Positions 1 through 64,000 of a stretch of DNA of 64,000 nucleotides are shown piece by piece. Under the pieces are notes generated by a model that ran no database searches, was not told the origin of the DNA, and saw only the letters and a list, made by a program, of their open reading frames with translations. This stretch comes from Peptococcaceae bacterium BICA1-7. Its GTDB lineage: Bacteria; Bacillota; Desulfotomaculia; Desulfotomaculales; Desulfocucumaceae. The stretch's first letter is position 1. Each line of letters begins with the position of its first letter. Location: contig JUEB01000013.1 of assembly GCA_000802095.1 (NCBI GenBank), positions 1 through 64,000 on the forward strand. The letters are read 5' to 3'. Position numbers and translations under genes: made by a program.

Positions 1-1153
1 GTAGGTGCCCGTGCCGCTTGATGCTGTGGCCGGGGTCGTTAAGGACAGGGTGCCGCCCAGGATTGACGGATCCTGACCCAGGACAAACCCGCTGTAGCTG
101 GCGGTAAAGGCCGGGTTGGGGTCACCGTATGTTTTTGCCTTGTCGTCGGCCGTTACGGTCAGGGCCGCCGGGGTCACTGTCAGGGTGCCGTCAACGAATG
201 TGATGGCGTAGTTCACGGAGGTCAGGCCCGAGGGCGTGATAGAGTAGGTGCCCGTGCCGCTTGATGCTGTGGCCGGGGTCGTTAAGGACAGGGTGCCGCC
301 CAGGATTGACGGATCCTGACCCAGGACAAACCCGCTGTAGCTGGCGGTAAAGGCCGGGTTGGGGTCACCGTATGTTTTTGCCTTGTCGTCGGCCGTTACG
401 GTCAGGGCCGCCGGGGTCACTGTCAGGGTGCCGTCAACGAATGTGATGGCGTAGTTCACCGAGGTCAGGCCCGAGGGCGTGACCGGGTAGGTGCCCGCGC
501 CACTTGATGCTGTGGCCGGAGTTGTAAAGACCAGGGTACCGGCCAGGGATGACGCTGCATCCCCGTTGACTAACCCGCTGTAGCTGACGGTAAAGACCGG
601 GTTGGCTGAACCGTATGTTTTTGACTTTTCATGGGCCGTTACGGTCAGGGCCGCCGGGGTCACTGTCAGGGTGCCGTCTACGAAAGTGATGGCGTAGTTC
701 ACGGAGGTCAGGCCCGAGGGAGTGACCTCGTAACTGCCCACGCCGCTTGCTGCTGTAGCCGGGGTCGTGAAAGTCAGGATGCCGCCCAGGATTGACGGAT
801 CCTGCCCCAGGACAAACCCGCTGTAGCTGACGGTAAAGGCCGGGTTGGGGTCACCGTATGTTTTTGCCTTGTTGTCGGCAGTAATGGTCAGAGGCGCCGG
901 GTTAACTGTCAGGGTGCCGTCTACGAATGTGATAGCATAGTTCACGGAGGTCAGGCCCGAGGGCGTGACCGCGTAACTGCCCGCGCCGCTTGATGCTGTA
1001 GCCGGGGTCGTGAGGGTCAGGGTACCGCCCAGGATTGACGGATCCTGACCCAGGACAAACCCGCTGTAGCTGGCAGTAAAGGCCGGGTTGGCCGAACCAT
1101 ATACTTTTGTCTTGTTGTTGGCGGTAACGGTTAAGGGCGCCGGGCTCACAGTA
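1..1153 (-). repeat. Tandem 243-bp coding repeats (MBG domains)
   Basis: The same landmark (GTAGGTGCCC or GTAACTGCCC) recurs at 1, 244, 487, 730 and 973, an exact 243-bp (81-codon) period. By eye, units 1–243 and 244–486 differ at one internal base plus a few bases at the unit end, while the other units are more diverged. The array continues beyond the left edge. Confidence 0.95.
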
Positions 1154-3357
1154 AGCATAGCTGACCCACTGCTGGCTGCGTAGACAGGATCTCCGGCAAA
1201 ACTGGCTAAGATGGGGTAATTGCCCACGGGTAAGCTTATTGTTGCATTCCGCGTAGCAACGCCGCTGCCATCAGTCGTTCCGGCCCCTACAGACGTCCCG
1301 TTAATGCTGAAACTGATGGTTTTGCCGGCCACTCCTGGACTCAGAGTGGCGGACAGGGTTACGCTGCCGCCATAAACAACGGTGGCCGGCTGGGTATTGA
1401 TGGTGGTGGCCACCGCCGAGATATCGCCGGCGCTCAGCTGGATCTGGCTGAACGCAACCACCTGGCTGCTGCTGTTCAGTTCGTACACCCCTACCCAATC
1501 TCCGGCAGTGGCCGCCAGATTGTTTCCGGACGTGACCGCTCCCGCGGGAACACTGGTGGAGTTCATCTCAGGAGGCGTAATGAAGGATGTGGACACCAGA
1601 TACCTCAGCACATCGCCGCCGGTGTTAGGGCTCGCCGTTACTGTCGTCGTACCGCTTGCCGTACCGGGGGCCGCCGTCGGAGAGGTATTCAGGGGAAAAT
1701 AGGCTGTGAAATTATTGGTGCTTGTAGAGACCTCTCCGATGGCCGTATACTGGGAACCACCGGCTGAAATTAGAATGGTATCCGCGGAGCCCGTTGTCGC
1801 GCTCAGCCACAGATAGAGTTTACCATTGTTATCCGTCGAGCAGGAAACGGGGATTCCTCCGTTAACCTCATAAGACACGCCGACAGACGCCGGTAAGCCC
1901 GATATTGTTACAAGGTATTCCGAACTGCCGCTGTTGTTTGTCACGGTGGATGGTGTGGGGCTTGCGTTTACCGACCCGCCATTAATTTTCACCGTGCCGC
2001 TTCCGCCGCCGCCGCCGCCGATGCCTGCGCCACCACTGCTGCCATAAGCGGTGACCGTGCCACCATCGATAGTCACGATGCCATCTCTGCCTTGGCCGCC
2101 GCCGATGCCGGCGCCCCCAAAGCTGTAGCCCCCACTGCCGCCTGTGGCGGTGACCGTGCCACCGGTGATGGTCACCTCGCCGACACCCGAACTGCCGCCG
2201 CCGATGCCTGCGGCACAACCTCCGCCTTCGGCGGTGACCGTGCCACCGGTGATGGTCACCATGCCGTTACCCTGCCAGTTGCCGCCGCCGATGCCTGCGG
2301 CACCACTGTTGAGGTTTCTGGCGGTGACCGTGCCACCGTTGATAATCACCGTGCCCATGCCGCCTTCGCCGCCGCCGATGCCTGCGCCACCACTGCTGCC
2401 ATAAGCGGTAACCGTGCCACCATCGATAGTCACGGTGCCGCTATGACCGAAACCGCTGCCGATGCCGGCGCCCTTATAGCTGCCGTGTGCCCAAAGAGAA
2501 CCGGTGCTGGCGGCAGTTATGACGAGGGTGGCGTTATATGGCACACCCAGTCCCGCATTTCTCCCATCATTTGCACCAAACCAAGTTGTGGCATCCAGCC
2601 TATTTTCGCCACTAAGAGTCAAGTGCACCGTCGAGTAAGCCCCTACAGAAAACGGACATGCAATTCTGTTGGCGGGCGAGTTTTCGATTATGACGTTGTC
2701 CAGGGTGATATATACGGTATCAAGGTTTTGTAATACCGCAACCGAGTATGTATCTGAGCTACCTGTTATGGTGATTTCCTGTTCCACATCAAATGTGGCG
2801 GTTTCTCCCGCGCCATAGGTCACGGTAAGCTGTCCGACGCCGGAGGGGGTTATCGTGATATTTCCTTCGGAAACGTCAAAAATGTATTCTGTAGGAATGG
2901 AGGAAAGAAGCTCCATTCCCATCGGCATCGCAGCCGCGCCCACTAGCACCGTGATTTGCGGCAGTGTGACGCCATCCTGTGCAATCCAGCCTTCCGGTAA
3001 AACGGGTGTAAAGATATACTCTCCCCCGGCCAGAGGGTCATATTCCGGCTCGGACTGCCAGGTAAAGCCCGTAAGCTCAATCTCCTGCGCCTCTTCGAGC
3101 GTATCGCCTTCGCCGTAGACCTGTGCCGTTACCGACAGGGTATCCGGCAGGATTAGATCATCCAATTGCGTACCTATATCCACCGTTTGATTGCTCACCG
3201 CATCCGTCAGTGTGGCGAACACCGTAATCACCCCGCCCGCACTGCCGGCGGAGCCGTTGTCCTGTACTATTTCCTCCGCCATGACAGACTGCGGCAGCAG
3301 TAATAATACCATTACCGCTGTGAGCAGCAGCAATAAGATTTTTCTTCCTGGTTTCAT
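1..3357 (-). CDS. Secreted surface protein with glycine-rich and MBG repeats (C-terminus outside window)
   Basis: The frame is open from an ATG at 3357 to the window edge (1119 codons, no stop), so the C-terminus is missing. AAGGAG lies just before the start. Residues 1–26 look like a signal peptide (basic start, Leu-rich core, VMAEE cut region). About residues 290–460 hold glycine-rich repeats of the type GGTVTAxGxxGGAGIGGG, probably beta-helix-like. An Ig-like domain follows near residues 650–735 (VVYGGSVTLSATLSPG). From about 740 to the edge run five MBG-type domains of 81 residues (LTVTADDKAKTYGDPNPAF ... GLTSVNYAITFVDGTLTV). These repeats are typical of adhesins and large cell-surface proteins; the ligand is unknown. 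The two repeats nearest the edge are almost identical in DNA, pointing to recent tandem duplication. An SLH or other anchor could lie in the missing part. The surface-protein call is strong; the function is unknown. Confidence 0.85.
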   Translation of the reverse strand, partial: MKPGRKILLLLLTAVMVLLLLPQSVMAEEIVQDNGSAGSAGGVITVFATLTDAVSNQTVDIGTQLDDLILPDTLSVTAQVYGEGDTLEEAQEIELTGFTWQSEPEYDPLAGGEYIFTPVLPEGWIAQDGVTLPQITVLVGAAAMPMGMELLSSIPTEYIFDVSEGNITITPSGVGQLTVTYGAGETATFDVEQEITITGSSDTYSVAVLQNLDTVYITLDNVIIENSPANRIACPFSVGAYSTVHLTLSGENRLDATTWFGANDGRNAGLGVPYNATLVITAASTGSLWAHGSYKGAGIGSGFGHSGTVTIDGGTVTAYGSSGGAGIGGGEGGMGTVIINGGTVTARNLNSGAAGIGGGNWQGNGMVTITGGTVTAEGGGCAAGIGGGSSGVGEVTITGGTVTATGGSGGYSFGGAGIGGGQGRDGIVTIDGGTVTAYGSSGGAGIGGGGGGSGTVKINGGSVNASPTPSTVTNNSGSSEYLVTISGLPASVGVSYEVNGGIPVSCSTDNNGKLYLWLSATTGSADTILISAGGSQYTAIGEVSTSTNNFTAYFPLNTSPTAAPGTASGTTTVTASPNTGGDVLRYLVSTSFITPPEMNSTSVPAGAVTSGNNLAATAGDWVGVYELNSSSQVVAFSQIQLSAGDISAVATTINTQPATVVYGGSVTLSATLSPGVAGKTISFSINGTSVGAGTTDGSGVATRNATISLPVGNYPILASFAGDPVYAASSGSAMLTVSPAPLTVTANNKTKVYGSANPAFTASYSGFVLGQDPSILGGTLTLTTPATASSGAGSYAVTPSGLTSVNYAITFVDGTLTVNPAPLTITADNKAKTYGDPNPAFTVSYSGFVLGQDPSILGGILTFTTPATAASGVGSYEVTPSGLTSVNYAITFVDGTLTVTPAALTVTAHEKSKTYGSANPVFTVSYSGLVNGDAASSLAGTLVFTTPATASSGAGTYPVTPSGLTSVNYAITFVDGTLTVTPAALTVTADDKAKTYGDPNPAFTASYSGFVLGQDPSILGGTLSLTTPATASSGTGTYSITPSGLTSVNYAITFVDGTLTVTPAALTVTADDKAKTYGDPNPAFTASYSGFVLGQDPSILGGTLSLTTPATASSGTGTY

Positions 3358-3786
3358 CGTTTTTCACTCCTTGATATAATGTTTGTCCGACATTATAATT
3401 AAAAAGCTAATATCATAACTAAGTATAATGACTACGGGTCATTGTATATTTTTTTCGCTAATAATCAACTAGAGAGCGTAATGCTGCCGCTATGGTTAAC
3501 GCGATAAATCTTTTCCTCACATTCCTGCCTCCATTTTCCAGTTTTAATCAGATGACTGGAAAGATCCCGCCGTCCTGTTCCATCTTGTTATAACACCCCC
3601 AATTCATACGGCTCCCGCAGCCTGTCTGTCAAACGCCCCCTTTTGCCCTTCCCCGCCTGCTTGCAGAGTCCCCGCAAGCATCCAATAGCTTTTTTTCAGT
3701 TACTTAGCAAAAACTGCTTCATATTCAGTTGTTTTTACAGACAATGGGCTCTATACAAATAATGGCAACACAAAATCAAGGCCCTC
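3358..3786. other. Intergenic region, promoter side of the surface protein gene
   Basis: No convincing gene is seen here. A TATAAT hexamer for the minus-strand surface protein gene lies at 3392–3397, but its -35 is poor. A short inverted repeat (TTTCCAG ... CTGGAAA) lies at about 3536–3561. Nothing else is recognised. Confidence 0.4.
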
Positions 3787-3849
3787 TTGTAATAGGAGGC
3801 GGGCAGTGATATAATTTTTAATGACTTTAGTCAGTGACTAAAGTCATTA
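3787..3849 (+). promoter_or_regulatory. tetR promoter and perfect palindromic operator
   Basis: TTGTAA at 3787–3792 and TATAAT at 3810–3815 are separated by 17 bp, and TG at 3807–3808 makes an extended -10. Immediately downstream, 3819–3833 and 3835–3849 form a perfect 15-bp inverted repeat around one central base (core TGACTTTAGTCA / TGACTAAAGTCA). The expected transcription start falls inside the palindrome, the classic layout for a TetR-family autorepressor. Binding by the adjacent TetR protein is inferred. Confidence 0.8.
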
Positions 3850-3891
3850 TATTGTTTTTCAAGTTATTTTGTCAATTAAAGGAGTATATTT

Positions 3892-4497
3892 ATGAAGGAC
3901 CGGACAACTTCAAGAAAACTTCAGGCTGCCGACACAAAAAGGAGAATTTATGAAAGTGCAGTGGAGTTAATGAGAACGCGCGGTCTTAATAATTTCAGTG
4001 TAGATGACATTGTGGAGGCAGCCGGAGTGTCCAAAGGGACATTCTATGTTCATTACAAGTCAAAATTTTCATTGATTGCTGATTATATCAGCACAGTGGA
4101 TATTGATTATGAAGAATTTTTTAATTCTATTCCCACTGATGTTACACCATCAAAGATGCTGCTGCTGATAACCGCAAAAATTACAGACGTGTTAATCGGT
4201 ATCGGATTTGATGTAATAAGAACTGTTTATGAGGCTTTGCTTAAAAAAGCCGACGGCACGGAGACTATGCTTAGCTATAACCGCAGGCTTTATCAAATAT
4301 ACAGGCATATTATTATGCAGGGGATCCGTCAGGGAGAATTCAGGGAAGCACTGAATATAGATTCCATTTCAAACCACTGCGTGATGAGCATTAGGGGAAT
4401 GACCTTCGAATGGTGTGTACGTTACCCTGATTTTGATTTAAAGAAAGAGGTTTTACAGCACTTTGATATTATATTGACAGGCATCAAAAAGAGCTGA
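3892..4497 (+). CDS. TetR/AcrR-family transcriptional regulator
   Basis: This 201-residue protein has the standard TetR size and layout. The N-terminal helix-turn-helix is at about residues 30–60 (NFSVDDIVEAAGVSKGTFYVHY), where the GVSKGTFYVHY recognition-helix signature is diagnostic. The C-terminal 140 residues would be the ligand and dimer domain; its ligand cannot be read from sequence. The ATG is preceded by AAAGGAG at a good distance. The gene stands alone on the plus strand behind a promoter overlapped by a perfect palindrome, so it very likely represses itself. The divergent surface protein gene (start at 3357) is a possible second target but starts about 460 bp from the operator, and the gene downstream is a relic. 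The original target may have been lost. Confidence 0.93.
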   Translation: MKDRTTSRKLQAADTKRRIYESAVELMRTRGLNNFSVDDIVEAAGVSKGTFYVHYKSKFSLIADYISTVDIDYEEFFNSIPTDVTPSKMLLLITAKITDVLIGIGFDVIRTVYEALLKKADGTETMLSYNRRLYQIYRHIIMQGIRQGEFREALNIDSISNHCVMSIRGMTFEWCVRYPDFDLKKEVLQHFDIILTGIKKS

Positions 4498-4508
4498 TGC
4501 ATTAAAGC

Positions 4509-4996
4509 AATGAAAAGTGCGAATACTGCTACCTGCACACCACCCTGGGCAACAGGCCGTATCTTCGCATATATGTAAACACCGATGAAATACTGGCTAA
4601 GGCAGAGGAATATATAAAGGAAAGAAGTCCTGAAATCACCCTATTCGAGGGGGCGGCCACCTCGGACCCCATACCGGTGGAGAAATACTCCGGGTCTCTA
4701 AAAAAGGCCATAGAGTTTTTCGGCAGTCAGGAGTTGGGCCGCTTTCGCTTCGTCACCAAGTACACAGAGGTGGACAGCCTCTTGGACGCCGACCAACGGG
4801 GGCACACCCGGTTTCGCTTCAGCATAAATACACAGCACGTTATTAAAAGGTACGAGCACGGCACACCGGGGGCCGAGGAGCGTTTGGGTACGGCAAATAT
4901 GTTTATCCGAAGGAAACACTTCAGGAAATGGATTCACTTTTCAGAAGTAAACTGGAAAGAAACTTTCCGGGCTCGCGGGTGGAGTACCTGGTGTAA
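4509..4996 (+). pseudogene. splB: Spore photoproduct lyase remnant (5'-truncated, internally deleted)
   Basis: From 4518 the frame reads CEYCYLHTTLGNRPYLRIYV, followed by EITLFEGAATSDP, GSLKKAIEFFG and GHTRFRFSIN, all characteristic of spore photoproduct lyase, the radical SAM enzyme that repairs UV-induced thymine dimers in germinating spores. The fragment begins inside the CxxxCxxC cluster motif, so the first Cys and everything before it are gone; a stop lies just upstream in frame. At about 4888 the frame jumps to FGYGKYVYPKETLQEMDSLF ... SRVEYLV and a TAA at 4994–4996, the family's C-terminal end. Roughly 100 residues in between are missing. Neither half can make an active enzyme. A second copy of only the last segment lies at 24633–24707. 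Confidence 0.85.
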
Positions 4997-5059
4997 CAAA
5001 TCTCATATATGGCAGGCTGTGTGAAAACCACAACATCAATACCTTAGTTTTCAAAGCAC

Positions 5060-5087
5060 GAGGGAGGAACCCTGTGGTTCCTCCCTC
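5060..5087. terminator. Hairpin between convergent splB and SLH relics
   Basis: A perfect 12-bp stem (GAGGGAGGAACC / GGTTCCTCCCTC) with a 4-base loop lies between the two convergent 3' ends. There is no clear T-run. A related hairpin occupies the same position in the second copy at 24755–24779. Confidence 0.65.
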
Positions 5088-5110
5088 TCCTATTCCAATT
5101 AGGCAACTAT

Positions 5111-5785
5111 TTATACTTGAAGAGCATTTACTATTACCGTGACAGCCTCAGCCCTGGTGGCATTATCCCCGGGCCTGAAGGTGTTGTCGGGATTTCCCTT
5201 GATAATCCCGTATTTCACCGAGGTGGCTACGGCTTCCCTGGCCCAGGCGGAAATGTCCCAGCTGTCGCCAAAGGATAATTGTTCATTTGCCGGTGTAAGC
5301 TTGGCCGCCTTCACCGCCATGACTGCCATCTGCTCCCTGGTAATGGGGTCGTCGGGGCCAAAGGTGTTTTGGTCAAAGCCGCTGACAATATCATAGGCCA
5401 CCGCCGTAGAGATATAGTCCCTGGCCCAATAATTGGCTGTGTCAACAAACACCTTGCCCTGCTTGGGCTCAAGTTTAAAGGCCTTCACCAATACCGTGAC
5501 GAACTCGGCCCTGGTGATGTCGTTATCGGGCCGGAAGGTGCCGTCCGGGTACCCGGTGATGGCGCCCAGGGAGACCAGCTTTTCGATGTTGTCTTGCGCC
5601 CAGTTGCGGACGATGTCGCTCAAGGTCACCGGCTGAGTCGAGGGCTGCGTCGTGTTGGCGGTGTTCACAGTCATCGTATAGGACTCATTTGCAGAGTTGT
5701 TGTTCTTGTCTTTAACTGTTACGGTGAAGGTGTACGTTCCAGCTGAACTGCTCCCCTTTGAGTAGACACCTGAAAAAACAAAAAT
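5111..5785 (-). pseudogene. SLH-domain surface protein, C-terminal remnant
   Basis: The frame encodes three S-layer homology motifs (ITGYPDGTFRPDNDITRAEF; IVSGFDQNTFGPDDPITREQ; IIKGNPDNTFRPGDNATRAE), a full triplet of the kind that binds pyruvylated secondary cell-wall polymer. It ends in VNALQV plus a stop at 5111. Upstream of the SLH part is the end of an Ig-like domain (AGTYTFTVTVKDKNNN). The frame stays open only to a stop at 5786–5788, with no signal peptide and no ribosome site. The large N-terminal part that SLH proteins carry is therefore absent. The first ATG (5674) is internal. A foldback inverted repeat sits exactly at the break (5751–5806). It probably derives from a large S-layer-associated protein and is unlikely to be exported. 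Confidence 0.75.
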
Positions 5786-5806
5786 TCAGGACTACACAAA
5801 GGGGAG
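5751..5806. repeat. Foldback inverted repeat at the SLH gene breakpoint
   Basis: CTCCCCTTTG at 5751–5760 pairs with CAAAGGGGAG at 5797–5806, and CCTGAA at 5769–5774 pairs with TTCAGG at 5785–5790; the bases between pair imperfectly (AGTAGACA against ACTACA). The result is an imperfect stem of about 23 bp around an A-rich loop. It coincides with the loss of the SLH gene's 5' part, so it may mark a mobile-element end or deletion junction (inference). Confidence 0.6.
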
Positions 5807-5811
5807 TTTTT

Positions 5812-5934
5812 ATGGGAAGAAGTGGGACCGATTGTGGCAAGAAAATCGATGGATTCATAGATTCTGCCCCTATACTTGATGTTTTTGACGACTTTATCAA
5901 GAATGAGCTAAAATCATACCTTGCCCGAATCTGA
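5812..5934 (+). CDS. Small ORF of unknown nature (possible element remnant)
   Basis: An ATG preceded by AAAGGGGAG opens a 40-codon frame ending in TGA (MGRSGTDCGKKIDGFIDSAP...). No family is recognised. It begins directly beside the foldback repeat and may be the start of a lost element gene. Weak call. Confidence 0.25.
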   Translation: MGRSGTDCGKKIDGFIDSAPILDVFDDFIKNELKSYLARI

Positions 5935-6142
5935 AACAGTGGATTTTTTAAAGTATTTGATTACAATCATTTAGTCATTTTAACAACCGGCACTCTCATG
6001 GGAAATAAGCTAAAATCCTCCTCTTTTACCGTTGCCAGTTTTCTGAGGAGGATTATCGCATAAATTAATTTGTGTTCCAGACGGCCAAGGCCCCCCTGGC
6101 GCCCTCAAAAGTTTTTTGTTCCGGACAGGCAAATACCTGTTG
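5935..6142. other. Intergenic region after the precursor peptide gene
   Basis: AATCCTCCTC at 6014–6023 pairs with GAGGAGGATT at 6045–6054 around a 21-base loop, downstream of the minus-strand precursor gene. It could end that transcript but lacks a T-run. No gene is seen. Confidence 0.35.
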
Positions 6143-6448
6143 CTAAATTGCGGCTGCAGCAGCCGGTACCGCTGCTGTGGTTGTAGAGGTACTATATGCT
6201 ATTTCCTCTTCTTTAGACAAACCGCCTGCCACCTGACTCAGGTCCGCATCCGTCAGCTCATCTTTGCTTTTGGTCAGAACTTCGTGCAGCTTTTTCATGC
6301 CTGAAATAAAATCATCAAGCAATAAACCGTCTACCGCTCCCCGGGCGACATCATAGGCTTCCTCAGGACTTTTAGCTGCCACCAGCCTGTTTTGCAATTC
6401 CTCATCCTGTACCAGTTTGTCAAGAAAATTTTTCATTGCGTCCGTCAT
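6143..6448 (-). CDS. Nif11-type RiPP precursor peptide
   Basis: This 101-residue peptide has the hallmarks of a Nif11-like leader. It has an acidic helical N-terminus (FLDKLVQDEELQNRLVAAKS, then PEEAYDVARGAV) and an end reading ELTDADLSQVAGG. The VAGG double-glycine is the expected cleavage site, at about residues 73–76. The predicted core is the last 25 residues. It has no Cys, an acidic start, a hydroxyl-rich run (YSTSTTT) and the alanine-rich tail AAVPAAAAAI. The ATG has GGGAGG at good distance. It is the last gene of a minus-strand cluster behind a radical SAM protein and two YcaO proteins, so it is the likely substrate of all three. No peptidase-transporter for double-glycine leaders is encoded nearby. 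Precursor identity is well supported; the modifications are inferred. Confidence 0.85.
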   Translation of the reverse strand: MTDAMKNFLDKLVQDEELQNRLVAAKSPEEAYDVARGAVDGLLLDDFISGMKKLHEVLTKSKDELTDADLSQVAGGLSKEEEIAYSTSTTTAAVPAAAAAI

Positions 6449-6537
6449 ACTGCTTAACCTCCCTTATATTATTTATCACCAGGCCCGGAGGCCTTATGAC
6501 CAGGAAAACACCATTAAAATTTACTGTAACAGCACCA

Positions 6538-8541
6538 TTACATATCTTTTAACCACTCACATGCTGAAATTACCTGGGCAATACTTTTTTTATTGTAAGC
6601 GGTTTCATAGGTAGCCAGGCTCAGCGCCCGGCCGCCCACAATCAACAGCAGTTTCCATTCCTGAAGCCTGTTGACAGCTTCATCTAATTCCCCTTGTTTT
6701 ACATCCATCCCAAAATGGGGGTTGAAGCTTTCCCGAAGTGCGGCAACCGGCCGGGGCCGCCTGCAGTATTTATGCACTTTATGTTCCAGCCCTTCAAGAG
6801 AGAATTTATTCTTAAAGGCACATTCCCTGGTATCGGTAATGATTGTTTTATTTTCTTCCACCCGCATTAATAATCTGGGCCGTCCGTCAAACCTGTAATC
6901 TACAGGCAGGCATGTCCCCAGTGATGAGTTGAAAAAGGCTTTAAACCAGTCTTTATAACATGCCCTCAGACGCCGGGAACCCGGGCCTTCCCCTCTAATG
7001 CCCTTGTTATTGTCTTCAAAAAAATAAGCCATTTTTTTAATTTCACTGCCTGCCACAGGGTAGATGGACGAATATGTTCTGAACGGCGACAGATCAAGCC
7101 CAAATAAATCCTGTTGATAAAAATAATGGCTGTAGCGGTCAAACCTGATGGTGCATATATCAATGGGCGGCTCCAGATGAAAAATTAAAGGAAGCCACCG
7201 GGATGTTTTATCATTCCAGGCATCTTCCTCCCCCGGCATTGCAATCAGGTAATTCCACGATACTTTCACGCCGTTCTCCAGAGCATATATTAAGAGGGCC
7301 ACATTCCCAGCAGCGGAATTGCCCTTGTTCATCAGCTTTAAGGCATTATCGTTCAGGCTTTCTATGCCCGGCTGAATACGGTTGACCCCGGCCTGTTTCA
7401 AGGCCTTAACATGCTGCTCATTTAAGTTGGATTTGGTCTCGAAGAAAAATTGCTTTTGGTCCGGGCCGGTTTCGGGCAACCTTGGAAAAAGTTCTTTAAA
7501 ATATCCCATATCCATAATATTGTCCGCGACAAAAAACCTGTGTTGAGCATACTTTTGCGACATCCCGGAAATTTCATTTATTATTCTGCCGGCGGATTTT
7601 CTCCTGTACCTCATCTTATTGCCGTTAAGTCCGCAAAAACTGCATTTTCGTTTCTGGCCCCACCAGCAGCCTCTTGATGTCTCTATTACCAATTCAGGAA
7701 TTATGGTTTCTTTTCCTGACAATTTCTCCAGTTCCTCAAAATAGTCGTTATAATCAGGCATGGGGATTTTGTCCATATCATCCACCAGGACCACCGGCGC
7801 GGTCATATCATTGTCATCAGATGCGCTTGCATATTCCCGGGAAATCACCCCGTAAGGCAGTTGGTCCTGCTTTAAAGCTGTTTTACCGGCAAGCGCCAAC
7901 GCACAAAATTCGGGAAAGTTAAAGTCTGCTTCTCCCGACATCACAAAATCAAGCCAGGGGAAACACCTTAAGGCAGCCTGCCCCATAACCCCTTCGCAAT
8001 TACCCCCGCCCATTATGGTAATGACGCCCGGATCCAGTTCCCTTATTTTCTTCAGCAGGGCCAGAGAAGAGCAGTGCTGCTGAAAGGTTGAGCTGCAGCC
8101 TACAATTAAAGGTTTCATTTCCAGGATTCTTTCTGCCGCTTCCCCAATGAAGTTATCGGCCTCTGTTCTTATCTCCCAGAGGATATCCCGGAAGTTGGCG
8201 TTAATATTTGTATGTTTGTAATAATTCTTCAGAAATATATCTATCAATTTATCTTCATGATATGAAGATATGGCCATAGAAAGGAAGTCGTCGGCCCCGT
8301 CCTGATGGTCCGGAAAAGCCGCCCCGGAAAATGTCCATTCAGCCAAAAGGCTGCCGGTATTTAACAAATAGCAGACCATATTGTATTTTATCAGACCGAT
8401 TTTTTCCGCAAACCAGAATCTGGCATATACAGCCCTGGCATCAATACCTTTTTCTTTTGCGGCTGAAACCAGCTGGCCGATACCTAATGAGGGCAAATGG
8501 AGCAATTGATACGGCATAGAGACAAGGCATACATCCGGCAT
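6538..8541 (-). CDS. RiPP-maturation radical SAM protein (B12-binding type)
   Basis: In this 667-residue protein the motif ETSRGCWWGQKRKCSFCGLN places the cluster cysteines at C292, C300 and C303, a Cx7CxxC variant. That motif is the signature of the radical SAM family that matures ocin/Nif11-type RiPPs. Residues 1–210 form a cobalamin-binding-like Rossmann region (LIVGCSSTFQQHCSSL; VITIMGGGNCEG; DFVMSGEAD). Family members are known or proposed to methylate unactivated carbons using methylcobalamin. The start abuts the stop of the upstream YcaO gene without a gap, so the two are translationally linked; the precursor gene follows 89 bp downstream. The alanine/valine-rich core tail is a plausible methylation target (inference). 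The family call is firm, the exact chemistry is not. Confidence 0.88.
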   Translation of the reverse strand: MPDVCLVSMPYQLLHLPSLGIGQLVSAAKEKGIDARAVYARFWFAEKIGLIKYNMVCYLLNTGSLLAEWTFSGAAFPDHQDGADDFLSMAISSYHEDKLIDIFLKNYYKHTNINANFRDILWEIRTEADNFIGEAAERILEMKPLIVGCSSTFQQHCSSLALLKKIRELDPGVITIMGGGNCEGVMGQAALRCFPWLDFVMSGEADFNFPEFCALALAGKTALKQDQLPYGVISREYASASDDNDMTAPVVLVDDMDKIPMPDYNDYFEELEKLSGKETIIPELVIETSRGCWWGQKRKCSFCGLNGNKMRYRRKSAGRIINEISGMSQKYAQHRFFVADNIMDMGYFKELFPRLPETGPDQKQFFFETKSNLNEQHVKALKQAGVNRIQPGIESLNDNALKLMNKGNSAAGNVALLIYALENGVKVSWNYLIAMPGEEDAWNDKTSRWLPLIFHLEPPIDICTIRFDRYSHYFYQQDLFGLDLSPFRTYSSIYPVAGSEIKKMAYFFEDNNKGIRGEGPGSRRLRACYKDWFKAFFNSSLGTCLPVDYRFDGRPRLLMRVEENKTIITDTRECAFKNKFSLEGLEHKVHKYCRRPRPVAALRESFNPHFGMDVKQGELDEAVNRLQEWKLLLIVGGRALSLATYETAYNKKSIAQVISACEWLKDM

Positions 8542-10494
8542 TTAATCCCCCGTCCTTCTCCGGCAACCCGGCCCGGCTGATTTCCAGGCAGCGCGAATAT
8601 GGTCAAAGCCCGCCTGGAGCTGGTCAATCCGGTTTTCCTGATACTTATCTTTCAACCTTATACGCATCTTCCTGATCAGATCATAGGAGCAACTGCTAAC
8701 AGCAGGGCATAAGCGGCATTCATAACAGTCCAGTGATGAATAAAGCTGCTTGATAATCTCCTGAGGATCTCCCGCATACCTGACGACCTGATCCAAAATA
8801 TCCTGATTATAAAATTCTTTTAATAACCCAACCGCCTCCTCAGTCCCGGCGCCTCTTTTGACCGCTCCGGCATAATCTCTCAGGCAGGCGTAGAAAACCG
8901 CTTCATCTTTACCGGCGCCGCGCATCCTGGCGGCCACATACGAAAATCCCCGGTGCGCCTCCGCAAACATGCCCAGCCGGTAACAGCATGCGGCCAGCAA
9001 TAAGTCTGCCGCCAGTCCGCCGCCGGGAAAAAAAGGTTTCAGGGGCAGCCCGGCGTTATATTCCAGGGTATTCTCAAGGAACCAATTTCTTTTATAAGTT
9101 AAATAACGGACCAGCTTTTCCAGCTCGTCGCCGGAGGCTGCAGGCAGTTTCCGCAGGATCTGTCTGACGGCATCCAGGGAGCTTTTTTCCCTGAACCTCA
9201 GGGTGCCAAAATTAAAAACTTCGCTAAAGCCGGGCACAACCACCTGGTAGCTGCAAAATCCCAGAAATGATACGTCCCTGACCATGATATCCAAGCCTTT
9301 TTTCGCCAGCAAGCCGGTGGTATATTCCAGAAGCCCGGCATTTGTTTTCTCCTTATAATCAATAAAAGGGGTAAATTCATAGCTGCTTTTACCGGCAAAA
9401 AACTCTTCAGGGTATTGCCCTGAAGCCACCTTTAACAGATTATGCAGATTATCGGGAGCGCCGGTGCTTTCGAAACCGCCCGAGATATGGCAGTTTTGAG
9501 AGGCAGAGGAGATATCCCGGCCCTGGAACATTTCGGTAAGAGTCCTCTCCAGAGCTATTTCAAAATCCGGATGGGCACCGAACTTGACTGCATACGACTG
9601 GGTATTCAGATTGATAAGGACGGATGCAACAACAGGAAACCCGCTGCCAAGTGAGCAGTCTTTAAATATTAACCGGTAGTCTCCGGTGCTCTCAATCTGT
9701 TCTTTAATATCGTACAGACGTTTATACCTGCGGCAGTACCAATCGGGTATGGCCGGAGGGGTCAATTTATCCCTGATGATTTTGATATTGGAGTTTCGTT
9801 CGAACAGCTCCGACAATCCCTGCAACAACGCTTCTTCCCGGTTGTTTCCCGCACATGTCCCATTGCTGCCGTATATGGCCCTGAGGACTGATACCGGCAT
9901 ATAACACAATTGTGCGGTCTTCAGGCTGTAAAAGGGGACCGCTACAAAATCATGGCTGCACCCCGGCGGGACGGAAAAACGCCATTTTTTAAGGGCTTCG
10001 TACTTTCCGCCTTTTTCTCCTTCCGGATGGAATAACCTGGCCCCAATCAAACTGAGCGTACCGCTCCCGGGTTTGATTTGATCATCCTTTTGCCGGATTA
10101 ACTCCAGGAGCTTATCAACCCATGGATTATCCTCTTCAGAAAGTTCCTCTATACTCATCAGCCTTTCGTCCGGCGCATAGAAAAAACCGCCATACTTCCA
10201 GGTCTCTTCGTCATAATCGCCGGTATAAAGCAGGTCATTTTGCATTCTTTCCATCAGCTCTGCATACGCGCTGGCCAGGGCGTATGCAGGCGTAGCCCCT
10301 TTGCCGTTCTGGCCCAGACCTGTCCCGGCAATCTCCACCCTAAGCGATTGACACCCGTCAACCCCGGAGTCTGTCCATTTCTCAATAGTGGCAATACCAA
10401 GGCCGTGCAAAATGCCCCTTACTTTTGAAACAGTATCCAGAGGGGGAATTTCCTTATAACGGGTATGGGCGGCAGTATTTATTGGATAACTCAT
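8542..10494 (-). CDS. YcaO-domain peptide-modifying protein (copy 1) with C-terminal Cys motif
   Basis: This 650-residue protein has a YcaO domain over about residues 20–430. The nucleotide and Mg-binding motifs are visible as SAYAELMER (75–83) and EALLQGLSELFER (221–233). YcaO enzymes phosphorylate a backbone amide oxygen with ATP, giving azolines, amidines or thioamides. Residues 500–585 are helical and TPR-like, and the tail carries CX2CX2CX5C (C590, C593, C596, C602), which could bind zinc or an iron-sulfur cluster. The E. coli-type proline-rich C-terminus is absent. Its ATG overlaps the stop of copy 2 (ATGA), and its stop abuts the radical SAM start. No TfuA, E1-like or ocin-ThiF partner and no obvious leader-binding (PqqD-like) domain is encoded beside it, which is unusual. 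The reaction is unknown. Confidence 0.85.
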   Translation of the reverse strand: MSYPINTAAHTRYKEIPPLDTVSKVRGILHGLGIATIEKWTDSGVDGCQSLRVEIAGTGLGQNGKGATPAYALASAYAELMERMQNDLLYTGDYDEETWKYGGFFYAPDERLMSIEELSEEDNPWVDKLLELIRQKDDQIKPGSGTLSLIGARLFHPEGEKGGKYEALKKWRFSVPPGCSHDFVAVPFYSLKTAQLCYMPVSVLRAIYGSNGTCAGNNREEALLQGLSELFERNSNIKIIRDKLTPPAIPDWYCRRYKRLYDIKEQIESTGDYRLIFKDCSLGSGFPVVASVLINLNTQSYAVKFGAHPDFEIALERTLTEMFQGRDISSASQNCHISGGFESTGAPDNLHNLLKVASGQYPEEFFAGKSSYEFTPFIDYKEKTNAGLLEYTTGLLAKKGLDIMVRDVSFLGFCSYQVVVPGFSEVFNFGTLRFREKSSLDAVRQILRKLPAASGDELEKLVRYLTYKRNWFLENTLEYNAGLPLKPFFPGGGLAADLLLAACCYRLGMFAEAHRGFSYVAARMRGAGKDEAVFYACLRDYAGAVKRGAGTEEAVGLLKEFYNQDILDQVVRYAGDPQEIIKQLYSSLDCYECRLCPAVSSCSYDLIRKMRIRLKDKYQENRIDQLQAGFDHIRAAWKSAGPGCRRRTGD

Positions 10495-12302
10495 ATAGCA
10501 CCTTCGGTAGGGAAGATGTCAGCCAGCTTCTCCTGATCTACAGGATTAGCCGCATATCTTTCTTTCAGTAATTTATGGACCCGCTCAGTCTCTTTGTAAC
10601 AGCAGTATCCCCTGGCCTGGCAGTTGTCACAATCCCAGCAGCTGAATTCAGGATAGATCCGCCCAAACACTTTATCCGGGTCATGCAATTGATCGGCAAC
10701 CCTCTGGGCAATCTCCGGCGAGTACATTTTCCGCAGCATGGAGTATATCTCTTCCGGACTTAAACCTCCCGACCTGGCGGCGGCATAGTCTGCCATACAT
10801 TTAAAATAGCGGCACTCATCAGTACCGGCCTCCTCATTCACTGCGGCCACATATCGGAAAACCGGGCAGGCTTCCTCCAGCCTGCCAAGTTTATACAGGC
10901 AAATTGCCAGGAGAAAGTCCACATCGGCGCTGCCGCCCGGCAACGCTTTAACCAGCGGCCTCCCGGCAATCATACTCATCTGGTTTTCGATCAGGGACTG
11001 CCTTTTGAAACGAATATATCTGACCACTCTTTCAAGATCTTCCTGTGAAGCCCGGTTAAAGTTTCCGACGGTTTTGGATATGGCCTGGTATGTTTTCAGT
11101 TCCCTGGCCCTGACCAGGTCTACCGGGTACATTTCACTGAATCCGGGAATAATGATCTGATAACTGGGAAACCCCAGGAATGAAACATCTCTTACCAGCA
11201 GGTCATAGCCTTGTTTCACCAGGAGTTTAACCAATCCCTTAAGCATTGTTCTGTTTATTCCGGTATTTTCATCCGTGAACGGAGTGAATTGGTAACTGCA
11301 GTTATCCGTGAGCAGTTGTGCCGGGTAGTTACCCGCGCCTGTTTTGGCGATATTTACAGCATTGTCCCGATGGTTAAGGATACGGTCATCAAAGCTGATC
11401 AGGCAGCTTTTGGTAAAATCTTCAATATTCCGGCCCTGAAAGGCTTCGGTAATGGTCCGCTCCAGGGCAACTGGAAATGAAGGATGGACACCAAGTTTCA
11501 TGCCAAAGGACCCTTTACAGGTATCCAAAATGATGGTTCCCACCACCGGATATCCTTTTCCCAGGGAACAGTCCTTTACGATAACCCGGTAGCGCCCGCT
11601 TTTTCTGATAGACTGGATAATGTCAAAAAGGCCGGGGTAATTCATCAGGTACCGGTCAGGAATAGTTGGGGGAGTTATCCGGCCTGTAATCAGTTGTTTA
11701 TTCACATAACGTTCGAACGCTTCCGATAACCCCTGAACCAGGGCTTCTGCGGGAGTATTCCCGGCGCACATCCCGTTGCTGCCGTATAAGGAGCAATACA
11801 TATCATATAACAGGTATTCAGTTTTCCTCCTCTTTAAGCTGTAAAAGGGAACCGTGACTGCTTTGGAGGGATAACCCGGCGGATTAAAAACCGTCCAGGC
11901 TTTTATGGCTTCCTCCCTCTCATCGCTTCCAATTTCAGATCGTATGCCGGTGCTTTCTGAAAGGACATAATTCAGCATGGCATTGTCCATTTCCGCCAAT
12001 TCCTGATAAGAGAAGTATTTTTCATCGGGGGTGACCAGAAAACCGGCGTGATGAGTGGCATCACTACTGAAATTTCCGAGATAGAGAATCCTGTTTTGCA
12101 TGCGTTCCATCAGTTCAGCATAAGCGCTGGCCAGAGCATAAACCGGATCGGTTCCCTTACCGTTTGAACCCATGCATGTTCCGGCTATGGTAACCCGAAG
12201 GGAATAACAGCCATCGATCCCGGATTCCACCCACTCATCAATGGTCAGCAACCCCAGGCCATGGAGAATATTTCTTATCTGGTGGACAGTATCTTCCGGC
12301 AA
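10491..12302 (-). CDS. YcaO-domain peptide-modifying protein (copy 2) with C-terminal Cys motif
   Basis: This protein of about 603 residues is paralogous to the next gene along its whole length (DTVHQIRNILHGLGLLTIDEW against DTVSKVRGILHGLGIATIEKW). YcaO motifs are SAYAELMERMQN near residue 60 and EALVQGLSEAFER near 205. The same TPR-like region and CX2CX2CX5C tail occur (C555, C558, C561, C567, with an extra C568). The TTG at 12302 has AAGGA only 4 bases away. The frame continues upstream to an ATT codon at 12335 with GGGAG 9 bases before it, and residues encoded there (YNRFKDT) match copy 1, so the true start may be further upstream. Two non-identical YcaO proteins suggest a heteromer or two separate backbone modifications (inference). 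Confidence 0.82.
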   Translation of the reverse strand: MPEDTVHQIRNILHGLGLLTIDEWVESGIDGCYSLRVTIAGTCMGSNGKGTDPVYALASAYAELMERMQNRILYLGNFSSDATHHAGFLVTPDEKYFSYQELAEMDNAMLNYVLSESTGIRSEIGSDEREEAIKAWTVFNPPGYPSKAVTVPFYSLKRRKTEYLLYDMYCSLYGSNGMCAGNTPAEALVQGLSEAFERYVNKQLITGRITPPTIPDRYLMNYPGLFDIIQSIRKSGRYRVIVKDCSLGKGYPVVGTIILDTCKGSFGMKLGVHPSFPVALERTITEAFQGRNIEDFTKSCLISFDDRILNHRDNAVNIAKTGAGNYPAQLLTDNCSYQFTPFTDENTGINRTMLKGLVKLLVKQGYDLLVRDVSFLGFPSYQIIIPGFSEMYPVDLVRARELKTYQAISKTVGNFNRASQEDLERVVRYIRFKRQSLIENQMSMIAGRPLVKALPGGSADVDFLLAICLYKLGRLEEACPVFRYVAAVNEEAGTDECRYFKCMADYAAARSGGLSPEEIYSMLRKMYSPEIAQRVADQLHDPDKVFGRIYPEFSCWDCDNCQARGYCCYKETERVHKLLKERYAANPVDQEKLADIFPTEGAI

Positions 12303-12374
12303 GGTATCCTTAAAGCGGTTATAATTATAATTCTTAATTTAGGTCTACTCCCATTCTTAATTTAATTTAAATAA

Positions 12375-13283
12375 TCAGATATAGTCCCCTGTAACCAATA
12401 CATTTGCCCCGCCGTACCATTCCCAGATATGGTTTTCTCCATTATTTACAAGGAGAAAATCGCGCTTTGCCGATAAAAGCTCCAGGTATCTCTCACATTC
12501 CTCTCTGCTTATATAATCCCATACTTCCTCAAGTTCCATAAAATTTAGCAGTTTTTCCCGTTCTGCTTCATACATGCCCTTTATGTATTCCTCTTTATCG
12601 TTGGCGGACAGAGCTGCGTTGCTAAGGGAAAATGCCTTGCCCACAGGATATAGGCACACATTTTTCAGGCCTGATTCGGCAAAGAAGTGGGGAATTTCTG
12701 ATGAAGGCAGCCCCCGGGTATAATTAGAAAGGGGATTAATGGACTGGTACATTCCCGATACTTTAATTTCCAGCTTAAGCAACTCGTTATACCATGCGCA
12801 CTCAGGCGGATAATAGCCCTTGTGCCAGGTTTGATTGACAATAGACATGGCGGTAATGGATGCAATCGTACCCCCGGGCCTGGTTACCCGTATCATTTCC
12901 GAAATTGCTTTTTGGGGATCTTCTGCGCTGGTAAAAAATGTATGACTAAGCACCGTATCAAAGCTTTTTTCAGGAAAGGGCAGCGCGCAGGCATCTCCGG
13001 TTATAAATTCAAGTCTGCCGGCCAAACCATTTTTTTCAGCCAGCTCAAGGGCATGCCGGATAAAAGCGGCATCATTGTCAATACCGGTAATTCTCAGGCC
13101 TTTAGCTCCACCGGCAATATAACGGGTAAAGCAACCTGTCCCGCAGCCCACGTCCAGCAGTTCCATGCCCGGCTTGATGCGGCAGTATTTGACAATCAGG
13201 GGCTTAAAGTCATCATTTAATAATACTTTTCTGGTCATTTCCAAAAAGATAGGATTCTGAAAATATTTTGACCATTTCATCAT
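12375..13283 (-). CDS. Class I SAM-dependent methyltransferase, RiPP cluster
   Basis: This 302-residue protein has the Rossmann methyltransferase motifs. Motif I is LLDVGCGTGCFTRYIAGGA (residues 39–57), the acidic residue after strand 2 lies in ITGIDNDAAF, motif II is GDACALPFPEKSFDTVLSHT, and a post-motif reads MIRVTRPGG. This is the Methyltransf_11/25 type and acts in the cytoplasm. It is the first gene of the minus-strand cluster, about 70 bp before the second YcaO gene, and starts at tandem ATGs behind AGAAGG. Co-transcription with the YcaO, radical SAM and precursor genes makes N-, O- or C-terminal methylation of the peptide the likely job. A role in unrelated small-molecule methylation cannot be excluded. 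Confidence 0.8.
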   Translation of the reverse strand: MMKWSKYFQNPIFLEMTRKVLLNDDFKPLIVKYCRIKPGMELLDVGCGTGCFTRYIAGGAKGLRITGIDNDAAFIRHALELAEKNGLAGRLEFITGDACALPFPEKSFDTVLSHTFFTSAEDPQKAISEMIRVTRPGGTIASITAMSIVNQTWHKGYYPPECAWYNELLKLEIKVSGMYQSINPLSNYTRGLPSSEIPHFFAESGLKNVCLYPVGKAFSLSNAALSANDKEEYIKGMYEAEREKLLNFMELEEVWDYISREECERYLELLSAKRDFLLVNNGENHIWEWYGGANVLVTGDYI

Positions 13284-13662
13284 GCAGCCTTCTTCTTTTG
13301 CTCTATTGGCGCCTGTTGTTAAATTGTTGAAATTATTAAAAGAAGATCCCCCTCATCCAGAAAGTACCTTGGTTATCAATGAACGGTCTTTTTTAAGAAA
13401 TTTGGCCACCTCAGAACGCCTGTATGCATGTTCAACGTTTTGTTGGTTTGTTACTTTTGTTGTTTCATCTTCCACCCACCGACACAACCCAGTTATTCCT
13501 GACCGGTTAAAATAATTCAAAAGAAATTCCACCTGAACCAGGGGGTCCCTTTAGAATCCATGGATAGAAAAATTTTAGAGTGTTCGGTGGGGGTTTTTTA
13601 TGTAAATTCGACTTTGAAACAGCCCCTTTTCTCAGATCTTTCTGCCAATTGCCCCAACAGGG
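13284..13662. other. Intergenic region before the RiPP cluster, possible IS end
   Basis: No credible gene is seen; a 77-codon plus-strand frame here resembles nothing. On the minus strand at about 13605–13625 the sequence reads GGGGCTGTTTCAAAGTCG, resembling terminal repeats of IS1182-like elements, but no partner end or transposase is visible. The cluster promoter should lie here, though no good -35/-10 pair could be picked out. Confidence 0.35.
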
Positions 13663-16600
13663 CTATTCCGCAGTACCAATTTTAAAGCCGGTATACGCAA
13701 GCTGTCCGACAGCTTTTATAGCACTGAAAACGCCCGGGTCCACCGCCATTTTCCCTGCGTTGCTCATCAGGCCGATAATGTCCGCCCCTATGGCGTTGCG
13801 GTAGCCGTTGTTCCACAGGGCGCTGACGCTGTCTCCGCTGCTGTAGCCTGCCACCAGGAGAACTCCCAGGGCATCGGCCCAGCCGTAGCCGTCCTCGTTC
13901 AGGGTGACTACCGCATCGCCCACGGAGAGGCCGCCCAGGCGCAGGGTGCAGAGGGCCGTTCCGTCGGTCAGCCCGGGGTCATATAAAGTGCCGGTGAAGG
14001 GGTTACGATAGCTTTCTATTCCGTTAACATCCTGCAAATACTTGCCTCCCACCGTCTTCATGGCTTCTAAAACAGCTTTCCTGGTAAACATATTGTACGG
14101 ATCGATGGCGTGGGCATTAAGGCCCCTGGCGATATCCACCAGGCTTAAGGATAATTCCGGCCTGTTTTTACCCGCCGTGTACAGGGCCGTGGCTATGTCG
14201 GTGGCCGACAGCCTAAGCCTGGGGTTGTGCTCCTCTATTGACCTGCCGATGCTGTAATCCCCCATGATGCTCACCATATCCGTCACCCCGACCCCCAGCT
14301 TCAGAAAGGCCCCGGCAGTGTCCGCCAGGCTGTAGCCGGCGCTGATCAAATATGAATAGGCATGGGCGCAGCGGAAAATGAAGTGACCATTGCCGTGAAG
14401 GCCAACGAAAGCCACCAGGCCCCCGGCAAGATCGTCGATGCTATAGCCCAGCTTTTTCAAGGCATTGATGACCGGCGCCAGGCCCTGCTCCGTCCACTGA
14501 TTATTCAGGGCATCTATCATGTCCACCAGGGCATAGTCGTCCTTTTTAAGCCAGGAGGCTGTCTCCTCCAGGCTGTAGCCCTTGTATCTAAGTATTTCCG
14601 CGGTATGCACCGATTTCAGGTTGAGGTCGCCGGGATGGGCCGACCCCAGGATGGCCGCCAGGTCATCGTCCTTTTGCCCGTTCTCCTCGGAGGACCTCAG
14701 CCAGGTGAAGACGCCGTTGCCTTCATATACCGTAATGCCGGAGGCCAGCAGGGACTTGGCCACGGCAGCGGATCCGGTGCCGGGAAATACTTTCCGAAGC
14801 TGGGAAACGATATCATGCAGGCCGTAATAGTCCCTCACCTGCGGCATCTGCTTAAGCAGTCCGCCCAGGGCCACGGGGTCGCTCAGACCATATGCGTTTT
14901 TCAGCACCAGCAAAACGTCTTCCCGGGCATAAAACAGCACGGCCTCCAGGGCCTCCCCTTCGGAGTAGACCTCCTTCAGATATGAAAAGGCCCTGGAAGG
15001 ATCTTTGGCCCCCATCATGTCGGTCAGCCTCTCGTAGCAGGCGGTGGCATCATTGCCCTGGCTCTTCAAGTACTGGAGATAGACTGTAATATGATCTCCT
15101 CCGAAGACCAGTTGCACCGCAAAGCCAACATCCGACTGCTTATAGCAGCCGCTATTCAGAAGCAAATCGGTGGCGACGGGGGCTGTGACGTTGTACAAAT
15201 CCTTCAGCACCTGTGCAATGCTGCGAAGATTGTAGCCGGCCTGGTTAAGCGCCTGGATTGCCCCGGCGGGGGTGGTAACGCCGGCAGCCTGCAGCATGGC
15301 AGCGATGTCCCCCTGTTTTTGCTGGTATAGGCTCTGGAGAATCTGGGCCAGCATCATGAAGGCTTCGGCGCTGGGAGTGCGTTGGTAGAAGGCATCCAGC
15401 AGGCCGCTTAACACATCGTTCTGCCCGTAACCGGCCTGGTCCAGGTAGGTGGCCAGCTTAAGAGGGTCATTGACCCCAAAATTTTGTTTCAGTGAGCAGG
15501 CCACCTGGGTAACCGGGGCGCCTGCGCTCTTCATGGTCCTGATTACAGCCGGAATGGGGTCCACTCCGTAGGCCAGGCTGACCGCAGCCACGATGTCACT
15601 GTCCGACCACCCTATGGCGGTGCCCCCACTGGTTTTTTTCAATAGGTCCAGGGTGGTGTTCTGGTCCAGCGCATAGGCAATTTTAATCCCCAGGGCAATG
15701 TCGTTGAGGCTGTAACCTCCCCTGGCCAGACCTAAAATGGTCATACCCGCCCTGTATTGCGAATACGACTGCCTTGTCCAGCCGGCACCGGCCAGGCCCG
15801 AAGTATATGGTTCTTTATAATTGTACCAGGCCGCCGCATCAGTGGCGGTATAGCCCTGCTGCCTGTAGTCCGATAGCCAGGTTTGGCCGCCTTTCGAATA
15901 CGCTATGTCGGCCACCGCCAGTGGAGACAGCCCCAGCTCCTTGAGCACCCCGATGATATCGCCCGTCGAACTCTTGCCAAGATATCTGCTCATAAGCTCA
16001 ACCAGATCCTTTAACCTATAACGGCCGCTGCTGTTTTCAGTCCAGCCGGCGCCGTACAGTGTTTTGGCCACTTCAACGGCATCCATGTGGTAGTAAGTGG
16101 TAAATACCCAGGTGATTCTGTCCCAGGAATTGTTCCAGTTGGTCAGCATCAAAGCCATCTGCTGGGGGCTGCAGTGCATGCTGTTGACCAGCCAGTCCAT
16201 AAGCCCGGCCAGGTTGCTGTCGTAACCAACACTGATAAGGGTCTGAAAAACGGCCTGCAGGTCGGCGGCAAAGAGCTGCATCACCACCGCTCCGGCGTCG
16301 CCGGGACTGTAGCCTACATTGCGGAATACCTGGGCCAGCAGCTTCATATCAAGGGACGGATAAACACTTTTCAAAATACCCGCCGCCTGGAGAGCGTCCA
16401 GGCCGGCATCGTCTCTCATTATCCTGGCTATATTACCCAGGGTGCTGTCGATCCGAGCCCATTTGTCTTTTTTGCTCCAAAGGTAATTGGCCAGCTCGTT
16501 GGCCCCATAGGCCCTGGCGATCCCTCCGTAGACTGTATCCTGGGAAAACCAGGGACCACTGCCTTGCAGTTTATCCGCGCAGTCTGCCAGCTGATAATTG

Positions 16601-19600
16601 AAGACCGCTCTCATGGCCTTGATCACATCATCAATGCTGTAGCCTGTGTTTTTAAGGCACTGGGCAACCCCCAGATCCAGATGGCCGCTCCATTTCACTT
16701 CCTGGGGGAAGACCTGCTGTAAAACACCGGCCACTGCCACCACATCAAAACCGGCGGCTTTAAGTAAGCCCACCACGGTCTGGAGGGAACACCTGTATGA
16801 TGAATTTTTGAGTGCGGAGGCGATGTCACCGGCCCCGAAACCGGCGTATTTGAGTGCCTCTAGGGCGGCGGCGGCGGTGTCCCCGTAGCCGACTTGCAGT
16901 TCGTTGGCTATTTTAACCGCATCAAAGCCGGCGGCCTTCATGTTTAAGGCGGCCTCCTTGTCAGTTAGCCCAAAGCTTGTGGCAAAGGGTACCGCCTCAC
17001 TGTCCCCCCAGCCGGCGGGGTTTTGGGCCCGGGCCCTGTATTCATACTTAGTGCCGGGCTTAAGGCCATTAAGCTTTAGGGTGAAGGTTCCCGGGCCGAA
17101 GGAGCCCTGCTGGCTGCCGGCATCCACCCAATCCTTGCTGCCGGCCAGGCGATACTGGAACTGGCGCGCGGCGCAGGTCACCCCCGGCCCCCCGGTGTCG
17201 GTGATGTTTCCGGTGAGTGTGGCCGAAGTTGACTCAACGGCGGAGTTGTCGCTGCTGCCGGTGAGCACGGGAAGATTGGGCATGGCGAGGCTGACGGACC
17301 CACCGTAGCCCGGGCCCACCTGGTTGACGGCGTAGGCCTGCACGTAGTAGGTAGCACCCGGCGACAGGTTGGTCAGGCTGTATATACCGCCGGAGGTGAA
17401 GTCTCCGGTGTGTTCCTGGCCCATCACCAGGCTGGTCCAGTTCTCCTGGCCGGTGCCGTACCTGAAGCCATATTCAGTCAGGGGAGCGCCGCCGTTGGAG
17501 GCGATGTTACCCTTTAAAACGGCACCCCCGCCGGCGGAGTCAAAGGCCGCCGGGGCAGTGGTAACCACCGGTGTGGTGGCCGGCCGGGTTGTAAAGCTTT
17601 CGGTGCTGCCGTAGCCGGTGCCCTCGGAGTTGACGGCGTAGGCCTGGACGTAGTAGGTGACCCCGGCCTGGAGGCCGCTCAGTGAGTATGAGAGAGAGCG
17701 GCCGTCATCACCGGGAGGAGCACTGACCACCAGGTTGCCCGGCTGGGGGTCGGCCCCCCACAGAAAGCCGCTGTCGGTGATGTCAAAGCCATGGTTTTTA
17801 TTGATAAAACCTTTTAATTGGGCAGAGTTTGGACTTACCCCGGCGGGGGACCGGGTGTCCACCTCCGGAGCGTTGGTCAGTGTGGAAAAGCTCATACCCG
17901 AAGAAGAGTAGAATTTCCCTGCCCCGTTTATGCCGAAGGCTGTGAAGTTGTATGTGGTTCCCGGTTTAAGCCCATTAACGGCCAGGGAGAAAGAGCCATC
18001 TGCGGCAGGGGCCGTATATACCTCTCCGGTAAAGCCGCTGATGGAAAAGCCGCAGTCCACGTCAGTTCCGCCACCCTCCACCTTACCGTGGAGAGTTGCT
18101 GTTTCAAAGCCCACATCGGTGGCTTCCAGGGTGGTTACAGTCATAGGCGGCGCCAGCGGGGTCGTAAAGGACAGCAGGTCGCCGTAGCTGGTGCCGGCCG
18201 GGTTGGTGGCGTAGGAACTGAAATAGTATTTGGTATTCTTTTTCAGTCCATTTATATTAAAGGACAGGGTGCCGTCCTCCCCCGGGGTGACGCGGACCTT
18301 ATTCATGTTAGACCCCAGTTGGACGAAGGTGCCCCAGGAGAAGCCGCTGTCGGCAATTTCGGCCCCTCCATTATCTGTTATGGAGCCATTTAAGGTGGCG
18401 GTGTCAATGTTGACACCGGTGGCGGCCCGGGTTACCACCTTGGGAAGAACCGCCGAGGTGGTGGTGAAAAAGTTAATCTGTCCTTCGCCCCAGCCTTCCG
18501 TATTGTACGCCCTGGCCTCAAATTCGTACCTGGCGTTGGGCTTAAGCCCGGTGATCCGGGCGCTGAACTGCCCCCCATTGTCCAGGGAGACAGACTGTAT
18601 GCCGGTATCCTGCCAGCTGCGTTCTCCCAGCAGCCGGTACCGGAAATTGACCTTTGTGCAGGGAGCGCCGCCGGTGCTGCTTATACTGCCGTTTAAGGTG
18701 GCCTGGGTCAGGGTTATGCCGGTGGCAGGCTCTGTATTTACCTCCGGCTCGGTAACCACTGGCGGAACTACGGGTGGCGGAGGTGGCGGGGAGGGGCCGC
18801 CCCCACCGCCATGGCTGGGAGCAGCGACTGTATATGCTGCCATGGCCGTGCCGCTCCAAAGCCCGGTGCCTGAGTCAAAAACCTTCGCTTGCACCTTCGT
18901 GGTGGCGCCCGCCGCCAGCGTCAGGGAGAACTGTCCCTGGTAGAGAGGGCTGGTAACCGCCGGCTCAGTGCCGTCCGTGGTGTAGTAAACAGCCTGCCCT
19001 GCGGACAGGTTGGCGGTAATGCATACGGTCACAGTCTGCGGTGAGGCGAAGTGGCCTCCGCCCGGAGTAATGGCGGGAGCATCCGGTGACACATCGGGAA
19101 CAAGCTGAACCATTAATACTTTATTGGATCCTGAATCGGAGATATAGAGATTGCCGTCGCCGCCTATGGCCACTCCCGTAGGCTGGTTGAGCGGGGAACT
19201 GGTGGCCGGAACCCCGTTCAGGGGACTGCCCCGGGTTCCGTCGCCGGCCACGGTTGTTATATCGCCGCCGGTATCCACTTTACGAATACGGTAGTTGCCG
19301 GTATCGGCTATGTACACGTTGCCGGCGCTGTCCACCGCCACCCCTTCAGGATGACTCAGCTGAGCATCTGTGCCATCCCCGGCCACAGTGGCAATTATAC
19401 CGGCGGCATCCACCTTGCGAATCCGGTTATTGTCGGTGTCGGCTATGTAAAGGTCGCCGGCGGCGTCCACCGCCACTCCCCGGGGGTTGTTTAGCGGGGT
19501 TCCGGTGGCCAGGACTCCGTCTTCCACGTAACCCGAGGCACCTGGTGTTCCGGCTGCTCTGGTGATGTCTCCGGTGGACTTGTCTACTTTCCAGACAACA

Positions 19601-20109
19601 CTATCTGATTTGTCAGTGAAATAAATTGGGCTGCCGCTGCTATCCACCGTAACTCCGCCGGGAAAGTATACTTCAGTCGGCACAGAAACGGTATGGTCAT
19701 CGGTATATATAAAGATTATGGGTGGTTCACCGGGGACGTACAGACAGCCGTCAGCATCCACGGTTACGCTGCCGGGAATGCCAAGCGGGCCAAGGTTTAG
19801 GCTATCGATATCACCGGTAGACGCGTCCACCATGCGCACACGACGGGTACCATCTTCGAAAGGATTGCCCTCGTTGAAAATATAAATGTTGCCACCACTG
19901 TCCACTGCAACATCCGTGGGTTTATTCAGCTGAGCGCTGGCGGCCGGACCCCCGTCACCGCCATCCCCGGCGGCTCCATCACCGGCGACCGATGTGATGT
20001 CATTAATGTTGGCATATAGTGTTGGGGGCATACCGGTTATGATCAACGAAAAAATTACCAGGAAAACCAGCATCTGATGAGCAAATTTCTTTGTCTTTAA
20101 TGACAGCAT
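13663..20109 (-). CDS. Giant secreted NHL / fn3 / helical-repeat protein
   Basis: This 2148-residue protein starts with a signal peptide (residues about 10–33, LVFLVIFSLIITGMPPTLYA). Residues 35–330 hold six NHL-type repeats (GVAVDAAGDLYIADTDNNRI), a likely beta-propeller. A chitobiase/hexosaminidase C-terminal-like domain follows (335–415, YYTTDGTEPAVTSPLYQG), then a Gly/Pro linker (PSPPPPPP) and about seven fn3-like domains to near residue 1080 (LKPGTKYEYRARAQNPAGWG). The last 1060 residues are degenerate helical repeats with a core like LKxAGYSxxDIAxxLKxxY, for which no family is recognised. No SLH, LPXTG or transmembrane anchor is seen. The gene sits directly downstream of a two-component system and behind a promoter with paired 11-bp repeats. 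Signalling, adhesion or matrix roles are possible; the function is unknown. Confidence 0.85.
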   Translation of the reverse strand: MLSLKTKKFAHQMLVFLVIFSLIITGMPPTLYANINDITSVAGDGAAGDGGDGGPAASAQLNKPTDVAVDSGGNIYIFNEGNPFEDGTRRVRMVDASTGDIDSLNLGPLGIPGSVTVDADGCLYVPGEPPIIFIYTDDHTVSVPTEVYFPGGVTVDSSGSPIYFTDKSDSVVWKVDKSTGDITRAAGTPGASGYVEDGVLATGTPLNNPRGVAVDAAGDLYIADTDNNRIRKVDAAGIIATVAGDGTDAQLSHPEGVAVDSAGNVYIADTGNYRIRKVDTGGDITTVAGDGTRGSPLNGVPATSSPLNQPTGVAIGGDGNLYISDSGSNKVLMVQLVPDVSPDAPAITPGGGHFASPQTVTVCITANLSAGQAVYYTTDGTEPAVTSPLYQGQFSLTLAAGATTKVQAKVFDSGTGLWSGTAMAAYTVAAPSHGGGGGPSPPPPPPVVPPVVTEPEVNTEPATGITLTQATLNGSISSTGGAPCTKVNFRYRLLGERSWQDTGIQSVSLDNGGQFSARITGLKPNARYEFEARAYNTEGWGEGQINFFTTTSAVLPKVVTRAATGVNIDTATLNGSITDNGGAEIADSGFSWGTFVQLGSNMNKVRVTPGEDGTLSFNINGLKKNTKYYFSSYATNPAGTSYGDLLSFTTPLAPPMTVTTLEATDVGFETATLHGKVEGGGTDVDCGFSISGFTGEVYTAPAADGSFSLAVNGLKPGTTYNFTAFGINGAGKFYSSSGMSFSTLTNAPEVDTRSPAGVSPNSAQLKGFINKNHGFDITDSGFLWGADPQPGNLVVSAPPGDDGRSLSYSLSGLQAGVTYYVQAYAVNSEGTGYGSTESFTTRPATTPVVTTAPAAFDSAGGGAVLKGNIASNGGAPLTEYGFRYGTGQENWTSLVMGQEHTGDFTSGGIYSLTNLSPGATYYVQAYAVNQVGPGYGGSVSLAMPNLPVLTGSSDNSAVESTSATLTGNITDTGGPGVTCAARQFQYRLAGSKDWVDAGSQQGSFGPGTFTLKLNGLKPGTKYEYRARAQNPAGWGDSEAVPFATSFGLTDKEAALNMKAAGFDAVKIANELQVGYGDTAAAALEALKYAGFGAGDIASALKNSSYRCSLQTVVGLLKAAGFDVVAVAGVLQQVFPQEVKWSGHLDLGVAQCLKNTGYSIDDVIKAMRAVFNYQLADCADKLQGSGPWFSQDTVYGGIARAYGANELANYLWSKKDKWARIDSTLGNIARIMRDDAGLDALQAAGILKSVYPSLDMKLLAQVFRNVGYSPGDAGAVVMQLFAADLQAVFQTLISVGYDSNLAGLMDWLVNSMHCSPQQMALMLTNWNNSWDRITWVFTTYYHMDAVEVAKTLYGAGWTENSSGRYRLKDLVELMSRYLGKSSTGDIIGVLKELGLSPLAVADIAYSKGGQTWLSDYRQQGYTATDAAAWYNYKEPYTSGLAGAGWTRQSYSQYRAGMTILGLARGGYSLNDIALGIKIAYALDQNTTLDLLKKTSGGTAIGWSDSDIVAAVSLAYGVDPIPAVIRTMKSAGAPVTQVACSLKQNFGVNDPLKLATYLDQAGYGQNDVLSGLLDAFYQRTPSAEAFMMLAQILQSLYQQKQGDIAAMLQAAGVTTPAGAIQALNQAGYNLRSIAQVLKDLYNVTAPVATDLLLNSGCYKQSDVGFAVQLVFGGDHITVYLQYLKSQGNDATACYERLTDMMGAKDPSRAFSYLKEVYSEGEALEAVLFYAREDVLLVLKNAYGLSDPVALGGLLKQMPQVRDYYGLHDIVSQLRKVFPGTGSAAVAKSLLASGITVYEGNGVFTWLRSSEENGQKDDDLAAILGSAHPGDLNLKSVHTAEILRYKGYSLEETASWLKKDDYALVDMIDALNNQWTEQGLAPVINALKKLGYSIDDLAGGLVAFVGLHGNGHFIFRCAHAYSYLISAGYSLADTAGAFLKLGVGVTDMVSIMGDYSIGRSIEEHNPRLRLSATDIATALYTAGKNRPELSLSLVDIARGLNAHAIDPYNMFTRKAVLEAMKTVGGKYLQDVNGIESYRNPFTGTLYDPGLTDGTALCTLRLGGLSVGDAVVTLNEDGYGWADALGVLLVAGYSSGDSVSALWNNGYRNAIGADIIGLMSNAGKMAVDPGVFSAIKAVGQLAYTGFKIGTAE

Positions 20110-20175
20110 TTACATTACACCCCATTTAATACATAAATATACATATTGTGTTCATGGAAACAGTGTGCTTTTTTT

Positions 20176-20209
20176 ATTCTACAAAATTCCACTTAACCAC
20201 CACTTAACC
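20176..20209 (-). promoter_or_regulatory. Promoter with 11-bp direct repeats (SARP-type box)
   Basis: On the minus strand GGTTAAGTGG occurs twice (20200–20209 and 20189–20198), repeated every 11 bp, and the inner copy ends 7 bases before TAGAAT (20176–20181), a likely -10. There is no good -35 hexamer. This matches the known geometry of SARP/BTAD regulators, which bind direct repeats at 11-bp intervals just upstream of the -10. The adjacent regulator (20313–21401) belongs to that class, so it probably activates the giant surface protein gene from here (inference). Confidence 0.6.
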
Positions 20210-20233
20210 GGATTTCAGGGCAAAGACAAACAA

Positions 20234-20254
20234 AACCCTTGTTGTTCAAGGGTT
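20234..20254 (-). terminator. Terminator after the SARP-type regulator gene
   Basis: AACCCTTG / CAAGGGTT, an 8-bp stem with a 5-base loop, is followed on the minus strand by TTTTGTTTG. It separates the regulator gene from the giant protein gene. Confidence 0.75.
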
Positions 20255-20312
20255 AGAAGTGTACTGTCAATTAATTGGAAGCAAATTGCATTTAAAATTT
20301 TATTAGAATAAC

Positions 20313-21401
20313 TCACCTCATCAGTTTTTTAAAGTAATCGTCCGGCTCCTGCTTCAGCTTTTTCCTCAATCCACTCCTGTATACATCATAATATCTACTG
20401 GCCGACAGGCGGTCATTGGCTAAAAGCAGGGCTTCAATCAGCCTGTAATTCAGCTCCCTGTGCAGGGGTTCATGCATCAGTCCGGCCTTCATCCACTCCA
20501 CAGTTTTATTGTGCCTGCCGGCGGCATTATAATATCCTGATAATTCCAGCAGCAGGCCGATGTATTGATCTTTGAGCATCTGACGGCTTCTCTCGGCCCA
20601 CGGGTATTCCTTGCCGGAAAGGTAGCTTCCGGTGTAGAGCGCTGCGGCCTCTTCATATTTTAGCAGATTATCGGGGCCTGAGGGTCCGGCCCCCGCCGCC
20701 AGGGTATGAAATTTCCAATAATCGCAGCTAATATTTCCGGAGTCGATTCTATAGCTTCCCCTGTCATGCTCTATGGGGATTTGAACTCCGTGCAGCAGCA
20801 AAGCTTTTTTTACATAGTGCAGAGTTGTATTGAAGTGTATCAGCGCCCTGTCGCCTTCATATTCCTCCCACAGGCAGTCAATTATTTCGCTTCTGCCAGC
20901 AAAGCCGCCCCTCCTGTCAATTAAAAAAGCCAAAAGCTCCTCGGCTTTTTCGGTGCGGAATCTTACTTCCCCGCATAATGTTGTCACCCTGAATTTGCCG
21001 AAGCAGCGTACCGTCAGCCCGTCATTATTCATTCCTATATTTTTTTCTTCAACAATCCTGTCCAGGGTTTCTTTCAGCCTGTCGTCCGACACCGGCTTCA
21101 AAAGATAATCCAGGGCGTTCAGGCGGAAGGCTTCAACCGCGTACTGGTGGTAAGCCGTCACAAAAACAACGGCAATCTTCCCCTGGAGATTGATGATCCG
21201 GTTGGACAGTTCGATGCCGTCCATATCCGGCATCTCAATATCCAGAAAGCAGGCGTCTATTCTGTTTGCCTTCAGAAACTCCAGCGCTTTCAGCGGCTCG
21301 GTGAATTTTCCCTTTATCTCCACCATGCCGCTATCCTGCAGCATTTTCGAAAGCTTTTCAACCGACGGCTGTTCATCATCCACAATTATTGCCCTGATCA
21401 T
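20313..21401 (-). CDS. Response regulator with SARP/BTAD output domain
   Basis: This 362-residue protein has a receiver domain at residues 1–120, with the acidic pair in IIVDDEQP, the phosphorylation site in CFLDIEMPDMDG (near D54), the Thr in VFVTAYH and the Lys in DYLLKPV. Residues 145–225 form an OmpR-like winged helix (GKFRVTTLCGEVRFRTEKAE), and 235–360 is a bacterial transcriptional activator (BTAD) helical domain (AAALYTGSYLSGKEYPWAE). This is the AfsR/SARP arrangement, here fused to a receiver. It starts directly at the end of the hybrid kinase gene and is surely its partner. Predicted targets include the downstream giant protein gene, whose promoter has 11-bp direct repeats. A terminator follows. 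Confidence 0.92.
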   Translation of the reverse strand: MIRAIIVDDEQPSVEKLSKMLQDSGMVEIKGKFTEPLKALEFLKANRIDACFLDIEMPDMDGIELSNRIINLQGKIAVVFVTAYHQYAVEAFRLNALDYLLKPVSDDRLKETLDRIVEEKNIGMNNDGLTVRCFGKFRVTTLCGEVRFRTEKAEELLAFLIDRRGGFAGRSEIIDCLWEEYEGDRALIHFNTTLHYVKKALLLHGVQIPIEHDRGSYRIDSGNISCDYWKFHTLAAGAGPSGPDNLLKYEEAAALYTGSYLSGKEYPWAERSRQMLKDQYIGLLLELSGYYNAAGRHNKTVEWMKAGLMHEPLHRELNYRLIEALLLANDRLSASRYYDVYRSGLRKKLKQEPDDYFKKLMR

Positions 21402-24400
21402 TTAAAACCCCTCCGGCGGCAATATAAACGTTACCCTGGTGCCCTCTCCGGGCTTGCTTTCTATGGTAAGGCCTTTCCCCAAAAGTTTCTTTAGCCTTCT
21501 GTCTATGTTTCGCAGTCCCACACCCTGGCCTGTATCAGGGGAAAGAATTGTCTCCAGCCTGTCCGGCGGGATTCCGGCACCATCATCCGACACTGATACC
21601 ATTACGCCTTCCCCTGTTTTTTTAACCCATATTACAACTGTGCCGCCACCCCCTTTTTTTCTTAAGCCATGGCGAATGGCATTTTCAACCAGGGGCTGTA
21701 TTGTCAGAGAGGGTACTGCGGCCTTTATGGTGGAATCAATATTGAACTCCACCTTCAGCCTACTGCCGAAACGGGCCTTTTCAATCTCCACATAGGAGTT
21801 CACCAGGCTGATCTCCCTTTCAACCGGCACATACATCTCAAGGTTTTCAGAATCAAAGCTATGCCGAAGGTAATTGGAAAAATCGTCAATAAGCATCCGG
21901 GCACGCCCGGGGTCGGCATCACAGAAGAAGGAGATGGTGTTCAGAGTGTTGTACAGGAAGTGGGGTTTTATCTGCGCCTGCATAAAGGCCACTTCCGCAG
22001 CCAGGGACCTATCCACCGATATCTTAAGATTTACCAGGGTCCTGACCCTGGCCAGCAGTTCCTCCGGCTCAAAAGGCTTGGAAAGGTAATCGCTGGCTCC
22101 TGCCTCAAAGCCCATGACAATATCCCCGGTAGTGGCCTTGGCTGTCAGCATCAGCACCGGCAGGTCGAAACTTGTTTTATGCTCCCTGATCCTCCGGCAT
22201 ACCTCATAGCCGGACATTTCCGGCATCATCACGTCCAGCACCACCAGCGAACAGTCCTGCTGCCTTGCCGTTACTTCCAGGGCGGCCTTGCCGCTGTTTA
22301 CTGCAGTAACGGCATATCCCCCTATTTTTAGTATGGCTGCGGAGGAGTGCAGGCTGACGGCATCATCGTCCACCAAAAGGACATGGGCGCCGTCTCCTTC
22401 TTTCTTTATTGCCGCAGGCTGTTCCCCGGCAGCCGATGCGTCCAATTCCAGCATCGGCACGGCAGGATCCTTTTCTTCAGGCAGTGCCGAGGCTGCCGGC
22501 AGCGTGAAATAAAAAGCCGACCCGGCGCCAAATTGGGTTTGGACCCGTATGCCGCCTCCCTGTAATTCCACCAGCTGCTTTGTGATGGAAAGCCCCAGCC
22601 CCGTGCCCCCGTGCCTGCGCGTAAGAGAAGTGTCCACCTGCTCGAAGGATTTAAATATGTCTTCCAGCCTGTCCTCCGGAATGCCCTCACCGGTGTCGCT
22701 TACACAAATCTCCAGCATGTTTCCGACTTTCCTGGCCGAAACCTTCACCTGGCCCCTGGCAGTAAATTTTACCGCGTTGCCTAACAGGTTGTACAATATC
22801 TGCACCACCCTGTTTTCATCCGCCATAACAGGAGGAAGCCCCGCCGGAATGTCGGAAATAACGTCGTATTCCTTTGATCTGCTCAGTTGCTTAAATACAT
22901 TTACAACGGTCTGAATCAGGCCATCCAGCCGTACCGGCCTTATGTTGAGACTGATATCCCCGTGTTTCAGCTTTGAATAATCCAGTATGTCATTCACCAG
23001 GTTGGCGAGCCTCCGGCTGGTGCCTGCTATGATGGACAGACTCTGCCTTTGAGTGCCGTTTAACTGGTTCCCGCTTCCCCTCAGCAGGGCCTCGGCGATC
23101 CCGAGAATGCCGCTTAAAGGGGTACGCAGCTCATGGGATGTGTTGGCCAGAAATTCATCTTTTACTTTATCCAGCTTCAAAAGCTTCTGGGACAGCGCGC
23201 TGACATTGCTAAAGGCCTCCGAAAACCTTCGCGCCAGGACAAAGGACTGCATAAACAGCAGGAGAAATAGGCCAATGGGCACAAGTTCACCAAAATCACT
23301 GAGGACAATATTATTCTGGTACAATACGTCATGCACCCCGCCCGCTATGACCGGCAGTGTTCCCAGCAGCACCAGAAGGGAGTCTTTCCTCCCTTTTACA
23401 AAGGCAGCACTTACACAGACTATCGCATAAAGGCCTATTAATACCGCTGTCACTTCAATGATGTAGGAAAGTCTTGTAAAAAAGGAAACCGGTGTTGTTA
23501 AAAACACCAGCGTCATTGCCGCCGCATAGGCAGAAAATGCTTTTAGAATTTTTTTGGAGGTTTCTTCAGGAAACATCTCTCCAATCAGAAGGGCGGCAAA
23601 AACAGAAAACCAGCACAGGGTAGAATAGTCTATGGCCACTACTGCATTAAAGCTTATAAACGGAATCAGGCTTTTGATCAGATAATCCCCGTATACCAAC
23701 GTCCGGAATACAAAAACAACGCACATCAATACCAAAAACAGGCTGCTTCTGTCCTCCCGCCGCAGCAGGAAAATACTCAGGTAATAGAGCGCCATCACGG
23801 ACAGCGCCCCGGATAAGAGCAAATCCTTGTAGAGAATAACCCTGTCCATTTTACGGATCTGCTCCGGAGTGCCCATATTGACTGCGTACCACATTCCTCC
23901 CCTGGCATAAGTAAAATTGGCCACATGGATAATCAGCTCAAAGCTGGTACCGGCCGGAGTAAACTCCACCACCCTTGGCCTGTATTCGGGCCAATACCGC
24001 TCCCTGCTTGGGACGGCCTTGCCATTGGAGGAAATAAGAAGGTCGTCGATATATAGTTCATAAGCTGTTGAAAAAGTCGGTATCCTTAGTGACAGCGGCA
24101 TTCCTTCGGGGGCGTTGACCACTTTGAGCCGGTATGTGGCATGGCCGGAGCCGGGAAGATTTTTCCCCTGAAGACTGTAAGCGTTCCAAACCCCGGGCAC
24201 ATCGGCAATAACATCGGGTTTCCGGCTGCCGTTTACAATTTCCCGGTAAGTCAGAAAACTGTCCCAGTAAAAATACCATTGTCCGCTCAAGCTCAGAGGA
24301 CCATCCCGCTGTATACTCCATCCCTGCAGATCCAGCGTGCCCTTCACCGGACTTATCCGGCTGCTCTGCTTTGGAAGCAAAAATATGCAAATAATGACAG

Positions 24401-24467
24401 CCGCTATAACAAACACACCGGATAGCAGCAGCAGCAAACGTTTTCTTGCTGTTGTTTCCTTCATCAT
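21402..24467 (-). CDS. 7TMR-DISM hybrid sensor kinase with two kinase cores
   Basis: This 1021-residue protein has a first membrane segment at about 10–32 and an extracytoplasmic 7TMR-DISM-type sensor region (about 40–200, WSIQRDGPLSLSGQWYFYWD). Seven membrane helices follow to about 410. A HisKA domain near 445 (SHELRTPLSG) and an HATPase with DTGEGIPEDRLEDIFKSFEQ come next. A receiver lies at about 700–815 (LVVLDVMMPEMSG). A second kinase of the LytS/YehU type follows, with phospho-acceptor His in IKPHFLYNTLNT and a second ATPase (DDGAGIPPDRLETIL, GVGLRNIDRRLKKLLGKG). Two different kinase cores in one chain imply two inputs or a phosphorelay. The stop meets the start of the SARP-type regulator gene. 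The N-terminal domain of this family often senses carbohydrates, but the ligand here is unknown. Confidence 0.9.
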   Translation of the reverse strand: MMKETTARKRLLLLLSGVFVIAAVIICIFLLPKQSSRISPVKGTLDLQGWSIQRDGPLSLSGQWYFYWDSFLTYREIVNGSRKPDVIADVPGVWNAYSLQGKNLPGSGHATYRLKVVNAPEGMPLSLRIPTFSTAYELYIDDLLISSNGKAVPSRERYWPEYRPRVVEFTPAGTSFELIIHVANFTYARGGMWYAVNMGTPEQIRKMDRVILYKDLLLSGALSVMALYYLSIFLLRREDRSSLFLVLMCVVFVFRTLVYGDYLIKSLIPFISFNAVVAIDYSTLCWFSVFAALLIGEMFPEETSKKILKAFSAYAAAMTLVFLTTPVSFFTRLSYIIEVTAVLIGLYAIVCVSAAFVKGRKDSLLVLLGTLPVIAGGVHDVLYQNNIVLSDFGELVPIGLFLLLFMQSFVLARRFSEAFSNVSALSQKLLKLDKVKDEFLANTSHELRTPLSGILGIAEALLRGSGNQLNGTQRQSLSIIAGTSRRLANLVNDILDYSKLKHGDISLNIRPVRLDGLIQTVVNVFKQLSRSKEYDVISDIPAGLPPVMADENRVVQILYNLLGNAVKFTARGQVKVSARKVGNMLEICVSDTGEGIPEDRLEDIFKSFEQVDTSLTRRHGGTGLGLSITKQLVELQGGGIRVQTQFGAGSAFYFTLPAASALPEEKDPAVPMLELDASAAGEQPAAIKKEGDGAHVLLVDDDAVSLHSSAAILKIGGYAVTAVNSGKAALEVTARQQDCSLVVLDVMMPEMSGYEVCRRIREHKTSFDLPVLMLTAKATTGDIVMGFEAGASDYLSKPFEPEELLARVRTLVNLKISVDRSLAAEVAFMQAQIKPHFLYNTLNTISFFCDADPGRARMLIDDFSNYLRHSFDSENLEMYVPVEREISLVNSYVEIEKARFGSRLKVEFNIDSTIKAAVPSLTIQPLVENAIRHGLRKKGGGGTVVIWVKKTGEGVMVSVSDDGAGIPPDRLETILSPDTGQGVGLRNIDRRLKKLLGKGLTIESKPGEGTRVTFILPPEGF

Positions 24468-24632
24468 GTTTTATCTCTTCTCTCAATATGCTTTCAGCAG
24501 GCAATGCCATTAATAATCTTTTACATATTTCCACTAAATGTACTTTTTACCTCCAAAGTTATTTTGATATTAGACCGATATATTATTACCAATACAAATA
24601 TTAAAAAGCCCGGTAGTTTAGGTTTGCAACCC

Positions 24633-24707
24633 CTTGGAATGGACTCACTGTTCAGAGGCAAACTTGAAAAAAATTTTCCGGGTTCGCGGGTGGAGTATCT
24701 GGTGTAA
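24633..24707 (+). pseudogene. splB: Second spore photoproduct lyase 3'-end remnant
   Basis: The frame reads LGMDSLFRGKLEKNFPGSRV, then EYLV and TAA at 24705–24707, matching the end of the splB remnant at 4925–4996. By eye about 9 of 69 bases differ, so this is an older or paralogous copy, not a fresh duplication. Nothing else of the gene remains here. Confidence 0.75.
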
Positions 24708-24754
24708 GTTTTTTAGCCCATTTTATTATTATGGCAGGCTATCTACAACAGCAA

Positions 24755-24779
24755 GAGGGAGGAAACCTATTCCTCCCTC
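24755..24779. terminator. Hairpin between second splB and SLH relics
   Basis: GAGGGAGGAA / TTCCTCCCTC, a 10-bp stem with a 5-base loop, is followed on the plus strand by TCCTGTTTTT. It is the counterpart of the hairpin at 5060–5087. Confidence 0.65.
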
Positions 24780-24803
24780 TCCTGTTTTTAAATAGGCAAC
24801 TAC

Positions 24804-24905
24804 CTATTTTTTAAGCGCATTTACTATCACCGTAACAGCTTCTGCCCTGGTGGCATTACCCCCGGGCCTGAAGCTGCTGTCCGGGTATCCCTTAATAATC
24901 CCGGG
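24804..24905 (-). pseudogene. SLH-domain gene 3'-end remnant
   Basis: The minus frame reads GIIKGYPDSSFRPGGNATRA, then EAVTVIVNALKK and a stop. It is the last SLH motif only, parallel to the end of the larger SLH remnant at 5111. Similarity stops near 24905, just before the end of the xdhC gene. Confidence 0.75.
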
Positions 24906-24943
24906 TTTTCTATTTTCCTTCCTAGTTACGTCCGAAAAGATTA

Positions 24944-25996
24944 TCACCCTGTCACATTAACATGCTCCCCCCGGACCTTTATTAATTCAGCCACTATACT
25001 GACGGCAATTTCCTCTGGTGTTTCAGCCTCTATATCCAGCCCAATGGGTGAATAAACTCGTTTAATATCTGCTTCTGTAAACCCCTCTTCACGCAAGCTT
25101 CTGTAAATGGCATCACGTTTTCTCCGGCTGCCAATCATCCCAATATAGCATGCGTTAGTTTTAAGGGATCTGGCCAGTACAGTTTTATCGTGGACGTGCC
25201 CCCTGGTTACAATAACCAGGTAGCTTTCCCGGTCAATATCCAGGCCCTCAAAGGAGTAATCAAAGTTTTCCAGGACCTTTACCTCATCCGCGGCAGGAAA
25301 GCGGTCACGGTTGGCAAACTCCTTTCTGTCATCCAGGACTATTGTTCTGAAATCGACCATGGTGGTAAGCAGGGCCAGTTTTTGTGCTACATGTCCGGCG
25401 CCGAAAATATATACAGTTTCATTGGTGCTGACAGGCTCCACCAAAAAGCGCCGGCCTTCTATTGTTAAAACCTTTGGATACCTGCCCCCGGCCAGGCCTG
25501 TGAATTCTTCCAGCCATCCCTCCGGCCCTTTAAATTCTCCGGCAACCGAGCCATCCAGCCCTACCAGAAAGGGCCGGGAACAATCGTTCCGTGAACCGGA
25601 CACGGGAGTTACCAGTACAGCCCTTTTCCTTTTCTCTATAGAGTCGACAACATACTGATATACATTGATCAGCCGTATATTGGAGGCATCCATATATTCC
25701 ACCAGCACCTCAAGCCTTCCTCCGCAGATCATGTCCATCTGTCCCGCCTCTTTGCCTGTCAAGTTGAACTCCCTGGTCCGGGAGCCTCTGGACTGGAAAA
25801 CTTCGACAGCCAGTTTCTGGATACTGGCTTCCACCAGCCCGCCGCCGATGGTGCCAATTATAGAATTGTCCTCCAGGATGATCATCTTGGCGCCGGCAGT
25901 TCGAGGGACTGATCCCGATTGAGTCAGGATGGTGGCCTGCACAAAGCTCTCTCCCCGTTTAAGAAGCTGTAACATTGCCTGGTACAATTTTTTCAC
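24944..25996 (-). CDS. xdhC: XdhC/CoxI-family protein (molybdenum enzyme maturation)
   Basis: This 350-residue protein has an N-terminal XdhC_CoxI domain with the family signature (ILTQSGSVPRTAGAKMIILE, then IGTIGGGLVE; DMICGGRLEVLVE). The C-terminal XdhC_C Rossmann domain starts near residue 190 (VYIFGAGHVAQKLALL) and continues with IGMIGSRRKRDAIY and SPIGLDIEAETPEEIAVSIV. These proteins bind molybdenum cofactor and help insert it, in sulfurated form, into xanthine dehydrogenase-type hydroxylases. No molybdenum hydroxylase subunit genes are in the window, so it is an orphan here and its client must be elsewhere. It is 27 bp downstream of the glucosaminidase-like gene on the same strand. Confidence 0.9.
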   Translation of the reverse strand: MKKLYQAMLQLLKRGESFVQATILTQSGSVPRTAGAKMIILEDNSIIGTIGGGLVEASIQKLAVEVFQSRGSRTREFNLTGKEAGQMDMICGGRLEVLVEYMDASNIRLINVYQYVVDSIEKRKRAVLVTPVSGSRNDCSRPFLVGLDGSVAGEFKGPEGWLEEFTGLAGGRYPKVLTIEGRRFLVEPVSTNETVYIFGAGHVAQKLALLTTMVDFRTIVLDDRKEFANRDRFPAADEVKVLENFDYSFEGLDIDRESYLVIVTRGHVHDKTVLARSLKTNACYIGMIGSRRKRDAIYRSLREEGFTEADIKRVYSPIGLDIEAETPEEIAVSIVAELIKVRGEHVNVTG

Positions 25997-26023
25997 TCTA
26001 TTCCCCCCTGCGCCTTAAATAAT

Positions 26024-27064
26024 CTAAGTTTCTCCAACTTCAGCCTGGAGCTCTCTAAAAATCTGGCTTACACCCACCGACCACTTGCTATCTTCAGCAT
26101 ACTTCCGGTTGATCCAGACTAATGGATCAACATCCTCAGGCCTGTTCCGGCTCAAATTGACTACAGTATTGGCCGCAATACCGGCCGAGTCGCTGATGTC
26201 GGTGTTATATTCCGTCCAGCTATGGTATACATTAAAGGGGTTGTTTGCTATTTTGGCGGCGTTCTTATATGTCCTGGGCACAAAGGCCTGCTCCTGCCCC
26301 GTGATGGCAAAAAGTAAAAGTGGGTTTACGTTGTAATCCCTGGCAGCCTGCAATATCGCCGAAAGATAAAGTTCCTCGGCGAGGATGGAATTTCTTTTTT
26401 CCAGGGAAGCTTTTAACTTATCGGTATCAACGTCGCTGTACTGCAAGCCCTCCGGCAGGACTGCCCCGGCAGCAGCCACAGTTGTCCGGGCTGAGGCCAC
26501 TGAACCGCAGGACACGGACAGCATATTTTTCAGAGGATGAAACGCCAGCAAACTGATGGCAATAAGGGAGGCAGCCAAAAAAGTTTTATTCTTTTTAGTC
26601 TGTTTAGTGACATTAGATGGAAGAGTTATGCCTCCCGGAACCTCCCGTTTATGTTTCAATGGCTCCCGGACAGGCCGGCCCTGCCCTCTGGAAAAATGCC
26701 GCAGGGCTTCCCGGGAAATGGGAGCATCCTGCTGTCCACTCACCCACCTGGCCAGTGTTGTTTCGTACTTTTCATTACCATTCCGGATTTCGAGACAGGT
26801 CCGGAAGACATCCCCGGCATGAATGGAAAAGTGGTTACTGTTTACGACCTTTTTCAGAAGGCTCTTTCTGATCTGAAGTCTGTCTTTTTCGTCAAACTCC
26901 TGAATATGGCTGTCAATAACCCTGTGGACAGCGTTTGCCAAAATGGCCGCCGCCTCCCGGGGAGCAGCATCGGGATACTTCCGGCCGATGTATTCCCTTA
27001 GAGTCAGGATGTCCTCACTCTTCATGATCTGTTTTGCTTGCAATCCTTCCAGGATCTTTTGCAT
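26024..27064 (-). CDS. Membrane-anchored glucosaminidase/lysozyme-like protein
   Basis: This 346-residue protein has an unrecognised hydrophilic, helical N-terminal part of about 160 residues, one transmembrane segment at about 168–188 (FLAASLIAISLLAFHPL) and an outer C-terminal domain. The domain reads LSAILQAARDYNVNPLLLFA, then ITGQEQAFVPRTYKNAAKIA and NNPFNVYHSWTEYN. The layout resembles the beta-N-acetylglucosaminidase/lysozyme fold, with the Glu of GQEQAF in the place of the catalytic Glu. It would cut or bind peptidoglycan outside the membrane while keeping an intracellular domain. The hydrolase call is moderate because no full catalytic signature can be proved by eye. Confidence 0.6.
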   Translation of the reverse strand: MQKILEGLQAKQIMKSEDILTLREYIGRKYPDAAPREAAAILANAVHRVIDSHIQEFDEKDRLQIRKSLLKKVVNSNHFSIHAGDVFRTCLEIRNGNEKYETTLARWVSGQQDAPISREALRHFSRGQGRPVREPLKHKREVPGGITLPSNVTKQTKKNKTFLAASLIAISLLAFHPLKNMLSVSCGSVASARTTVAAAGAVLPEGLQYSDVDTDKLKASLEKRNSILAEELYLSAILQAARDYNVNPLLLFAITGQEQAFVPRTYKNAAKIANNPFNVYHSWTEYNTDISDSAGIAANTVVNLSRNRPEDVDPLVWINRKYAEDSKWSVGVSQIFRELQAEVGET

Positions 27065-27317
27065 CTTCTTTCCATCCCGAGGTGAATATCTTTATCTTGC
27101 TTATCCTATCAGCACTATATCTGTTTTACTAAATACTCCTTTGTAGATTTTACCATAATATATACACCCCGGATCTAAAAAACTTCTATTTTTCGACAAC
27201 GAAAGGTTCTCAGCACGCTACCTGCATTAAGTTTCAGATCACCCGGTGGTATAAAGTGGCGAATACCAGGATCATATTACTGAAAAAAATTATCAGTATA
27301 TAAGCTCCATTGTTTGC

Positions 27318-27347
27318 CTGACAAAATACCCCAGATTATGCTATACT
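27318..27347 (+). promoter_or_regulatory. Probable promoter of the acyltransferase gene
   Basis: CTGACA at 27318–27323 and TATACT at 27342–27347 are separated by 18 bp, with TG just before the -10 (extended type). The rest of 27065–27317 holds only a weak inverted repeat (TACTGA ... TCAGTA, about 27277–27298) and no gene. Confidence 0.5.
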
Positions 27348-27418
27348 TCTACTTAACATCATACCGTGTTTCCGGATAATACGGCGCCGGATATTTTTTA
27401 TTTTAGAGGTCTTTACCA

Positions 27419-28624
27419 ATGTCATCCTTTAGCGGAGTGTTAGCAGTAACAAAGGAAAGAATTCCCGAGCTGGACATACTGAGGGGACTGGCCTTCCTGG
27501 CCGTGGTGTTTCAGCACTCCCTGGGCTACTACTCCCAGTCGCCGGATATCCGGCCGGCCGAGGCTGCCGTGCTGGGGATGATCCTTCACTTCACCAAATT
27601 GGCGGTGCCCGCCTTTGTATTTGTAACCGGCGCCACACTTTTCTACAACTACTACCACAGGCTGAACTACCCCTCCTTTATTAAAAAGAGAGCCCTTGAT
27701 ATACTGGTGCCCTATCTGGTCTGGACCTGTATATATGAGATCCATTTTAATGGGCTTCCCAATATAAGCTCCGCCTGGCTTAAAGAATTCGGCAAGACGG
27801 TAATTTCCGGCAGTGAAGTATACCACCTCTGGTTTGTGGTTATGATTTTTCAGTTTTATCTGATCTACCCTTTACTGCTGCAATCCTTTAAAAAGGTGCG
27901 GGGCATGCTGACCTCCGGGTCCCGGCTGGTTTCTGCGGTTGTTCTTCTGGCCGGGGGCTATGCCTGGCTGATGTGGGTTTCGTACAGCTACATACCGCAG
28001 GAGAACCTGCAACTGCCCTCCTCACTCTGGCAGGCGCTTTTTATAGACTATAGGGACAGGAATTTTCTCTTTTTTATATTTTATTTCTTTATGGGCGGGC
28101 TGGCCGGGGCCGGAATAATTAAGTGGCGACGCTTCGTCAGACGGTCAGTCAGCTGGAACAGTTTCCTTTTTGCTGCTTTATACGTGTGGATAGGGTATGA
28201 GCTTTTGGCCGCCGGGCTGGGCGGAAGGATAGATTTTAACCTTTCCACCCCCTTAAAGCCATCCATGTTCTTATACACTGTATCGGAAATACTACTGGTC
28301 TACGGCCTGGCCATGACAATTTCGGGGAGAACCTCCTATCTAAACAGATTTTTATCCTTTACCGGCAAATACTCATACGGCGCCTACCTTTCCCACGCCC
28401 TGGCGCTCAAATATGCCGTCAGTGAGCTGGGCAACTTCCTTCCCGCCGGACACATTGTACTTTCCAGTGTTCTGGCCTTTGCTATCTGCTCGCTGGGGTC
28501 GCTGGCACTCACCTTTTTGATAGGCTTTCTTCCCTATGGAAAACTGGTTATAGGCCCCTACCGGCGTCCAGCGAGAAAAGTGCTTCCGGCCATTAGCGCT
28601 CATAGCTCTAAAAAGGCAGGCTGA
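27419..28624 (+). CDS. Acyltransferase-3 family membrane protein
   Basis: This 401-residue integral membrane protein has about ten hydrophobic segments. It opens with RIPELDILRGLAFLAVVFQH, where the arginine and the FQHS histidine are the conserved catalytic residues of the acyltransferase-3 (OafA/NodX-like) family. Members transfer acetyl or other acyl groups to sugars of cell-wall polymers or exopolysaccharides, or modify other membrane-surface molecules. It is transcribed alone on the plus strand behind an extended -10 promoter, followed 110 bp later by a lipoprotein gene. Its acceptor cannot be told from the sequence. Confidence 0.9.
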   Translation: MSSFSGVLAVTKERIPELDILRGLAFLAVVFQHSLGYYSQSPDIRPAEAAVLGMILHFTKLAVPAFVFVTGATLFYNYYHRLNYPSFIKKRALDILVPYLVWTCIYEIHFNGLPNISSAWLKEFGKTVISGSEVYHLWFVVMIFQFYLIYPLLLQSFKKVRGMLTSGSRLVSAVVLLAGGYAWLMWVSYSYIPQENLQLPSSLWQALFIDYRDRNFLFFIFYFFMGGLAGAGIIKWRRFVRRSVSWNSFLFAALYVWIGYELLAAGLGGRIDFNLSTPLKPSMFLYTVSEILLVYGLAMTISGRTSYLNRFLSFTGKYSYGAYLSHALALKYAVSELGNFLPAGHIVLSSVLAFAICSLGSLALTFLIGFLPYGKLVIGPYRRPARKVLPAISAHSSKKAG

Positions 28625-28734
28625 CCCTTCTGGTAACATTTACTAGCTTCAGCTATCAGCTATTAACAAATAAAGCTTTCTGCCCCCGGAACATTCTCAG
28701 AGTATTAACCGTCTATTATACAGGAGGTGTTCTT

Positions 28735-29124
28735 TTGGGTAAAAAAATTATCAGCCTGCTGGCGGTCTTTATTTTACTTATGGGTTTGATGGCAGCCGGC
28801 TGCGGCAAAAAAGAAAACAAAGCAACCGATGTTCCGGAAGGTAAAAATACAGCGGCTGAAAGTGGCAGTGCCGGTTCTGGTCAGGGAGAGAGCGGCCCGG
28901 GCCAGGAGAAAGCCGGGAGCGGCCTATATAACGGTCAGATTGACGGTAACTCGGTGGAGATCAAGTTTAACGGGGAAGATAAAGCCTTCAGGCTTTCCGA
29001 GGAGGTCAAAACAGAATTTGAGGGAATAGCCCTAAAGAGCGGAGACAATTTAACCTTCAAATATTATGAAGACCAGTACGGACGTCTGGTCATAACCAGC
29101 CTGGCCAAGGCGTTAAAGGGTTAA
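28735..29124 (+). CDS. Small lipoprotein of unknown function
   Basis: This 129-residue protein starts at a TTG with AGGAGGTG six bases upstream. The signal sequence (KKIISLLAVFILLMGLMAAG) ends in a lipobox with C23 (AAGC), followed by KKEN. A low-complexity Ser/Gly/Glu linker (about 30–62) leads to a small domain of about 65 residues (GQIDGNSVEIKFNGEDKAFR ... YYEDQYGRLVITSLAKALKG) that may be an OB- or barrel-like fold. No family is recognised. A terminator follows directly, so it may form a unit with the acyltransferase or be transcribed alone. Confidence 0.8.
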   Translation: MGKKIISLLAVFILLMGLMAAGCGKKENKATDVPEGKNTAAESGSAGSGQGESGPGQEKAGSGLYNGQIDGNSVEIKFNGEDKAFRLSEEVKTEFEGIALKSGDNLTFKYYEDQYGRLVITSLAKALKG

Positions 29125-29137
29125 AAAACATAGCTTT

Positions 29138-29182
29138 AAAAAAAGGCGCGCCAACAAACAAAGAATATGGGGCGCTTTTTTC
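29138..29182 (+). terminator. Terminator after the lipoprotein gene
   Basis: AAAAAAAGGCGC pairs imperfectly with GGCGCTTTTTT across a 20-base loop, ending in a T-run. Confidence 0.6.
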
Positions 29183-29302
29183 TTTGTGTATAAGCCGGCC
29201 TTTTCCTATGGGACCTAATTTCTGTTGCATATAGGACTTTATACCTATTTCATCAGAGGCGCTGTTCTCATATAATTAATAGTTGTTAGCAAAATAATAC
29301 TA

Positions 29303-29386
29303 TTTGGCAAATCTACCGAAAGGTAGTGACGCAAAGCTAGAGGGTCTAAGGGCGTTTTGTGCGGTCTATGACAGCCAGTTGCTCCT
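29303..29386 (+). ncRNA. Cyclic-di-GMP-I (GEMM) riboswitch
   Basis: The conserved core is all present: GGCAAAT, a stem with GAAA tetraloop (CTACCGAAAGGTAG), GACGCAAAGC, the GGGTCTAAGG segment and the closing arm CAGCCAGTTGCTCC. These match the c-di-GMP class I aptamer. It lies about 60 bases before the receiver-like gene at 29444. Confidence 0.9.
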
Positions 29387-29415
29387 TAATGCAGGATAGA
29401 TACTGCTTAGCTGAC

Positions 29416-29442
29416 CCTCCTTATATATTAAGGAGGATTTTT
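29416..29442 (+). promoter_or_regulatory. Expression-platform hairpin covering the ribosome site
   Basis: CCTCCTT pairs with AAGGAGG around ATATATT, followed by ATTTTTT and the ATG at 29444. The hairpin buries the Shine-Dalgarno sequence, and with the T-run it could equally act as a terminator. Either way it is a natural output device for the riboswitch just upstream (inference). Confidence 0.7.
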
Positions 29443-29443
29443 T

Positions 29444-29857
29444 ATGTATTACGGAAATACTGTTTTAGTGGTAGACAAGGATCCAACCGCCAGATACAAT
29501 TTAAAGCTGTGTTTATGGAAGCTTGATTGTGCCGTTCATGAAACTGAGGACGAGGATGATGCAATCACCTTTATTGTTACCGAAAATCCAAGAGCAGTTT
29601 TTATCTCACTGGAATTCACTAAAATAAATTTATTCTATTTACCGCAGAAGGTTAGGGAATTAACTGACTGCCCATTAATTGTGTATGGGGATGGATTTAC
29701 CAGGCGTGATTTAATGTGCTGTATCGACGCTTCAGTAAATGATGTCCTGATTAACCCGTGTACCCAGTTGGAGCGGCTGCGGAGGATTGTTACCATAACC
29801 CCGGGTGACAGTTGGGCAGACATAAGGGCAGTGAGTTCTTCTGACAGGCACATTTAA
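29444..29857 (+). CDS. Degenerate receiver-domain protein under c-di-GMP control
   Basis: This 137-residue, single-domain protein opens with a receiver-type strand and acidic pocket (TVLVVDKDPTARYNLKLCLW). The phospho-acceptor position aligns with Ser55 (AVFISLEFTK in place of a LLDLxMP motif), the conserved Thr/Ser region reads IVYGDG, and the conserved Lys is Asn (VLINPC). It therefore cannot be phosphorylated normally and probably works as a pseudo-receiver by protein contacts. No output domain is present. Its mRNA leader carries a c-di-GMP-I riboswitch, so its level should follow c-di-GMP, a second messenger for motility and surface life. Partner unknown; it converges with the ktrA gene. 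Confidence 0.8.
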   Translation: MYYGNTVLVVDKDPTARYNLKLCLWKLDCAVHETEDEDDAITFIVTENPRAVFISLEFTKINLFYLPQKVRELTDCPLIVYGDGFTRRDLMCCIDASVNDVLINPCTQLERLRRIVTITPGDSWADIRAVSSSDRHI

Positions 29858-29880
29858 ATTCCCCTGCATTATGATAAAAA

Positions 29881-30534
29881 TTATTTCTCCGTATTGTAAA
29901 GCTTTTGCAGATTAATATTTTTTCCTACAGCCACCAATATGTCTTCCCCGTCTATAATTTCCTCGGCCCGGGGGGAGACCACTATCTCCTCTCCCCTTTT
30001 TATGGCCAGTATGGTAACTTTATATTTACGCCTGACATCGACCTCCACCAGGTTTTTACCCACAAACCGGGCCGGCGCCTTTATCTCCATTATACTGTGG
30101 TCCCTGGAAAGGTATATCTGGTCCAATATTCCCTCCGAGACAAGTAAGTGGGCCAGCCTCCTGCCCATATCCCTTTCCGGAAATATAACCGAGGCCCCTA
30201 ACTTTTCCAACACCTTACCGTGCAGGTGGTTCTTGGCCTTGGCCACAACCTTTTCAACACCCATTTCCTTTAAAAGAATGGTGGCCAGTATGCTGGACTG
30301 CATGTCCTCACCAATAGATACTATAACGGTGTCAAAGTTATTAACCCCCAGTGACTTCAGGGCCTGCTCGTCCATAGCGTCAGCCTGAACCGCGTGAGTG
30401 GCCAGGTTCACCACGTCATTTACCCGATCTTCATTACTGTCTATGGCCAAAACCTCATGGCCTATGTTGGTCAGCTCCTCTATAAGGCTGACACCAAACT
30501 GCCCCAGCCCTATTACCGCAAATTGTTTTTTCAT
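29881..30534 (-). CDS. ktrA: Potassium uptake regulatory protein (KtrA/TrkA type)
   Basis: This protein of about 217 residues has an RCK_N Rossmann domain (FAVIGLGQFGVSLIEELTNI, with GxGxxG and the acidic end of strand 2 in EVLAIDSNED) and an RCK_C domain from about residue 140 (IMEIKAPARFVGKNLVEVDV). It is the cytoplasmic ring subunit that binds nucleotides and gates the KtrB channel-like transporter, whose gene ends about 50 bp upstream on the same strand. I chose the ATG at 30534 with GGGGGT before it over an upstream in-frame TTG at 30549. KtrA proteins are known c-di-AMP targets in Firmicutes. Confidence 0.92.
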   Translation of the reverse strand: MKKQFAVIGLGQFGVSLIEELTNIGHEVLAIDSNEDRVNDVVNLATHAVQADAMDEQALKSLGVNNFDTVIVSIGEDMQSSILATILLKEMGVEKVVAKAKNHLHGKVLEKLGASVIFPERDMGRRLAHLLVSEGILDQIYLSRDHSIMEIKAPARFVGKNLVEVDVRRKYKVTILAIKRGEEIVVSPRAEEIIDGEDILVAVGKNINLQKLYNTEK

Positions 30535-30582
30535 AAATATTACCCCCAAAAATCCCTTGACACTTCATTATAGCCGGAGGAA

Positions 30583-31959
30583 TCAGCCAATAATAATTTT
30601 TTCCTTCACAAAATGATAGTTCTGGTCCGCTCTTTTATTATGAAACACCAGTATCAGAGCCACTATACCTATTCTTCCGATAAACATTAAGAATGTAATT
30701 ACCGCCTTGCCGGGTGTACTCAACTCACCTGTTATTCCCGTAGACAGGCCTGTGGTGCCGAAGGCTGAACATGCTTCAAAAATAATCTGTATAGCTGGTA
30801 ATCGTTCAAACCCCAACATAATAATGACAGAGGAAAAAACAAGCAATGAAGCTACCACAAATACTGAAAACGCTCTGATAACATCTGCATCGTAAAGCTC
30901 CCGGCGGAATACTTTCACACTGCTCTGTCCCCTGAAAGAGGCAGCCAAACTTAGTAAAAGAACAGCAAAGGTTGTAGTGCGGATACCACCTCCGCAGCTG
31001 CTGGGGGAAGCTCCAATAAACATTAAAAGGCAGAAAAATAAAAGGGTTACATCATGAAATACACTGACATCTACAGTGCTAAAGCCCCCGTTTCTGGTAT
31101 TGAGCGAGTGAAACAGCGCCGTAGAAATTTTCTGGTGCCATGGCGCCCCGGCCAGAGCCCCGGACATCTCAGAGAATAAAACAATAACAAATCCAACTAC
31201 GAGCAGAGCTATAAAAGTTATTGTGGTCAGCTTTGTATAAAGGGTAAACCTGTAAACCCTACCGGTGCGTTTGGCTGATAAATAGGAATGCAGCTCCAGT
31301 AAAACAGGAAAGCCTATAGAGCCGGCCAGCAGCAAAATCCCCATAACACTTTGCAATACATAGTCCTGCCTAAAGCCCTGAAGGCTATTGCCGAACAAGT
31401 CAAATCCTGCATTGGTAAAGCCCGAAACACTGTGGAAGAAGCCCATTCCAAGAGCCTTCCAGACTTGCATATCATAATAGGCCCAGAAATACGCCGTCAG
31501 AAACAAAGTGCCCAGTATCTCTAATATAATGGCCACTTTAAAAATAAAAAGCATCAGTATAACCATACCCTGCATGGACGTCTGATTCTGATCAGCCATG
31601 ATCATCATTCTGTTGCGAAGGTTAACCTGGTTTCCCATTAAAACGAAAACAAGTGTGCCTAAAGTCATTATTCCAATTCCCCCGAACTGCAGGAGAAAGA
31701 CAAGTATTGCCAGTCCCGCAAGGCTAAAAGTGTCTGCCGTATTTACAACTGTAAGCCCGGTTACGCTTATAGCGCTGGTCGAGGTAAACAGTGCATCTAT
31801 GAGACTTAGGTTTACACCCGGCTGTAATGAAAAGGGGAGGCTGAGAAGAACTGTCCCAATGACTGCGAAAATCAGATAACCTGATACGATGAGCTGTACC
31901 GGGGTGAGCCCTCTTAAATGCTCGCTCTTTTTATTTAAGTACATACCATAGTCTACCAA
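30583..31959 (-). CDS. ktrB: Potassium uptake transporter membrane subunit (KtrB/TrkH type)
   Basis: This protein of about 458 residues has four membrane–pore–membrane repeats. The four filter segments are visible with their glycines: SAISVTGLTVVNTAD, HSVSGFTNAGFDLF, HSLNTRNGGFSTVD and CSAFGTTGLSTGIT. It conducts K+ (with Na+ in many members) and pairs with KtrA encoded just downstream. The open frame reaches 32031, overlapping the amidase gene, but the best start is the TTG at 31959 with GAGGTG five bases upstream; ATG 31944 is another option. It lies at the end of the folate gene run. Confidence 0.92.
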   Translation of the reverse strand: MVDYGMYLNKKSEHLRGLTPVQLIVSGYLIFAVIGTVLLSLPFSLQPGVNLSLIDALFTSTSAISVTGLTVVNTADTFSLAGLAILVFLLQFGGIGIMTLGTLVFVLMGNQVNLRNRMMIMADQNQTSMQGMVILMLFIFKVAIILEILGTLFLTAYFWAYYDMQVWKALGMGFFHSVSGFTNAGFDLFGNSLQGFRQDYVLQSVMGILLLAGSIGFPVLLELHSYLSAKRTGRVYRFTLYTKLTTITFIALLVVGFVIVLFSEMSGALAGAPWHQKISTALFHSLNTRNGGFSTVDVSVFHDVTLLFFCLLMFIGASPSSCGGGIRTTTFAVLLLSLAASFRGQSSVKVFRRELYDADVIRAFSVFVVASLLVFSSVIIMLGFERLPAIQIIFEACSAFGTTGLSTGITGELSTPGKAVITFLMFIGRIGIVALILVFHNKRADQNYHFVKEKIIIG

Positions 31960-32014
31960 TAGAGCACCTCTTAAGTAAACAGTAATCACATTTAAGAATA
32001 AGGCACAGTCTCTC

Positions 32015-32848
32015 CTAGGACTTAACCACAAGGGGCCCGTATAGATCGGGCCGCCTGCTGTCCAGGAAAAAACTGTCCCTCATGGACTTTGACCTTTTCA
32101 TCCGCACGGTGTTGATCAGACCGGCGTCCAGGTCGGCCACCAACATTCCCTCGGCCCCGTCAAAACTCTCGGCCAACGGATTTCCCTTGGGGTCTATCAC
32201 CAGGGCCCCCCCGCAAAACTGAGACCCGGCCCCGTCACTGCCCACAAGGTTGCAGGCCGCCACAAACACCGAGTTGTCATAGGCCCTGGCCGCCATATAT
32301 TTCATCCAGATGCCCCTTCTGTCACCAACTATCACCGGGGAGGCATGGGGGGCAAAGACTATTTCAGCGCCTTTCAGGGACAGTACGGTGGTCACTTCCG
32401 GGAAATGAAGGTCCCAGCATATCTCTACACCAAAGACGGCCTTTTCAGCTTTGAAGACCGGCAGGTGGTTTCCGGCTGTAAAATTGGGAAGCTCACTCTT
32501 TCCCAGGTGTGTTTTCCTATATTTCTGCCAGCTGCCGTCAGGAAAAACAACCAGCTGGGTGATGCAGGGCTTTTCCTCCCCGCTTTCCTCAGCCAGACCC
32601 ACCAGTGCGGTCAGCCCGGCCCTCCGGGCTGCCTCTCCCAAAAGGACAGTTATCTCCCCGGGAATATTCACCGCTGTAGGCTTTGCCCTGTCCCTGCTGT
32701 ACCCCTGCAGAGACATCTCAGGAAAGCAGATTATATCAACGCCGTCCACAGCGGCACGGGATATATATTTTAAAATCTTGTCGGTATTCTTTTCCACCAT
32801 CCCCAGTTGGGACTGCATCTGAACCAGGGCTATACGGGTATTTTTCAT
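32015..32848 (-). CDS. Carbon-nitrogen hydrolase (nitrilase superfamily)
   Basis: This 277-residue protein has the complete nitrilase-superfamily triad: Glu in IICFPEMSLQGYSRD, Lys in WQKYRKTHLGKSELP, and the nucleophile Cys in VFGVEICWDLHFPE. Members hydrolyse amides such as N-carbamoyl compounds, omega-amides or NAD-related amides; the substrate here is not evident. The gene overlaps the end of folK by four bases (ATGA), so the two are co-translated. Location in the folate run does not by itself prove a folate role. Confidence 0.9.
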   Translation of the reverse strand: MKNTRIALVQMQSQLGMVEKNTDKILKYISRAAVDGVDIICFPEMSLQGYSRDRAKPTAVNIPGEITVLLGEAARRAGLTALVGLAEESGEEKPCITQLVVFPDGSWQKYRKTHLGKSELPNFTAGNHLPVFKAEKAVFGVEICWDLHFPEVTTVLSLKGAEIVFAPHASPVIVGDRRGIWMKYMAARAYDNSVFVAACNLVGSDGAGSQFCGGALVIDPKGNPLAESFDGAEGMLVADLDAGLINTVRMKRSKSMRDSFFLDSRRPDLYGPLVVKS

Positions 32849-33357
32849 GCCTTATACCTTTCCACCGTTTGTTCTTTTGACAGAGCCTCCGCCAGGGAGG
32901 CGGCTGTTTTACCTCCGGGCAGCAGAATATCCGGGGCCAGGTCGGCAAGGGGAACAGCTACAAAGGCCCTTTCCACAATCCTGGGGTGAGGTATCTGAAG
33001 GTCCGGGGTATTCACCACGGCATCCCCGTAAAGGAGTATGTCCAGGTCGATAACCCTGGGGCCCCAGCGTATGGTGCGCTCCCTGCCCATTTGCCGCTCA
33101 ATCTCCATGAGCAGCCCCAGGAGTTCCTGGGGGGCAAGATCTGCCTCAAAAGACACCACGGTATTTAAAAACCAGTCCTGGTCGGTGTAGCCCACCGGCC
33201 CGGTCTTATATAGAGGGGCAATTTCCTGTGCAGACAGCCTCCCGTCTTCCCCCAGCAGGCGAAGGGCCTCCCGCACATTACCCTCTTTATCACCCAAGTT
33301 TGATCCAATACCTATGTATACCTTAACTGCCAATATTTTCGAACCTTCCTTTGTCAT
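32845..33357 (-). CDS. folK: 6-hydroxymethyl-dihydropterin pyrophosphokinase
   Basis: This 170-residue protein has the HPPK signature: VYIGIGSNLGDKEGNVREAL at the start and RWGPRVIDLDILLYGD, followed by the family's PHPRIVERAFVAVPLADLAP. It transfers pyrophosphate from ATP to hydroxymethyl-dihydropterin, the step between FolB and FolP in folate synthesis. It lies downstream of folP and folB but separated from folB by a hairpin repeat element at 33410–33579. The chosen ATG at 33357 gives 11 residues before the family core; a nearer in-frame TTG is also possible. Confidence 0.95.
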   Translation of the reverse strand: MTKEGSKILAVKVYIGIGSNLGDKEGNVREALRLLGEDGRLSAQEIAPLYKTGPVGYTDQDWFLNTVVSFEADLAPQELLGLLMEIERQMGRERTIRWGPRVIDLDILLYGDAVVNTPDLQIPHPRIVERAFVAVPLADLAPDILLPGGKTAASLAEALSKEQTVERYKA

Positions 33358-33409
33358 CCGTCAAAATAAGAACCACGTAGCCCAAAACCACCGAAAAGAA
33401 ATAAAAAAC

Positions 33410-33579
33410 TTAAGCCACAGAGGACACAGAGATCACAGAGAATTTCTTTAAGCATTACTCTCAGGTCTGTGGTCAAGTATAAAAAAAGAGTGCAATATCA
33501 AGCTTATCCAATAAATTTAATAAAATTTTCATAAGGCATTCCAGCAAGGCCAAAAATCTCTGTGTCCTCTGTGGCTTAA
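33410..33579. repeat. Hairpin repeat element with 24-bp inverted ends (copy 1)
   Basis: 33410–33433 and 33556–33579 are a perfect 24-bp inverted repeat containing CCACAGAGGACACAGAG; the 122 bases between are AT-rich and non-coding. The size, inverted ends and a second member of the family at 62512–62690 suggest a MITE- or REP-like element. The stop codon of folB (33576–33578) lies inside its right end. Confidence 0.8.
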
Positions 33580-33956
33580 AAAGGACCTGTATTTACACCT
33601 CTCGATCTGGTGATCTCTGCGGCCATATATTCAAACGCCCCCTGTATGGGGGCCTGGGGTTTTTTCAGAGTAACCTTTACCTCCCGCACCGGCTGGAATC
33701 TTTCCAGCACAACCCCGGCCACCCTTTCGGCCAGAGCCTCTATAAGATTAAAGGGTTTTCCGGATACAACCTCTTCCACCGCCTCAAAAACCTCGGCATA
33801 GCTTACAGTCAGTCCCAGGTCATCTGAATCCCCGGCGGGTTTCAAATCCATGAATAGCTGCAGGTCCACCACGAAAACCTGGCCCTGCTCTCTTTCCTCG
33901 GCCAAAACGCCATGATGCCCGAAAAACCTCATTCCCTTCATGATAATACTATCCAT
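33576..33956 (-). CDS. folB: Dihydroneopterin aldolase
   Basis: This protein of about 126 residues begins MDSIIMKGMRFFGHHGVLAE, the characteristic FolB start with the GxxGHHGxLxEER motif, and continues with SYAEVFEAVEEVVSGKPFNL, then IEALAERVA and a typical LKKPQAP end. It cleaves dihydroneopterin to hydroxymethyl-dihydropterin. The start at 33956 (GAGGGA upstream) overlaps the last 8 bases of folP; an in-frame start at 33992 would lie deeper in folP and is less likely. The final codons run into the inverted repeat element, which supplies the stop. Confidence 0.93.
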   Translation of the reverse strand: MDSIIMKGMRFFGHHGVLAEEREQGQVFVVDLQLFMDLKPAGDSDDLGLTVSYAEVFEAVEEVVSGKPFNLIEALAERVAGVVLERFQPVREVKVTLKKPQAPIQGAFEYMAAEITRSRGVNTGPF

Positions 33957-35151
33957 TGCCGCTTCCCTCCGCAACCTGGCGTACCATAGCATCGGTCATC
34001 CGGGCCACCCTGACCATTTCCTTAACATCGTGAACCCTTACAATATCGACCCCGTAGGCTATCCCAAGGGCAACCGTGGCAGCGGTCCCCTCTACCCTCT
34101 GGTCGGTGGGAAGGTCAAGGGTCTTGCCAATCATGGACTTCCTGGAGGTGCCCAGCAGCACCGGTTGTCCCAGACAGTCAAGCTCTTTTAGCCTTCTCAT
34201 GGTGGCAAGGTTTTGCTCCAGAGTTTTACCAAACCCAATTCCCGGATCAATTATTATTCTGTTCCGGTCAATCCCCTTACACTCTGCTATTTCAATGCTC
34301 TCCCTGAAATATCCGATCATATCACCCATCATATCCCTGTATTCCGTTCCGCTCTGGTTGTGCATTATAATCACCGGAACCCCGTACCTGGCGGCTACGC
34401 CGGCCATATTCGGGTCACGGCGCAGGGCCCACTGGTCGTTTATTATATGGGCGCCCTCTTCCAGGGCCCGCTCTGCCACCTCAGCCTTGGTGGTGTCCAC
34501 GGATACAGGAATCCTCAATTCCTTTAAAATCCGGGACAGCACCGGTATGATCCGGTCTATTTCCTCCCCGGCGTCAATTTCACGGTGCCCCGGCCTGGTT
34601 GACTCTCCGCCAAGGTCGATTATATCGGCCCCCTCTTCCTCCATCTGCAGGGCATGTTCCAGCGCCCTGCCGGGATCAAAAAACTGCCCTCCGTCGGTAA
34701 AAGAGTCCGGGGTCACGTTGAGAATACCCATCACCAGGGTGCGGGAACCTATGGGAAGAATTCTCCCCCGGCAGTCCAGGCTAAAAGGCCTGCGCCCCTC
34801 CAGGGAGGAAATCACTGCCCGTATTTTATCGGCCAGAGCCGGTAGCCCGAAGGGCTGCATTTTTAATTTGGCCGCCATGGCTTCTATCTGCCTGACAGTG
34901 CCCATAACAATAATATCGGAAGGGTCTGCCGATCCGTCCAGGACGCCCCTGGACACAGCGGCTTCACCCCCCTTGCCAAGCATCTCCTGCTTTATAATAT
35001 TGGCCTGCTTTGGTGACAGCCCGCTTATTTTCAGTGCCCTGCACACCGCCTTGGGCGCCATCCAGCGGGACCCCGCCGGGTCGGCCCCAATCGCCAGAAT
35101 CTCCCTTATAGCCTCTTCCCGGCTGCTGATAATAAGGTTTCTTACTTCCAT
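33949..35151 (-). CDS. folP: Dihydropteroate synthase with N-terminal extension
   Basis: This 400-residue protein has its catalytic core from about residue 125: GSRTLVMGILNVTPDSFTDG, DIIDLGGESTRPG, ISVDTTKAEVAERALEEGA-type strand, IIDPGIGFGKTLEQNL and PVLLGTSRKSMIG. It joins dihydropterin pyrophosphate to p-aminobenzoate; sulfonamides target this enzyme. The 125-residue N-terminal extension (SPKQANIIKQEMLGKGGEAA) is absent from the short B. subtilis and E. coli enzymes but occurs in many clostridial ones; its role is unclear. It is followed by overlapping folB. Confidence 0.94.
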   Translation of the reverse strand: MEVRNLIISSREEAIREILAIGADPAGSRWMAPKAVCRALKISGLSPKQANIIKQEMLGKGGEAAVSRGVLDGSADPSDIIVMGTVRQIEAMAAKLKMQPFGLPALADKIRAVISSLEGRRPFSLDCRGRILPIGSRTLVMGILNVTPDSFTDGGQFFDPGRALEHALQMEEEGADIIDLGGESTRPGHREIDAGEEIDRIIPVLSRILKELRIPVSVDTTKAEVAERALEEGAHIINDQWALRRDPNMAGVAARYGVPVIIMHNQSGTEYRDMMGDMIGYFRESIEIAECKGIDRNRIIIDPGIGFGKTLEQNLATMRRLKELDCLGQPVLLGTSRKSMIGKTLDLPTDQRVEGTAATVALGIAYGVDIVRVHDVKEMVRVARMTDAMVRQVAEGSGNG

Positions 35152-35180
35152 GAGTCACACTTCCCGTTAAATACTGTAAT

Positions 35181-35762
35181 CTAACCGGCATCCAGCTTAT
35201 ACCCTGTTTTGTTTCTCTTTTTTATATTCTCCATGTGTTCGTATTTATAACAGTCCAGCCTGACGTTGCAAGACCTGCAGGGCCTTGACAGGTCATCGGC
35301 CAGGCACAGCACCCTGCCGAGGTAGCTCTGGCCCGGGAGTGCCTTGCGGTGCTCTCTTATAGCCCTGATAACTACCATGGCCTCCCTTTCTGAAAAGCCG
35401 GCCCTCTTTAGAACACTGCCGGCCATAGCTGACCCGGCCAGGGCGTGGTCCTCACCTGTGTCATATTGGCGCCAGCGGCCCATGTCGTGAAGAAGTCCGG
35501 CTGCATATACCACTTCCAGGGCAGACATTTTCCCACTGAGTCCTTCTGTCTTAATAAGACTTTCCAGCCCATCGGTCTGCTTTATTATCCGCCAACTGAT
35601 TTGTGAGACTAAAACCATATGCCGGTAGTCATGGCGGCAAAAAAGCCTGTCTCTTTCGCGTTCGCCGTTAAGCAACAGGCAGTCCAGATAAAAGGGGTCC
35701 TTTCTTACAGCCCCAATCCTGCCCAATCCAATCACCCCCCGGTTGACCCTGGCGTTAACCAC
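35181..35762 (-). CDS. HD-domain phosphohydrolase-like protein
   Basis: This protein of up to 193 residues has the HD motif in AAGLLHDMGRWRQYD, a flanking His in CRHDYRHMVLVSQIS and a downstream HRKALPG, typical of metal-dependent HD phosphohydrolases. A late CRSCNVRLDCYKYEHM cluster (C x2 C x5 C) may bind metal. Substrate unknown. The GTG at 35762 has GGGAA too close to be ideal; a TTG at about 35726 behind GGGGGGTGA is a good alternative start. It sits 29 bp before folP on the same strand and is probably co-transcribed. Confidence 0.75.
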   Translation of the reverse strand: MVNARVNRGVIGLGRIGAVRKDPFYLDCLLLNGERERDRLFCRHDYRHMVLVSQISWRIIKQTDGLESLIKTEGLSGKMSALEVVYAAGLLHDMGRWRQYDTGEDHALAGSAMAGSVLKRAGFSEREAMVVIRAIREHRKALPGQSYLGRVLCLADDLSRPCRSCNVRLDCYKYEHMENIKKRNKTGYKLDAG

Positions 35763-35790
35763 TTCCCGGCATTAAATAATGATCAGTCCC

Positions 35791-36246
35791 CTATATCCTC
35801 CGGCCCTCTTTCCAGCGCCGGCAGTTAAACAGGGACCCGTCGCTGTTTAAGCGCAATATCTCCGCCGCATCACAGGTGGGACAGGAAGACTCCGGCCTGT
35901 GGTCGCACTTTTCCTCCCACTGGTGACCGCACTTGAGGCAGCGGAAATATTTTATCACAACCTGGAAGTTTCCTCCCTCAACCTTTATAGCCTTCCCTTT
36001 GATCAGAGCCTCGGCAACTTTCTGCCTTGCTGAAGTTAGTATTCTGTGGTAAGTTGGACGGGAAACCCCCATCTTCTCCGCACAGGCTTCCTGCTCAAGA
36101 CCCTTTAAGTCCTTGAGCCTTATTGCCTCCAGTTCCTCAATAGTAAGGTTTACCTCAGTCAGATCCCTTATAGGCACCCCCGCCGGCTTGAAATAAGTCA
36201 GCTGGGGTACAAATTCAACCCTTCTGCACTTAGGGGGCCTTGACAT
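35791..36246 (-). CDS. DUF134-family HTH/zinc-ribbon protein
   Basis: This 151-residue protein opens with MSRPPKCRRVEFVPQLTYFK, the defining start of the DUF134 family. A helix-turn-helix follows (LKGLEQEACAEKMGVSRPTY), then a C-terminal zinc-ribbon-like region with CLKCGHQWEEKCDHRPESSC and PTCD. These are presumed DNA-binding regulators in anaerobes, often near metal or cofactor genes. It is the first gene of the minus-strand folate run and may regulate it (inference only). Confidence 0.88.
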   Translation of the reverse strand: MSRPPKCRRVEFVPQLTYFKPAGVPIRDLTEVNLTIEELEAIRLKDLKGLEQEACAEKMGVSRPTYHRILTSARQKVAEALIKGKAIKVEGGNFQVVIKYFRCLKCGHQWEEKCDHRPESSCPTCDAAEILRLNSDGSLFNCRRWKEGRRI

Positions 36247-36458
36247 TTATTTAACACTCCTTTTCCCATCATCTTTATAAAAACAAACAGCCCCTTAACC
36301 ATATTGTTTCACGGGACCCAACATTAATAACGGACCCGGCGGGGACTTTTCACTACTAAACTAAAAACAGTTATTAATTCTTTTAAACCATTTGGTATTC
36401 CTTCTTATAACGACAAAAGCCTTATTATAAATTTGTTTCCAGGCCCTATGGCGCACCA

Positions 36459-36493
36459 AAAAAGAAGGACTCCCTTGCGGGAGCCCTTCTTTT
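36459..36493 (-). terminator. fhs terminator
   Basis: AAAAGAAGGACTCCC / GGGAGCCCTTCTTTT, a long stem with a TTGC loop and one mismatch, ends in a T-run on the minus strand right after the fhs stop codon. Its symmetry allows action on both strands. The remaining bases 36247–36458 hold no gene. Confidence 0.9.
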
Positions 36494-36506
36494 ATTGATA
36501 TCAGGT

Positions 36507-38267
36507 TTAGAACAGGCCCATAACCTTTCCGGTTTCGGTATCCACGTCAATTCTCCGATAAGCAGGGTCGGAGCTGGTGCCGGGCATCAGGCTGATGGTG
36601 CCGGTCATGGGGCAGAGGAACTTGGCGCCGGCGAAGATGAGGACGTCACGCACAGGCAGAGTCCAGCCCTTGGGAACACCCTTCAGTGTGGGGTCCGAGG
36701 TAAGGCTCAGGTGGGTCTTCACCATCATAGTGGCGAAATCCTTGTATGCCGGGTTTTCTTCAAACATCTTGGCCTTTGCTTCGGCCTCAGGTGTCCAGGA
36801 GACTCCGTCAGCCCCGTACACTTCCCTGGCGATCATGTCAACCCTCTGGCGAAGGGGCATTTCAAGCGGATAGAGGTGTTTGAATTCCAGCTTGTCTTTG
36901 CAGGCGTCGATAACAGCATCGGCCAGCTCAAGAGCTCCGTCGCCGCCCTTGGCCCAGTGCTCGGACAGGGCGCAGCGGGCTCCGGCAGCCTCGGCCGCCC
37001 TGCGGACTGCAGCAATCTCGTCCTTGGTATCGGTATGGAAAGCATTTATGCAGACAACCGGGTTGATGCCGGCCTTCCGGACTGTGTTGATGTGGTGTAC
37101 CAGGTTGGCGCAGCCCTTTTCCACCAGTCCCACATTTTCCTTGATGTATTCTTCGGGCAGGGGACGTCCGGCAACAACCTTGGGGCCGCCGCCGTGCATT
37201 TTAAGGGCCCTGATGGTGGCGGTGATAACCGATACGTTGGGGGTCAGCCCGCTGAAGCGGCATTTCACGTTCCAGAACTTTTCAAAGCCGATGTCAGCGG
37301 CGAATCCGCTCTCAGTTACGTTGTAGTCAAACATCTTCAGAGCGATGCGGTCGGCAATGATGGAGGACTGGCCGATGGCTATGTTGGCAAAGGGGCCGGC
37401 ATGCACCAGCACCGGCTGGTACTCGGCAGTGCTCATCAGTGTCGGGTTGATGGCGTTTCTCATGAAGGCTGTCATGGCCCCGGCCACTTCCAGATCCGAG
37501 GTGGTTACAGGATTGCCCTTCTTGTCATAGGCCACGATAATTTTGCCAATTCTTTCCCTCATGTCCTTGAGGTCCTTGGCCACTGCCAGGATGGCCATTA
37601 TTTCAGAGCTCACGGCGATGCCGAACCTGGACTGCATCATGTAACCGTCCATCTTTCCGCCTATGCCGATGATAATGTTGCGCAGAGCCTGGGCGCAGAA
37701 GTCGATAATCCAGCCCATTTCCACCCTGGTGGGGTCTATGTCCAGGCGCCGCAGATTCCTCTTGGCCAGCTCGGCGTCGTCATAATTTCTTTCGTGCTGC
37801 ATCCTGGCGGTAAGGGCCACCATGCCCAGGTTGTGAGCATTCATTATATCGTTCAGGTCACCGGTAAGTCCCAGTGAAAATTCGGTCATGGGGATGGCCA
37901 GGGCGTTTCCGCCGCCGGCGGCAGTTCCTTTAACGTTCATGGTAGGTCCGCCCGAGGGCTGGCGAATAGCCGCGCCTACGCTTTGGCCCCTTTTGCCGAG
38001 ACCTTCCACCAGACCCATGGTGGTGGTTGTTTTACCTTCTCCCAGTGGGGTGGGGGTGATGGCGGTAACATTTATGTATTTACCATCCGGCTTGTCTTTA
38101 AGCCTTTCGATAATTTTCATAAAATCAAGCTTGGCTATCCTGCCGTACTGGATGACCTCATCTTTTTGGAGACCCAGTTTTTCTCTCCACTGATCCGGGG
38201 TGGGCATGTTCTTTTCAGCCTGTTCAGCTATTTCAAAGTCCTTAAGCTTGGTTGCATCGTATGCCAT
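36507..38267 (-). CDS. fhs: Formate–tetrahydrofolate ligase
   Basis: This 586-residue protein has family-typical length. The P-loop is [20 protein letters not shown] (about residues 70–90). Further family signatures are [53 protein letters not shown] and the end [20 protein letters not shown]. It makes 10-formyl-tetrahydrofolate from formate, ATP and tetrahydrofolate, an early step of the methyl branch of the Wood–Ljungdahl pathway and a one-carbon source for biosynthesis. It is transcribed alone with its own terminator. It lies next to folate genes, which may be meaningful, though no other acetyl-CoA pathway genes are here. Confidence 0.98.
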
Positions 38268-38384
38268 TTAATTCCTCTCCTCTCAATAATTTAACTCTCT
38301 TTTGATAATAAAAGCCGCCCCTGCCAACTTACCCTCCCTTGCATAATAATTTTTTGTAACTTAGGGCAATCCTATCCATGGTAT

Positions 38385-38415
38385 TATGGCATAAGGACTG
38401 CCATAAACTGGCAGT
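38385..38415. promoter_or_regulatory. Overlapping, mutually exclusive hairpins upstream of fhs
   Basis: TATGGCA (38385–38391), TGCCATA (38399–38405) and TGGCAGT (38409–38415, pairing with ACTGCCA at 38397–38403) give two alternative stems sharing the middle arm. It lies about 120–150 bases before the fhs start, so it might be an attenuator or operator. No known riboswitch is recognised. Confidence 0.3.
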
Positions 38416-38495
38416 AAAAAATTTCTGTGCAATTAGCTTTTATTCTATATAATGGGCAAATTTCCTTCCCACATTTTTCATATTAAGGCAGCTAT

Positions 38496-38888
38496 CTATT
38501 TTTTCTTGGCCGTGGCCCTGTCCAAAAATTTTTGCTGAGGCACCACAAACCTCTCATGGGTCCCCCGCCCCACTATTTCGGCGTCGTCCCGGGCCTCCAC
38601 CCGAAAAACCAGCCGCCTGCCGTCCACCTCCACCAGCTCGGACAGGGCGGTAACCTTCATCCCCACCGGGGTGGCCGCCAGGTGCTGCACGTTTATTACT
38701 GTGCCCACCGTAGTCATGCCCTCCTCCAGAAGGGGGTCCACTGATGAAAGGGCAGCCTTTTCCATAAGTCCGATCATGGCAGGCGTTGCAAATACCGAAA
38801 CTCCACCGCTGCCGTAAGCAATGGCCGTATTGGATTCATTAACCTCCGCCCGGGCCTCTCCCCTGACCCCAGACTTTAAATTACTCAT
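38496..38888 (-). CDS. Hotdog-fold thioesterase (FlK-like)
   Basis: This 130-residue single hotdog domain shows VFATPAMIGLMEKAALSSVD and TTVGTVINVQHLAATPVGM, with FRVEARDDAEIVGRGTHERF toward the end. The pattern matches the fluoroacetyl-CoA-thioesterase-like group of acyl-CoA thioesterases, widespread in Firmicutes. The native substrate is unknown. It lies between ndk and fhs with separate spacing on both sides. Confidence 0.82.
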   Translation of the reverse strand: MSNLKSGVRGEARAEVNESNTAIAYGSGGVSVFATPAMIGLMEKAALSSVDPLLEEGMTTVGTVINVQHLAATPVGMKVTALSELVEVDGRRLVFRVEARDDAEIVGRGTHERFVVPQQKFLDRATAKKK

Positions 38889-39011
38889 TTTTTACCATCC
38901 TTTCATAAAATAATCTTCTCCAGGCTGGTATGAAATTCCTTCTCAAAAAGTTTTCGATATATCCTTTAGAAATGTATACATTTAACAGTCCCTTTTTGCC
39001 TTTTATTAGCC

Positions 39012-39040
39012 TAAAAAAAAAACGACCGAAGTCGCTTTTT
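39012..39040 (-). terminator. ndk terminator
   Basis: On the minus strand CGAC-TTCG-GTCG is followed by ten T residues, directly at the ndk stop codon. Confidence 0.88.
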
Positions 39041-39488
39041 ACTCATAAATCCACCTGTCTACATCCCTGGTGTATTCCACCAGCTCTTCGGGCATGAAGA
39101 AAATTCCCAATTCTCTCTCCGCGCTGCCGGCAGAGTCTGACCCGTGAATTATATTCCTGCCCACATCCACACCATAGGTGGCCCTTATGGTTCCGGGCGC
39201 AGCCTTTAAGGGATTGGTGGCCCCCATCATTTCCCTGGCTGTGGTGATGACATCCTTGCCCTCAACGGCAAACGCCACCACAGGGCCGGAGGTTATAAAA
39301 TCCACCAGCGGAGCAAAGAAGGGTTTACCCTGGTGCTCTCCATAGTGTTTTTCGGCTATCTCCCGGGGTATCTGGAGCATTTTAAGGCCTACAATCTTAA
39401 GGCCCCTTTTTTCAAAGCGGGCTAGTATTTCACCGACAAGTCCCCTCTGGACCCCGTCGGGCTTGATCATCAGGTAAGTTCTTTCCAT
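39039..39488 (-). CDS. ndk: Nucleoside-diphosphate kinase
   Basis: This 149-residue protein opens with [20 protein letters not shown], the NDK start. The catalytic histidine lies in [20 protein letters not shown] (the NxxHGSDSxxSAxxEI signature). It moves terminal phosphates between nucleoside triphosphates through a phosphohistidine. It is 43 bp downstream of ftsH on the same strand and followed by a strong terminator. Confidence 0.97.
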
Positions 39489-39530
39489 TGGTGAATCCTC
39501 CTTTGACGCTAACGAAAAAAATATTTTTAA

Positions 39531-41348
39531 CTATTCTTCTTTGTAAAGTCCCGCCTCTTTCATCAGGTCTTCAAATTCGATGGCCTCAATGGTTTCCTTT
39601 TTCATGAGCACACCGGCTATTTTATGCAGAGTGTCCATGTGGTTTTCCAGCAGTTCCTTGGCCCGGTCATAATTTTGACCCACTATATTCTTTACTTCCT
39701 TATCAATGGCGGTGGCTATTTCCTCACCGTAATCCCTGTCCCGGGAAATATCCCTGCCCAGAAAGACGGCTTCCTGCTTCCGGCCAAGGGTAAGGGGCCC
39801 TATGGTATCGCTCATGCCGTACTCCATGATCATCTTGCGCACGGTGCCGGTGGCCCTTTCCAGGTCGTTTTGGGCGCCGGTGCTGATCTCCTGCAGCACC
39901 ACTGCCTCGGCCACCCTTCCGGCCAGGAGCATGGTCACCTGGTCCAGCAGCATGGACCGGGTCATATAATACCGGTCTTCCTTGGGGAGCAGCAGTGTAT
40001 AGCCCCCGGCCCGGCCCCTGGGAATAATGGAAACTTTATGCACCGGGTCGGTGTTGGGCAGAAGGTAGCCCACCAGGGCATGGCCGGCCTCGTGATAAGA
40101 CACAAGCCTTTTTTCCTTTTCACTGATCACCTTTGACTTTTTCTCGGGGCCCGCGATTACCCTCTCAATGGAGCTCTCCAGCTCCTTCATGCCTATTTCA
40201 TGCTTTTCAAACCTGGCGGATAAAAGGGCAGCCTCGTTCACCATATTGGCCAGATCGGCGCCGGTAAAGCCCGGTGTCCTCCTGGCCAGCACCTCCAGGT
40301 CCACATTGTCGGCCAGGGGCTTACCCCTTACGTGAACTTTAAGAATTTCCTTGCGCCCGGCCAGGTCCGGCACATCCACCACCACCTGGCGGTCAAACCT
40401 GCCCGGCCTCAGAAGGGCCGGGTCCAGTATGTCAGGCCTGTTGGTGGCGGCTATTATAATTATACCCTCGTTGGGGGCAAAGCCATCCATTTCCACCAGC
40501 AACTGGTTAAGAGTCTGCTCACGCTCATCATGTCCGCCCCCGAGCCCGGCGCCGCGCTGTCTTCCCACGGCGTCAATCTCATCAATAAATACTATACAGG
40601 GGGCGCTCTTCTTGGCCTGCTCGAACAGGTCCCTGACCCTGGAGGCGCCAACACCAACGAACATTTCCACAAAGTCGGAGCCGCTTATTGTAAAGAAGGG
40701 CACTCCGGCCTCACCGGCCACTGCCCTGGCCAGCAGGGTCTTGCCGGTTCCCGGCGACCCGAATAAAAGAACCCCCTTGGGAATCTTGGCCCCCAGCTCA
40801 TTAAACTTTTTGGGATTTTTAAGAAACTCTACTATCTCGGCCAGCTCTTCCTTTACCTCATCGGCGCCGGCCACATCAGCAAAGGTAACCTTTTTCTTTT
40901 CATCGGTGACCATCCTGGCCCGGCTCTTGCCGAAAGACATCACCCGGTTGCCGCCCCCCTGGGTCTGCTGCATAAGGAAGAAAAACAGCAGCACAAACAG
41001 CAGTATAGGCAGCAGGCTGGTAAGAATTCCGGTCCACCACCGGGGCTGGACCTCCTCATAGTCAAACTGCACAGCCTTTTCTTCCATCAGCCTCCGCAGA
41101 TCGGGATCAGGCTGGGGACCCCGGGTTTCCAGCTTATTTCCTTCCTTTCTCTCGGCAAGGATATGGCTGGAGTTTACACCCGTCTGCACAGTCACCCTGG
41201 TAATTTCTTTATTTTTTATCATCCCTATAAGCTGGTCATACCGGATTTTATCCGGAGCGGCTGTCGGGGACGAGGTGTATTTGATCAAAAATATAATGAC
41301 CAATACAATGAGCAGATATATACTCAGGTTTTTAAGGACCTTGTTCAA
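39531..41348 (-). CDS. ftsH: ATP-dependent zinc metalloprotease FtsH
   Basis: This protein of about 605 residues has two N-terminal membrane segments (about 10–25 and 108–128) flanking a short outer domain. An AAA+ module follows (Walker A GSPGTGKT, Walker [17 protein letters not shown], pore loop FVEMFVG, second region of homology [20 protein letters not shown]). The zinc protease site is [14 protein letters not shown]. It degrades unneeded or damaged membrane and cytoplasmic proteins and is required for sporulation in Bacillus. The open frame extends to a GTG at 41357, but AGGAG lies directly against it, whereas the TTG at 41348 has it at 8 bases and is preferred. It is next to tilS as in Bacillus. 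Confidence 0.96.
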
Positions 41349-41433
41349 ACAAGACACTCCTCTCTGACAACCTAAAAAGAGACAATAATGAGTATTCTAC
41401 CATGGCTGCGAATCTCTTTGCAATAACAGGCAT

Positions 41434-42846
41434 TTAATCCAATGCGCGGAATGATTCTTCCATAAGCTTCATATGCAGGCAAATCCTTGTGCTTTCGGTA
41501 ACCCTGAAATAATGACCAGGGCAAAAACCAGCTACCCATACAATATCATTTCCACAACTTACGATCGGTATTGCGTCCCTTTCCTCCCTGGGCACCTTTC
41601 GATCAATAAAAAATTTTTTTAACTTCATCTTTCCACCCGTACCCAGAGGGCTAATTATGTCTCCATCCTTTCTACGGTGCACCCAGAGGGGCCCGGCAAG
41701 CTTTTCCAGGTCCACCAGGGCCTCATTCCGGCAAAAGCTCCGGGGATTCCCGGCCCCGCCGGCATCCAGCACCCCGGTAGAAATAGTCAGTCCTGTTTCA
41801 GGGAGGAAAGTGGTCCCGGGAACCTGCAGGGGATACTGGTAATATGGCACTTTAAAGGTGCCCTCATCTTTTATAATCTCCAACAGGCTGTATCTAATAA
41901 CCGCCTTAACGCCACCGGGAAGCTCTACCCGGCCCGAAGCCCTGCCGGCCGCCTCCAGTATTCTGTCAATATGCTGGTAGCCTGGCAGCACTGCGCCTCC
42001 CCCAACTTTCCTACAGGCCAGCCTTACCACCCGCCTTTTAAGCGCGGCCGGGTAACGTTCCAGTATGGCCAGGGAAATAACTACCTTACCATCCTCCCGC
42101 CTCTCCATAACATCTTTTAAAACACCCCCGGCCCTTTCTTCAAGGTAACAGTCCTCTTCCCTGGCTATTTCAGCCAAATGATTAAGTGCTGTAACCATCG
42201 CCGGATTGTATTTTCCCTCCAGGAGAGGAAGCAGCTCAAGGCGCACACGGTTTCTCAGGTAAACGGTCTTCAAATTGGAGCTGTCCACCCGGTAGGGGAT
42301 GCTAAAGGCTTTGCAGTAATCCTCTATCTGGGCCCTGCGCACACACATAAGGGGACGGATATACATTCCTTCACGCACCGGGGGAATTCCACCCAATCCG
42401 GTAATACCTGCCCCCCTGATAAGGTTTATAAGAACTGTTTCGGCCTGATCATCAGCATGATGCCCCAGGCTCACCCGGCTTGCGCCAATTTTTTTGGCGG
42501 TGCTTTCAAAAAAACGGTAGCGCACCTCCCTGGCTCCTTCCTGTGGAGACAGGCGGCTTTTTTTCAGGTACCGGGGAACATCAATTCTTTCGGATATCAA
42601 AGGGATCTCCCATTCCCTGGCCAGATCCTCCACCAGCCTGGCGTCTGCATCAGCCTCGGCGCCCCTGAACATGTGGTTAAGATGTCCTGCGTACAGTTTA
42701 ATGCTGTATTCCTTTTTCATCCTGTTTAAAATATGAAGCAGGGCAACAGAATCAGGACCACCTGAAACCCCTGCCAGCACAACATCCCCCGGGGAAATCA
42801 TGCGGTGCATTTCAATATATGATCCAACAAGGGAAATTAAATCCAA
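41434..42846 (-). CDS. tilS: tRNA(Ile)-lysidine synthase
   Basis: The PP-loop motif is GVSGGPDSVALLHILNRM, followed by AGHLNHMFRGAEADAD and VSLGHHADDQAETVLINLIR. Toward the end come the C-terminal domains (LEKLAGPLWVHRRKDGDIIS; KLKKFFIDRKVPREERDAIP). It converts C34 of the AUA-reading tRNA-Ile to lysidine. The open frame reaches 42981 (515 residues), but a TTG at 42846 behind GGTGG gives about 470 residues, the usual family length, so I prefer it. It is conserved next to ftsH and spoIIE in Firmicutes. Confidence 0.93.
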   Translation of the reverse strand: MDLISLVGSYIEMHRMISPGDVVLAGVSGGPDSVALLHILNRMKKEYSIKLYAGHLNHMFRGAEADADARLVEDLAREWEIPLISERIDVPRYLKKSRLSPQEGAREVRYRFFESTAKKIGASRVSLGHHADDQAETVLINLIRGAGITGLGGIPPVREGMYIRPLMCVRRAQIEDYCKAFSIPYRVDSSNLKTVYLRNRVRLELLPLLEGKYNPAMVTALNHLAEIAREEDCYLEERAGGVLKDVMERREDGKVVISLAILERYPAALKRRVVRLACRKVGGGAVLPGYQHIDRILEAAGRASGRVELPGGVKAVIRYSLLEIIKDEGTFKVPYYQYPLQVPGTTFLPETGLTISTGVLDAGGAGNPRSFCRNEALVDLEKLAGPLWVHRRKDGDIISPLGTGGKMKLKKFFIDRKVPREERDAIPIVSCGNDIVWVAGFCPGHYFRVTESTRICLHMKLMEESFRALD

Positions 42847-43062
42847 TAGAACACCACCCGGGGAAAAATCCTTCAAACAAAGTTTATTTCCACAAAAGGA
42901 CAAAATCTCCTGCCACGCTTGATTTAAAGTGATCAAAAGAAAATCCCCCTCTACAGGGAGACAGACTTTGACAAATTCCATTGTACATAATATTGCTTAA
43001 AAGTGACCTTCATAGACATGGAATTTTTAAAAAAGACTGGCTATCGCCCGTATCCTCATTTG

Positions 43063-43130
43063 AAAAGGGGCTGCCGCCCCTCGGGACTACCGGTCCCTCA
43101 CCCTGCAATAAAGGGGGATGCCCCCTTCTT
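43063..43130 (-). terminator. Hairpins after spoIIE
   Basis: On the minus strand AAGGGGG-CAT-CCCCCTT and, further on, GGGGC-GGCA-GCCCC followed by TTTTC lie downstream of the spoIIE stop. The second looks like a functional terminator. Confidence 0.6.
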
Positions 43131-43238
43131 AACCCCCTTGAATATAATTAATTCAGCGCTTTAAAGCGTCATATAGTTTCTTGAAGCATAAAAAGCCCCC
43201 ACAGAGGCATTTACCATTCTGCCGGGAGCAATACTCTT

Positions 43239-45692
43239 TTATAGTGGGATTTCCACCACCTTTTCTCTCTCCACCCTTATAACCACCACTGCCATGTCGT
43301 CCCTGGGGGCGGTTTCCTCCCCGCTTCCGGTCTGGGCCAATTTCAGCAGCAGCCCGGCCATTTCTTTGGGCTCCAGACCGTTTAGCTCCCGCAGCACCCC
43401 GGTTATCCAGCCTTCCCTGTCCTCTCCCCGGCGGGAAGAAAGTATCCCGTCGGTGATCATGACTATAACATCTCCCGAGGCCAGCTTCCTTTCTATTATA
43501 TTTATGTCAATATCCCTCAATATTCCCACCGGCAGAGAGCTGGTGCTGATGCTGATAAGCCTTCCCCCCCGGATTATATAAGTGGGCGGGGCGGCGTTCT
43601 TTATAAATTCAGCCTGGCCGCTGTACAGGTTAACCACCGTCATGTCCATGGCGGAGAAGGATTCTTCCGGATTTCTCAGGGACTGCACCGCATTTATTGT
43701 TTTCATGGTCAGCTCTACGTTGATCCCGGCCTCCAACATTCTTCTAAGAAGATTAACGGCCGAAGCGCTTTCCCTGGCGGCATCTGCCCCGGTCCCCATC
43801 CCGTCGCTCAGTACCGCTGCAAATTTACCCCCACGCAGCTGCAGGAAGTCATAAACATCGCCGGACACACTGTCTTTTTCACTTCCGGACGAGGCCACCC
43901 CCACCTCCACCCTGTAATGGGGGCCCTGGTAAATGCGAAAGCTGCAGGCGCCCTCCCTTCGTCCTTCACAAAAACATCCTGAAACAGAGAAAAGCTGGCC
44001 CACCAGTTCGGAAATAACAGGCGCCACCCTGTACCGGCAGTCCAGGTCGCCCCTGCAGGACTTCATGGTGACCTGCATCTCCCGCCGGCCCTTAAACTGA
44101 TTAATCCTTATCTCATTGACAGGTATGCCCAACTGCCTCAGCCTGAGCTTAAGATCAGAATCGGCATACCCTCCCTCATCGGCGCTTATATTAAATTCAT
44201 CTCCCAGAGACTCGAAAACCCCGGCCATTCCCCGCAGCTGATCCCCTACCACAACCCTGCCTGATATAAATTTCCTCCTCCAGTGGCGGTCAACCTTGAA
44301 GGTTTCATAGAGGCAGCCTGCAGCAGTGGCCAAATCCCTGGGACGGGAGCAGCGCCCCTTCACCTCCGGCGGTATATCACCAACCTCCACACGGCCGTTA
44401 GCCTCGGTTATGGCAAACATCTCCAGAAGGCTGTGATACATCCGGTAATAGTCTTTTTCCCAGCAGGACCTACGCATGCCGCAGTCAACGCAAACCTTTT
44501 TCAATATACCGTCCAGTATTTCCTTCAGCCCCTGCTCATCAAGCTTTTTTTCACTCAGCATGGTTGACTCTCCGAAGGAGCTGGCCATTTGTTTGAATAA
44601 GGAAGAGTATTCTCTGGTCTTTTGCCGGAAGGCGCTTTGCAAAGCTTCCCTGCTGCTGTCCTGAACAGATCCGGACTGAGCCCTGGAAACAGAGGCTGAT
44701 ATTCCCCGCACCGCTTCCCCGGGTATCAGAAGAAAGGCCAGGCAGGCCAGTCCGGTCTCGGCTATAACCGATTCCATGCTGGCAAAGTTACTGAAATAAA
44801 CAGACAGTAAAATATTGGAGGCCAGAAAGGAAAGGGCAATGCCCACCTTACCCAGTGTCCCCCCCAGACCGGCCAGAACGCCTGAGAAGGAATAGGCCCC
44901 CACAATATACGGGGTCACCGTATAGGACAGACCCGGTATTATCCCGGCCACCGCCCCGGCAGCAGCGCCCAGGCCGGGGCCTCCGGCAAGGGCAGCCAGC
45001 AGTATAATGATCCTGCTCAAGAATCCCATGGCTGAAACCTGCCATATATGCAGGTCCACGGTCCCGGCTATGACCCCCGCCGCAAAAAGAATGAGGCAGA
45101 CCATTTCTTCCCCGCCCAGGGGCTGAACCCCTTTTAGTTTACGGGCCGAGGAAAGGGCCGCTATACATACCGGGGCCAGCGCCCCTGCAAATATACCCTC
45201 AAAAAGAATGCTTATATAGTCGTAGGGGGTTGAGCCTGTATAGGCAGAAAAGGCCGACCGCACTGAAATGGCCAGTCCGAATACCAGGACAGGAATAACC
45301 GCCCGGTGATCCTTATATTTTGGCGGCACGGCCTGTACCACCAGAAAGGTAACGATAGCCAGAGATATGCCGGCAGCCAGTGAAAAGCCTCCGGTAACAG
45401 TAGCCGCCCCCGCACAAAGAAAAGCCAGCGGGATAATGCCCGATCTCCCGTAATAAATTGCTGCAGCGGCTGCATAGGCCGCCTGAAAAGGCAGTAATTC
45501 CCCAAGTAAAACAGCCCTGCCCAGAAAAAAAGCTGCCGTACACGAAAGCAGCATACCCGGACTTATGAGCCCCAGTACCTCCTGCAGCGTGCCGAAACTG
45601 TTAAAGACAGCGCCTTTTTTAAATGGACGGCGGAACAGCACAGGGTCGTCCCCGGACCGCTTATAGGGATATACATCTGTTTTGTCTGACAA
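43239..45692 (-). CDS. spoIIE: Stage II sporulation protein E (SpoIIE)
   Basis: This 817-residue protein has about ten membrane helices at residues 45–320 (LLSCTAAFFLGRAVLLGELL). A central oligomerisation region contains a Cys-rich piece (KKVCVDCGMRRSCWEKDYYR). The C-terminal PPM-type phosphatase lies at about 590–815 (AAVLSDGMGTGADAARESAS; SGDVIVMITDGILSSRRGED). SpoIIE sits at the polar septum and dephosphorylates SpoIIAA, releasing sigma-F in the forespore. Length and order of parts match the family. Confidence 0.97.
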   Translation of the reverse strand: MSDKTDVYPYKRSGDDPVLFRRPFKKGAVFNSFGTLQEVLGLISPGMLLSCTAAFFLGRAVLLGELLPFQAAYAAAAAIYYGRSGIIPLAFLCAGAATVTGGFSLAAGISLAIVTFLVVQAVPPKYKDHRAVIPVLVFGLAISVRSAFSAYTGSTPYDYISILFEGIFAGALAPVCIAALSSARKLKGVQPLGGEEMVCLILFAAGVIAGTVDLHIWQVSAMGFLSRIIILLAALAGGPGLGAAAGAVAGIIPGLSYTVTPYIVGAYSFSGVLAGLGGTLGKVGIALSFLASNILLSVYFSNFASMESVIAETGLACLAFLLIPGEAVRGISASVSRAQSGSVQDSSREALQSAFRQKTREYSSLFKQMASSFGESTMLSEKKLDEQGLKEILDGILKKVCVDCGMRRSCWEKDYYRMYHSLLEMFAITEANGRVEVGDIPPEVKGRCSRPRDLATAAGCLYETFKVDRHWRRKFISGRVVVGDQLRGMAGVFESLGDEFNISADEGGYADSDLKLRLRQLGIPVNEIRINQFKGRREMQVTMKSCRGDLDCRYRVAPVISELVGQLFSVSGCFCEGRREGACSFRIYQGPHYRVEVGVASSGSEKDSVSGDVYDFLQLRGGKFAAVLSDGMGTGADAARESASAVNLLRRMLEAGINVELTMKTINAVQSLRNPEESFSAMDMTVVNLYSGQAEFIKNAAPPTYIIRGGRLISISTSSLPVGILRDIDINIIERKLASGDVIVMITDGILSSRRGEDREGWITGVLRELNGLEPKEMAGLLLKLAQTGSGEETAPRDDMAVVVIRVEREKVVEIPL

Positions 45693-45754
45693 AAATACTC
45701 ACCCCTGTATCCCTTATGTCAATCAATTATAGTACAGAAGGTGAGTAATTATTG

Positions 45755-46672
45755 TCAGTTTTGGTTATTTATGTTAATGTTTTTACCGACACTTTTTGCC
45801 GCCTCCAGGGCCAGCCCGTACATCAGGTCGGCCTCGGAAACAACAATTTCCCCAATATCCAGAAAGTCCATCAACTGTATCAGAATGCGCACCCCGGCCA
45901 GTATTATATCGGACCTGGCCGGCTGCAGCCCTGGTATTCCTTTTCTTCCACCGGGGCCTGCCAGAACCAGAGTATCCCTTATACCATAAATAGTGTCCAC
46001 AGCCAGCCTGTGCCCGTGCACCAGTGAGCGGTCATAGACCTCCAGGGCCATATCAATTGCCGCCAGGGTTGTTACCGTGCCCCCCACACCTATTAATTCA
46101 GACGGGGCCTCTTTTTTTACCTCATCCAGAGTTTCCCTCATTATCTGCAGTATTTGGGCATCGCTGTGGCCCCCCTCGGTCATCCTGACAGCACCGGCGT
46201 TTACGCTGCGGCAGATTAATTTTCCCTTTTTCATCCAGGTAAATTCAGTGCTTCCCCCGCCTATATCGGTTATAACGGCTGACTTCAACTCCCCGAAGCT
46301 GGAAGTCACCCCCATATAGCTGTAAAAGGCCTCTTCTCCTCCACTGAGCACACGCAGGGAAAGCCCTGTCCTTTGGAACACCTCGGCCAGGAAAAAATCA
46401 CTGTTGGCGGCATCCCTTACGGCGCTGGTGCCTGCAGCCAAAACCACCTGTGCGGAGTATTCCAGCGCACTTTCCCTCATAGACCGCAGGGCCTCAACCG
46501 TGCGCTCAACAGGGCCGGGAAGAAGAATTCCCCCCTGGATACCCTCGCCAAGCCTGGTGGTTTTAAGACCGGTATAAACCGGTGTCACCTTTTTCTCTTC
46601 GGACACCTCGGCCACCAGGAGCCTGGCTGAATTGGTTCCCACATCTATAATGCCTACCCTGGACAGAGCCAT
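45755..46672 (-). CDS. ppx: Exopolyphosphatase / GppA-type phosphatase
   Basis: This protein of about 305 residues has the ASKHA-type phosphate-binding motifs GIIDVGTNSARLLVAEV and AVITDIGGGSTEFTWM, plus LIGVGGTVTTLAAIDMALEV, typical of Ppx/GppA enzymes. These cleave phosphate from polyphosphate or convert pppGpp to ppGpp; which one applies here cannot be told. The start at 46672 has GGAGG nine bases upstream; an in-frame start at 46702 is less good. It lies between spoIIE and the S1-domain gene. Confidence 0.92.
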   Translation of the reverse strand: MALSRVGIIDVGTNSARLLVAEVSEEKKVTPVYTGLKTTRLGEGIQGGILLPGPVERTVEALRSMRESALEYSAQVVLAAGTSAVRDAANSDFFLAEVFQRTGLSLRVLSGGEEAFYSYMGVTSSFGELKSAVITDIGGGSTEFTWMKKGKLICRSVNAGAVRMTEGGHSDAQILQIMRETLDEVKKEAPSELIGVGGTVTTLAAIDMALEVYDRSLVHGHRLAVDTIYGIRDTLVLAGPGGRKGIPGLQPARSDIILAGVRILIQLMDFLDIGEIVVSEADLMYGLALEAAKSVGKNININNQN

Positions 46673-46756
46673 CACTTCAATCCTCCAAAAACAATTAAAC
46701 ATTCCCCTGGGAATGTTTATAATGCATTACTTTTTAATTTGTTCTATACCCTTTTT

Positions 46757-47161
46757 TCAATCGGCCCGGCGAGGACCCCCCCGACCGCCCCGCTTGGCGT
46801 CTGTACTGCGTCGCAGAGTCTGCTGGCGCTCATCGCTCTCCTTCATGAACTTTGCCAGCCTGTCTTCAAAGTTTGCCTGAGGTTTTTTTCTGGGTGGACT
46901 CTTATAGTTATGAACTTGACCGTGAGATGGGTTCGCCTGCTTTATGGACAAACCGATCTTCCCCTTTGGGTCAACGGAGATTACCTTTACAGTAACCTTA
47001 TCGTTAGCTTTTAGAAATTCATTGATATCCTTTACATATACCTCGGCTATCTCGGAAATGTGGACAAGCCCGGTTTCCCCCCCCGGTAGCTGTATAAAAG
47101 CCCCAAAGTTGGTAATGCCCGCCACCACACCTTCCAGCACGCTGCCCACTTCCACCGGCAT
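46757..47161 (-). CDS. yabR: S1-domain RNA-binding protein (YabR-like)
   Basis: This 134-residue protein has one S1 domain at residues 1–75 (VGSVLEGVVAGITNFGAFIQ, GLVHISEIAEVYVKDINEFL, GKIGLSIKQA). A basic, low-complexity tail ends in RRSTDAKRGGRGG. It corresponds in place and design to B. subtilis YabR, which follows divIC there as here. The S1 domain implies RNA or ribosome contact; the exact role is undefined. Confidence 0.92.
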   Translation of the reverse strand: MPVEVGSVLEGVVAGITNFGAFIQLPGGETGLVHISEIAEVYVKDINEFLKANDKVTVKVISVDPKGKIGLSIKQANPSHGQVHNYKSPPRKKPQANFEDRLAKFMKESDERQQTLRRSTDAKRGGRGGPRRAD

Positions 47162-47288
47162 AATCAGTACTTAATCCTCCCTTTATAATACCCAAAAGAC
47201 TATGCTTAATTATATGCGGATAGAAATAAAAGTGTCAAGGTAAGATTTTAAGTCCAAAACTGTCTCCTAACTGCACAAGAAGGGAAGA

Positions 47289-47651
47289 TTAAGGGTTATT
47301 GGCAGCTGGCTTCTGCACCGGCACAATCCTTGTTTCCCCGGGCTTCACAAGACCCAGTTTCTCTCTGGCCACCTGTTCAATATAGGCGTCTGATTGAACC
47401 TGCTTTAATTGCTTCCTTAAATCCTCATTTTTTTGTCTTAACTCTCCCAGTTGACTTTCTATCTCTAGAATATCTCCCTGCAAAACATTGAGCCTGTGAA
47501 AATGAGCGAAAAAAGAGATTAATAGGTAAAATAGCAAAAAAACGGCAATTACAGCAGGAAGTTTTTTCCCTGGCCGGAATACCCGCCTCTTTTTAACTGT
47601 TTTTTCCTTTTCCCGTTCTGGAAAGTAAGTTACTTTTGGGGAACCGCTCAT
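47289..47651 (-). CDS. divIC: Septum formation initiator DivIC/FtsB family
   Basis: This 120-residue protein has a basic N-terminal cytoplasmic part, one membrane helix at about 31–50 (LPAVIAVFLLFYLLISFFAH) and a leucine-zipper coiled coil (about 58–90, ILEIESQLGELRQKNEDLRK). The end reads AREKLGLVKPGETRIVPV, as is typical for the family. It joins FtsL and DivIB in the division complex. It overlaps the upstream HTH gene by one ATGA. Confidence 0.92.
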   Translation of the reverse strand: MSGSPKVTYFPEREKEKTVKKRRVFRPGKKLPAVIAVFLLFYLLISFFAHFHRLNVLQGDILEIESQLGELRQKNEDLRKQLKQVQSDAYIEQVAREKLGLVKPGETRIVPVQKPAANNP

Positions 47652-47884
47652 CAGCTATTCTCCTCGTTATCGTCGGTTCCGTATATTCCCAGGCTGCTGC
47701 CCGGAATCACCATGACAACCTCGTATCCTTTAACCCGGGCTCTATTAAACAATGTGGCCACTGTGCTGGCGCTTAAACCCAGACGTCTGGCCACCTCTTC
47801 GTTGTTAATGCCGGTTTCCTTAAAAGCCACTACCTGTCGCTCCCGAAAGCTAAGCTTCTCAACGCCTCGGATTTCTATCTTCAT
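47651..47884 (-). CDS. Small HTH protein
   Basis: This 77-residue protein has a LuxR/sigma-region-4-type helix-turn-helix, LSFRERQVVAFKETGINNEE then VARRLGLSASTVATLFNRAR, followed by a short tail. It overlaps the start of divIC (ATGA), so the two are co-translated. It may regulate the division or sporulation genes nearby, or fine-tune its own operon. No named family is recognised. Confidence 0.8.
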   Translation of the reverse strand: MKIEIRGVEKLSFRERQVVAFKETGINNEEVARRLGLSASTVATLFNRARVKGYEVVMVIPGSSLGIYGTDDNEENS

Positions 47885-48021
47885 TTAACCACCCCGGGAA
47901 GTTCCCTAGCATATCCACAATATGACTACGATTTTAGTATAATTTTTCTACTTTTCTACGCAATACCGATTTCTCCTGCTTTTGAGTAAAAATTTTTATA
48001 GTTTACCATAATAAAGAACAC

Positions 48022-48045
48022 AAAAAAACCGCCCTGCAGGCGATT
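48022..48045 (-). terminator. Terminator after the CBS-domain genes
   Basis: On the minus strand CGCC-TGCAG-GGCG is followed by GTTTTTTTG, downstream of the CBS gene ending at 48169. The bases between (48047–48168) hold only repeat-like sequence (TATCAGCTATCAGCTGACAG; CTCCCGTCTCCCGTCTCCCG). Confidence 0.7.
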
Positions 48046-48168
48046 TGCTATCAGCTATCAGCTGACAGCTTCATAAAGTCCGCCCACCGGCGGCCTTCTA
48101 AACTATTTTAAATTCTGTCTCCCGTCTCCCGTCTCCCGTATTCCGACCGCAAACCCTCTCAGTATAAG

Positions 48169-48660
48169 CTACTTAAAGTATTCATCGATCACCATAAACA
48201 CATCCAGAGTCCTCACTATCCCCACCAGCTCATTGGCCCTGAAAACCGGCAGGGAATTGACACCATATCTTAAAAGGGCCTGGGCCACCTCTGTGACAGG
48301 GGTATCGCTTTTGACAGTGGCCAGTTCTATGGGACGCATTATATCTCTTACCTTTATACCCATTTCCTCCCTTAACTGGCTGGTGTAATACCATCCCCAG
48401 GACTCCGCCTTTAAACCCTTATCCTCGTCCAGTTCCCTGAAGCCGGCGGCTCTCAGCAAACCCCTCAGAGTAAGTATTCCGGTGAGCTTGCCCCTGCTGT
48501 CCAGAACCACCACGGTGCGGTGCCCGTACCAGGCCTTGCCGTCCCGGTGAAAAGACTGACGCAGAGCCTTTATAGCCTCAAAAACGGTGGCGGTCTCGGG
48601 TATGGTTCCATAATCACCTATAGACACCATTATGTCTTCAGCAGTTTTAACACTGTTCAA
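48169..48660 (-). CDS. CBS-domain pair protein
   Basis: This 163-residue protein is made of two CBS motifs: residues about 5–75 (AEDIMVSIGDYGTIPETATV; HRTVVVLDSRGKLTGILTLR) and 100–163 (KVRDIMRPIELATVKSDTPV; NSLPVFRANELVGIVRTLDV). CBS pairs bind adenine nucleotides and act as cellular energy or c-di-AMP/ionic sensors. It starts at a TTG behind GGGGGTGA, 16 bp after its paralogue, at the end of an operon led by a histidine kinase and an NtrC-type regulator. It may adjust that circuit (inference). Confidence 0.9.
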   Translation of the reverse strand: MNSVKTAEDIMVSIGDYGTIPETATVFEAIKALRQSFHRDGKAWYGHRTVVVLDSRGKLTGILTLRGLLRAAGFRELDEDKGLKAESWGWYYTSQLREEMGIKVRDIMRPIELATVKSDTPVTEVAQALLRYGVNSLPVFRANELVGIVRTLDVFMVIDEYFK

Positions 48661-48675
48661 AAAGTGTCACCCCCA

Positions 48676-49167
48676 CTAGCTTTCCATCAGTTCCCCCACC
48701 GACCAGAACAGGTCCATGGTGCGAACAATGCCCACCAGCCTATTCCTGTCCATCACTGGAAGAGAATTTACTTTTTTCCTGCATATTATCTGCACAGCCT
48801 CCAGTATGCTGCTGTTCTGCTGCACGGTAACCAGCTTTAAGGGCCTCATAATATCTTTAACAGTAATTTCCAGGCTATTGCTAAAGGGCTTTATAAACAT
48901 TAATCCGGATGGGTCCCCCTTCAACAGATGATCATAAAGGGCCTGTATTTTAAAAGCTTTTAAAAGACTCCTGAGGGTCAGTATCCCCACCAGCCGATCT
49001 TTCCTGTCCAGCACCAGAAGAGACTGGAAGCCGTACCATGTGCCGTCTTTTTCGTGAAAACTGCTTCTCAGCTCACTTATAGCCTCGGCCACCGCGACAT
49101 TTTCGTATATAACGGGGTATTCTTCCACAGGCACCATCAGATCCCTGACCTTCATTATACGAGACAT
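48676..49167 (-). CDS. CBS-domain pair protein (paralogue)
   Basis: This protein of about 163 residues is closely parallel to its neighbour: KVRDLMVPVEEYPVIYENVA, FQSLLVLDRKDRLVGILTLR, TVKDIMRPLKLVTVQQNSSI and NSLPVMDRNRLVGIVRTMDL. The start at 49167 has GGGGG upstream and is preferred over 49194. The tandem pair looks like a duplication, kept as two genes and possibly forming a heterodimer. Confidence 0.9.
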   Translation of the reverse strand: MSRIMKVRDLMVPVEEYPVIYENVAVAEAISELRSSFHEKDGTWYGFQSLLVLDRKDRLVGILTLRSLLKAFKIQALYDHLLKGDPSGLMFIKPFSNSLEITVKDIMRPLKLVTVQQNSSILEAVQIICRKKVNSLPVMDRNRLVGIVRTMDLFWSVGELMES

Positions 49168-49224
49168 AATCAGGCCCCCATTTTCAGCCGGCACAAAACG
49201 CTGCAGGCAAAATGCCCCGGCCCA

Positions 49225-50586
49225 TTAATCAATAATGCCCAGCTCTTTCATTTTGGCATAAAGGGTGCTCCTGTTCATCTTTAAGGACTGGGCCACCGCC
49301 GACCTGTTCCAGTTATTCTCCTCCAGTGCCCTCAGTATAACCTCTCTCTCCACCTCGGCCACTATTTCCTTTAACGATCCCCCGGGAATACCGTTTAGCC
49401 AGCCGGCCCGACCGGATTTTTTCTGAAGGCTTATAGGCAGGTCCTCCACCGTCAGCACCGGGCCGTTGGACATAAGCACCGCTCTCTCGCAAAGATTTTT
49501 CAATTCCCGTATATTCCCCGGCCAGTCATAGCTTCTAAGAAGAGACATGGCGTCACTGGAAAAACCGTTTATAGTTTTTTTGTACTCCTTGTTGCAAAAC
49601 TTTATAATATGCTTTATAAGATCCGGCAGATCTTCTTTCCGGTCTCTCAAAGGAGGCATTATTATCTCCACCACATTGAGCCGGTAGAATAAATCTTCCC
49701 GGAAGGAACCTTCTTCAATGGACTGTTCCAGGTTCTTATTGGTGGCCGAAATTATTCGGACATCAACCCTGATGGTCTCAGTCCCGCCCACCCTCTCGAA
49801 TTCCTTTTCCTGCAGCACTCTTAAGAGTTTGGCCTGAGTGTTCAGGGACATTTCACCTATCTCATCCAGAAAAAGAGTACCCTTGCCGGCCAGCTCAAAT
49901 TTTCCTGGCTTCATGGAGGTGGCCCCGGTAAAGGCCCCCTTCTCGTACCCGAAGAGCTCGCTCTCTAAAAGATTCTCCGGTATTGAGGCGCAGTTAATCT
50001 TCACAAAGGGCCGGTCATTTCTCACACTGTTCTTGTGAATGGCCCTGGCCACCAGTTCCTTGCCGGTCCCGCTTTCCCCCCGGATCAGCACCGTGGCGTT
50101 GGTATTGGCCACCCGGCCGATGGTTTTATATACACCCTGCATGGTCCCGGAAAGACCGATCATGGTATAGGAATCTATCTCTTCCCCATCTCCCCGCTGG
50201 CCCCCGGACCGGTCCATGAGTATTTTAATCTCCACGGCCTTGGCAACCGAATCCAGTATTTCCTTAACCTTAAGGGGCTTCATCAGGTAGTCGAAGGCCC
50301 CCAGCTTCATGGCCTCGATGGTGGTCTGGGTTGAACCGTAGGCTGTGATCAGTATCACCGGCACATTTATGCCCTTCTGGCTGAGGGCTCCCAATAGCTG
50401 GATGCCGTCCATCCCGGGCATCCTTATATCCAGGAGAGCGGCATCGGGATTTAAGGCTTCAATTTTTTTTAAGCCCTCCTCTCCGCTGGATGCGCACTCA
50501 ACCCTGTATCCGCTGTCCTCCAGTATATCCCGGAGGGCCTCCTGCACGCCAATTTCATCATCAACCACCAGAACCAGCCTGGTCAA
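49225..50586 (-). CDS. Sigma-54-dependent response regulator (NtrC family)
   Basis: This 453-residue protein has a receiver at 1–120 ([33 protein letters not shown], near D53). The AAA+ domain at about 140–375 has Walker A GESGTGKE, the sigma-54-contact motif GAFTGA, Walker [12 protein letters not shown] and the arginine-finger region [21 protein letters not shown] Fis-type HTH ends the protein ([20 protein letters not shown]). Phosphorylated by its kinase (encoded 2 bp upstream), it should open sigma-54 promoters. A good candidate target is the promoter at 55041–55056 before the TauE-family group. Confidence 0.96.
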
Positions 50587-50588
50587 TA

Positions 50589-52394
50589 CTAAACATCCTC
50601 CCTTGTGCTAAGATAAAAGGCAAACCTGGTGCCCTGGCCAACTTCGCTCTTAACCTCAATATGTCCCCCGTGAGCCTTGATAATCTCATGCACTATGGCC
50701 AGCCCAAGGCCGGTGCCCTTAGGGCGGGTAGAGTAAAAGGGGTCGAATAGATGAACCAGGTTTTCCTGGGGTATTCCACATCCGTTGTCGGCAATGGATA
50801 CCTCCACCATATCCTCTTCGGAGCCAAAGTCAGTGCTTATTATAACTGTTCCTTCCTCGGGAAGAGCCTGAAGGGCGTTAAACATTATATTTACAACCAC
50901 CCTCTCAATCTGCTCGGTGTCTATCCAGACTCTGGGCAGACCGGGCTTGAGATTTTTAACAAGATTATACCTGCCCTGGTGGAGCTCGCTGAAAAAGGCC
51001 ATCACATTATCCACTATTTTATTTATATCGTTAAAGCTGAATTGCGCCTCTGCCGGCTTGGCAAAATAAAGCAGCTGGTCAACTATGGAGTCCAGCCTGG
51101 CCACCTCCCTGTACATGGTGGCCAGGGCCCTGGGATTGGGCTTGTTCTGATTCTGCCAGTGCTGAATATAGCAGCTGATGGTGGTCAGAGGGTTTCTTAT
51201 CTCGTGGGCCACACCGGCCACCAGCTTACCCAGGGAGGCCAGGCGCTCCTGCAGGTGCACCTTCTCCTCCAGCCTTATCCTCTCAGTAATATCCCGGCAG
51301 GACAGTACTGCCCCGATGATGGTTCCACCGTAATCGGCCAGAGTAGAAGTGCTCACCAGAATATGGCTGATATGTCCTTCGTTTACCCAGTCAACCTGAA
51401 GATCCTTAAAAAGCCTGGAATCAGAGAGGGTATCTTTTAAAAGCACCCCAAAGGGAGATTCTTTGGGAAGTATTTCGCTAAAGTGGGATCCCTTTGCCTT
51501 CTCCTGCACGCCAAACATCTTCCCGGCCATGTTGTTGCTTATAACTATCCGGCCCCCGTTATCCACCACTATTATGGCGTCATCAATGGAGGCCAGCATT
51601 TTTTCATTATAGAGGTTTAAGTGGGCTATCTTGGTGGCCAGCCTGTTTATGGCGCCTACTATCTCACCCAGCTCGCCGGGAGCAGGGGGCAGTGTATTTT
51701 TGAGATCGTCCTCCAACTCCCTTACCCCGGCCTTTATGTTGTGGACCTGAGCCACAAACTGCCTGAAAAGGACCATTGAACCACCGGTCCCGGTGGCTAT
51801 CACCAGGGCAATAATCACATAAACAGTATTTTCCAACTCTTTCCTCTGGTCATAATAGCCGGTATCGGCCAGATATTCTGCGGATCTTATTACACCCTCC
51901 AGCCTGCCGTTGCGGATATAGGGACGGTATACTTCCACAACCCCTCCCTTTTCCGGCCCCAAATCCTGAATAAGAAGCTGTTGAGTCTCTATAACCTCAT
52001 CAAAGGCATTTTTTCTTCTGAGAGAATAATTCTCCCCAAAGCGGAGAGTTCCGTCATAAAAAATATCCAACCGGTAAACTAATATGCCAAGGTGCACCTC
52101 GGGATAATCCTTTTTAATCTCCCCAATTTTAGTATTTAGCATCTGCCCCAGCTTTTCAATTCTCTCGGCCCTTTCCCTGGCGCCGGCGCTTTGCTCAATG
52201 CTTTCACCCAGGCCGTCCGGGATACTCTGGTCAAAAAGAAGGGCGACATTTTCCAGCTTTGCGTTCTGGCTTGCCAGCATAGAAGTCTCAGTGACCTTTA
52301 TAATATGCATAAGGTATAATGTGGACAAAACCGACATAATCAGCAGCAGCAATATAAGAAGCAGTATTCTATTGCCAAAACTTATATTCCTCAT
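50589..52394 (-). CDS. Sensor histidine kinase (NtrB/AtoS type)
   Basis: This 601-residue protein has membrane helices at about 10–28 and 190–212 flanking an outer sensor domain of about 160 residues. A linker (KAGVRELEDDLKNTLPPAPG) and a PAS domain follow (MLASIDDAIIVVDNGGRIVI; SNNMAGKMFG). The HisKA has its phospho-His in AGVAHEIRNPLTTISC, and the HATPase reads VSIADNGCGIPQENLVHLFD and GTGLGLAIVHEIIKAHGG. It is the obvious partner of the NtrC-type regulator two bases downstream. The signal is unknown. Confidence 0.95.
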   Translation of the reverse strand: MRNISFGNRILLLILLLLIMSVLSTLYLMHIIKVTETSMLASQNAKLENVALLFDQSIPDGLGESIEQSAGARERAERIEKLGQMLNTKIGEIKKDYPEVHLGILVYRLDIFYDGTLRFGENYSLRRKNAFDEVIETQQLLIQDLGPEKGGVVEVYRPYIRNGRLEGVIRSAEYLADTGYYDQRKELENTVYVIIALVIATGTGGSMVLFRQFVAQVHNIKAGVRELEDDLKNTLPPAPGELGEIVGAINRLATKIAHLNLYNEKMLASIDDAIIVVDNGGRIVISNNMAGKMFGVQEKAKGSHFSEILPKESPFGVLLKDTLSDSRLFKDLQVDWVNEGHISHILVSTSTLADYGGTIIGAVLSCRDITERIRLEEKVHLQERLASLGKLVAGVAHEIRNPLTTISCYIQHWQNQNKPNPRALATMYREVARLDSIVDQLLYFAKPAEAQFSFNDINKIVDNVMAFFSELHQGRYNLVKNLKPGLPRVWIDTEQIERVVVNIMFNALQALPEEGTVIISTDFGSEEDMVEVSIADNGCGIPQENLVHLFDPFYSTRPKGTGLGLAIVHEIIKAHGGHIEVKSEVGQGTRFAFYLSTREDV

Positions 52395-52607
52395 TATAAA
52401 CCTTCCTGTCAGCTTGTTAATAATATGTTTTTGTATATTATATAACTTCGATTAAGTGCAGTAAAGTTCGCAAAACTTCAAATTCCCGGGCTACTTGTGA
52501 AAAAATACACCATGTGCCAGAGAAAAAATGCGGTTATCTGCCCATATATTCGACCGGACAGCTAAGTTGCACCGCAAAACAAAGAGTTTGTATAAATTTA
52601 TATTATC

Positions 52608-53246
52608 TTAAATAATATTCAAGTTTATTAGCTCTTTCCGGGTAATATAAATAAAGTTGGCCAGCATTACCGACATTCTGCCGATGGCTTCAGCCGAATC
52701 GTCATTTTCGAAGGGAAAATACAGCTTAAACCTGTATTTTCCGGTAGACTCAATCCTGTGGCTCTCTCTCTCAATCCTGGTTCCCATTTGCTCCTCTATG
52801 GCCTGCTGACGCTCCACTAAAGGAATAAAAATGTTATTCTTATTGCCATCCATCACCAGCTCCATGACCAGGAGCTCCATTCCTCTGTAGTTCCCCTTTC
52901 TGGGGCAGGTTTTACCCAATCTGTAATAAATGGTGCTCTCACTGAATGCCCTTATACATTTTGATGATTCTTTCAGGCCCAGGGAAATACAGAATATCTG
53001 CACCCCTTTTTCTGCAAGTATACTCCTGGCCTCCTGGACAATTGCCGAAATGAACCTGCCCAGATCTATTTTCTGCTGCTTTTCACTTTTTGCTCTGGCG
53101 GGAAACAGCTTTGTGTTATTCTTCAGCCAGCTCTGAAATCTGTCCAGGGCCTTTTTGGTCTCATGTCCCTGCTGGTCCTGCTGCAGATATCTTTCCTTGT
53201 ACAGCTCGAAAACGCTGACAAAATCACCACTATTCAAGCAGCCCAC
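52608..53246 (-). CDS. Hypothetical protein, TauE-exporter group
   Basis: This 212-residue soluble protein has no recognised domain. Visible features are a basic helical stretch (NTKLFPARAKSEKQQKIDLG), a middle with IQVQIFCISLGL-like strands (GVQIFCISLGLKESSKCIRA) and a C-terminal part (KYRFKLYFPFENDDSAEAIG). It is the last gene of a minus-strand group with a small membrane protein, a TauE-family exporter and another membrane protein, and may be a regulatory or sensor partner. Confidence 0.6.
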   Translation of the reverse strand: MGCLNSGDFVSVFELYKERYLQQDQQGHETKKALDRFQSWLKNNTKLFPARAKSEKQQKIDLGRFISAIVQEARSILAEKGVQIFCISLGLKESSKCIRAFSESTIYYRLGKTCPRKGNYRGMELLVMELVMDGNKNNIFIPLVERQQAIEEQMGTRIERESHRIESTGKYRFKLYFPFENDDSAEAIGRMSVMLANFIYITRKELINLNII

Positions 53247-53307
53247 CCCCTTTTATAACCGGTATGGGAGCCGGTCCTGCGCCGCCCCCCGCCCAGTTGC
53301 CCAGCCC

Positions 53308-53487
53308 TTACCTGACTGCGGATACCACCAGACAGCAAACAGTCAGGATGATTCCTGCCGCCGCAAAAAATTGAATTTTTGCGGCGGCAGGATTATCTTG
53401 GCCAGAAGATTCAGCCCTGGCCATTTCGGCCTTAAAAAAGGGCTCTTCAAGATTTTTTTCCATCCATACCTGTAATCTGTTAGCCAT
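53308..53487 (-). CDS. Small single-pass membrane protein
   Basis: About 59 residues, with a charged amphipathic start (MANRLQVWMEKNLEEPFFKA) and one membrane helix (FFAAAGIILTVCCLVVSAV) at the end. The start at 53487 has AAAGGA eight bases upstream and is preferred over the in-frame start at 53496. It is part of the TauE-exporter group and is likely an accessory subunit; no family is recognised. Confidence 0.6.
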   Translation of the reverse strand: MANRLQVWMEKNLEEPFFKAEMARAESSGQDNPAAAKIQFFAAAGIILTVCCLVVSAVR

Positions 53488-53521
53488 TTCATACATCCTT
53501 TCTATTCAGACGCCCTGCAGT

Positions 53522-54619
53522 TCAGGCTTTAACCGAAACACTGCCTTCCTGATAGGCTTTTTCTGTTTTAGCCCTGCGCAGCGCCTGGAACATCCAGAAC
53601 AGTATTATTGAGGAGCCTAAAAGACCACTGCCGAACAGGAACACGTTGCTGACTGCGCTGATTATATCGGATGCCCCCTTTGACAGTGCGATGGTTCCCA
53701 TTTCACCAAGGTACTTGGGGACTATAACCAAACGGCTCAGCATAACCATGGCTATCACCGAGGTCATAACCAGCTTGATCTGGTAGCCCCTGACCACCCT
53801 GGTTCCCACAGCCCCTATATACACTCCCAGCAGAGATCCAACATATAGGAACAAGGTGATTCTTAAATCCACGTATCCATAAAGTGAGTACAGGAATGCT
53901 CCCTGGGCTCCGGAAAATATGGCCAAGAACAGCTCAGTACCCGCAGCCACGTAGGTAGGCACACCCAGGAGGTAAATCATGGCCGGCACCCCTATAAAGC
54001 CGCCCACACCAATCGATCCTGCCAGGAACCCGGTGGCGAACCCAACCAGAAGGGCCAGCCAGAGAGAGGTTCTTACATTGGCCACTTTAAAGTGAATGAT
54101 CGGAGGAATATTTAAATTCCTTATTTTTTCTGCCATTCCCCCGCTTCCGCCTGTTTCCGATCCCCCCTTCTGTATCCTCCTTATATCCCTGTACATGAAG
54201 AGAGTAACCCAGGTCAGTATGGCCACAAACAACAGGCTTATATATAGGTTGGAGCCGGCGGGACCCAGCTTTTGGAGCACCCCTTTTTGCATCATTACGG
54301 CCACCTGGACCCCGGCAAACAGGGCTATAATCATTACAACCCCCATTTTTCTGTCCACGTTGCCAAATTCACCATGCTTTTTGGATCCCATTATGGCCTT
54401 ACCGAATTTATGAGTTATGTTAGCCGCCACCGCCATTATACCGGGTATTCCCAGACTCATCATGGCGGGTGTCATTATAAAGGCCCCGCCTGATCCCAGA
54501 AAACCGCTTAACAATCCTCCTACAAAACCTATGCCTACCAGAGACAGCCCGGTTTTGGGGGTCATAGCCAGGAATTTAATAGCCTCGGCCGCAGCCGGGA
54601 TTTCCACTGCACCAGCCAT
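53522..54619 (-). CDS. TauE/SafE-family membrane exporter
   Basis: This 365-residue protein has eight to nine membrane helices in the TauE/SafE (sulfite/sulfonate exporter) pattern: GIGFVGGLLSGFLGSGGAFI in the first half and VGFATGFLAGSIGVGGFIGV in the second. The paired SGFLGSGG and AGSIGVGG motifs mark the internal repeat of the family. Members move sulfite, sulfoacetate or other small anions. The start has GGGAGGAG upstream. A rhodanese-like lipoprotein lies upstream on the other strand, hinting at sulfur handling (inference). Confidence 0.9.
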   Translation of the reverse strand: MAGAVEIPAAAEAIKFLAMTPKTGLSLVGIGFVGGLLSGFLGSGGAFIMTPAMMSLGIPGIMAVAANITHKFGKAIMGSKKHGEFGNVDRKMGVVMIIALFAGVQVAVMMQKGVLQKLGPAGSNLYISLLFVAILTWVTLFMYRDIRRIQKGGSETGGSGGMAEKIRNLNIPPIIHFKVANVRTSLWLALLVGFATGFLAGSIGVGGFIGVPAMIYLLGVPTYVAAGTELFLAIFSGAQGAFLYSLYGYVDLRITLFLYVGSLLGVYIGAVGTRVVRGYQIKLVMTSVIAMVMLSRLVIVPKYLGEMGTIALSKGASDIISAVSNVFLFGSGLLGSSIILFWMFQALRRAKTEKAYQEGSVSVKA

Positions 54620-54623
54620 AATC

Positions 54624-54956
54624 TCACTCCTCCCTTAGTTTTTGGGACTCCAGCGCTCTCTCCAGGGTAACCTTGATCAGCTTGTTAATCCCGGTCCCCA
54701 GCAGGTAAGCCACCAATACCACCGTAATCATAGAAAAAGCAGGCGCCGCATAGTTTTTTGTGGTAAGCAGAGCAAGCACTTTCTCAGCGTTTGAAAAAAT
54801 TAAAAAGTATACCACAGCTGTCAGTGAAATATAGAATAATCCCTTAATTATTCCGGTTGTAACCGACTCATATTCCTTTTTAATGGTTTTGTGCTGACTG
54901 GGCTCAAGATCCAGGGAGCCTGCAGAGTCCTTTTTCTCTTTCTCACTGATTTTCAT
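54624..54956 (-). CDS. Small membrane protein before the TauE-family exporter
   Basis: This 110-residue protein has a charged cytoplasmic N-terminus (KISEKEKKDSAGSLDLEPSQ) and two membrane helices at about 38–57 (GLFYISLTAVVYFLIFSNA) and 70–92 (FSMITVVLVAYLLGTGINKL), then a basic tail. It is four bases upstream of the exporter gene and the first gene after a predicted sigma-54 promoter. Probably a partner subunit; no family recognised. Confidence 0.65.
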   Translation of the reverse strand: MKISEKEKKDSAGSLDLEPSQHKTIKKEYESVTTGIIKGLFYISLTAVVYFLIFSNAEKVLALLTTKNYAAPAFSMITVVLVAYLLGTGINKLIKVTLERALESQKLREE

Positions 54957-55040
54957 AAAATCAATCCCTCCTCTTCCAAGTACTCATTTCACCGTATATA
55001 ACCGGCCGGCATCACCACCCTATGGTTTTGTGATCCATAG

Positions 55041-55056
55041 TGCAAATAGAATACCA
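55041..55056 (-). promoter_or_regulatory. Predicted sigma-54 (-24/-12) promoter
   Basis: The minus strand reads TGGTATTCTATTTGCA, with GG and GC exactly 10 bases apart, as sigma-54 requires (consensus TGGCAC-N5-TTGCA). It lies about 85 bases before the small membrane protein and exporter genes, and an NtrC-type activator is encoded 4 kb downstream. The rest of 54957–55430 holds no gene. Confidence 0.6.
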
Positions 55057-55430
55057 GTCTTAAAAGTTATATACAGTGCAATATCACAGGGATCTTCACT
55101 GCCCCCTGGCCAGTTTTTTGACTGCTTATCCCACACTACTGTCTGATTTTTACACAACCCGCTGCCCCATTTTGCCAGACAGCAGTATCGATATGACCTG
55201 TAGGCTTATTTGTTAAACAATTCTGATAATTTAAAATGTATAGAAATTGGTCAGCCCTTCCCTACTTATTATGGCTATAATTAAAAACAGGGCTAAAATA
55301 TTTTTTTCAGCCCTGGTAAGTTATATATTGATCAATTATTAGTACATAAGTTTACCTGCATTATCATAATCTTTTTTTGATATACTTGTCATGTGCCGTG
55401 CCCCCCTAACACAAATGAAAGGAGATACCC

Positions 55431-55817
55431 ATGAAAGCAAAGAAACTGGCGCTGGCATTAATAATACTGTTACTCCTAGCCGGGTGCGCGCAAAAAACAG
55501 GACAGAGTTATCAAAATATCGGCCCCGAAGACCTGCACAGCCTACTGCTGCAGAAAAATATCAGTGTGGTACTTGTAGATGTAAGAGAGCCGGGAGAACT
55601 TGAAGAGACAGGCTTTATCCCCGGAGCAGTGAATATCCCTCTGGGGCAGATAGAAAAAAGGCTGGGAGAAATCTCCCGGGACCGTAAGGTGGTTATTTAC
55701 TGCCGGTCCGGCAGAAGAAGCGCAGAAGCCGGCAAATTGCTGACTGAAAAGGGATACACCGATGTTTATAACCTGGAGGGTGGAATAACTGCCTGGCCTT
55801 ACGATAAGACAAGGTAA
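55431..55817 (+). CDS. Rhodanese-domain lipoprotein
   Basis: This 128-residue protein has a signal sequence ending in a lipobox (LILLLLLAGC, Cys19), so it is anchored outside the membrane. The rhodanese domain follows: VVLVDVREPGELEETGFIPG, AVNIPLGQIEKRLG, and the active-site loop VIYCRSGRRSAEAGKLL with catalytic Cys, ending NLEGGITAWPYDKT. It could carry sulfane sulfur or bind oxyanions outside the cell. ATG behind AAAGGAG. Single-gene unit on the plus strand, with a terminator. Confidence 0.93.
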   Translation: MKAKKLALALIILLLLAGCAQKTGQSYQNIGPEDLHSLLLQKNISVVLVDVREPGELEETGFIPGAVNIPLGQIEKRLGEISRDRKVVIYCRSGRRSAEAGKLLTEKGYTDVYNLEGGITAWPYDKTR

Positions 55818-55860
55818 ATAGCCGGCTTGGGAGGAGCGCCTAATGGGCGTACTAATAAAC

Positions 55861-55884
55861 AAAAGCCCCCGTTAAGGGGCTTTT
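55861..55884 (+). terminator. Terminator after the rhodanese gene
   Basis: AAAAGCCCC-CGTTAA-GGGGCTTTT is a perfect 9-bp stem ending in T residues. Being symmetrical, it also serves the convergent Cys-rich gene. Confidence 0.88.
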
Positions 55885-55895
55885 AAGTTATACAC

Positions 55896-56030
55896 CTATT
55901 CAATAGCGGAGCAGGCCATGCAGTCACCCTGCCTTTCCTCACATGAAGCCAGGCATTCCCTGCAGAGAAAAGCGCCACAGCTGGACTGGTTTTCAATATC
56001 CGTCTGGTTATTGCAAATCTGACAATTCAT
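55896..56030 (-). CDS. 44-residue cysteine-rich protein
   Basis: The frame MNCQICNNQTDIENQSSCGA, FLCRECLASCEERQGDCMAC, SAIE has eight Cys, in pairs CxxC ... C ... CxxC ... C ... CxxC, the mark of a small zinc- or iron-sulfur-binding protein. AAGGGGGC precedes the ATG. It ends just inside the terminator shared with the rhodanese gene. No named family recognised, but this looks like a real small gene because of the strong ribosome site and regular Cys spacing. Confidence 0.65.
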   Translation of the reverse strand: MNCQICNNQTDIENQSSCGAFLCRECLASCEERQGDCMACSAIE

Positions 56031-56232
56031 CCAAAGCCCCCTTCCGTAATAGAAACTGCATACCCCTTGTCTGCTGCATTTTCATTATTATCCTACTTAA
56101 AATATTCTTAACCAGTTAACATGGAAAATATACATAAGAATAGTAAAAAAGCTGTCAGCCATCAGCAGTCAGCGGTCAGCGGTCAGCGGTTGACTGATTA
56201 CTGATAGCTGAAGGCTGATAGCTGATAGCTAT

Positions 56233-57048
56233 TTAGTAGGTAAATGTAAATGCCCCTATAGTCCCCGCCACAGGCCTGGAGTTCAAATAACCGCTTTTTA
56301 CCCAGGACTCCCAGAAGAAAAGAGCCCCGTTGGTTGGGTCGGCCCCAGACAGCGCCTCCCTGGCGGCATTGATTGCGGACTGGCTGGGCGGCCTGTTTAT
56401 CCAGCCATTTAATACAGGTTCAAACTGGTACCTGCCCCCTTCATCCACCTGATAAACCACACCGTTGATGGAGCCCGGAAAGATACCGCTTTCAACCCTA
56501 TTGAGAACAACAGCGCCAACGGCCACCTTGGTCTCATAGCTCTGGTTATCGGCCTCCGCGGTGATAATGCGGGCCAGGGTGTCAAATTCCGAAGATGAAA
56601 CATTTCCGGAATAATTCCTGTTCACCCCTCCCCGGCTTACCCCTGACCCCGCGCTATTAGCAGCAGGAGCACCCGCTACCCGGATGGTCTGACCGGGATA
56701 AATGACGGTGCTTTTGAGGCCATTGTCCGCCATAAGCTGCTTTACCGAGGTGCCATAGCGGCTGGCTATAGTATAGAGACTGTCCCCCGGTAGTACAGTA
56801 TAAGATCCTCCGGAGGATTTTTCAGGTATGTAAATCTTCTGGCCGGAATAGATGGAATTACTACTCAGGTTGTTGGCAGATTTTATGGCTCCGGCATCAA
56901 CCCCGTACCATTGGCCTATTTCCCATAGACTTTCACCGGGAGAAACCGTGTGGGTGGCAGCCAGGGCCTGTCCCAGGCTGAATAAAAGGACGACAAGAAG
57001 CAGAACGGTTACCAGCATACCGGTTACACGCAACGAAACTTTTTTCAA
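56233..57048 (-). CDS. SleB-type cell wall hydrolase with two LysM domains
   Basis: This 271-residue protein has a signal peptide (residues 5–30) and two LysM domains (HTVSPGESLWEIGQWYGVDA, about 33–75; YTVLPGDSLYTIASRYGTSV, about 82–126). The Hydrolase_2 catalytic domain (about 150–271) reads SEFDTLARIITAEADNQSYE, with the catalytic Glu in ITAEA, and continues AVGAVVLNRVESGIFPGSIN. This is the SleB/CwlJ type that degrades spore cortex peptidoglycan at germination, though the LysM part suggests a vegetative or outer role is possible. The TTG start has GGAGGG nearby. A c-di-AMP riboswitch lies upstream. Confidence 0.93.
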   Translation of the reverse strand: MKKVSLRVTGMLVTVLLLVVLLFSLGQALAATHTVSPGESLWEIGQWYGVDAGAIKSANNLSSNSIYSGQKIYIPEKSSGGSYTVLPGDSLYTIASRYGTSVKQLMADNGLKSTVIYPGQTIRVAGAPAANSAGSGVSRGGVNRNYSGNVSSSEFDTLARIITAEADNQSYETKVAVGAVVLNRVESGIFPGSINGVVYQVDEGGRYQFEPVLNGWINRPPSQSAINAAREALSGADPTNGALFFWESWVKSGYLNSRPVAGTIGAFTFTY

Positions 57049-57164
57049 TTGAATCCCTCCTAAGGGCCTCCGAGGTTAGCTGAAGGGTTCGGGTTGAGGG
57101 TACCCTACCGTAATTTGGATGTTGGAGGCTGGAGGTTGGAAGTTAGATACTCCCATGTTCCGCC

Positions 57165-57310
57165 ACAGCTCCTGCAACCGCTTCTCAATTCACCTCCTGT
57201 GAAGCTCTACGGATTCACCCCGTTAATGTGTTTTCCCCCGTACCCCGGCCAGGCCGGGGATTCGGCCATAAATATTAAAGGCTCCACCCTTGGAACCTTT
57301 GCACTATTAT
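57165..57310 (-). ncRNA. c-di-AMP riboswitch (ydaO/yuaA type)
   Basis: On the minus strand the leader contains GGTTCCAAGGGTGGAGCC, GCCGAATCCCCGGCC, CGGGGGAA and GGGGTGAATCCGTAGAGC in that order, the conserved parts of the ydaO-type aptamer. It precedes a LysM/cell-wall hydrolase gene, a classic target of this OFF riboswitch. TATAAT for its promoter lies at 57306–57311; the -35 is weak. Between aptamer and gene (57100–57155) is a short GGTTGGAAG-type repeat. Confidence 0.85.
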
Positions 57311-57396
57311 ACTGGTCTTCCAGCTATGCGGCCAAGAAACAAAATATGGAGGGCGGATCGAACGCTGTAAGTATATAGTCCCTTAAGCCAATTGCC

Positions 57397-57969
57397 TTAA
57401 GGCTTTGCCCGGATACTTCCGAGCCAGGAGGTAATTCTTACCTTAAAGCGCCTGAAGGGTTTTCCTATCACTCTTCCTGCAAAATTTCCCACCCCGCCCA
57501 GTGCTCTGGCCGACAGCCGCACCGGGAATACAGCTGTAATAAAAACTATTTTAAAGGGCAGCGATATCAGCTTCCAGGCGTAGCCCATAAGCATGGCCAA
57601 ACACCCGGCTACCCATGCCCCGGCCCTGAGAAGCCACCTTGCCAGCCGGTATGAATGCCGGCCCAGGAAATGAGTAAATAAAAATGCTCCCAGAAGAAGG
57701 CCTATGAACACGTAAAGCCTTAGCTGACCATAATTGGCCCTTAGGAGCACATAGAAAGAAATGACCGTAAGTACAATCCAAAAAACAAGGTCACCGGCAA
57801 AAGTGCCCACCTTTTTCAATCTTAATGTATCACTTATAGCCCTGTAAATGACATGACACAGTCCTGCTGTCATACCAATCCCCAGGGTCCAAAGAAAAGC
57901 AACTATCTGGTCGGCCAGGGGCACAGCCATCACTCCTATCAAAAAAAGCGCCGCAGCGCTTGATTTCAC
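57397..57969 (-). CDS. yabQ: Spore cortex protein YabQ
   Basis: This 190-residue protein has about five membrane helices in the first 130 residues (LWTLGIGMTAGLCHVIYRAI; YVFIGLLLGAFLFTHFLG) and a basic C-terminal tail (RRFKVRITSWLGSI). This matches YabQ, an outer-forespore-membrane protein needed for cortex formation. It lies 14 bp after yabP as in Bacillus; normally divIC follows yabQ, but here about 10 kb is inserted. Confidence 0.88.
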   Translation of the reverse strand: MKSSAAALFLIGVMAVPLADQIVAFLWTLGIGMTAGLCHVIYRAISDTLRLKKVGTFAGDLVFWIVLTVISFYVLLRANYGQLRLYVFIGLLLGAFLFTHFLGRHSYRLARWLLRAGAWVAGCLAMLMGYAWKLISLPFKIVFITAVFPVRLSARALGGVGNFAGRVIGKPFRRFKVRITSWLGSIRAKP

Positions 57970-57983
57970 CCAAATATCCCCAG

Positions 57984-58307
57984 CTATTTCATTATCCGGC
58001 TCAGCATATTTCTGCCTCTTCCCCTGGCTGATTTGCCCTCTTTATATTCAAGCGTATTTATATAGCCCTGAACACTAAGAGTCCCCTCATCCAAATTAAG
58101 CTTGCTTATATGAAGGCCTTCGCCTTTGAGATAGAGAACCCCCATGGTGGTGTCCAGCACTATTTCACGCTCGTCAAAACTGCCTACATGACGAACCCCT
58201 TCCAGTTCAAGCTGTTTCCTGTCCACAAGAGTCAGTTTCTGGGTTATAGACTGATCCACCGACTCTCCCCCCTTAACTATCAATTCCTTTTCATATATAT
58301 TCACCAT
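57984..58307 (-). CDS. yabP: Sporulation protein YabP
   Basis: This 107-residue protein reads QKLTLVDRKQLELEGVRHVG then SFDEREIVLDTTMGVLYLKG and EGLHISKLNLDEGTLSVQGY, the typical YabP beta-strand pattern. It acts with YabQ in spore coat and cortex assembly in the mother cell, and is usually controlled by sigma-E. It lies between spoIID and yabQ on the same strand. Confidence 0.92.
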   Translation of the reverse strand: MVNIYEKELIVKGGESVDQSITQKLTLVDRKQLELEGVRHVGSFDEREIVLDTTMGVLYLKGEGLHISKLNLDEGTLSVQGYINTLEYKEGKSARGRGRNMLSRIMK

Positions 58308-58348
58308 GTTGATAATTATGAAAAAAAGAGCCGCTTCTTACAAAAATA

Positions 58349-58374
58349 AAATGGGTGCCGGGAGACACCCATTT
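58349..58374 (-). terminator. Terminator after spoIID
   Basis: AAATGGGTG / CACCCATTT with an 8-base loop, followed on the minus strand by TATTTTTG, lies between spoIID and yabP. yabP and yabQ probably have their own promoter. Confidence 0.75.
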
Positions 58375-58410
58375 ACCACCTTTGGAGGTGACACTTTGTT
58401 ATGCGGCTTT

Positions 58411-59343
58411 TTATTTCCAAATTTTCTTAATTTCTATGTCCTTAAAGTAGAATTTGACTATATCCTCCGGGGATGTATTATTCCTTGCCAAAAGGTTGGC
58501 CCCCCACTGGCACATTCCTACGCCATGGCCAAATCCCTTCCCTTTCAAAACCAGCTTATCACCCTGTACAGTGGCACCCTCAATGAACATTGATCTGACC
58601 TCAGCACTGCCCAGGGCGAGCCTCAGGGCGGGGCCTCCCACCTCCACATCTCCCAGCCTCATTTTTTCAACCCTCCCAGAAGGCCCCTTTCGGGTTATAG
58701 CCACCGACCGGATATTCCCGGGATCTTTCCCGGCTATAGTCCTGACAGCCTCCCTCACCCTGTATAAAGGTATCTCGGCTATCCAGGACTTATTTTCAGG
58801 CGGGGTAATGGACAGGCAGTTGTCTTTAACCCCTGCATTGACATAGGGAGTAGGGGTCTTTACATAGCTCAGCCCCTCTTTGGCGGAAGCCTCCACTCCC
58901 CCGTCACAGGCCGAAAACCATCCTTTAATGTACTGCCCCTTATACAGGACAACCTCCCCTCTGGTCATGCTTACAGCCTTCCGGACATTGTCGTTTATTC
59001 GGCTTGGATCATAAGCCTGAAACTCCTCGACACTGGTAGAGGCATCAGTTCCGTGAATTTCTTTAATGCGGCCCGCCTTTATGTTTTCCATAGTAAAGGT
59101 ACGGGCAATAATGGCCTGGGCAGCCAGGGCATTTACAGGCCAGGTCGGCTCCATTTCAGCGGCCACAACCCCTGCCAGATACTCCTCGAGCTTAATATTC
59201 AGTTTTTGGCCTGTCTTATTGTCATACAGGCTTATTGTAGGCTCCGTGCCACTACCCGGAGGACTCTTTTGTGGAGCCCCGGCGCACGAAGCTGTCAAAA
59301 GCGCGGTCATAAATATAAATATTGCAGCTCTTATCTTTTTCAT
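58411..59343 (-). CDS. spoIID: SpoIID/LytB-domain protein
   Basis: This 310-residue protein has a lipoprotein-like signal sequence (FIFMTALLTASCAGAP, Cys at 20). The SpoIID domain reads EYLAGVVAAEMEPTWPVNAL, AAQAIIARTFTMEN, YKGQYIKGWFSACDGGVEAS and GKGFGHGVGMCQWGANLLAR, the strongest signature. SpoIID is a lytic transglycosylase working in forespore engulfment. Position beside yabP differs from the usual spoIID locus, so it may be a paralogue of the main engulfment SpoIID. Confidence 0.88.
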   Translation of the reverse strand: MKKIRAAIFIFMTALLTASCAGAPQKSPPGSGTEPTISLYDNKTGQKLNIKLEEYLAGVVAAEMEPTWPVNALAAQAIIARTFTMENIKAGRIKEIHGTDASTSVEEFQAYDPSRINDNVRKAVSMTRGEVVLYKGQYIKGWFSACDGGVEASAKEGLSYVKTPTPYVNAGVKDNCLSITPPENKSWIAEIPLYRVREAVRTIAGKDPGNIRSVAITRKGPSGRVEKMRLGDVEVGGPALRLALGSAEVRSMFIEGATVQGDKLVLKGKGFGHGVGMCQWGANLLARNNTSPEDIVKFYFKDIEIKKIWK

Positions 59344-59701
59344 AGCATGGCCCCCCGGTAAAAATAATATATTTTATTTTTGCCGGGAGACATAATATTA
59401 TTCATCAGGGACTGAGCGACGCCTGAAGCGCCATGTCAGGCTCCAGTCCGGATATTACCGCGCCCATCTGTTTTGAACATTGCAAAGGTTAATAAGGCAC
59501 ACTGATGCGGTATAAAAAGGGGGCCCCCACAGGCAGAAACCGCACCACCAGGCTGCTGCCAATAATTACACCGCAGTGGCCTTCCTGTTATTCCCTAAAA
59601 AGCAGGCATCCGGGGTTATCGGGAGTATAATTTTATCAAGTGGGCCAGGCGCCCAAACCTTTCTCGCCACACCCGGTTTACCCGCTGGCTGTTAAATTTG
59701 T

Positions 59702-59875
59702 TTAAGGCCCTCTGGCCCCGGTGTTAATTCGCCCTGGCCCGCCCCTGGCGCCAGCCCGGCCCTGATCATCCTCCAGCAGCACAGCAATACTCTTCCCCGG
59801 ATTGACCTCCAGAGGTTGTCCTCCACTAAAATTATTCTTTATTTCGACAATGTGCTTCTGAAGCAGCGCCATCAT
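59702..59875 (-). CDS. Possible small protein, weak
   Basis: The frame MMALLQKHIVEIKNNFSGGQ, PLEVNPGKSIAVLLEDDQGR ends in a Gly/Arg-rich stretch and TAA, 57 residues in all. GAAAGG lies two bases before the ATG, closer than normal. No family is recognised; it could be chance. Confidence 0.25.
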   Translation of the reverse strand: MMALLQKHIVEIKNNFSGGQPLEVNPGKSIAVLLEDDQGRAGARGGPGRINTGARGP

Positions 59876-60014
59876 TGCCTTTCACCCCATTTCCATATAT
59901 TGCTAATTATAACATCTACTGGCAAACCCTATTTCGGGCCATAACTGCTCTATTTATAAGTTTATAACCCTTTAGCTCCTCCTCTTGTCCTATTTCATCT
60001 TATAGCTAATAAAA

Positions 60015-60034
60015 ATGAGGCCCTACGGCCTCAT
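60015..60034 (-). terminator. Terminator after the S4-domain gene
   Basis: ATGAGGCC / GGCCTCAT with a 4-base loop is followed on the minus strand by TTTTATTAG. Confidence 0.8.
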
Positions 60035-60058
60035 GATCATTGAGTATTCACCAATACA

Positions 60059-60301
60059 TTACTCCAGCATCCTGTATAATTCCGAAGCATCCCTGGCGGC
60101 TACATTTTCTCTGACATCCAGTATCTCAAACCTGATTAACCTGACGCCCAGGGTTATCTCCACCATATCACCCGGCTTTACCTCAAGTCCGGCCTTGGCT
60201 GCCCGCCCGTTCACCTTTGCCTGCCCCTGATCGCAGACCTCCTTGGATACAGTCCGGCGCTTAATGATCCTGGCCACTTTTAAGAATTTATCAAGTCTCA
60301 C
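60059..60301 (-). CDS. yabO: S4-domain RNA-binding protein (YabO/HslR-like)
   Basis: This 80-residue protein is essentially one S4 domain: RLDKFLKVARIIKRRTVSKE, VCDQGQAKVNGRAAKAG and LEVKPGDMVEITLG. It binds RNA, and relatives act on stalled 50S subunits (HslR/RqcP). RqcP in Bacillus is YabO, encoded beside mazG (yabN) as nearly here, where only HU comes between. GTG start behind GAGGGGGC. Confidence 0.93.
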   Translation of the reverse strand: MRLDKFLKVARIIKRRTVSKEVCDQGQAKVNGRAAKAGLEVKPGDMVEITLGVRLIRFEILDVRENVAARDASELYRMLE

Positions 60302-60344
60302 TTAATGCGCCCCCTCTTTTAGCATTAGACTGGTGAATAAAAAT

Positions 60345-60371
60345 AAAATCCACACAGTTAGCGTGGATTTT
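60345..60371 (-). terminator. Terminator after the HU gene
   Basis: AAAATCCAC / GTGGATTTT with a 9-base loop, followed by TATTTTTATT on the minus strand. Confidence 0.85.
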
Positions 60372-60433
60372 GTGAAACCTTACAACATTAAAAAAATTAA
60401 AACTAATCTCAAATAAATTTACGATAAGTCTTT

Positions 60434-60706
60434 CTAGCCTACACTTTCTCGCAAAGCTTTGCCTGCCTTAAACACGGGCACCTTTGCTGCAGCAATGCTA
60501 ATTTCCTGACCGGTCTGCGGGTTGCGGCCCTTACGCGCTGCTCTCTGCCTGATTTCGAAGGTGCCGAATCCAACCAGTTGCACCTTTTCCCCACTGGAAA
60601 GAGCCTCTTCAATGCTGGCTAATACTGCAGATACAGCCTTTTCGGCATCCTTTTTGGTGAAGTCAGTCTTTTCTGCAACTTTTGAGACTAGATCAGCCTT
60701 GTTCAT
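60434..60706 (-). CDS. hup: DNA-binding protein HU
   Basis: This 90-residue protein is a full-length [62 protein letters not shown], with the GRNPQTG beta-arm tip. It bends and compacts DNA. HU genes next to mazG and the yab genes are common in Firmicutes related to Desulfotomaculum. Confidence 0.97.
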
Positions 60707-60799
60707 AAATACCCTCCCTTAAATTTTAACCTGTTGATGGAGTTACTATTCGCTATTTTTCTCCTATTTCCTCCCTACAAGAAAATAATTCCTGTATTT

Positions 60800-62278
60800 T
60801 TATACTTTTTTCTGCTTTTTTACCTCTTCCCACCAGTTATCCATTTGCTCCAGACTGCATTGGTCCAGTTCCAACCCTGATTTTGCGGCCCTTTCTTCAA
60901 TATATCCAAATCTATCCAAGAATTTACTTATTGTTCTACTAAGTGCTATTTCGGCATCTATATTGAGAATCCGGGAAAGATTCAGCACAGAAAATAGAAC
61001 ATCTCCAAGCTCCTCTTCCATCTGCGATCCGCTTCCACTTTTAACAGCCTCCTTTATTTCAGAAAGCTCCTCATAGAGCTTTTCCAGTGCCCCTTCATAG
61101 CTGGGCCAGTCAAAGCCTACTCTGGCTGCCCTGGCCTGTATTTTCTGGGCTCTTATCAGGGAAGGAAGCGACCGTGGAAGGTCATCCATTATACTTGCCG
61201 GGGCACCCTTACCTTTTTCCTTTTTCTTTATTGCCGCCCAGTTTTCGAGCACTTCCCGGCTGTTTTCCACTTTGACACTGCCAAAAACATGGGGATGACG
61301 CCTGACCATTTTTTCAGTGATGGCTCCGACCACGTCATTAATGCCAAAGTGCCCGCCCTCCCCGGCTATCAAGGCGTGAAATACAATCTGTAATAATAAG
61401 TCTCCCAATTCTTCACATATATTATACATATCCTGCCTGTCAAGGGCATCTATAACTTCATAGGCCTCTTCCAGAAGGTACGGTCGCAGAGAGAGGTGGT
61501 CCTGCTCCCTGTCCCAGGGGCACCCGCCCTCACCCCTTAAACGGGCCATTACATCCACCAGCGGGTCAAGGGGGAAGCGGCAGCCGGCAGGGGAGGTCTC
61601 GCCTTCAAGAGGTGGAATGTAGACACTGGTAAGATGATTCACCCTGCTTGTCCTGTCCAGTTCATAAAGAAGGCATCTTTCAATGCTTTCCTCACCGGGA
61701 ACTCCCGCGGCTGTAACAATGGTCACTGGATGATCATCAGGGTAGGTCTCCATAAGCGAAATCTTGATATCAGACAAAACCAGGCGGCTGTATGCCTGGG
61801 TAACAACAGTACCCACCGCCGGGTCAGGTCTCTGCTCCCCCATCCTCAGCCCGTCAATTATATGCAGGCCCCGGGCCGGGTTTATCTCAAGCACGGCATA
61901 TAGCGCATCAAGAAAGCTCATCCCGGGAATAAAGCCAACTTCCAGCCCTTCCCCCCGGGCTGAATTTATGATGAGCTCAACTGATTCCTCAGCCACCATC
62001 GGATGTCCCGGAACGGCGTAAGTCACGTCACCTTTGCGGCCCAGTTCTATAACCTCATCGGCAATACGCCGGTAGACCTCCTGAAAATCACCGGCCTCCC
62101 GGTATATATAATCAAAAGTATCAAAGTGTATCCCTCTTTGGCCCAGCCACTCCACTACCGGATGAATCCCGGTGCGAAGCCTTATACAGCGGCTCTTCCC
62201 CAGTAATTCCAGGGCTGCCGAAGAAAGCATTCCAGGATCCCCCGGACCCAGCCCTACTACAGTTATTTTTCCGCCCAA
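60800..62278 (-). CDS. mazG: MazG-family pyrophosphohydrolase with methylase domain (YabN)
   Basis: This 492-residue protein is a fusion. The N-terminal tetrapyrrole-methylase-like domain (about 1–215) shows ITVVGLGPGDPGMLSSAALE and VTYAVPGHPMVAEESVEL. The C-terminal half carries two MazG modules: GGCPWDREQDHLSLRPYLLE with EEAYEVIDALDRQ, and a second with ELSEIKEAVKSGSGSQMEEE and LGDVLFSVLNLSRIL. MazG hydrolyses nucleoside triphosphates to clear damaged or stray nucleotides. The same fusion is B. subtilis YabN. TTG start with GGAGG seven bases upstream. Confidence 0.96.
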   Translation of the reverse strand: MGGKITVVGLGPGDPGMLSSAALELLGKSRCIRLRTGIHPVVEWLGQRGIHFDTFDYIYREAGDFQEVYRRIADEVIELGRKGDVTYAVPGHPMVAEESVELIINSARGEGLEVGFIPGMSFLDALYAVLEINPARGLHIIDGLRMGEQRPDPAVGTVVTQAYSRLVLSDIKISLMETYPDDHPVTIVTAAGVPGEESIERCLLYELDRTSRVNHLTSVYIPPLEGETSPAGCRFPLDPLVDVMARLRGEGGCPWDREQDHLSLRPYLLEEAYEVIDALDRQDMYNICEELGDLLLQIVFHALIAGEGGHFGINDVVGAITEKMVRRHPHVFGSVKVENSREVLENWAAIKKKEKGKGAPASIMDDLPRSLPSLIRAQKIQARAARVGFDWPSYEGALEKLYEELSEIKEAVKSGSGSQMEEELGDVLFSVLNLSRILNIDAEIALSRTISKFLDRFGYIEERAAKSGLELDQCSLEQMDNWWEEVKKQKKV

Positions 62279-62511
62279 CGGTAAACCTCCATGCTATATC
62301 TTTTTTGCCTATAAAAACAAAAAAACGCTGCTCTGGCTGCCTTACAGCCCGCTGCAGCCCCATCGCCCCGTTTATTATAACATAAAGGACCTCATTTTAA
62401 ACATTTTTCCAGGGCCGGAAACATGCTGGGGCAATCCAGCCGCCCATGGAAAATAATTACCGCACCACAGAGGATTAAAATCTTTTGCATGCTGTTAATG
62501 TATGTCTCAAT

Positions 62512-62690
62512 AAACCACAGAGCACACAGAGGGCACAGAGGTTTTAGCCTGCCTGAATGTTTAATAATATTTTTACTAGATGATCTGGATAACGACTGGC
62601 ATAATTTTTTGAATTGTAGAATTCCGGCTATAGACCTAATAGTTGTGCCTGTTAGCTTTTTCTCTGTGACCTCTGTGTCCTCTGTGGTTT
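62512..62690. repeat. Hairpin repeat element with inverted ends (copy 2)
   Basis: The left end AAACCACAGAGCACACAGAG (62512–62531) and the right end mirrored at 62662–62690 (CTCTGTGTCCTCTGTGGTTT at 62671–62690) form a near-perfect inverted repeat. The same CCACAGAGGACACAGAG core occurs in the element at 33410–33579. The interior is AT-rich and non-coding. It lies between spoVT and mazG, intergenic, outside coding sequence. The rest of 62279–62767 has no gene. Confidence 0.75.
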
Positions 62691-62730
62691 TTATAAATAA
62701 GACATTCATTATTTTCAGGGCAGAATGTAT

Positions 62731-62761
62731 AAAAGAGTGGCCCAGTGTGAGCCACTCTTTT
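62731..62761 (-). terminator. spoVT terminator
   Basis: AAAAGAGTGGC / GCCACTCTTTT is a perfect 11-bp stem, directly after the spoVT stop. Confidence 0.88.
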
Positions 62762-62767
62762 AAAGAC

Positions 62768-63328
62768 CTATTGCTCCATTTGTTTGGCCAAAAAACCGGC
62801 TGCTGTTTCAGCCAGCTTCAGCTCCATTTCTCCCATTTTCACATCAGTTTCTCTGGAGGCCAGGATAACAGCTCCTATAGGGTCGCCCTCAGAAATTATG
62901 GGGGCTATTACCTCGGCAGAATACTTACAGTCACCGTCCTCAATAATGATTCCCTCCTTGCACTGGGAATCTTTTCCCGGACTATTGAGCACCAGGGCCT
63001 TTCTATCTTCCATTACCTTTTCAACAGCAGGGCCTATGGCCTTGTTGATGAACTCTTTTTTGGGGGCCCCGGCGACTGCTATTATTGTATCACGGTCCGC
63101 GATGCAGGCTATGTGTCCCAGCGCTTCATGCAGAGAATCGGCATATTCCTTGGCAAAATCACCTAACTCTCCAATAGGGGAGTATTTTTTCAGGATTACC
63201 TCGCCTTCTCTATCTACAAAGATTTCCAGAGGGTCTCCTTCACGTATACGTAAAGTTCTTCTTATTTCCTTCGGGATGACAACTCTGCCCAAATCGTCAA
63301 TTCGGCGAACGATACCGGTTGCCTTCAT
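62768..63328 (-). CDS. spoVT: Stage V sporulation regulator SpoVT
   Basis: This 186-residue protein has an AbrB-type swapped-hairpin DNA-binding domain at residues 1–52 (MKATGIVRRIDDLGRVVIPK, EIRRTLRIREGDPLEIFVDR) and a GAF-like C-terminal domain (HIACIADRDTIIAVAGAPKK; CKYSAEVIAPIISEGDPIGA). It tunes sigma-G-dependent genes in the forespore and affects germination. Length and sequence match SpoVT closely. Confidence 0.97.
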   Translation of the reverse strand: MKATGIVRRIDDLGRVVIPKEIRRTLRIREGDPLEIFVDREGEVILKKYSPIGELGDFAKEYADSLHEALGHIACIADRDTIIAVAGAPKKEFINKAIGPAVEKVMEDRKALVLNSPGKDSQCKEGIIIEDGDCKYSAEVIAPIISEGDPIGAVILASRETDVKMGEMELKLAETAAGFLAKQMEQ

Positions 63329-63454
63329 CTATTCACCCTTCCCTCCTTTATCTGCATAAACTTCGCGATTTAACTTTCACAGATAGTATATAACAGGAGA
63401 AAAGGAATTATTCATTTTTTACCAATCAGCTTTATTTTTTTTCAATATTCGTGG

Positions 63455-64000
63455 TTATTCCTTTTTAGTGTCTATACTCTCTTCATTCCCGGTTTCTTTA
63501 TCCTCTGGCTTGGCCAGATTATTAACTATTTCAGCCTTTTCCCTGGCTTCCTGAACAAAATTGGTTACTTTCTCCTGATTGGCGTCATTGGTAAGCTTGT
63601 CCACCAGCTCGGCCTTTACCTCTGCAAAGCTTTTTTGTTTTTCAGGAGTTACTTTTTCCATTTTAATAATATGATATCCATAGCTGGTTTTAACCGGCTC
63701 CCTGGTGTACTCACCAGGCTTTAAGGCTATGGCCGCCTGCTCAAACTCGGGAACCGCATCCCCGGGGCTGAATACAAATAGTCCTCCCTGGGCTGCAGTG
63801 CCAGGGTCTTCCGATTTTTCTTTGGCCAGCTCGGAAAAGTCCTTGCCCTGCTTGAGCTGTTCCATAACGGCCTGTATTTTTGTCCGGGCTTCAAGGTCAG
63901 CTTTATTCTTATCACTCTGGTCCTCCGGAATCATGGCCAGTATATGCCGCACCTGATAGCTTACCGGATCTACAAACTGGCTTTTGTTTTTGTCGTAGTA
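63455..64000 (-). CDS. PrsA/parvulin-type peptidyl-prolyl isomerase (N-terminus outside window)
   Basis: At least 182 residues are present and the frame is open through the right edge (YYDKNKSQFVDPVSYQVRHI lies before an internal GTG). The parvulin domain is seen as RHILAMIPEDQ, then QAVMEQLKQGKDFSELAKEK, SEDPGTAAQGGLFVFSPGDA, VPEFEQAAIALKPGEYTREP and SYGYHIIKMEKV. Such proteins fold exported proteins outside the membrane. The location downstream of mfd and before spoVT is typical for Peptococcaceae, but the mfd side is not visible. The signal peptide should lie in the missing part. Confidence 0.9.
   Translation of the reverse strand, partial: YYDKNKSQFVDPVSYQVRHILAMIPEDQSDKNKADLEARTKIQAVMEQLKQGKDFSELAKEKSEDPGTAAQGGLFVFSPGDAVPEFEQAAIALKPGEYTREPVKTSYGYHIIKMEKVTPEKQKSFAEVKAELVDKLTNDANQEKVTNFVQEAREKAEIVNNLAKPEDKETGNEESIDTKKE

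Follow-up and report, generated by a model that had tools for sequence, protein, structure and literature searches.

What does a compact operon make that joins a Nif11-type precursor gene to genes for a radical SAM protein, two YcaO proteins and a methyltransferase, and does the lack of the usual YcaO partners mean that its backbone chemistry is new? The locus lies in a 64,000-nucleotide stretch of Peptococcaceae bacterium BICA1-7 DNA, which was analysed as a whole and is referred to here as the window.

Gene content of the operon

The five minus-strand genes of the preliminary description were all found, and each family assignment was backed by profile searches. The features are:

Methyltransferase gene: 13283-12375, minus strand; predicted LahSB-type SAM-dependent C-terminal carboxylate methyltransferase.
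YcaO-B gene: 12302-10491, minus strand; E. coli-YcaO type, catalytic domain plus C-terminal TPR-like domain.
YcaO-A gene: 10494-8542, minus strand; diverged long ago from its paralogue YcaO-B; ATP motifs intact.
Radical SAM gene: 8541-6538, minus strand; predicted B12-type C-methyltransferase (rSAM_ocin_1), cluster motif CX7CX2C.
Nif11-leader precursor gene: 6448-6143, minus strand; RiPP precursor of 101 aa, PF07862.
Core peptide LSKEEEIAYSTSTTTAAVPAAAAAI: 6146-6220, minus strand; part of the precursor after the double Gly.
CWDCDNCQARGYC motif, YcaO-B residues 555-567: 10602-10640, minus strand; CxxCxxCx4-6C type.
CYECRLCPAVSSC motif, YcaO-A residues 590-602: 8689-8727, minus strand; CxxCxxCx4-6C type.

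An ATGA overlap joins YcaO-B and YcaO-A, and the radical SAM gene follows YcaO-A without a gap. The true start of YcaO-B is probably the ATT at 12338, upstream of the TTG at 12302. A scan for promoters and terminators gave no signal above that of shuffled sequences. On the two sides lie genes for an SLH-domain protein (5111-5674) and a protein of 2,148 residues (13663-20109), neither of which looks like part of the cluster.

The precursor scored 29.1 bits with PF07862 (Pfam cut-off 23.8), in agreement with the proposed Nif11 leader, and 30.0 bits with NCBIfam TIGR03798, slightly below the cut-off of 32.3; with the profile for nitrile-hydratase-like leaders (NHLP) it reached 15.5 bits against a cut-off of 50.9. 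The core LSKEEEIAYSTSTTTAAVPAAAAAI comprises 25 residues and indeed contains no Cys, so that classic thiazoles are impossible. The maturation radical SAM protein matched TIGR03975 over its full length and far above the cut-off (positions 1-606 of 606; 628 versus 282 bits), but its iron-sulfur motif had been given wrongly and is CX7CX2C. C-methylation by this B12 enzyme is likely, with moderate confidence, as predicted from the name of the TIGR03975 family. Both YcaO proteins belong to PF02624 (YcaO-A, 180 bits; YcaO-B, 154 bits) and are paralogues as proposed, albeit with a mutual identity of only about 43% along the full length. The absence of the usual YcaO partners also stands: there is no E1-like or ocin-ThiF protein and no dehydrogenase among the five genes, a profile search found neither a DUF4135 protein nor a dehydrogenase beside the YcaO genes, and a search of the whole host genome for TfuA returned a sole match of 18.8 bits, which is under the cut-off and interrupted by in-frame stops.

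Conservation and variation of the gene set

A genome search for the combination of twin YcaO, Nif11 and radical SAM genes, which the preliminary description had suggested as a check, recovered the set in G424 and G1244, two genomes placed by taxonomy in the host's order and in a different family. Both loci are arranged Nif11 - methyltransferase - YcaO-B - YcaO-A - radical SAM - LanM, and both keep the CX7CX2C motif in the radical SAM protein; the five proteins common to the window and G424 share 61-72% identity, and core length and the PAAAAAI end are identical in all three. As the set and the order of the modifying genes are the same in two further genomes, the cluster is beyond chance. The ratio dN/dS was about 0.1-0.2 for all five genes (Nei-Gojobori; a rough value for window versus G424, where dS is near saturation), and since other lineages also have the set and keep it under purifying selection, the cluster can be regarded as a functional unit. 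It is rare: the cluster's YcaO proteins occurred in 4 of 113 genomes of the host's class; with YcaO-A alone as query, a search across the phylum hit 1 of 398 genomes, the host itself; and among plasmids YcaO-B had no close relatives, the matches being distant (26-32% identity) and mainly in Pseudomonadota.

Related loci differ in what surrounds these genes. In G1269, the order is YcaO - methyltransferase - Nif11 - YcaO, with neither radical SAM nor LanM among these genes; the precursor gene between the methyltransferase and one of the two YcaO genes encodes the core DAIDNLKQLAGLFAI, which lacks Ser, Thr and Cys. Among Lachnospiraceae, G623 carries five Nif11 precursors, the methyltransferase, two YcaOs, a SPASM-type radical SAM protein and two ABC transporters; RGIG3762 (L006/L035) carries the methyltransferase, two YcaOs, LanM, an FMN reductase and a SPASM radical SAM protein, together with many Nif11 precursors, a YydG-like radical SAM protein and transporter genes; and in RUG14268 (L007) the contig is cut inside a YcaO gene, after which come genes for LanM, an FMN reductase and a radical SAM protein as well as eleven Nif11 matches. 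The methyltransferase was present in 2 of the 378 genomes of the Lachnospiraceae sample, both of which have twin YcaOs, and tight linkage of twin YcaOs to methyltransferase and Nif11 genes was seen in six genomes altogether. The constant core of all uncut loci is thus Nif11, LahSB-type methyltransferase and two YcaOs, while radical SAM enzymes and a cyclase-dead LanM are accessories. In related clusters, LanM, SPASM radical SAM protein and FMN reductase occur instead of the B12 radical SAM enzyme or in addition to it, so that part of the chemistry varies.

LanM illustrates this variation. It is present in the sister clusters of G424 and G1244 and absent beside the window genes; the host's only LanM is encoded elsewhere (C17), next to other precursors. 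In all four LanMs adjoining YcaOs, the cyclase domain is without its CHG zinc motif, which the C17 LanM keeps. A CHG-less LanM suits dehydration without lanthionine rings and the nearly Cys-free cores. A role of the C17 LanM as the missing partner is not supported, this protein being only 38% identical to the G424 LanM, retaining CHG and lying among precursors with nitrile-hydratase leaders. In view of the lack of a local LanM, dehydration of Thr is not confidently predicted for the window peptide.

Helper genes are scattered. Ahead of its RiPP genes, G1244 has an ABC transporter, a protein of about 370 residues, an ECF sigma factor and a short Gly-Gly peptide gene; the host encodes the related sigma factor and short peptide on C7 (72% and 52% identity to their G424 counterparts), and a C39 transporter plus the protein of about 370 residues on C17. 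The window cluster itself has no C39 peptidase-transporter. In the leader, Val, Leu and Leu occupy positions -4, -7 and -12 relative to the cleavage site after Gly-Gly, and the double Gly together with hydrophobic residues at these positions was found in 22/22 precursors. This pattern follows the rule described for the C39 peptidase LahT (PMC10885120), which makes C39 cleavage in trans plausible.

C-terminal methylation of the precursor

The methyltransferase had been described as class I, a label that is too generic. For METHYLTRANSFERASE, the closest solved relative is LahSB (6UAK), to which phmmer matched the window protein over residues 2-299 (291 bits, E 6.4e-86). The profile of the methyltransferase family gave 413 bits with LahSB, and no other methyltransferase came near these values (85 bits). 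These comparisons indicate that the window protein is a full-length LahSB orthologue, which had been overlooked; its AlphaFold model (pLDDT 74) was only moderately good and was left out of the analysis.

LahSB acts on LahA peptides, in which it methylates the carboxylate of a C-terminal Met, Ile or Val; it needs neither the leader nor any other enzyme (PMC11285071, PMC10373908). Its recognition is apparently limited to the last ≤15 residues, and it methylates unprocessed C-termini (PMC10952241). The cloning primers for LahA peptides (PMC6363468) encode the ends AAGAI, AATAI, SAGAV, LAV and SAM in five of seven cases. By automated count, the precursors of the present clusters end in [A/S/G]-[I/V/M] in 22/22 cases (18 Ile, 3 Val, 1 Met); this count used a pattern filter that left out some precursors, the cores of which end in Ile, Val or Met as well. 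Given LahSB orthology, the C-terminal rule and the PAAAAAI end in the window, a methyl ester on the C-terminal Ile is the best-supported modification, and the analogy with LahSB is strong evidence that the product would carry it.

A methyltransferase acting on the C-terminus raises the question whether one or both YcaOs might be ATP-dependent peptidases of the MusD kind that trim the C-terminus to free the residue to be methylated, all the more as a YcaO peptidase is known (7U58). As LahSB takes unprocessed C-termini (PMC10952241) and the encoded last residue is already Ile, Val or Met in 22/22 cores, we consider such trimming scarcely probable.

The twin YcaO proteins and the predicted product

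The two YcaOs are related by sequence to NCBIfam NF040716, but at 227 and 244 bits against a cut-off of 700 they would not be members of this S12/uL16 equivalog. The ATP-site motifs AELMER, SE..ER and ER..TE..QG are intact in both, and a PxPxP tail was searched for in both and is absent. The AlphaFold model of YcaO-B (pLDDT 90) superimposed on E. coli YcaO over 547 residues, including the TPR-like domain (Z 39.1), whereas other YcaOs aligned with the catalytic part only (Z about 23 or less). Both proteins are thus of the E. coli-YcaO type, YcaO-B by its model and YcaO-A by its 43% identity to YcaO-B, although the window YcaOs share only about 23% sequence identity with that of E. coli. In the phylogenetic tree, YcaO-A and YcaO-B form separate clades (support 97/98 and 99/99), each with members from the host, G424, G1244 and G623, so that the pair is old. 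A recent duplication of the window YcaOs was thereby ruled out. RGIG3762 has two B-clade YcaOs, the second a B-clade duplicate, and the two copies of G1269 pair with each other. Of the 13 cluster YcaOs, all but G623_A (12) have a C-terminal CxxCxxCx4-6C motif, which is found in 0/7 outgroup YcaOs including that of E. coli; its role may lie in coordinating Zn or an Fe-S cluster or in carrying sulfur.

According to PMC13063428, E. coli YcaO thioamidates uL16 at Met82, in vitro with sulfide and without TfuA, and E. coli itself lacks TfuA. Missing partners alone therefore imply no new chemistry. The window YcaOs resemble E. coli YcaO in full-length fold and TPR-like domain (modelled for YcaO-B), in ATP motifs and in the absence of TfuA, but differ from it as paired paralogues of a RiPP operon with near-neutral pI, an additional Cys4 motif and a predicted short peptide substrate. 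With E. coli YcaO as the closest characterised relative, the pair could be a mere neighbour of the RiPP genes that modifies uL16 or another cell protein. However, strong acidity is reported to mark the uL16 modifiers, and a few non-acidic members of the group to stand in RiPP contexts (PMC13063428); with pI values of 5.8 and 6.4 versus 4.4 for E. coli YcaO, the window proteins fit the non-acidic kind. Together with the tight linkage to methyltransferase and Nif11 genes in six genomes, the pI led us to rule out uL16 as the substrate, and we regard a role outside the RiPP pathway as extremely improbable.

For the reaction itself, the G1269 core is informative. Formation of oxazolines or methyl-oxazolines from the Ser/Thr stretch STSTTT would suit the Thr-rich window core, and oxazoline formation is a classic YcaO reaction. 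It would proceed here with neither an E1-like/ocin-ThiF partner nor a dehydrogenase in the operon and with YcaOs lacking the PxPxP tail, and because DAIDNLKQLAGLFAI offers no Ser, Thr or Cys, the G1269 YcaOs must carry out something other than azoline formation. Azolines were thus rejected as the reaction common to the clusters, and for the window we find them quite improbable. Amidines, either N-terminal or macrolactamidines, would require an amine nucleophile but neither TfuA nor Cys, Ser or Thr, and are compatible with the G1269 core. Against them, the cores have no conserved internal Lys or other amine, the residues directly after Gly-Gly are variable, and the nearest characterised relative by sequence and fold is a thioamidase; we judge amidines unlikely. 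Backbone thioamides made by the twin YcaOs are, by analogy with E. coli YcaO, likely with moderate confidence. Iterative introduction of several thioamides into a short core is known from the YcaO-TfuA pairs of thioamitides (PMC8153245). The E. coli chemistry may not carry over, as its substrate is a folded basic protein and here a short peptide. The enzyme set is unusual, as had been stated, but the new backbone chemistry derived from it is not required: a known reaction, thioamide formation, acting on a substrate of a new kind is the better fit, although sulfur may be delivered by a new mechanism.

Comparison with known systems places the locus closest to the lah cluster of Lachnospiraceae bacterium C6A11 (LahA precursors, LahSB, LahM1/M2, LahT). 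The two share Nif11 leaders, double Gly, the -4/-7/-12 rule, an orthologous C-terminal methyltransferase and cores ending in A-I/V/M; C39 export in trans is possible in the window host. The window differs by its B12 radical SAM C-methyltransferase and by having no local LanM, and for lack of the LanM we class it as a variant and not a plain member. With the thioamitides (thiostreptamide S4, thioviridamide type) it has in common a short hydrophobic core and predicted YcaO-dependent thioamidation, but those use a YcaO-TfuA pair, whereas the window has no TfuA and a different precursor, methyltransferase and YcaO type. Polytheonamide-type proteusins (poy) likewise undergo C-methylation of a hydrophobic core by B12-type radical SAM enzymes, which is predicted in the window; their leaders are nitrile-hydratase-like, in contrast to the Nif11 leader and twin YcaOs here, and proteusins are not known to have a YcaO. 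Dehydrazoles (DUF4135, YcaO and dehydrogenase) recall the sister clusters with a CHG-less LanM-type dehydratase beside YcaO, but the window has neither dehydrogenase nor LanM, needs no azole-forming residues and has another YcaO type.

Together, these data show that the cluster is real, rare and conserved. The description that suits it best is that of a lah-type variant with a B12 radical SAM enzyme and two YcaOs of the E. coli kind. It is an unusual RiPP cluster, as first described, but no orphan, since its methyltransferase and its kind of precursor are those of the lah family, which has been characterised in part. A lah-type RiPP bearing a methyl ester, C-methylation and twin-YcaO thioamides is our preferred reading, with a probability of roughly 0.58. 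In the mechanism that we propose, the Nif11 leader would bring the modifying enzymes to the short, Cys-free, Ala-rich core, and the B12 radical SAM enzyme would place methyl groups on unactivated carbons, the Thr/Val/Ala stretch being the probable site. The E. coli-type YcaOs would phosphorylate backbone amides with ATP and then exchange O for S, using sulfide without TfuA; their divergence may mean that each copy has its own site specificity or that the two form a heterodimer. The LahSB-type enzyme would convert the C-terminal Ile into its methyl ester, and the C39 peptidase-transporter encoded elsewhere in the genome would cut the leader at Gly-Gly and export the product. A more specific proposal, possible but doubtful, is a TfuA-free twin-YcaO machine that sets several thioamides into the Ala-rich core, with the Cys4 motif binding a sulfur-delivering metal or persulfide and a product combining thioamides, C-methylated residues and the methyl ester.

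In the literature found, no final products of lah-type peptides are described. If the thioamide proposal is true, methyltransferase and twin YcaO would be the probable core reaction set of these peptides, the sulfur source of a TfuA-less YcaO could be tested directly with two enzymes and one peptide, and the E. coli-type YcaO branch would be tied to RiPP biosynthesis with a genetically encoded, identified substrate.

Start codon of YcaO-B

For YcaO-B (12302-10491, minus strand), homology continues 5' of TTG 12302 through window positions 12303-12338, where the residues YNRFKD match G424, a relative with the same set of modifying genes. The sole start candidate between the preceding stop and this TTG is the ATT of position 12338, which GGGAG precedes by nine bases; this suggests that YcaO-B begins at a rare ATT codon.

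E. coli-type YcaOs outside the twin arrangement

Single E. coli-type YcaOs without a neighbouring second copy were observed in genomes G506 (L033:9423-14158) and G575 (L034:8548-17976), where the surroundings are possibly other peptide clusters. A further E. coli-type YcaO (L009:1054-2856) lies on a short contig whose assignment is to a Methanosarcinales MAG.

Further RiPP clusters of the host

Another RiPP cluster of the same genome lies on host contig C7 and comprises:
L031:4269-9108, ECF sigma factor, short Gly-Gly peptide, Nif11 precursor, PoyD-type epimerase (467 bits) and TIGR03975 radical SAM protein
The epimerase and radical SAM protein make a polytheonamide-like pair, here combined with a Nif11 leader. 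Host contig C17 carries a RiPP cluster distinct from that of the window:
L029 and L054, array of precursors with nitrile-hydratase-like leaders and C-termini GYGY or GFGY, accompanied by LanM, radical SAM-like proteins, a C39 transporter and a second ABC protein

Genes kept beside the clusters

An uncharacterised conserved protein of ~280-370 residues adjoins transporter and sigma genes; an NCBIfam search with the L032 copy returned no match:
L047:1069-2157
L020:16900-18000
L054:3502-4638
L032:15491-16336
Also kept beside these clusters is a two-gene unit in which an ECF sigma factor precedes a short protein with a leader-like ..AGG motif close to its end, perhaps an anti-sigma or peptide-sensing partner:
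L020:16038-16897
L047:2187-3064
L031:8242-9108
L006:516-1357 (RGIG3762, Lachnospiraceae)
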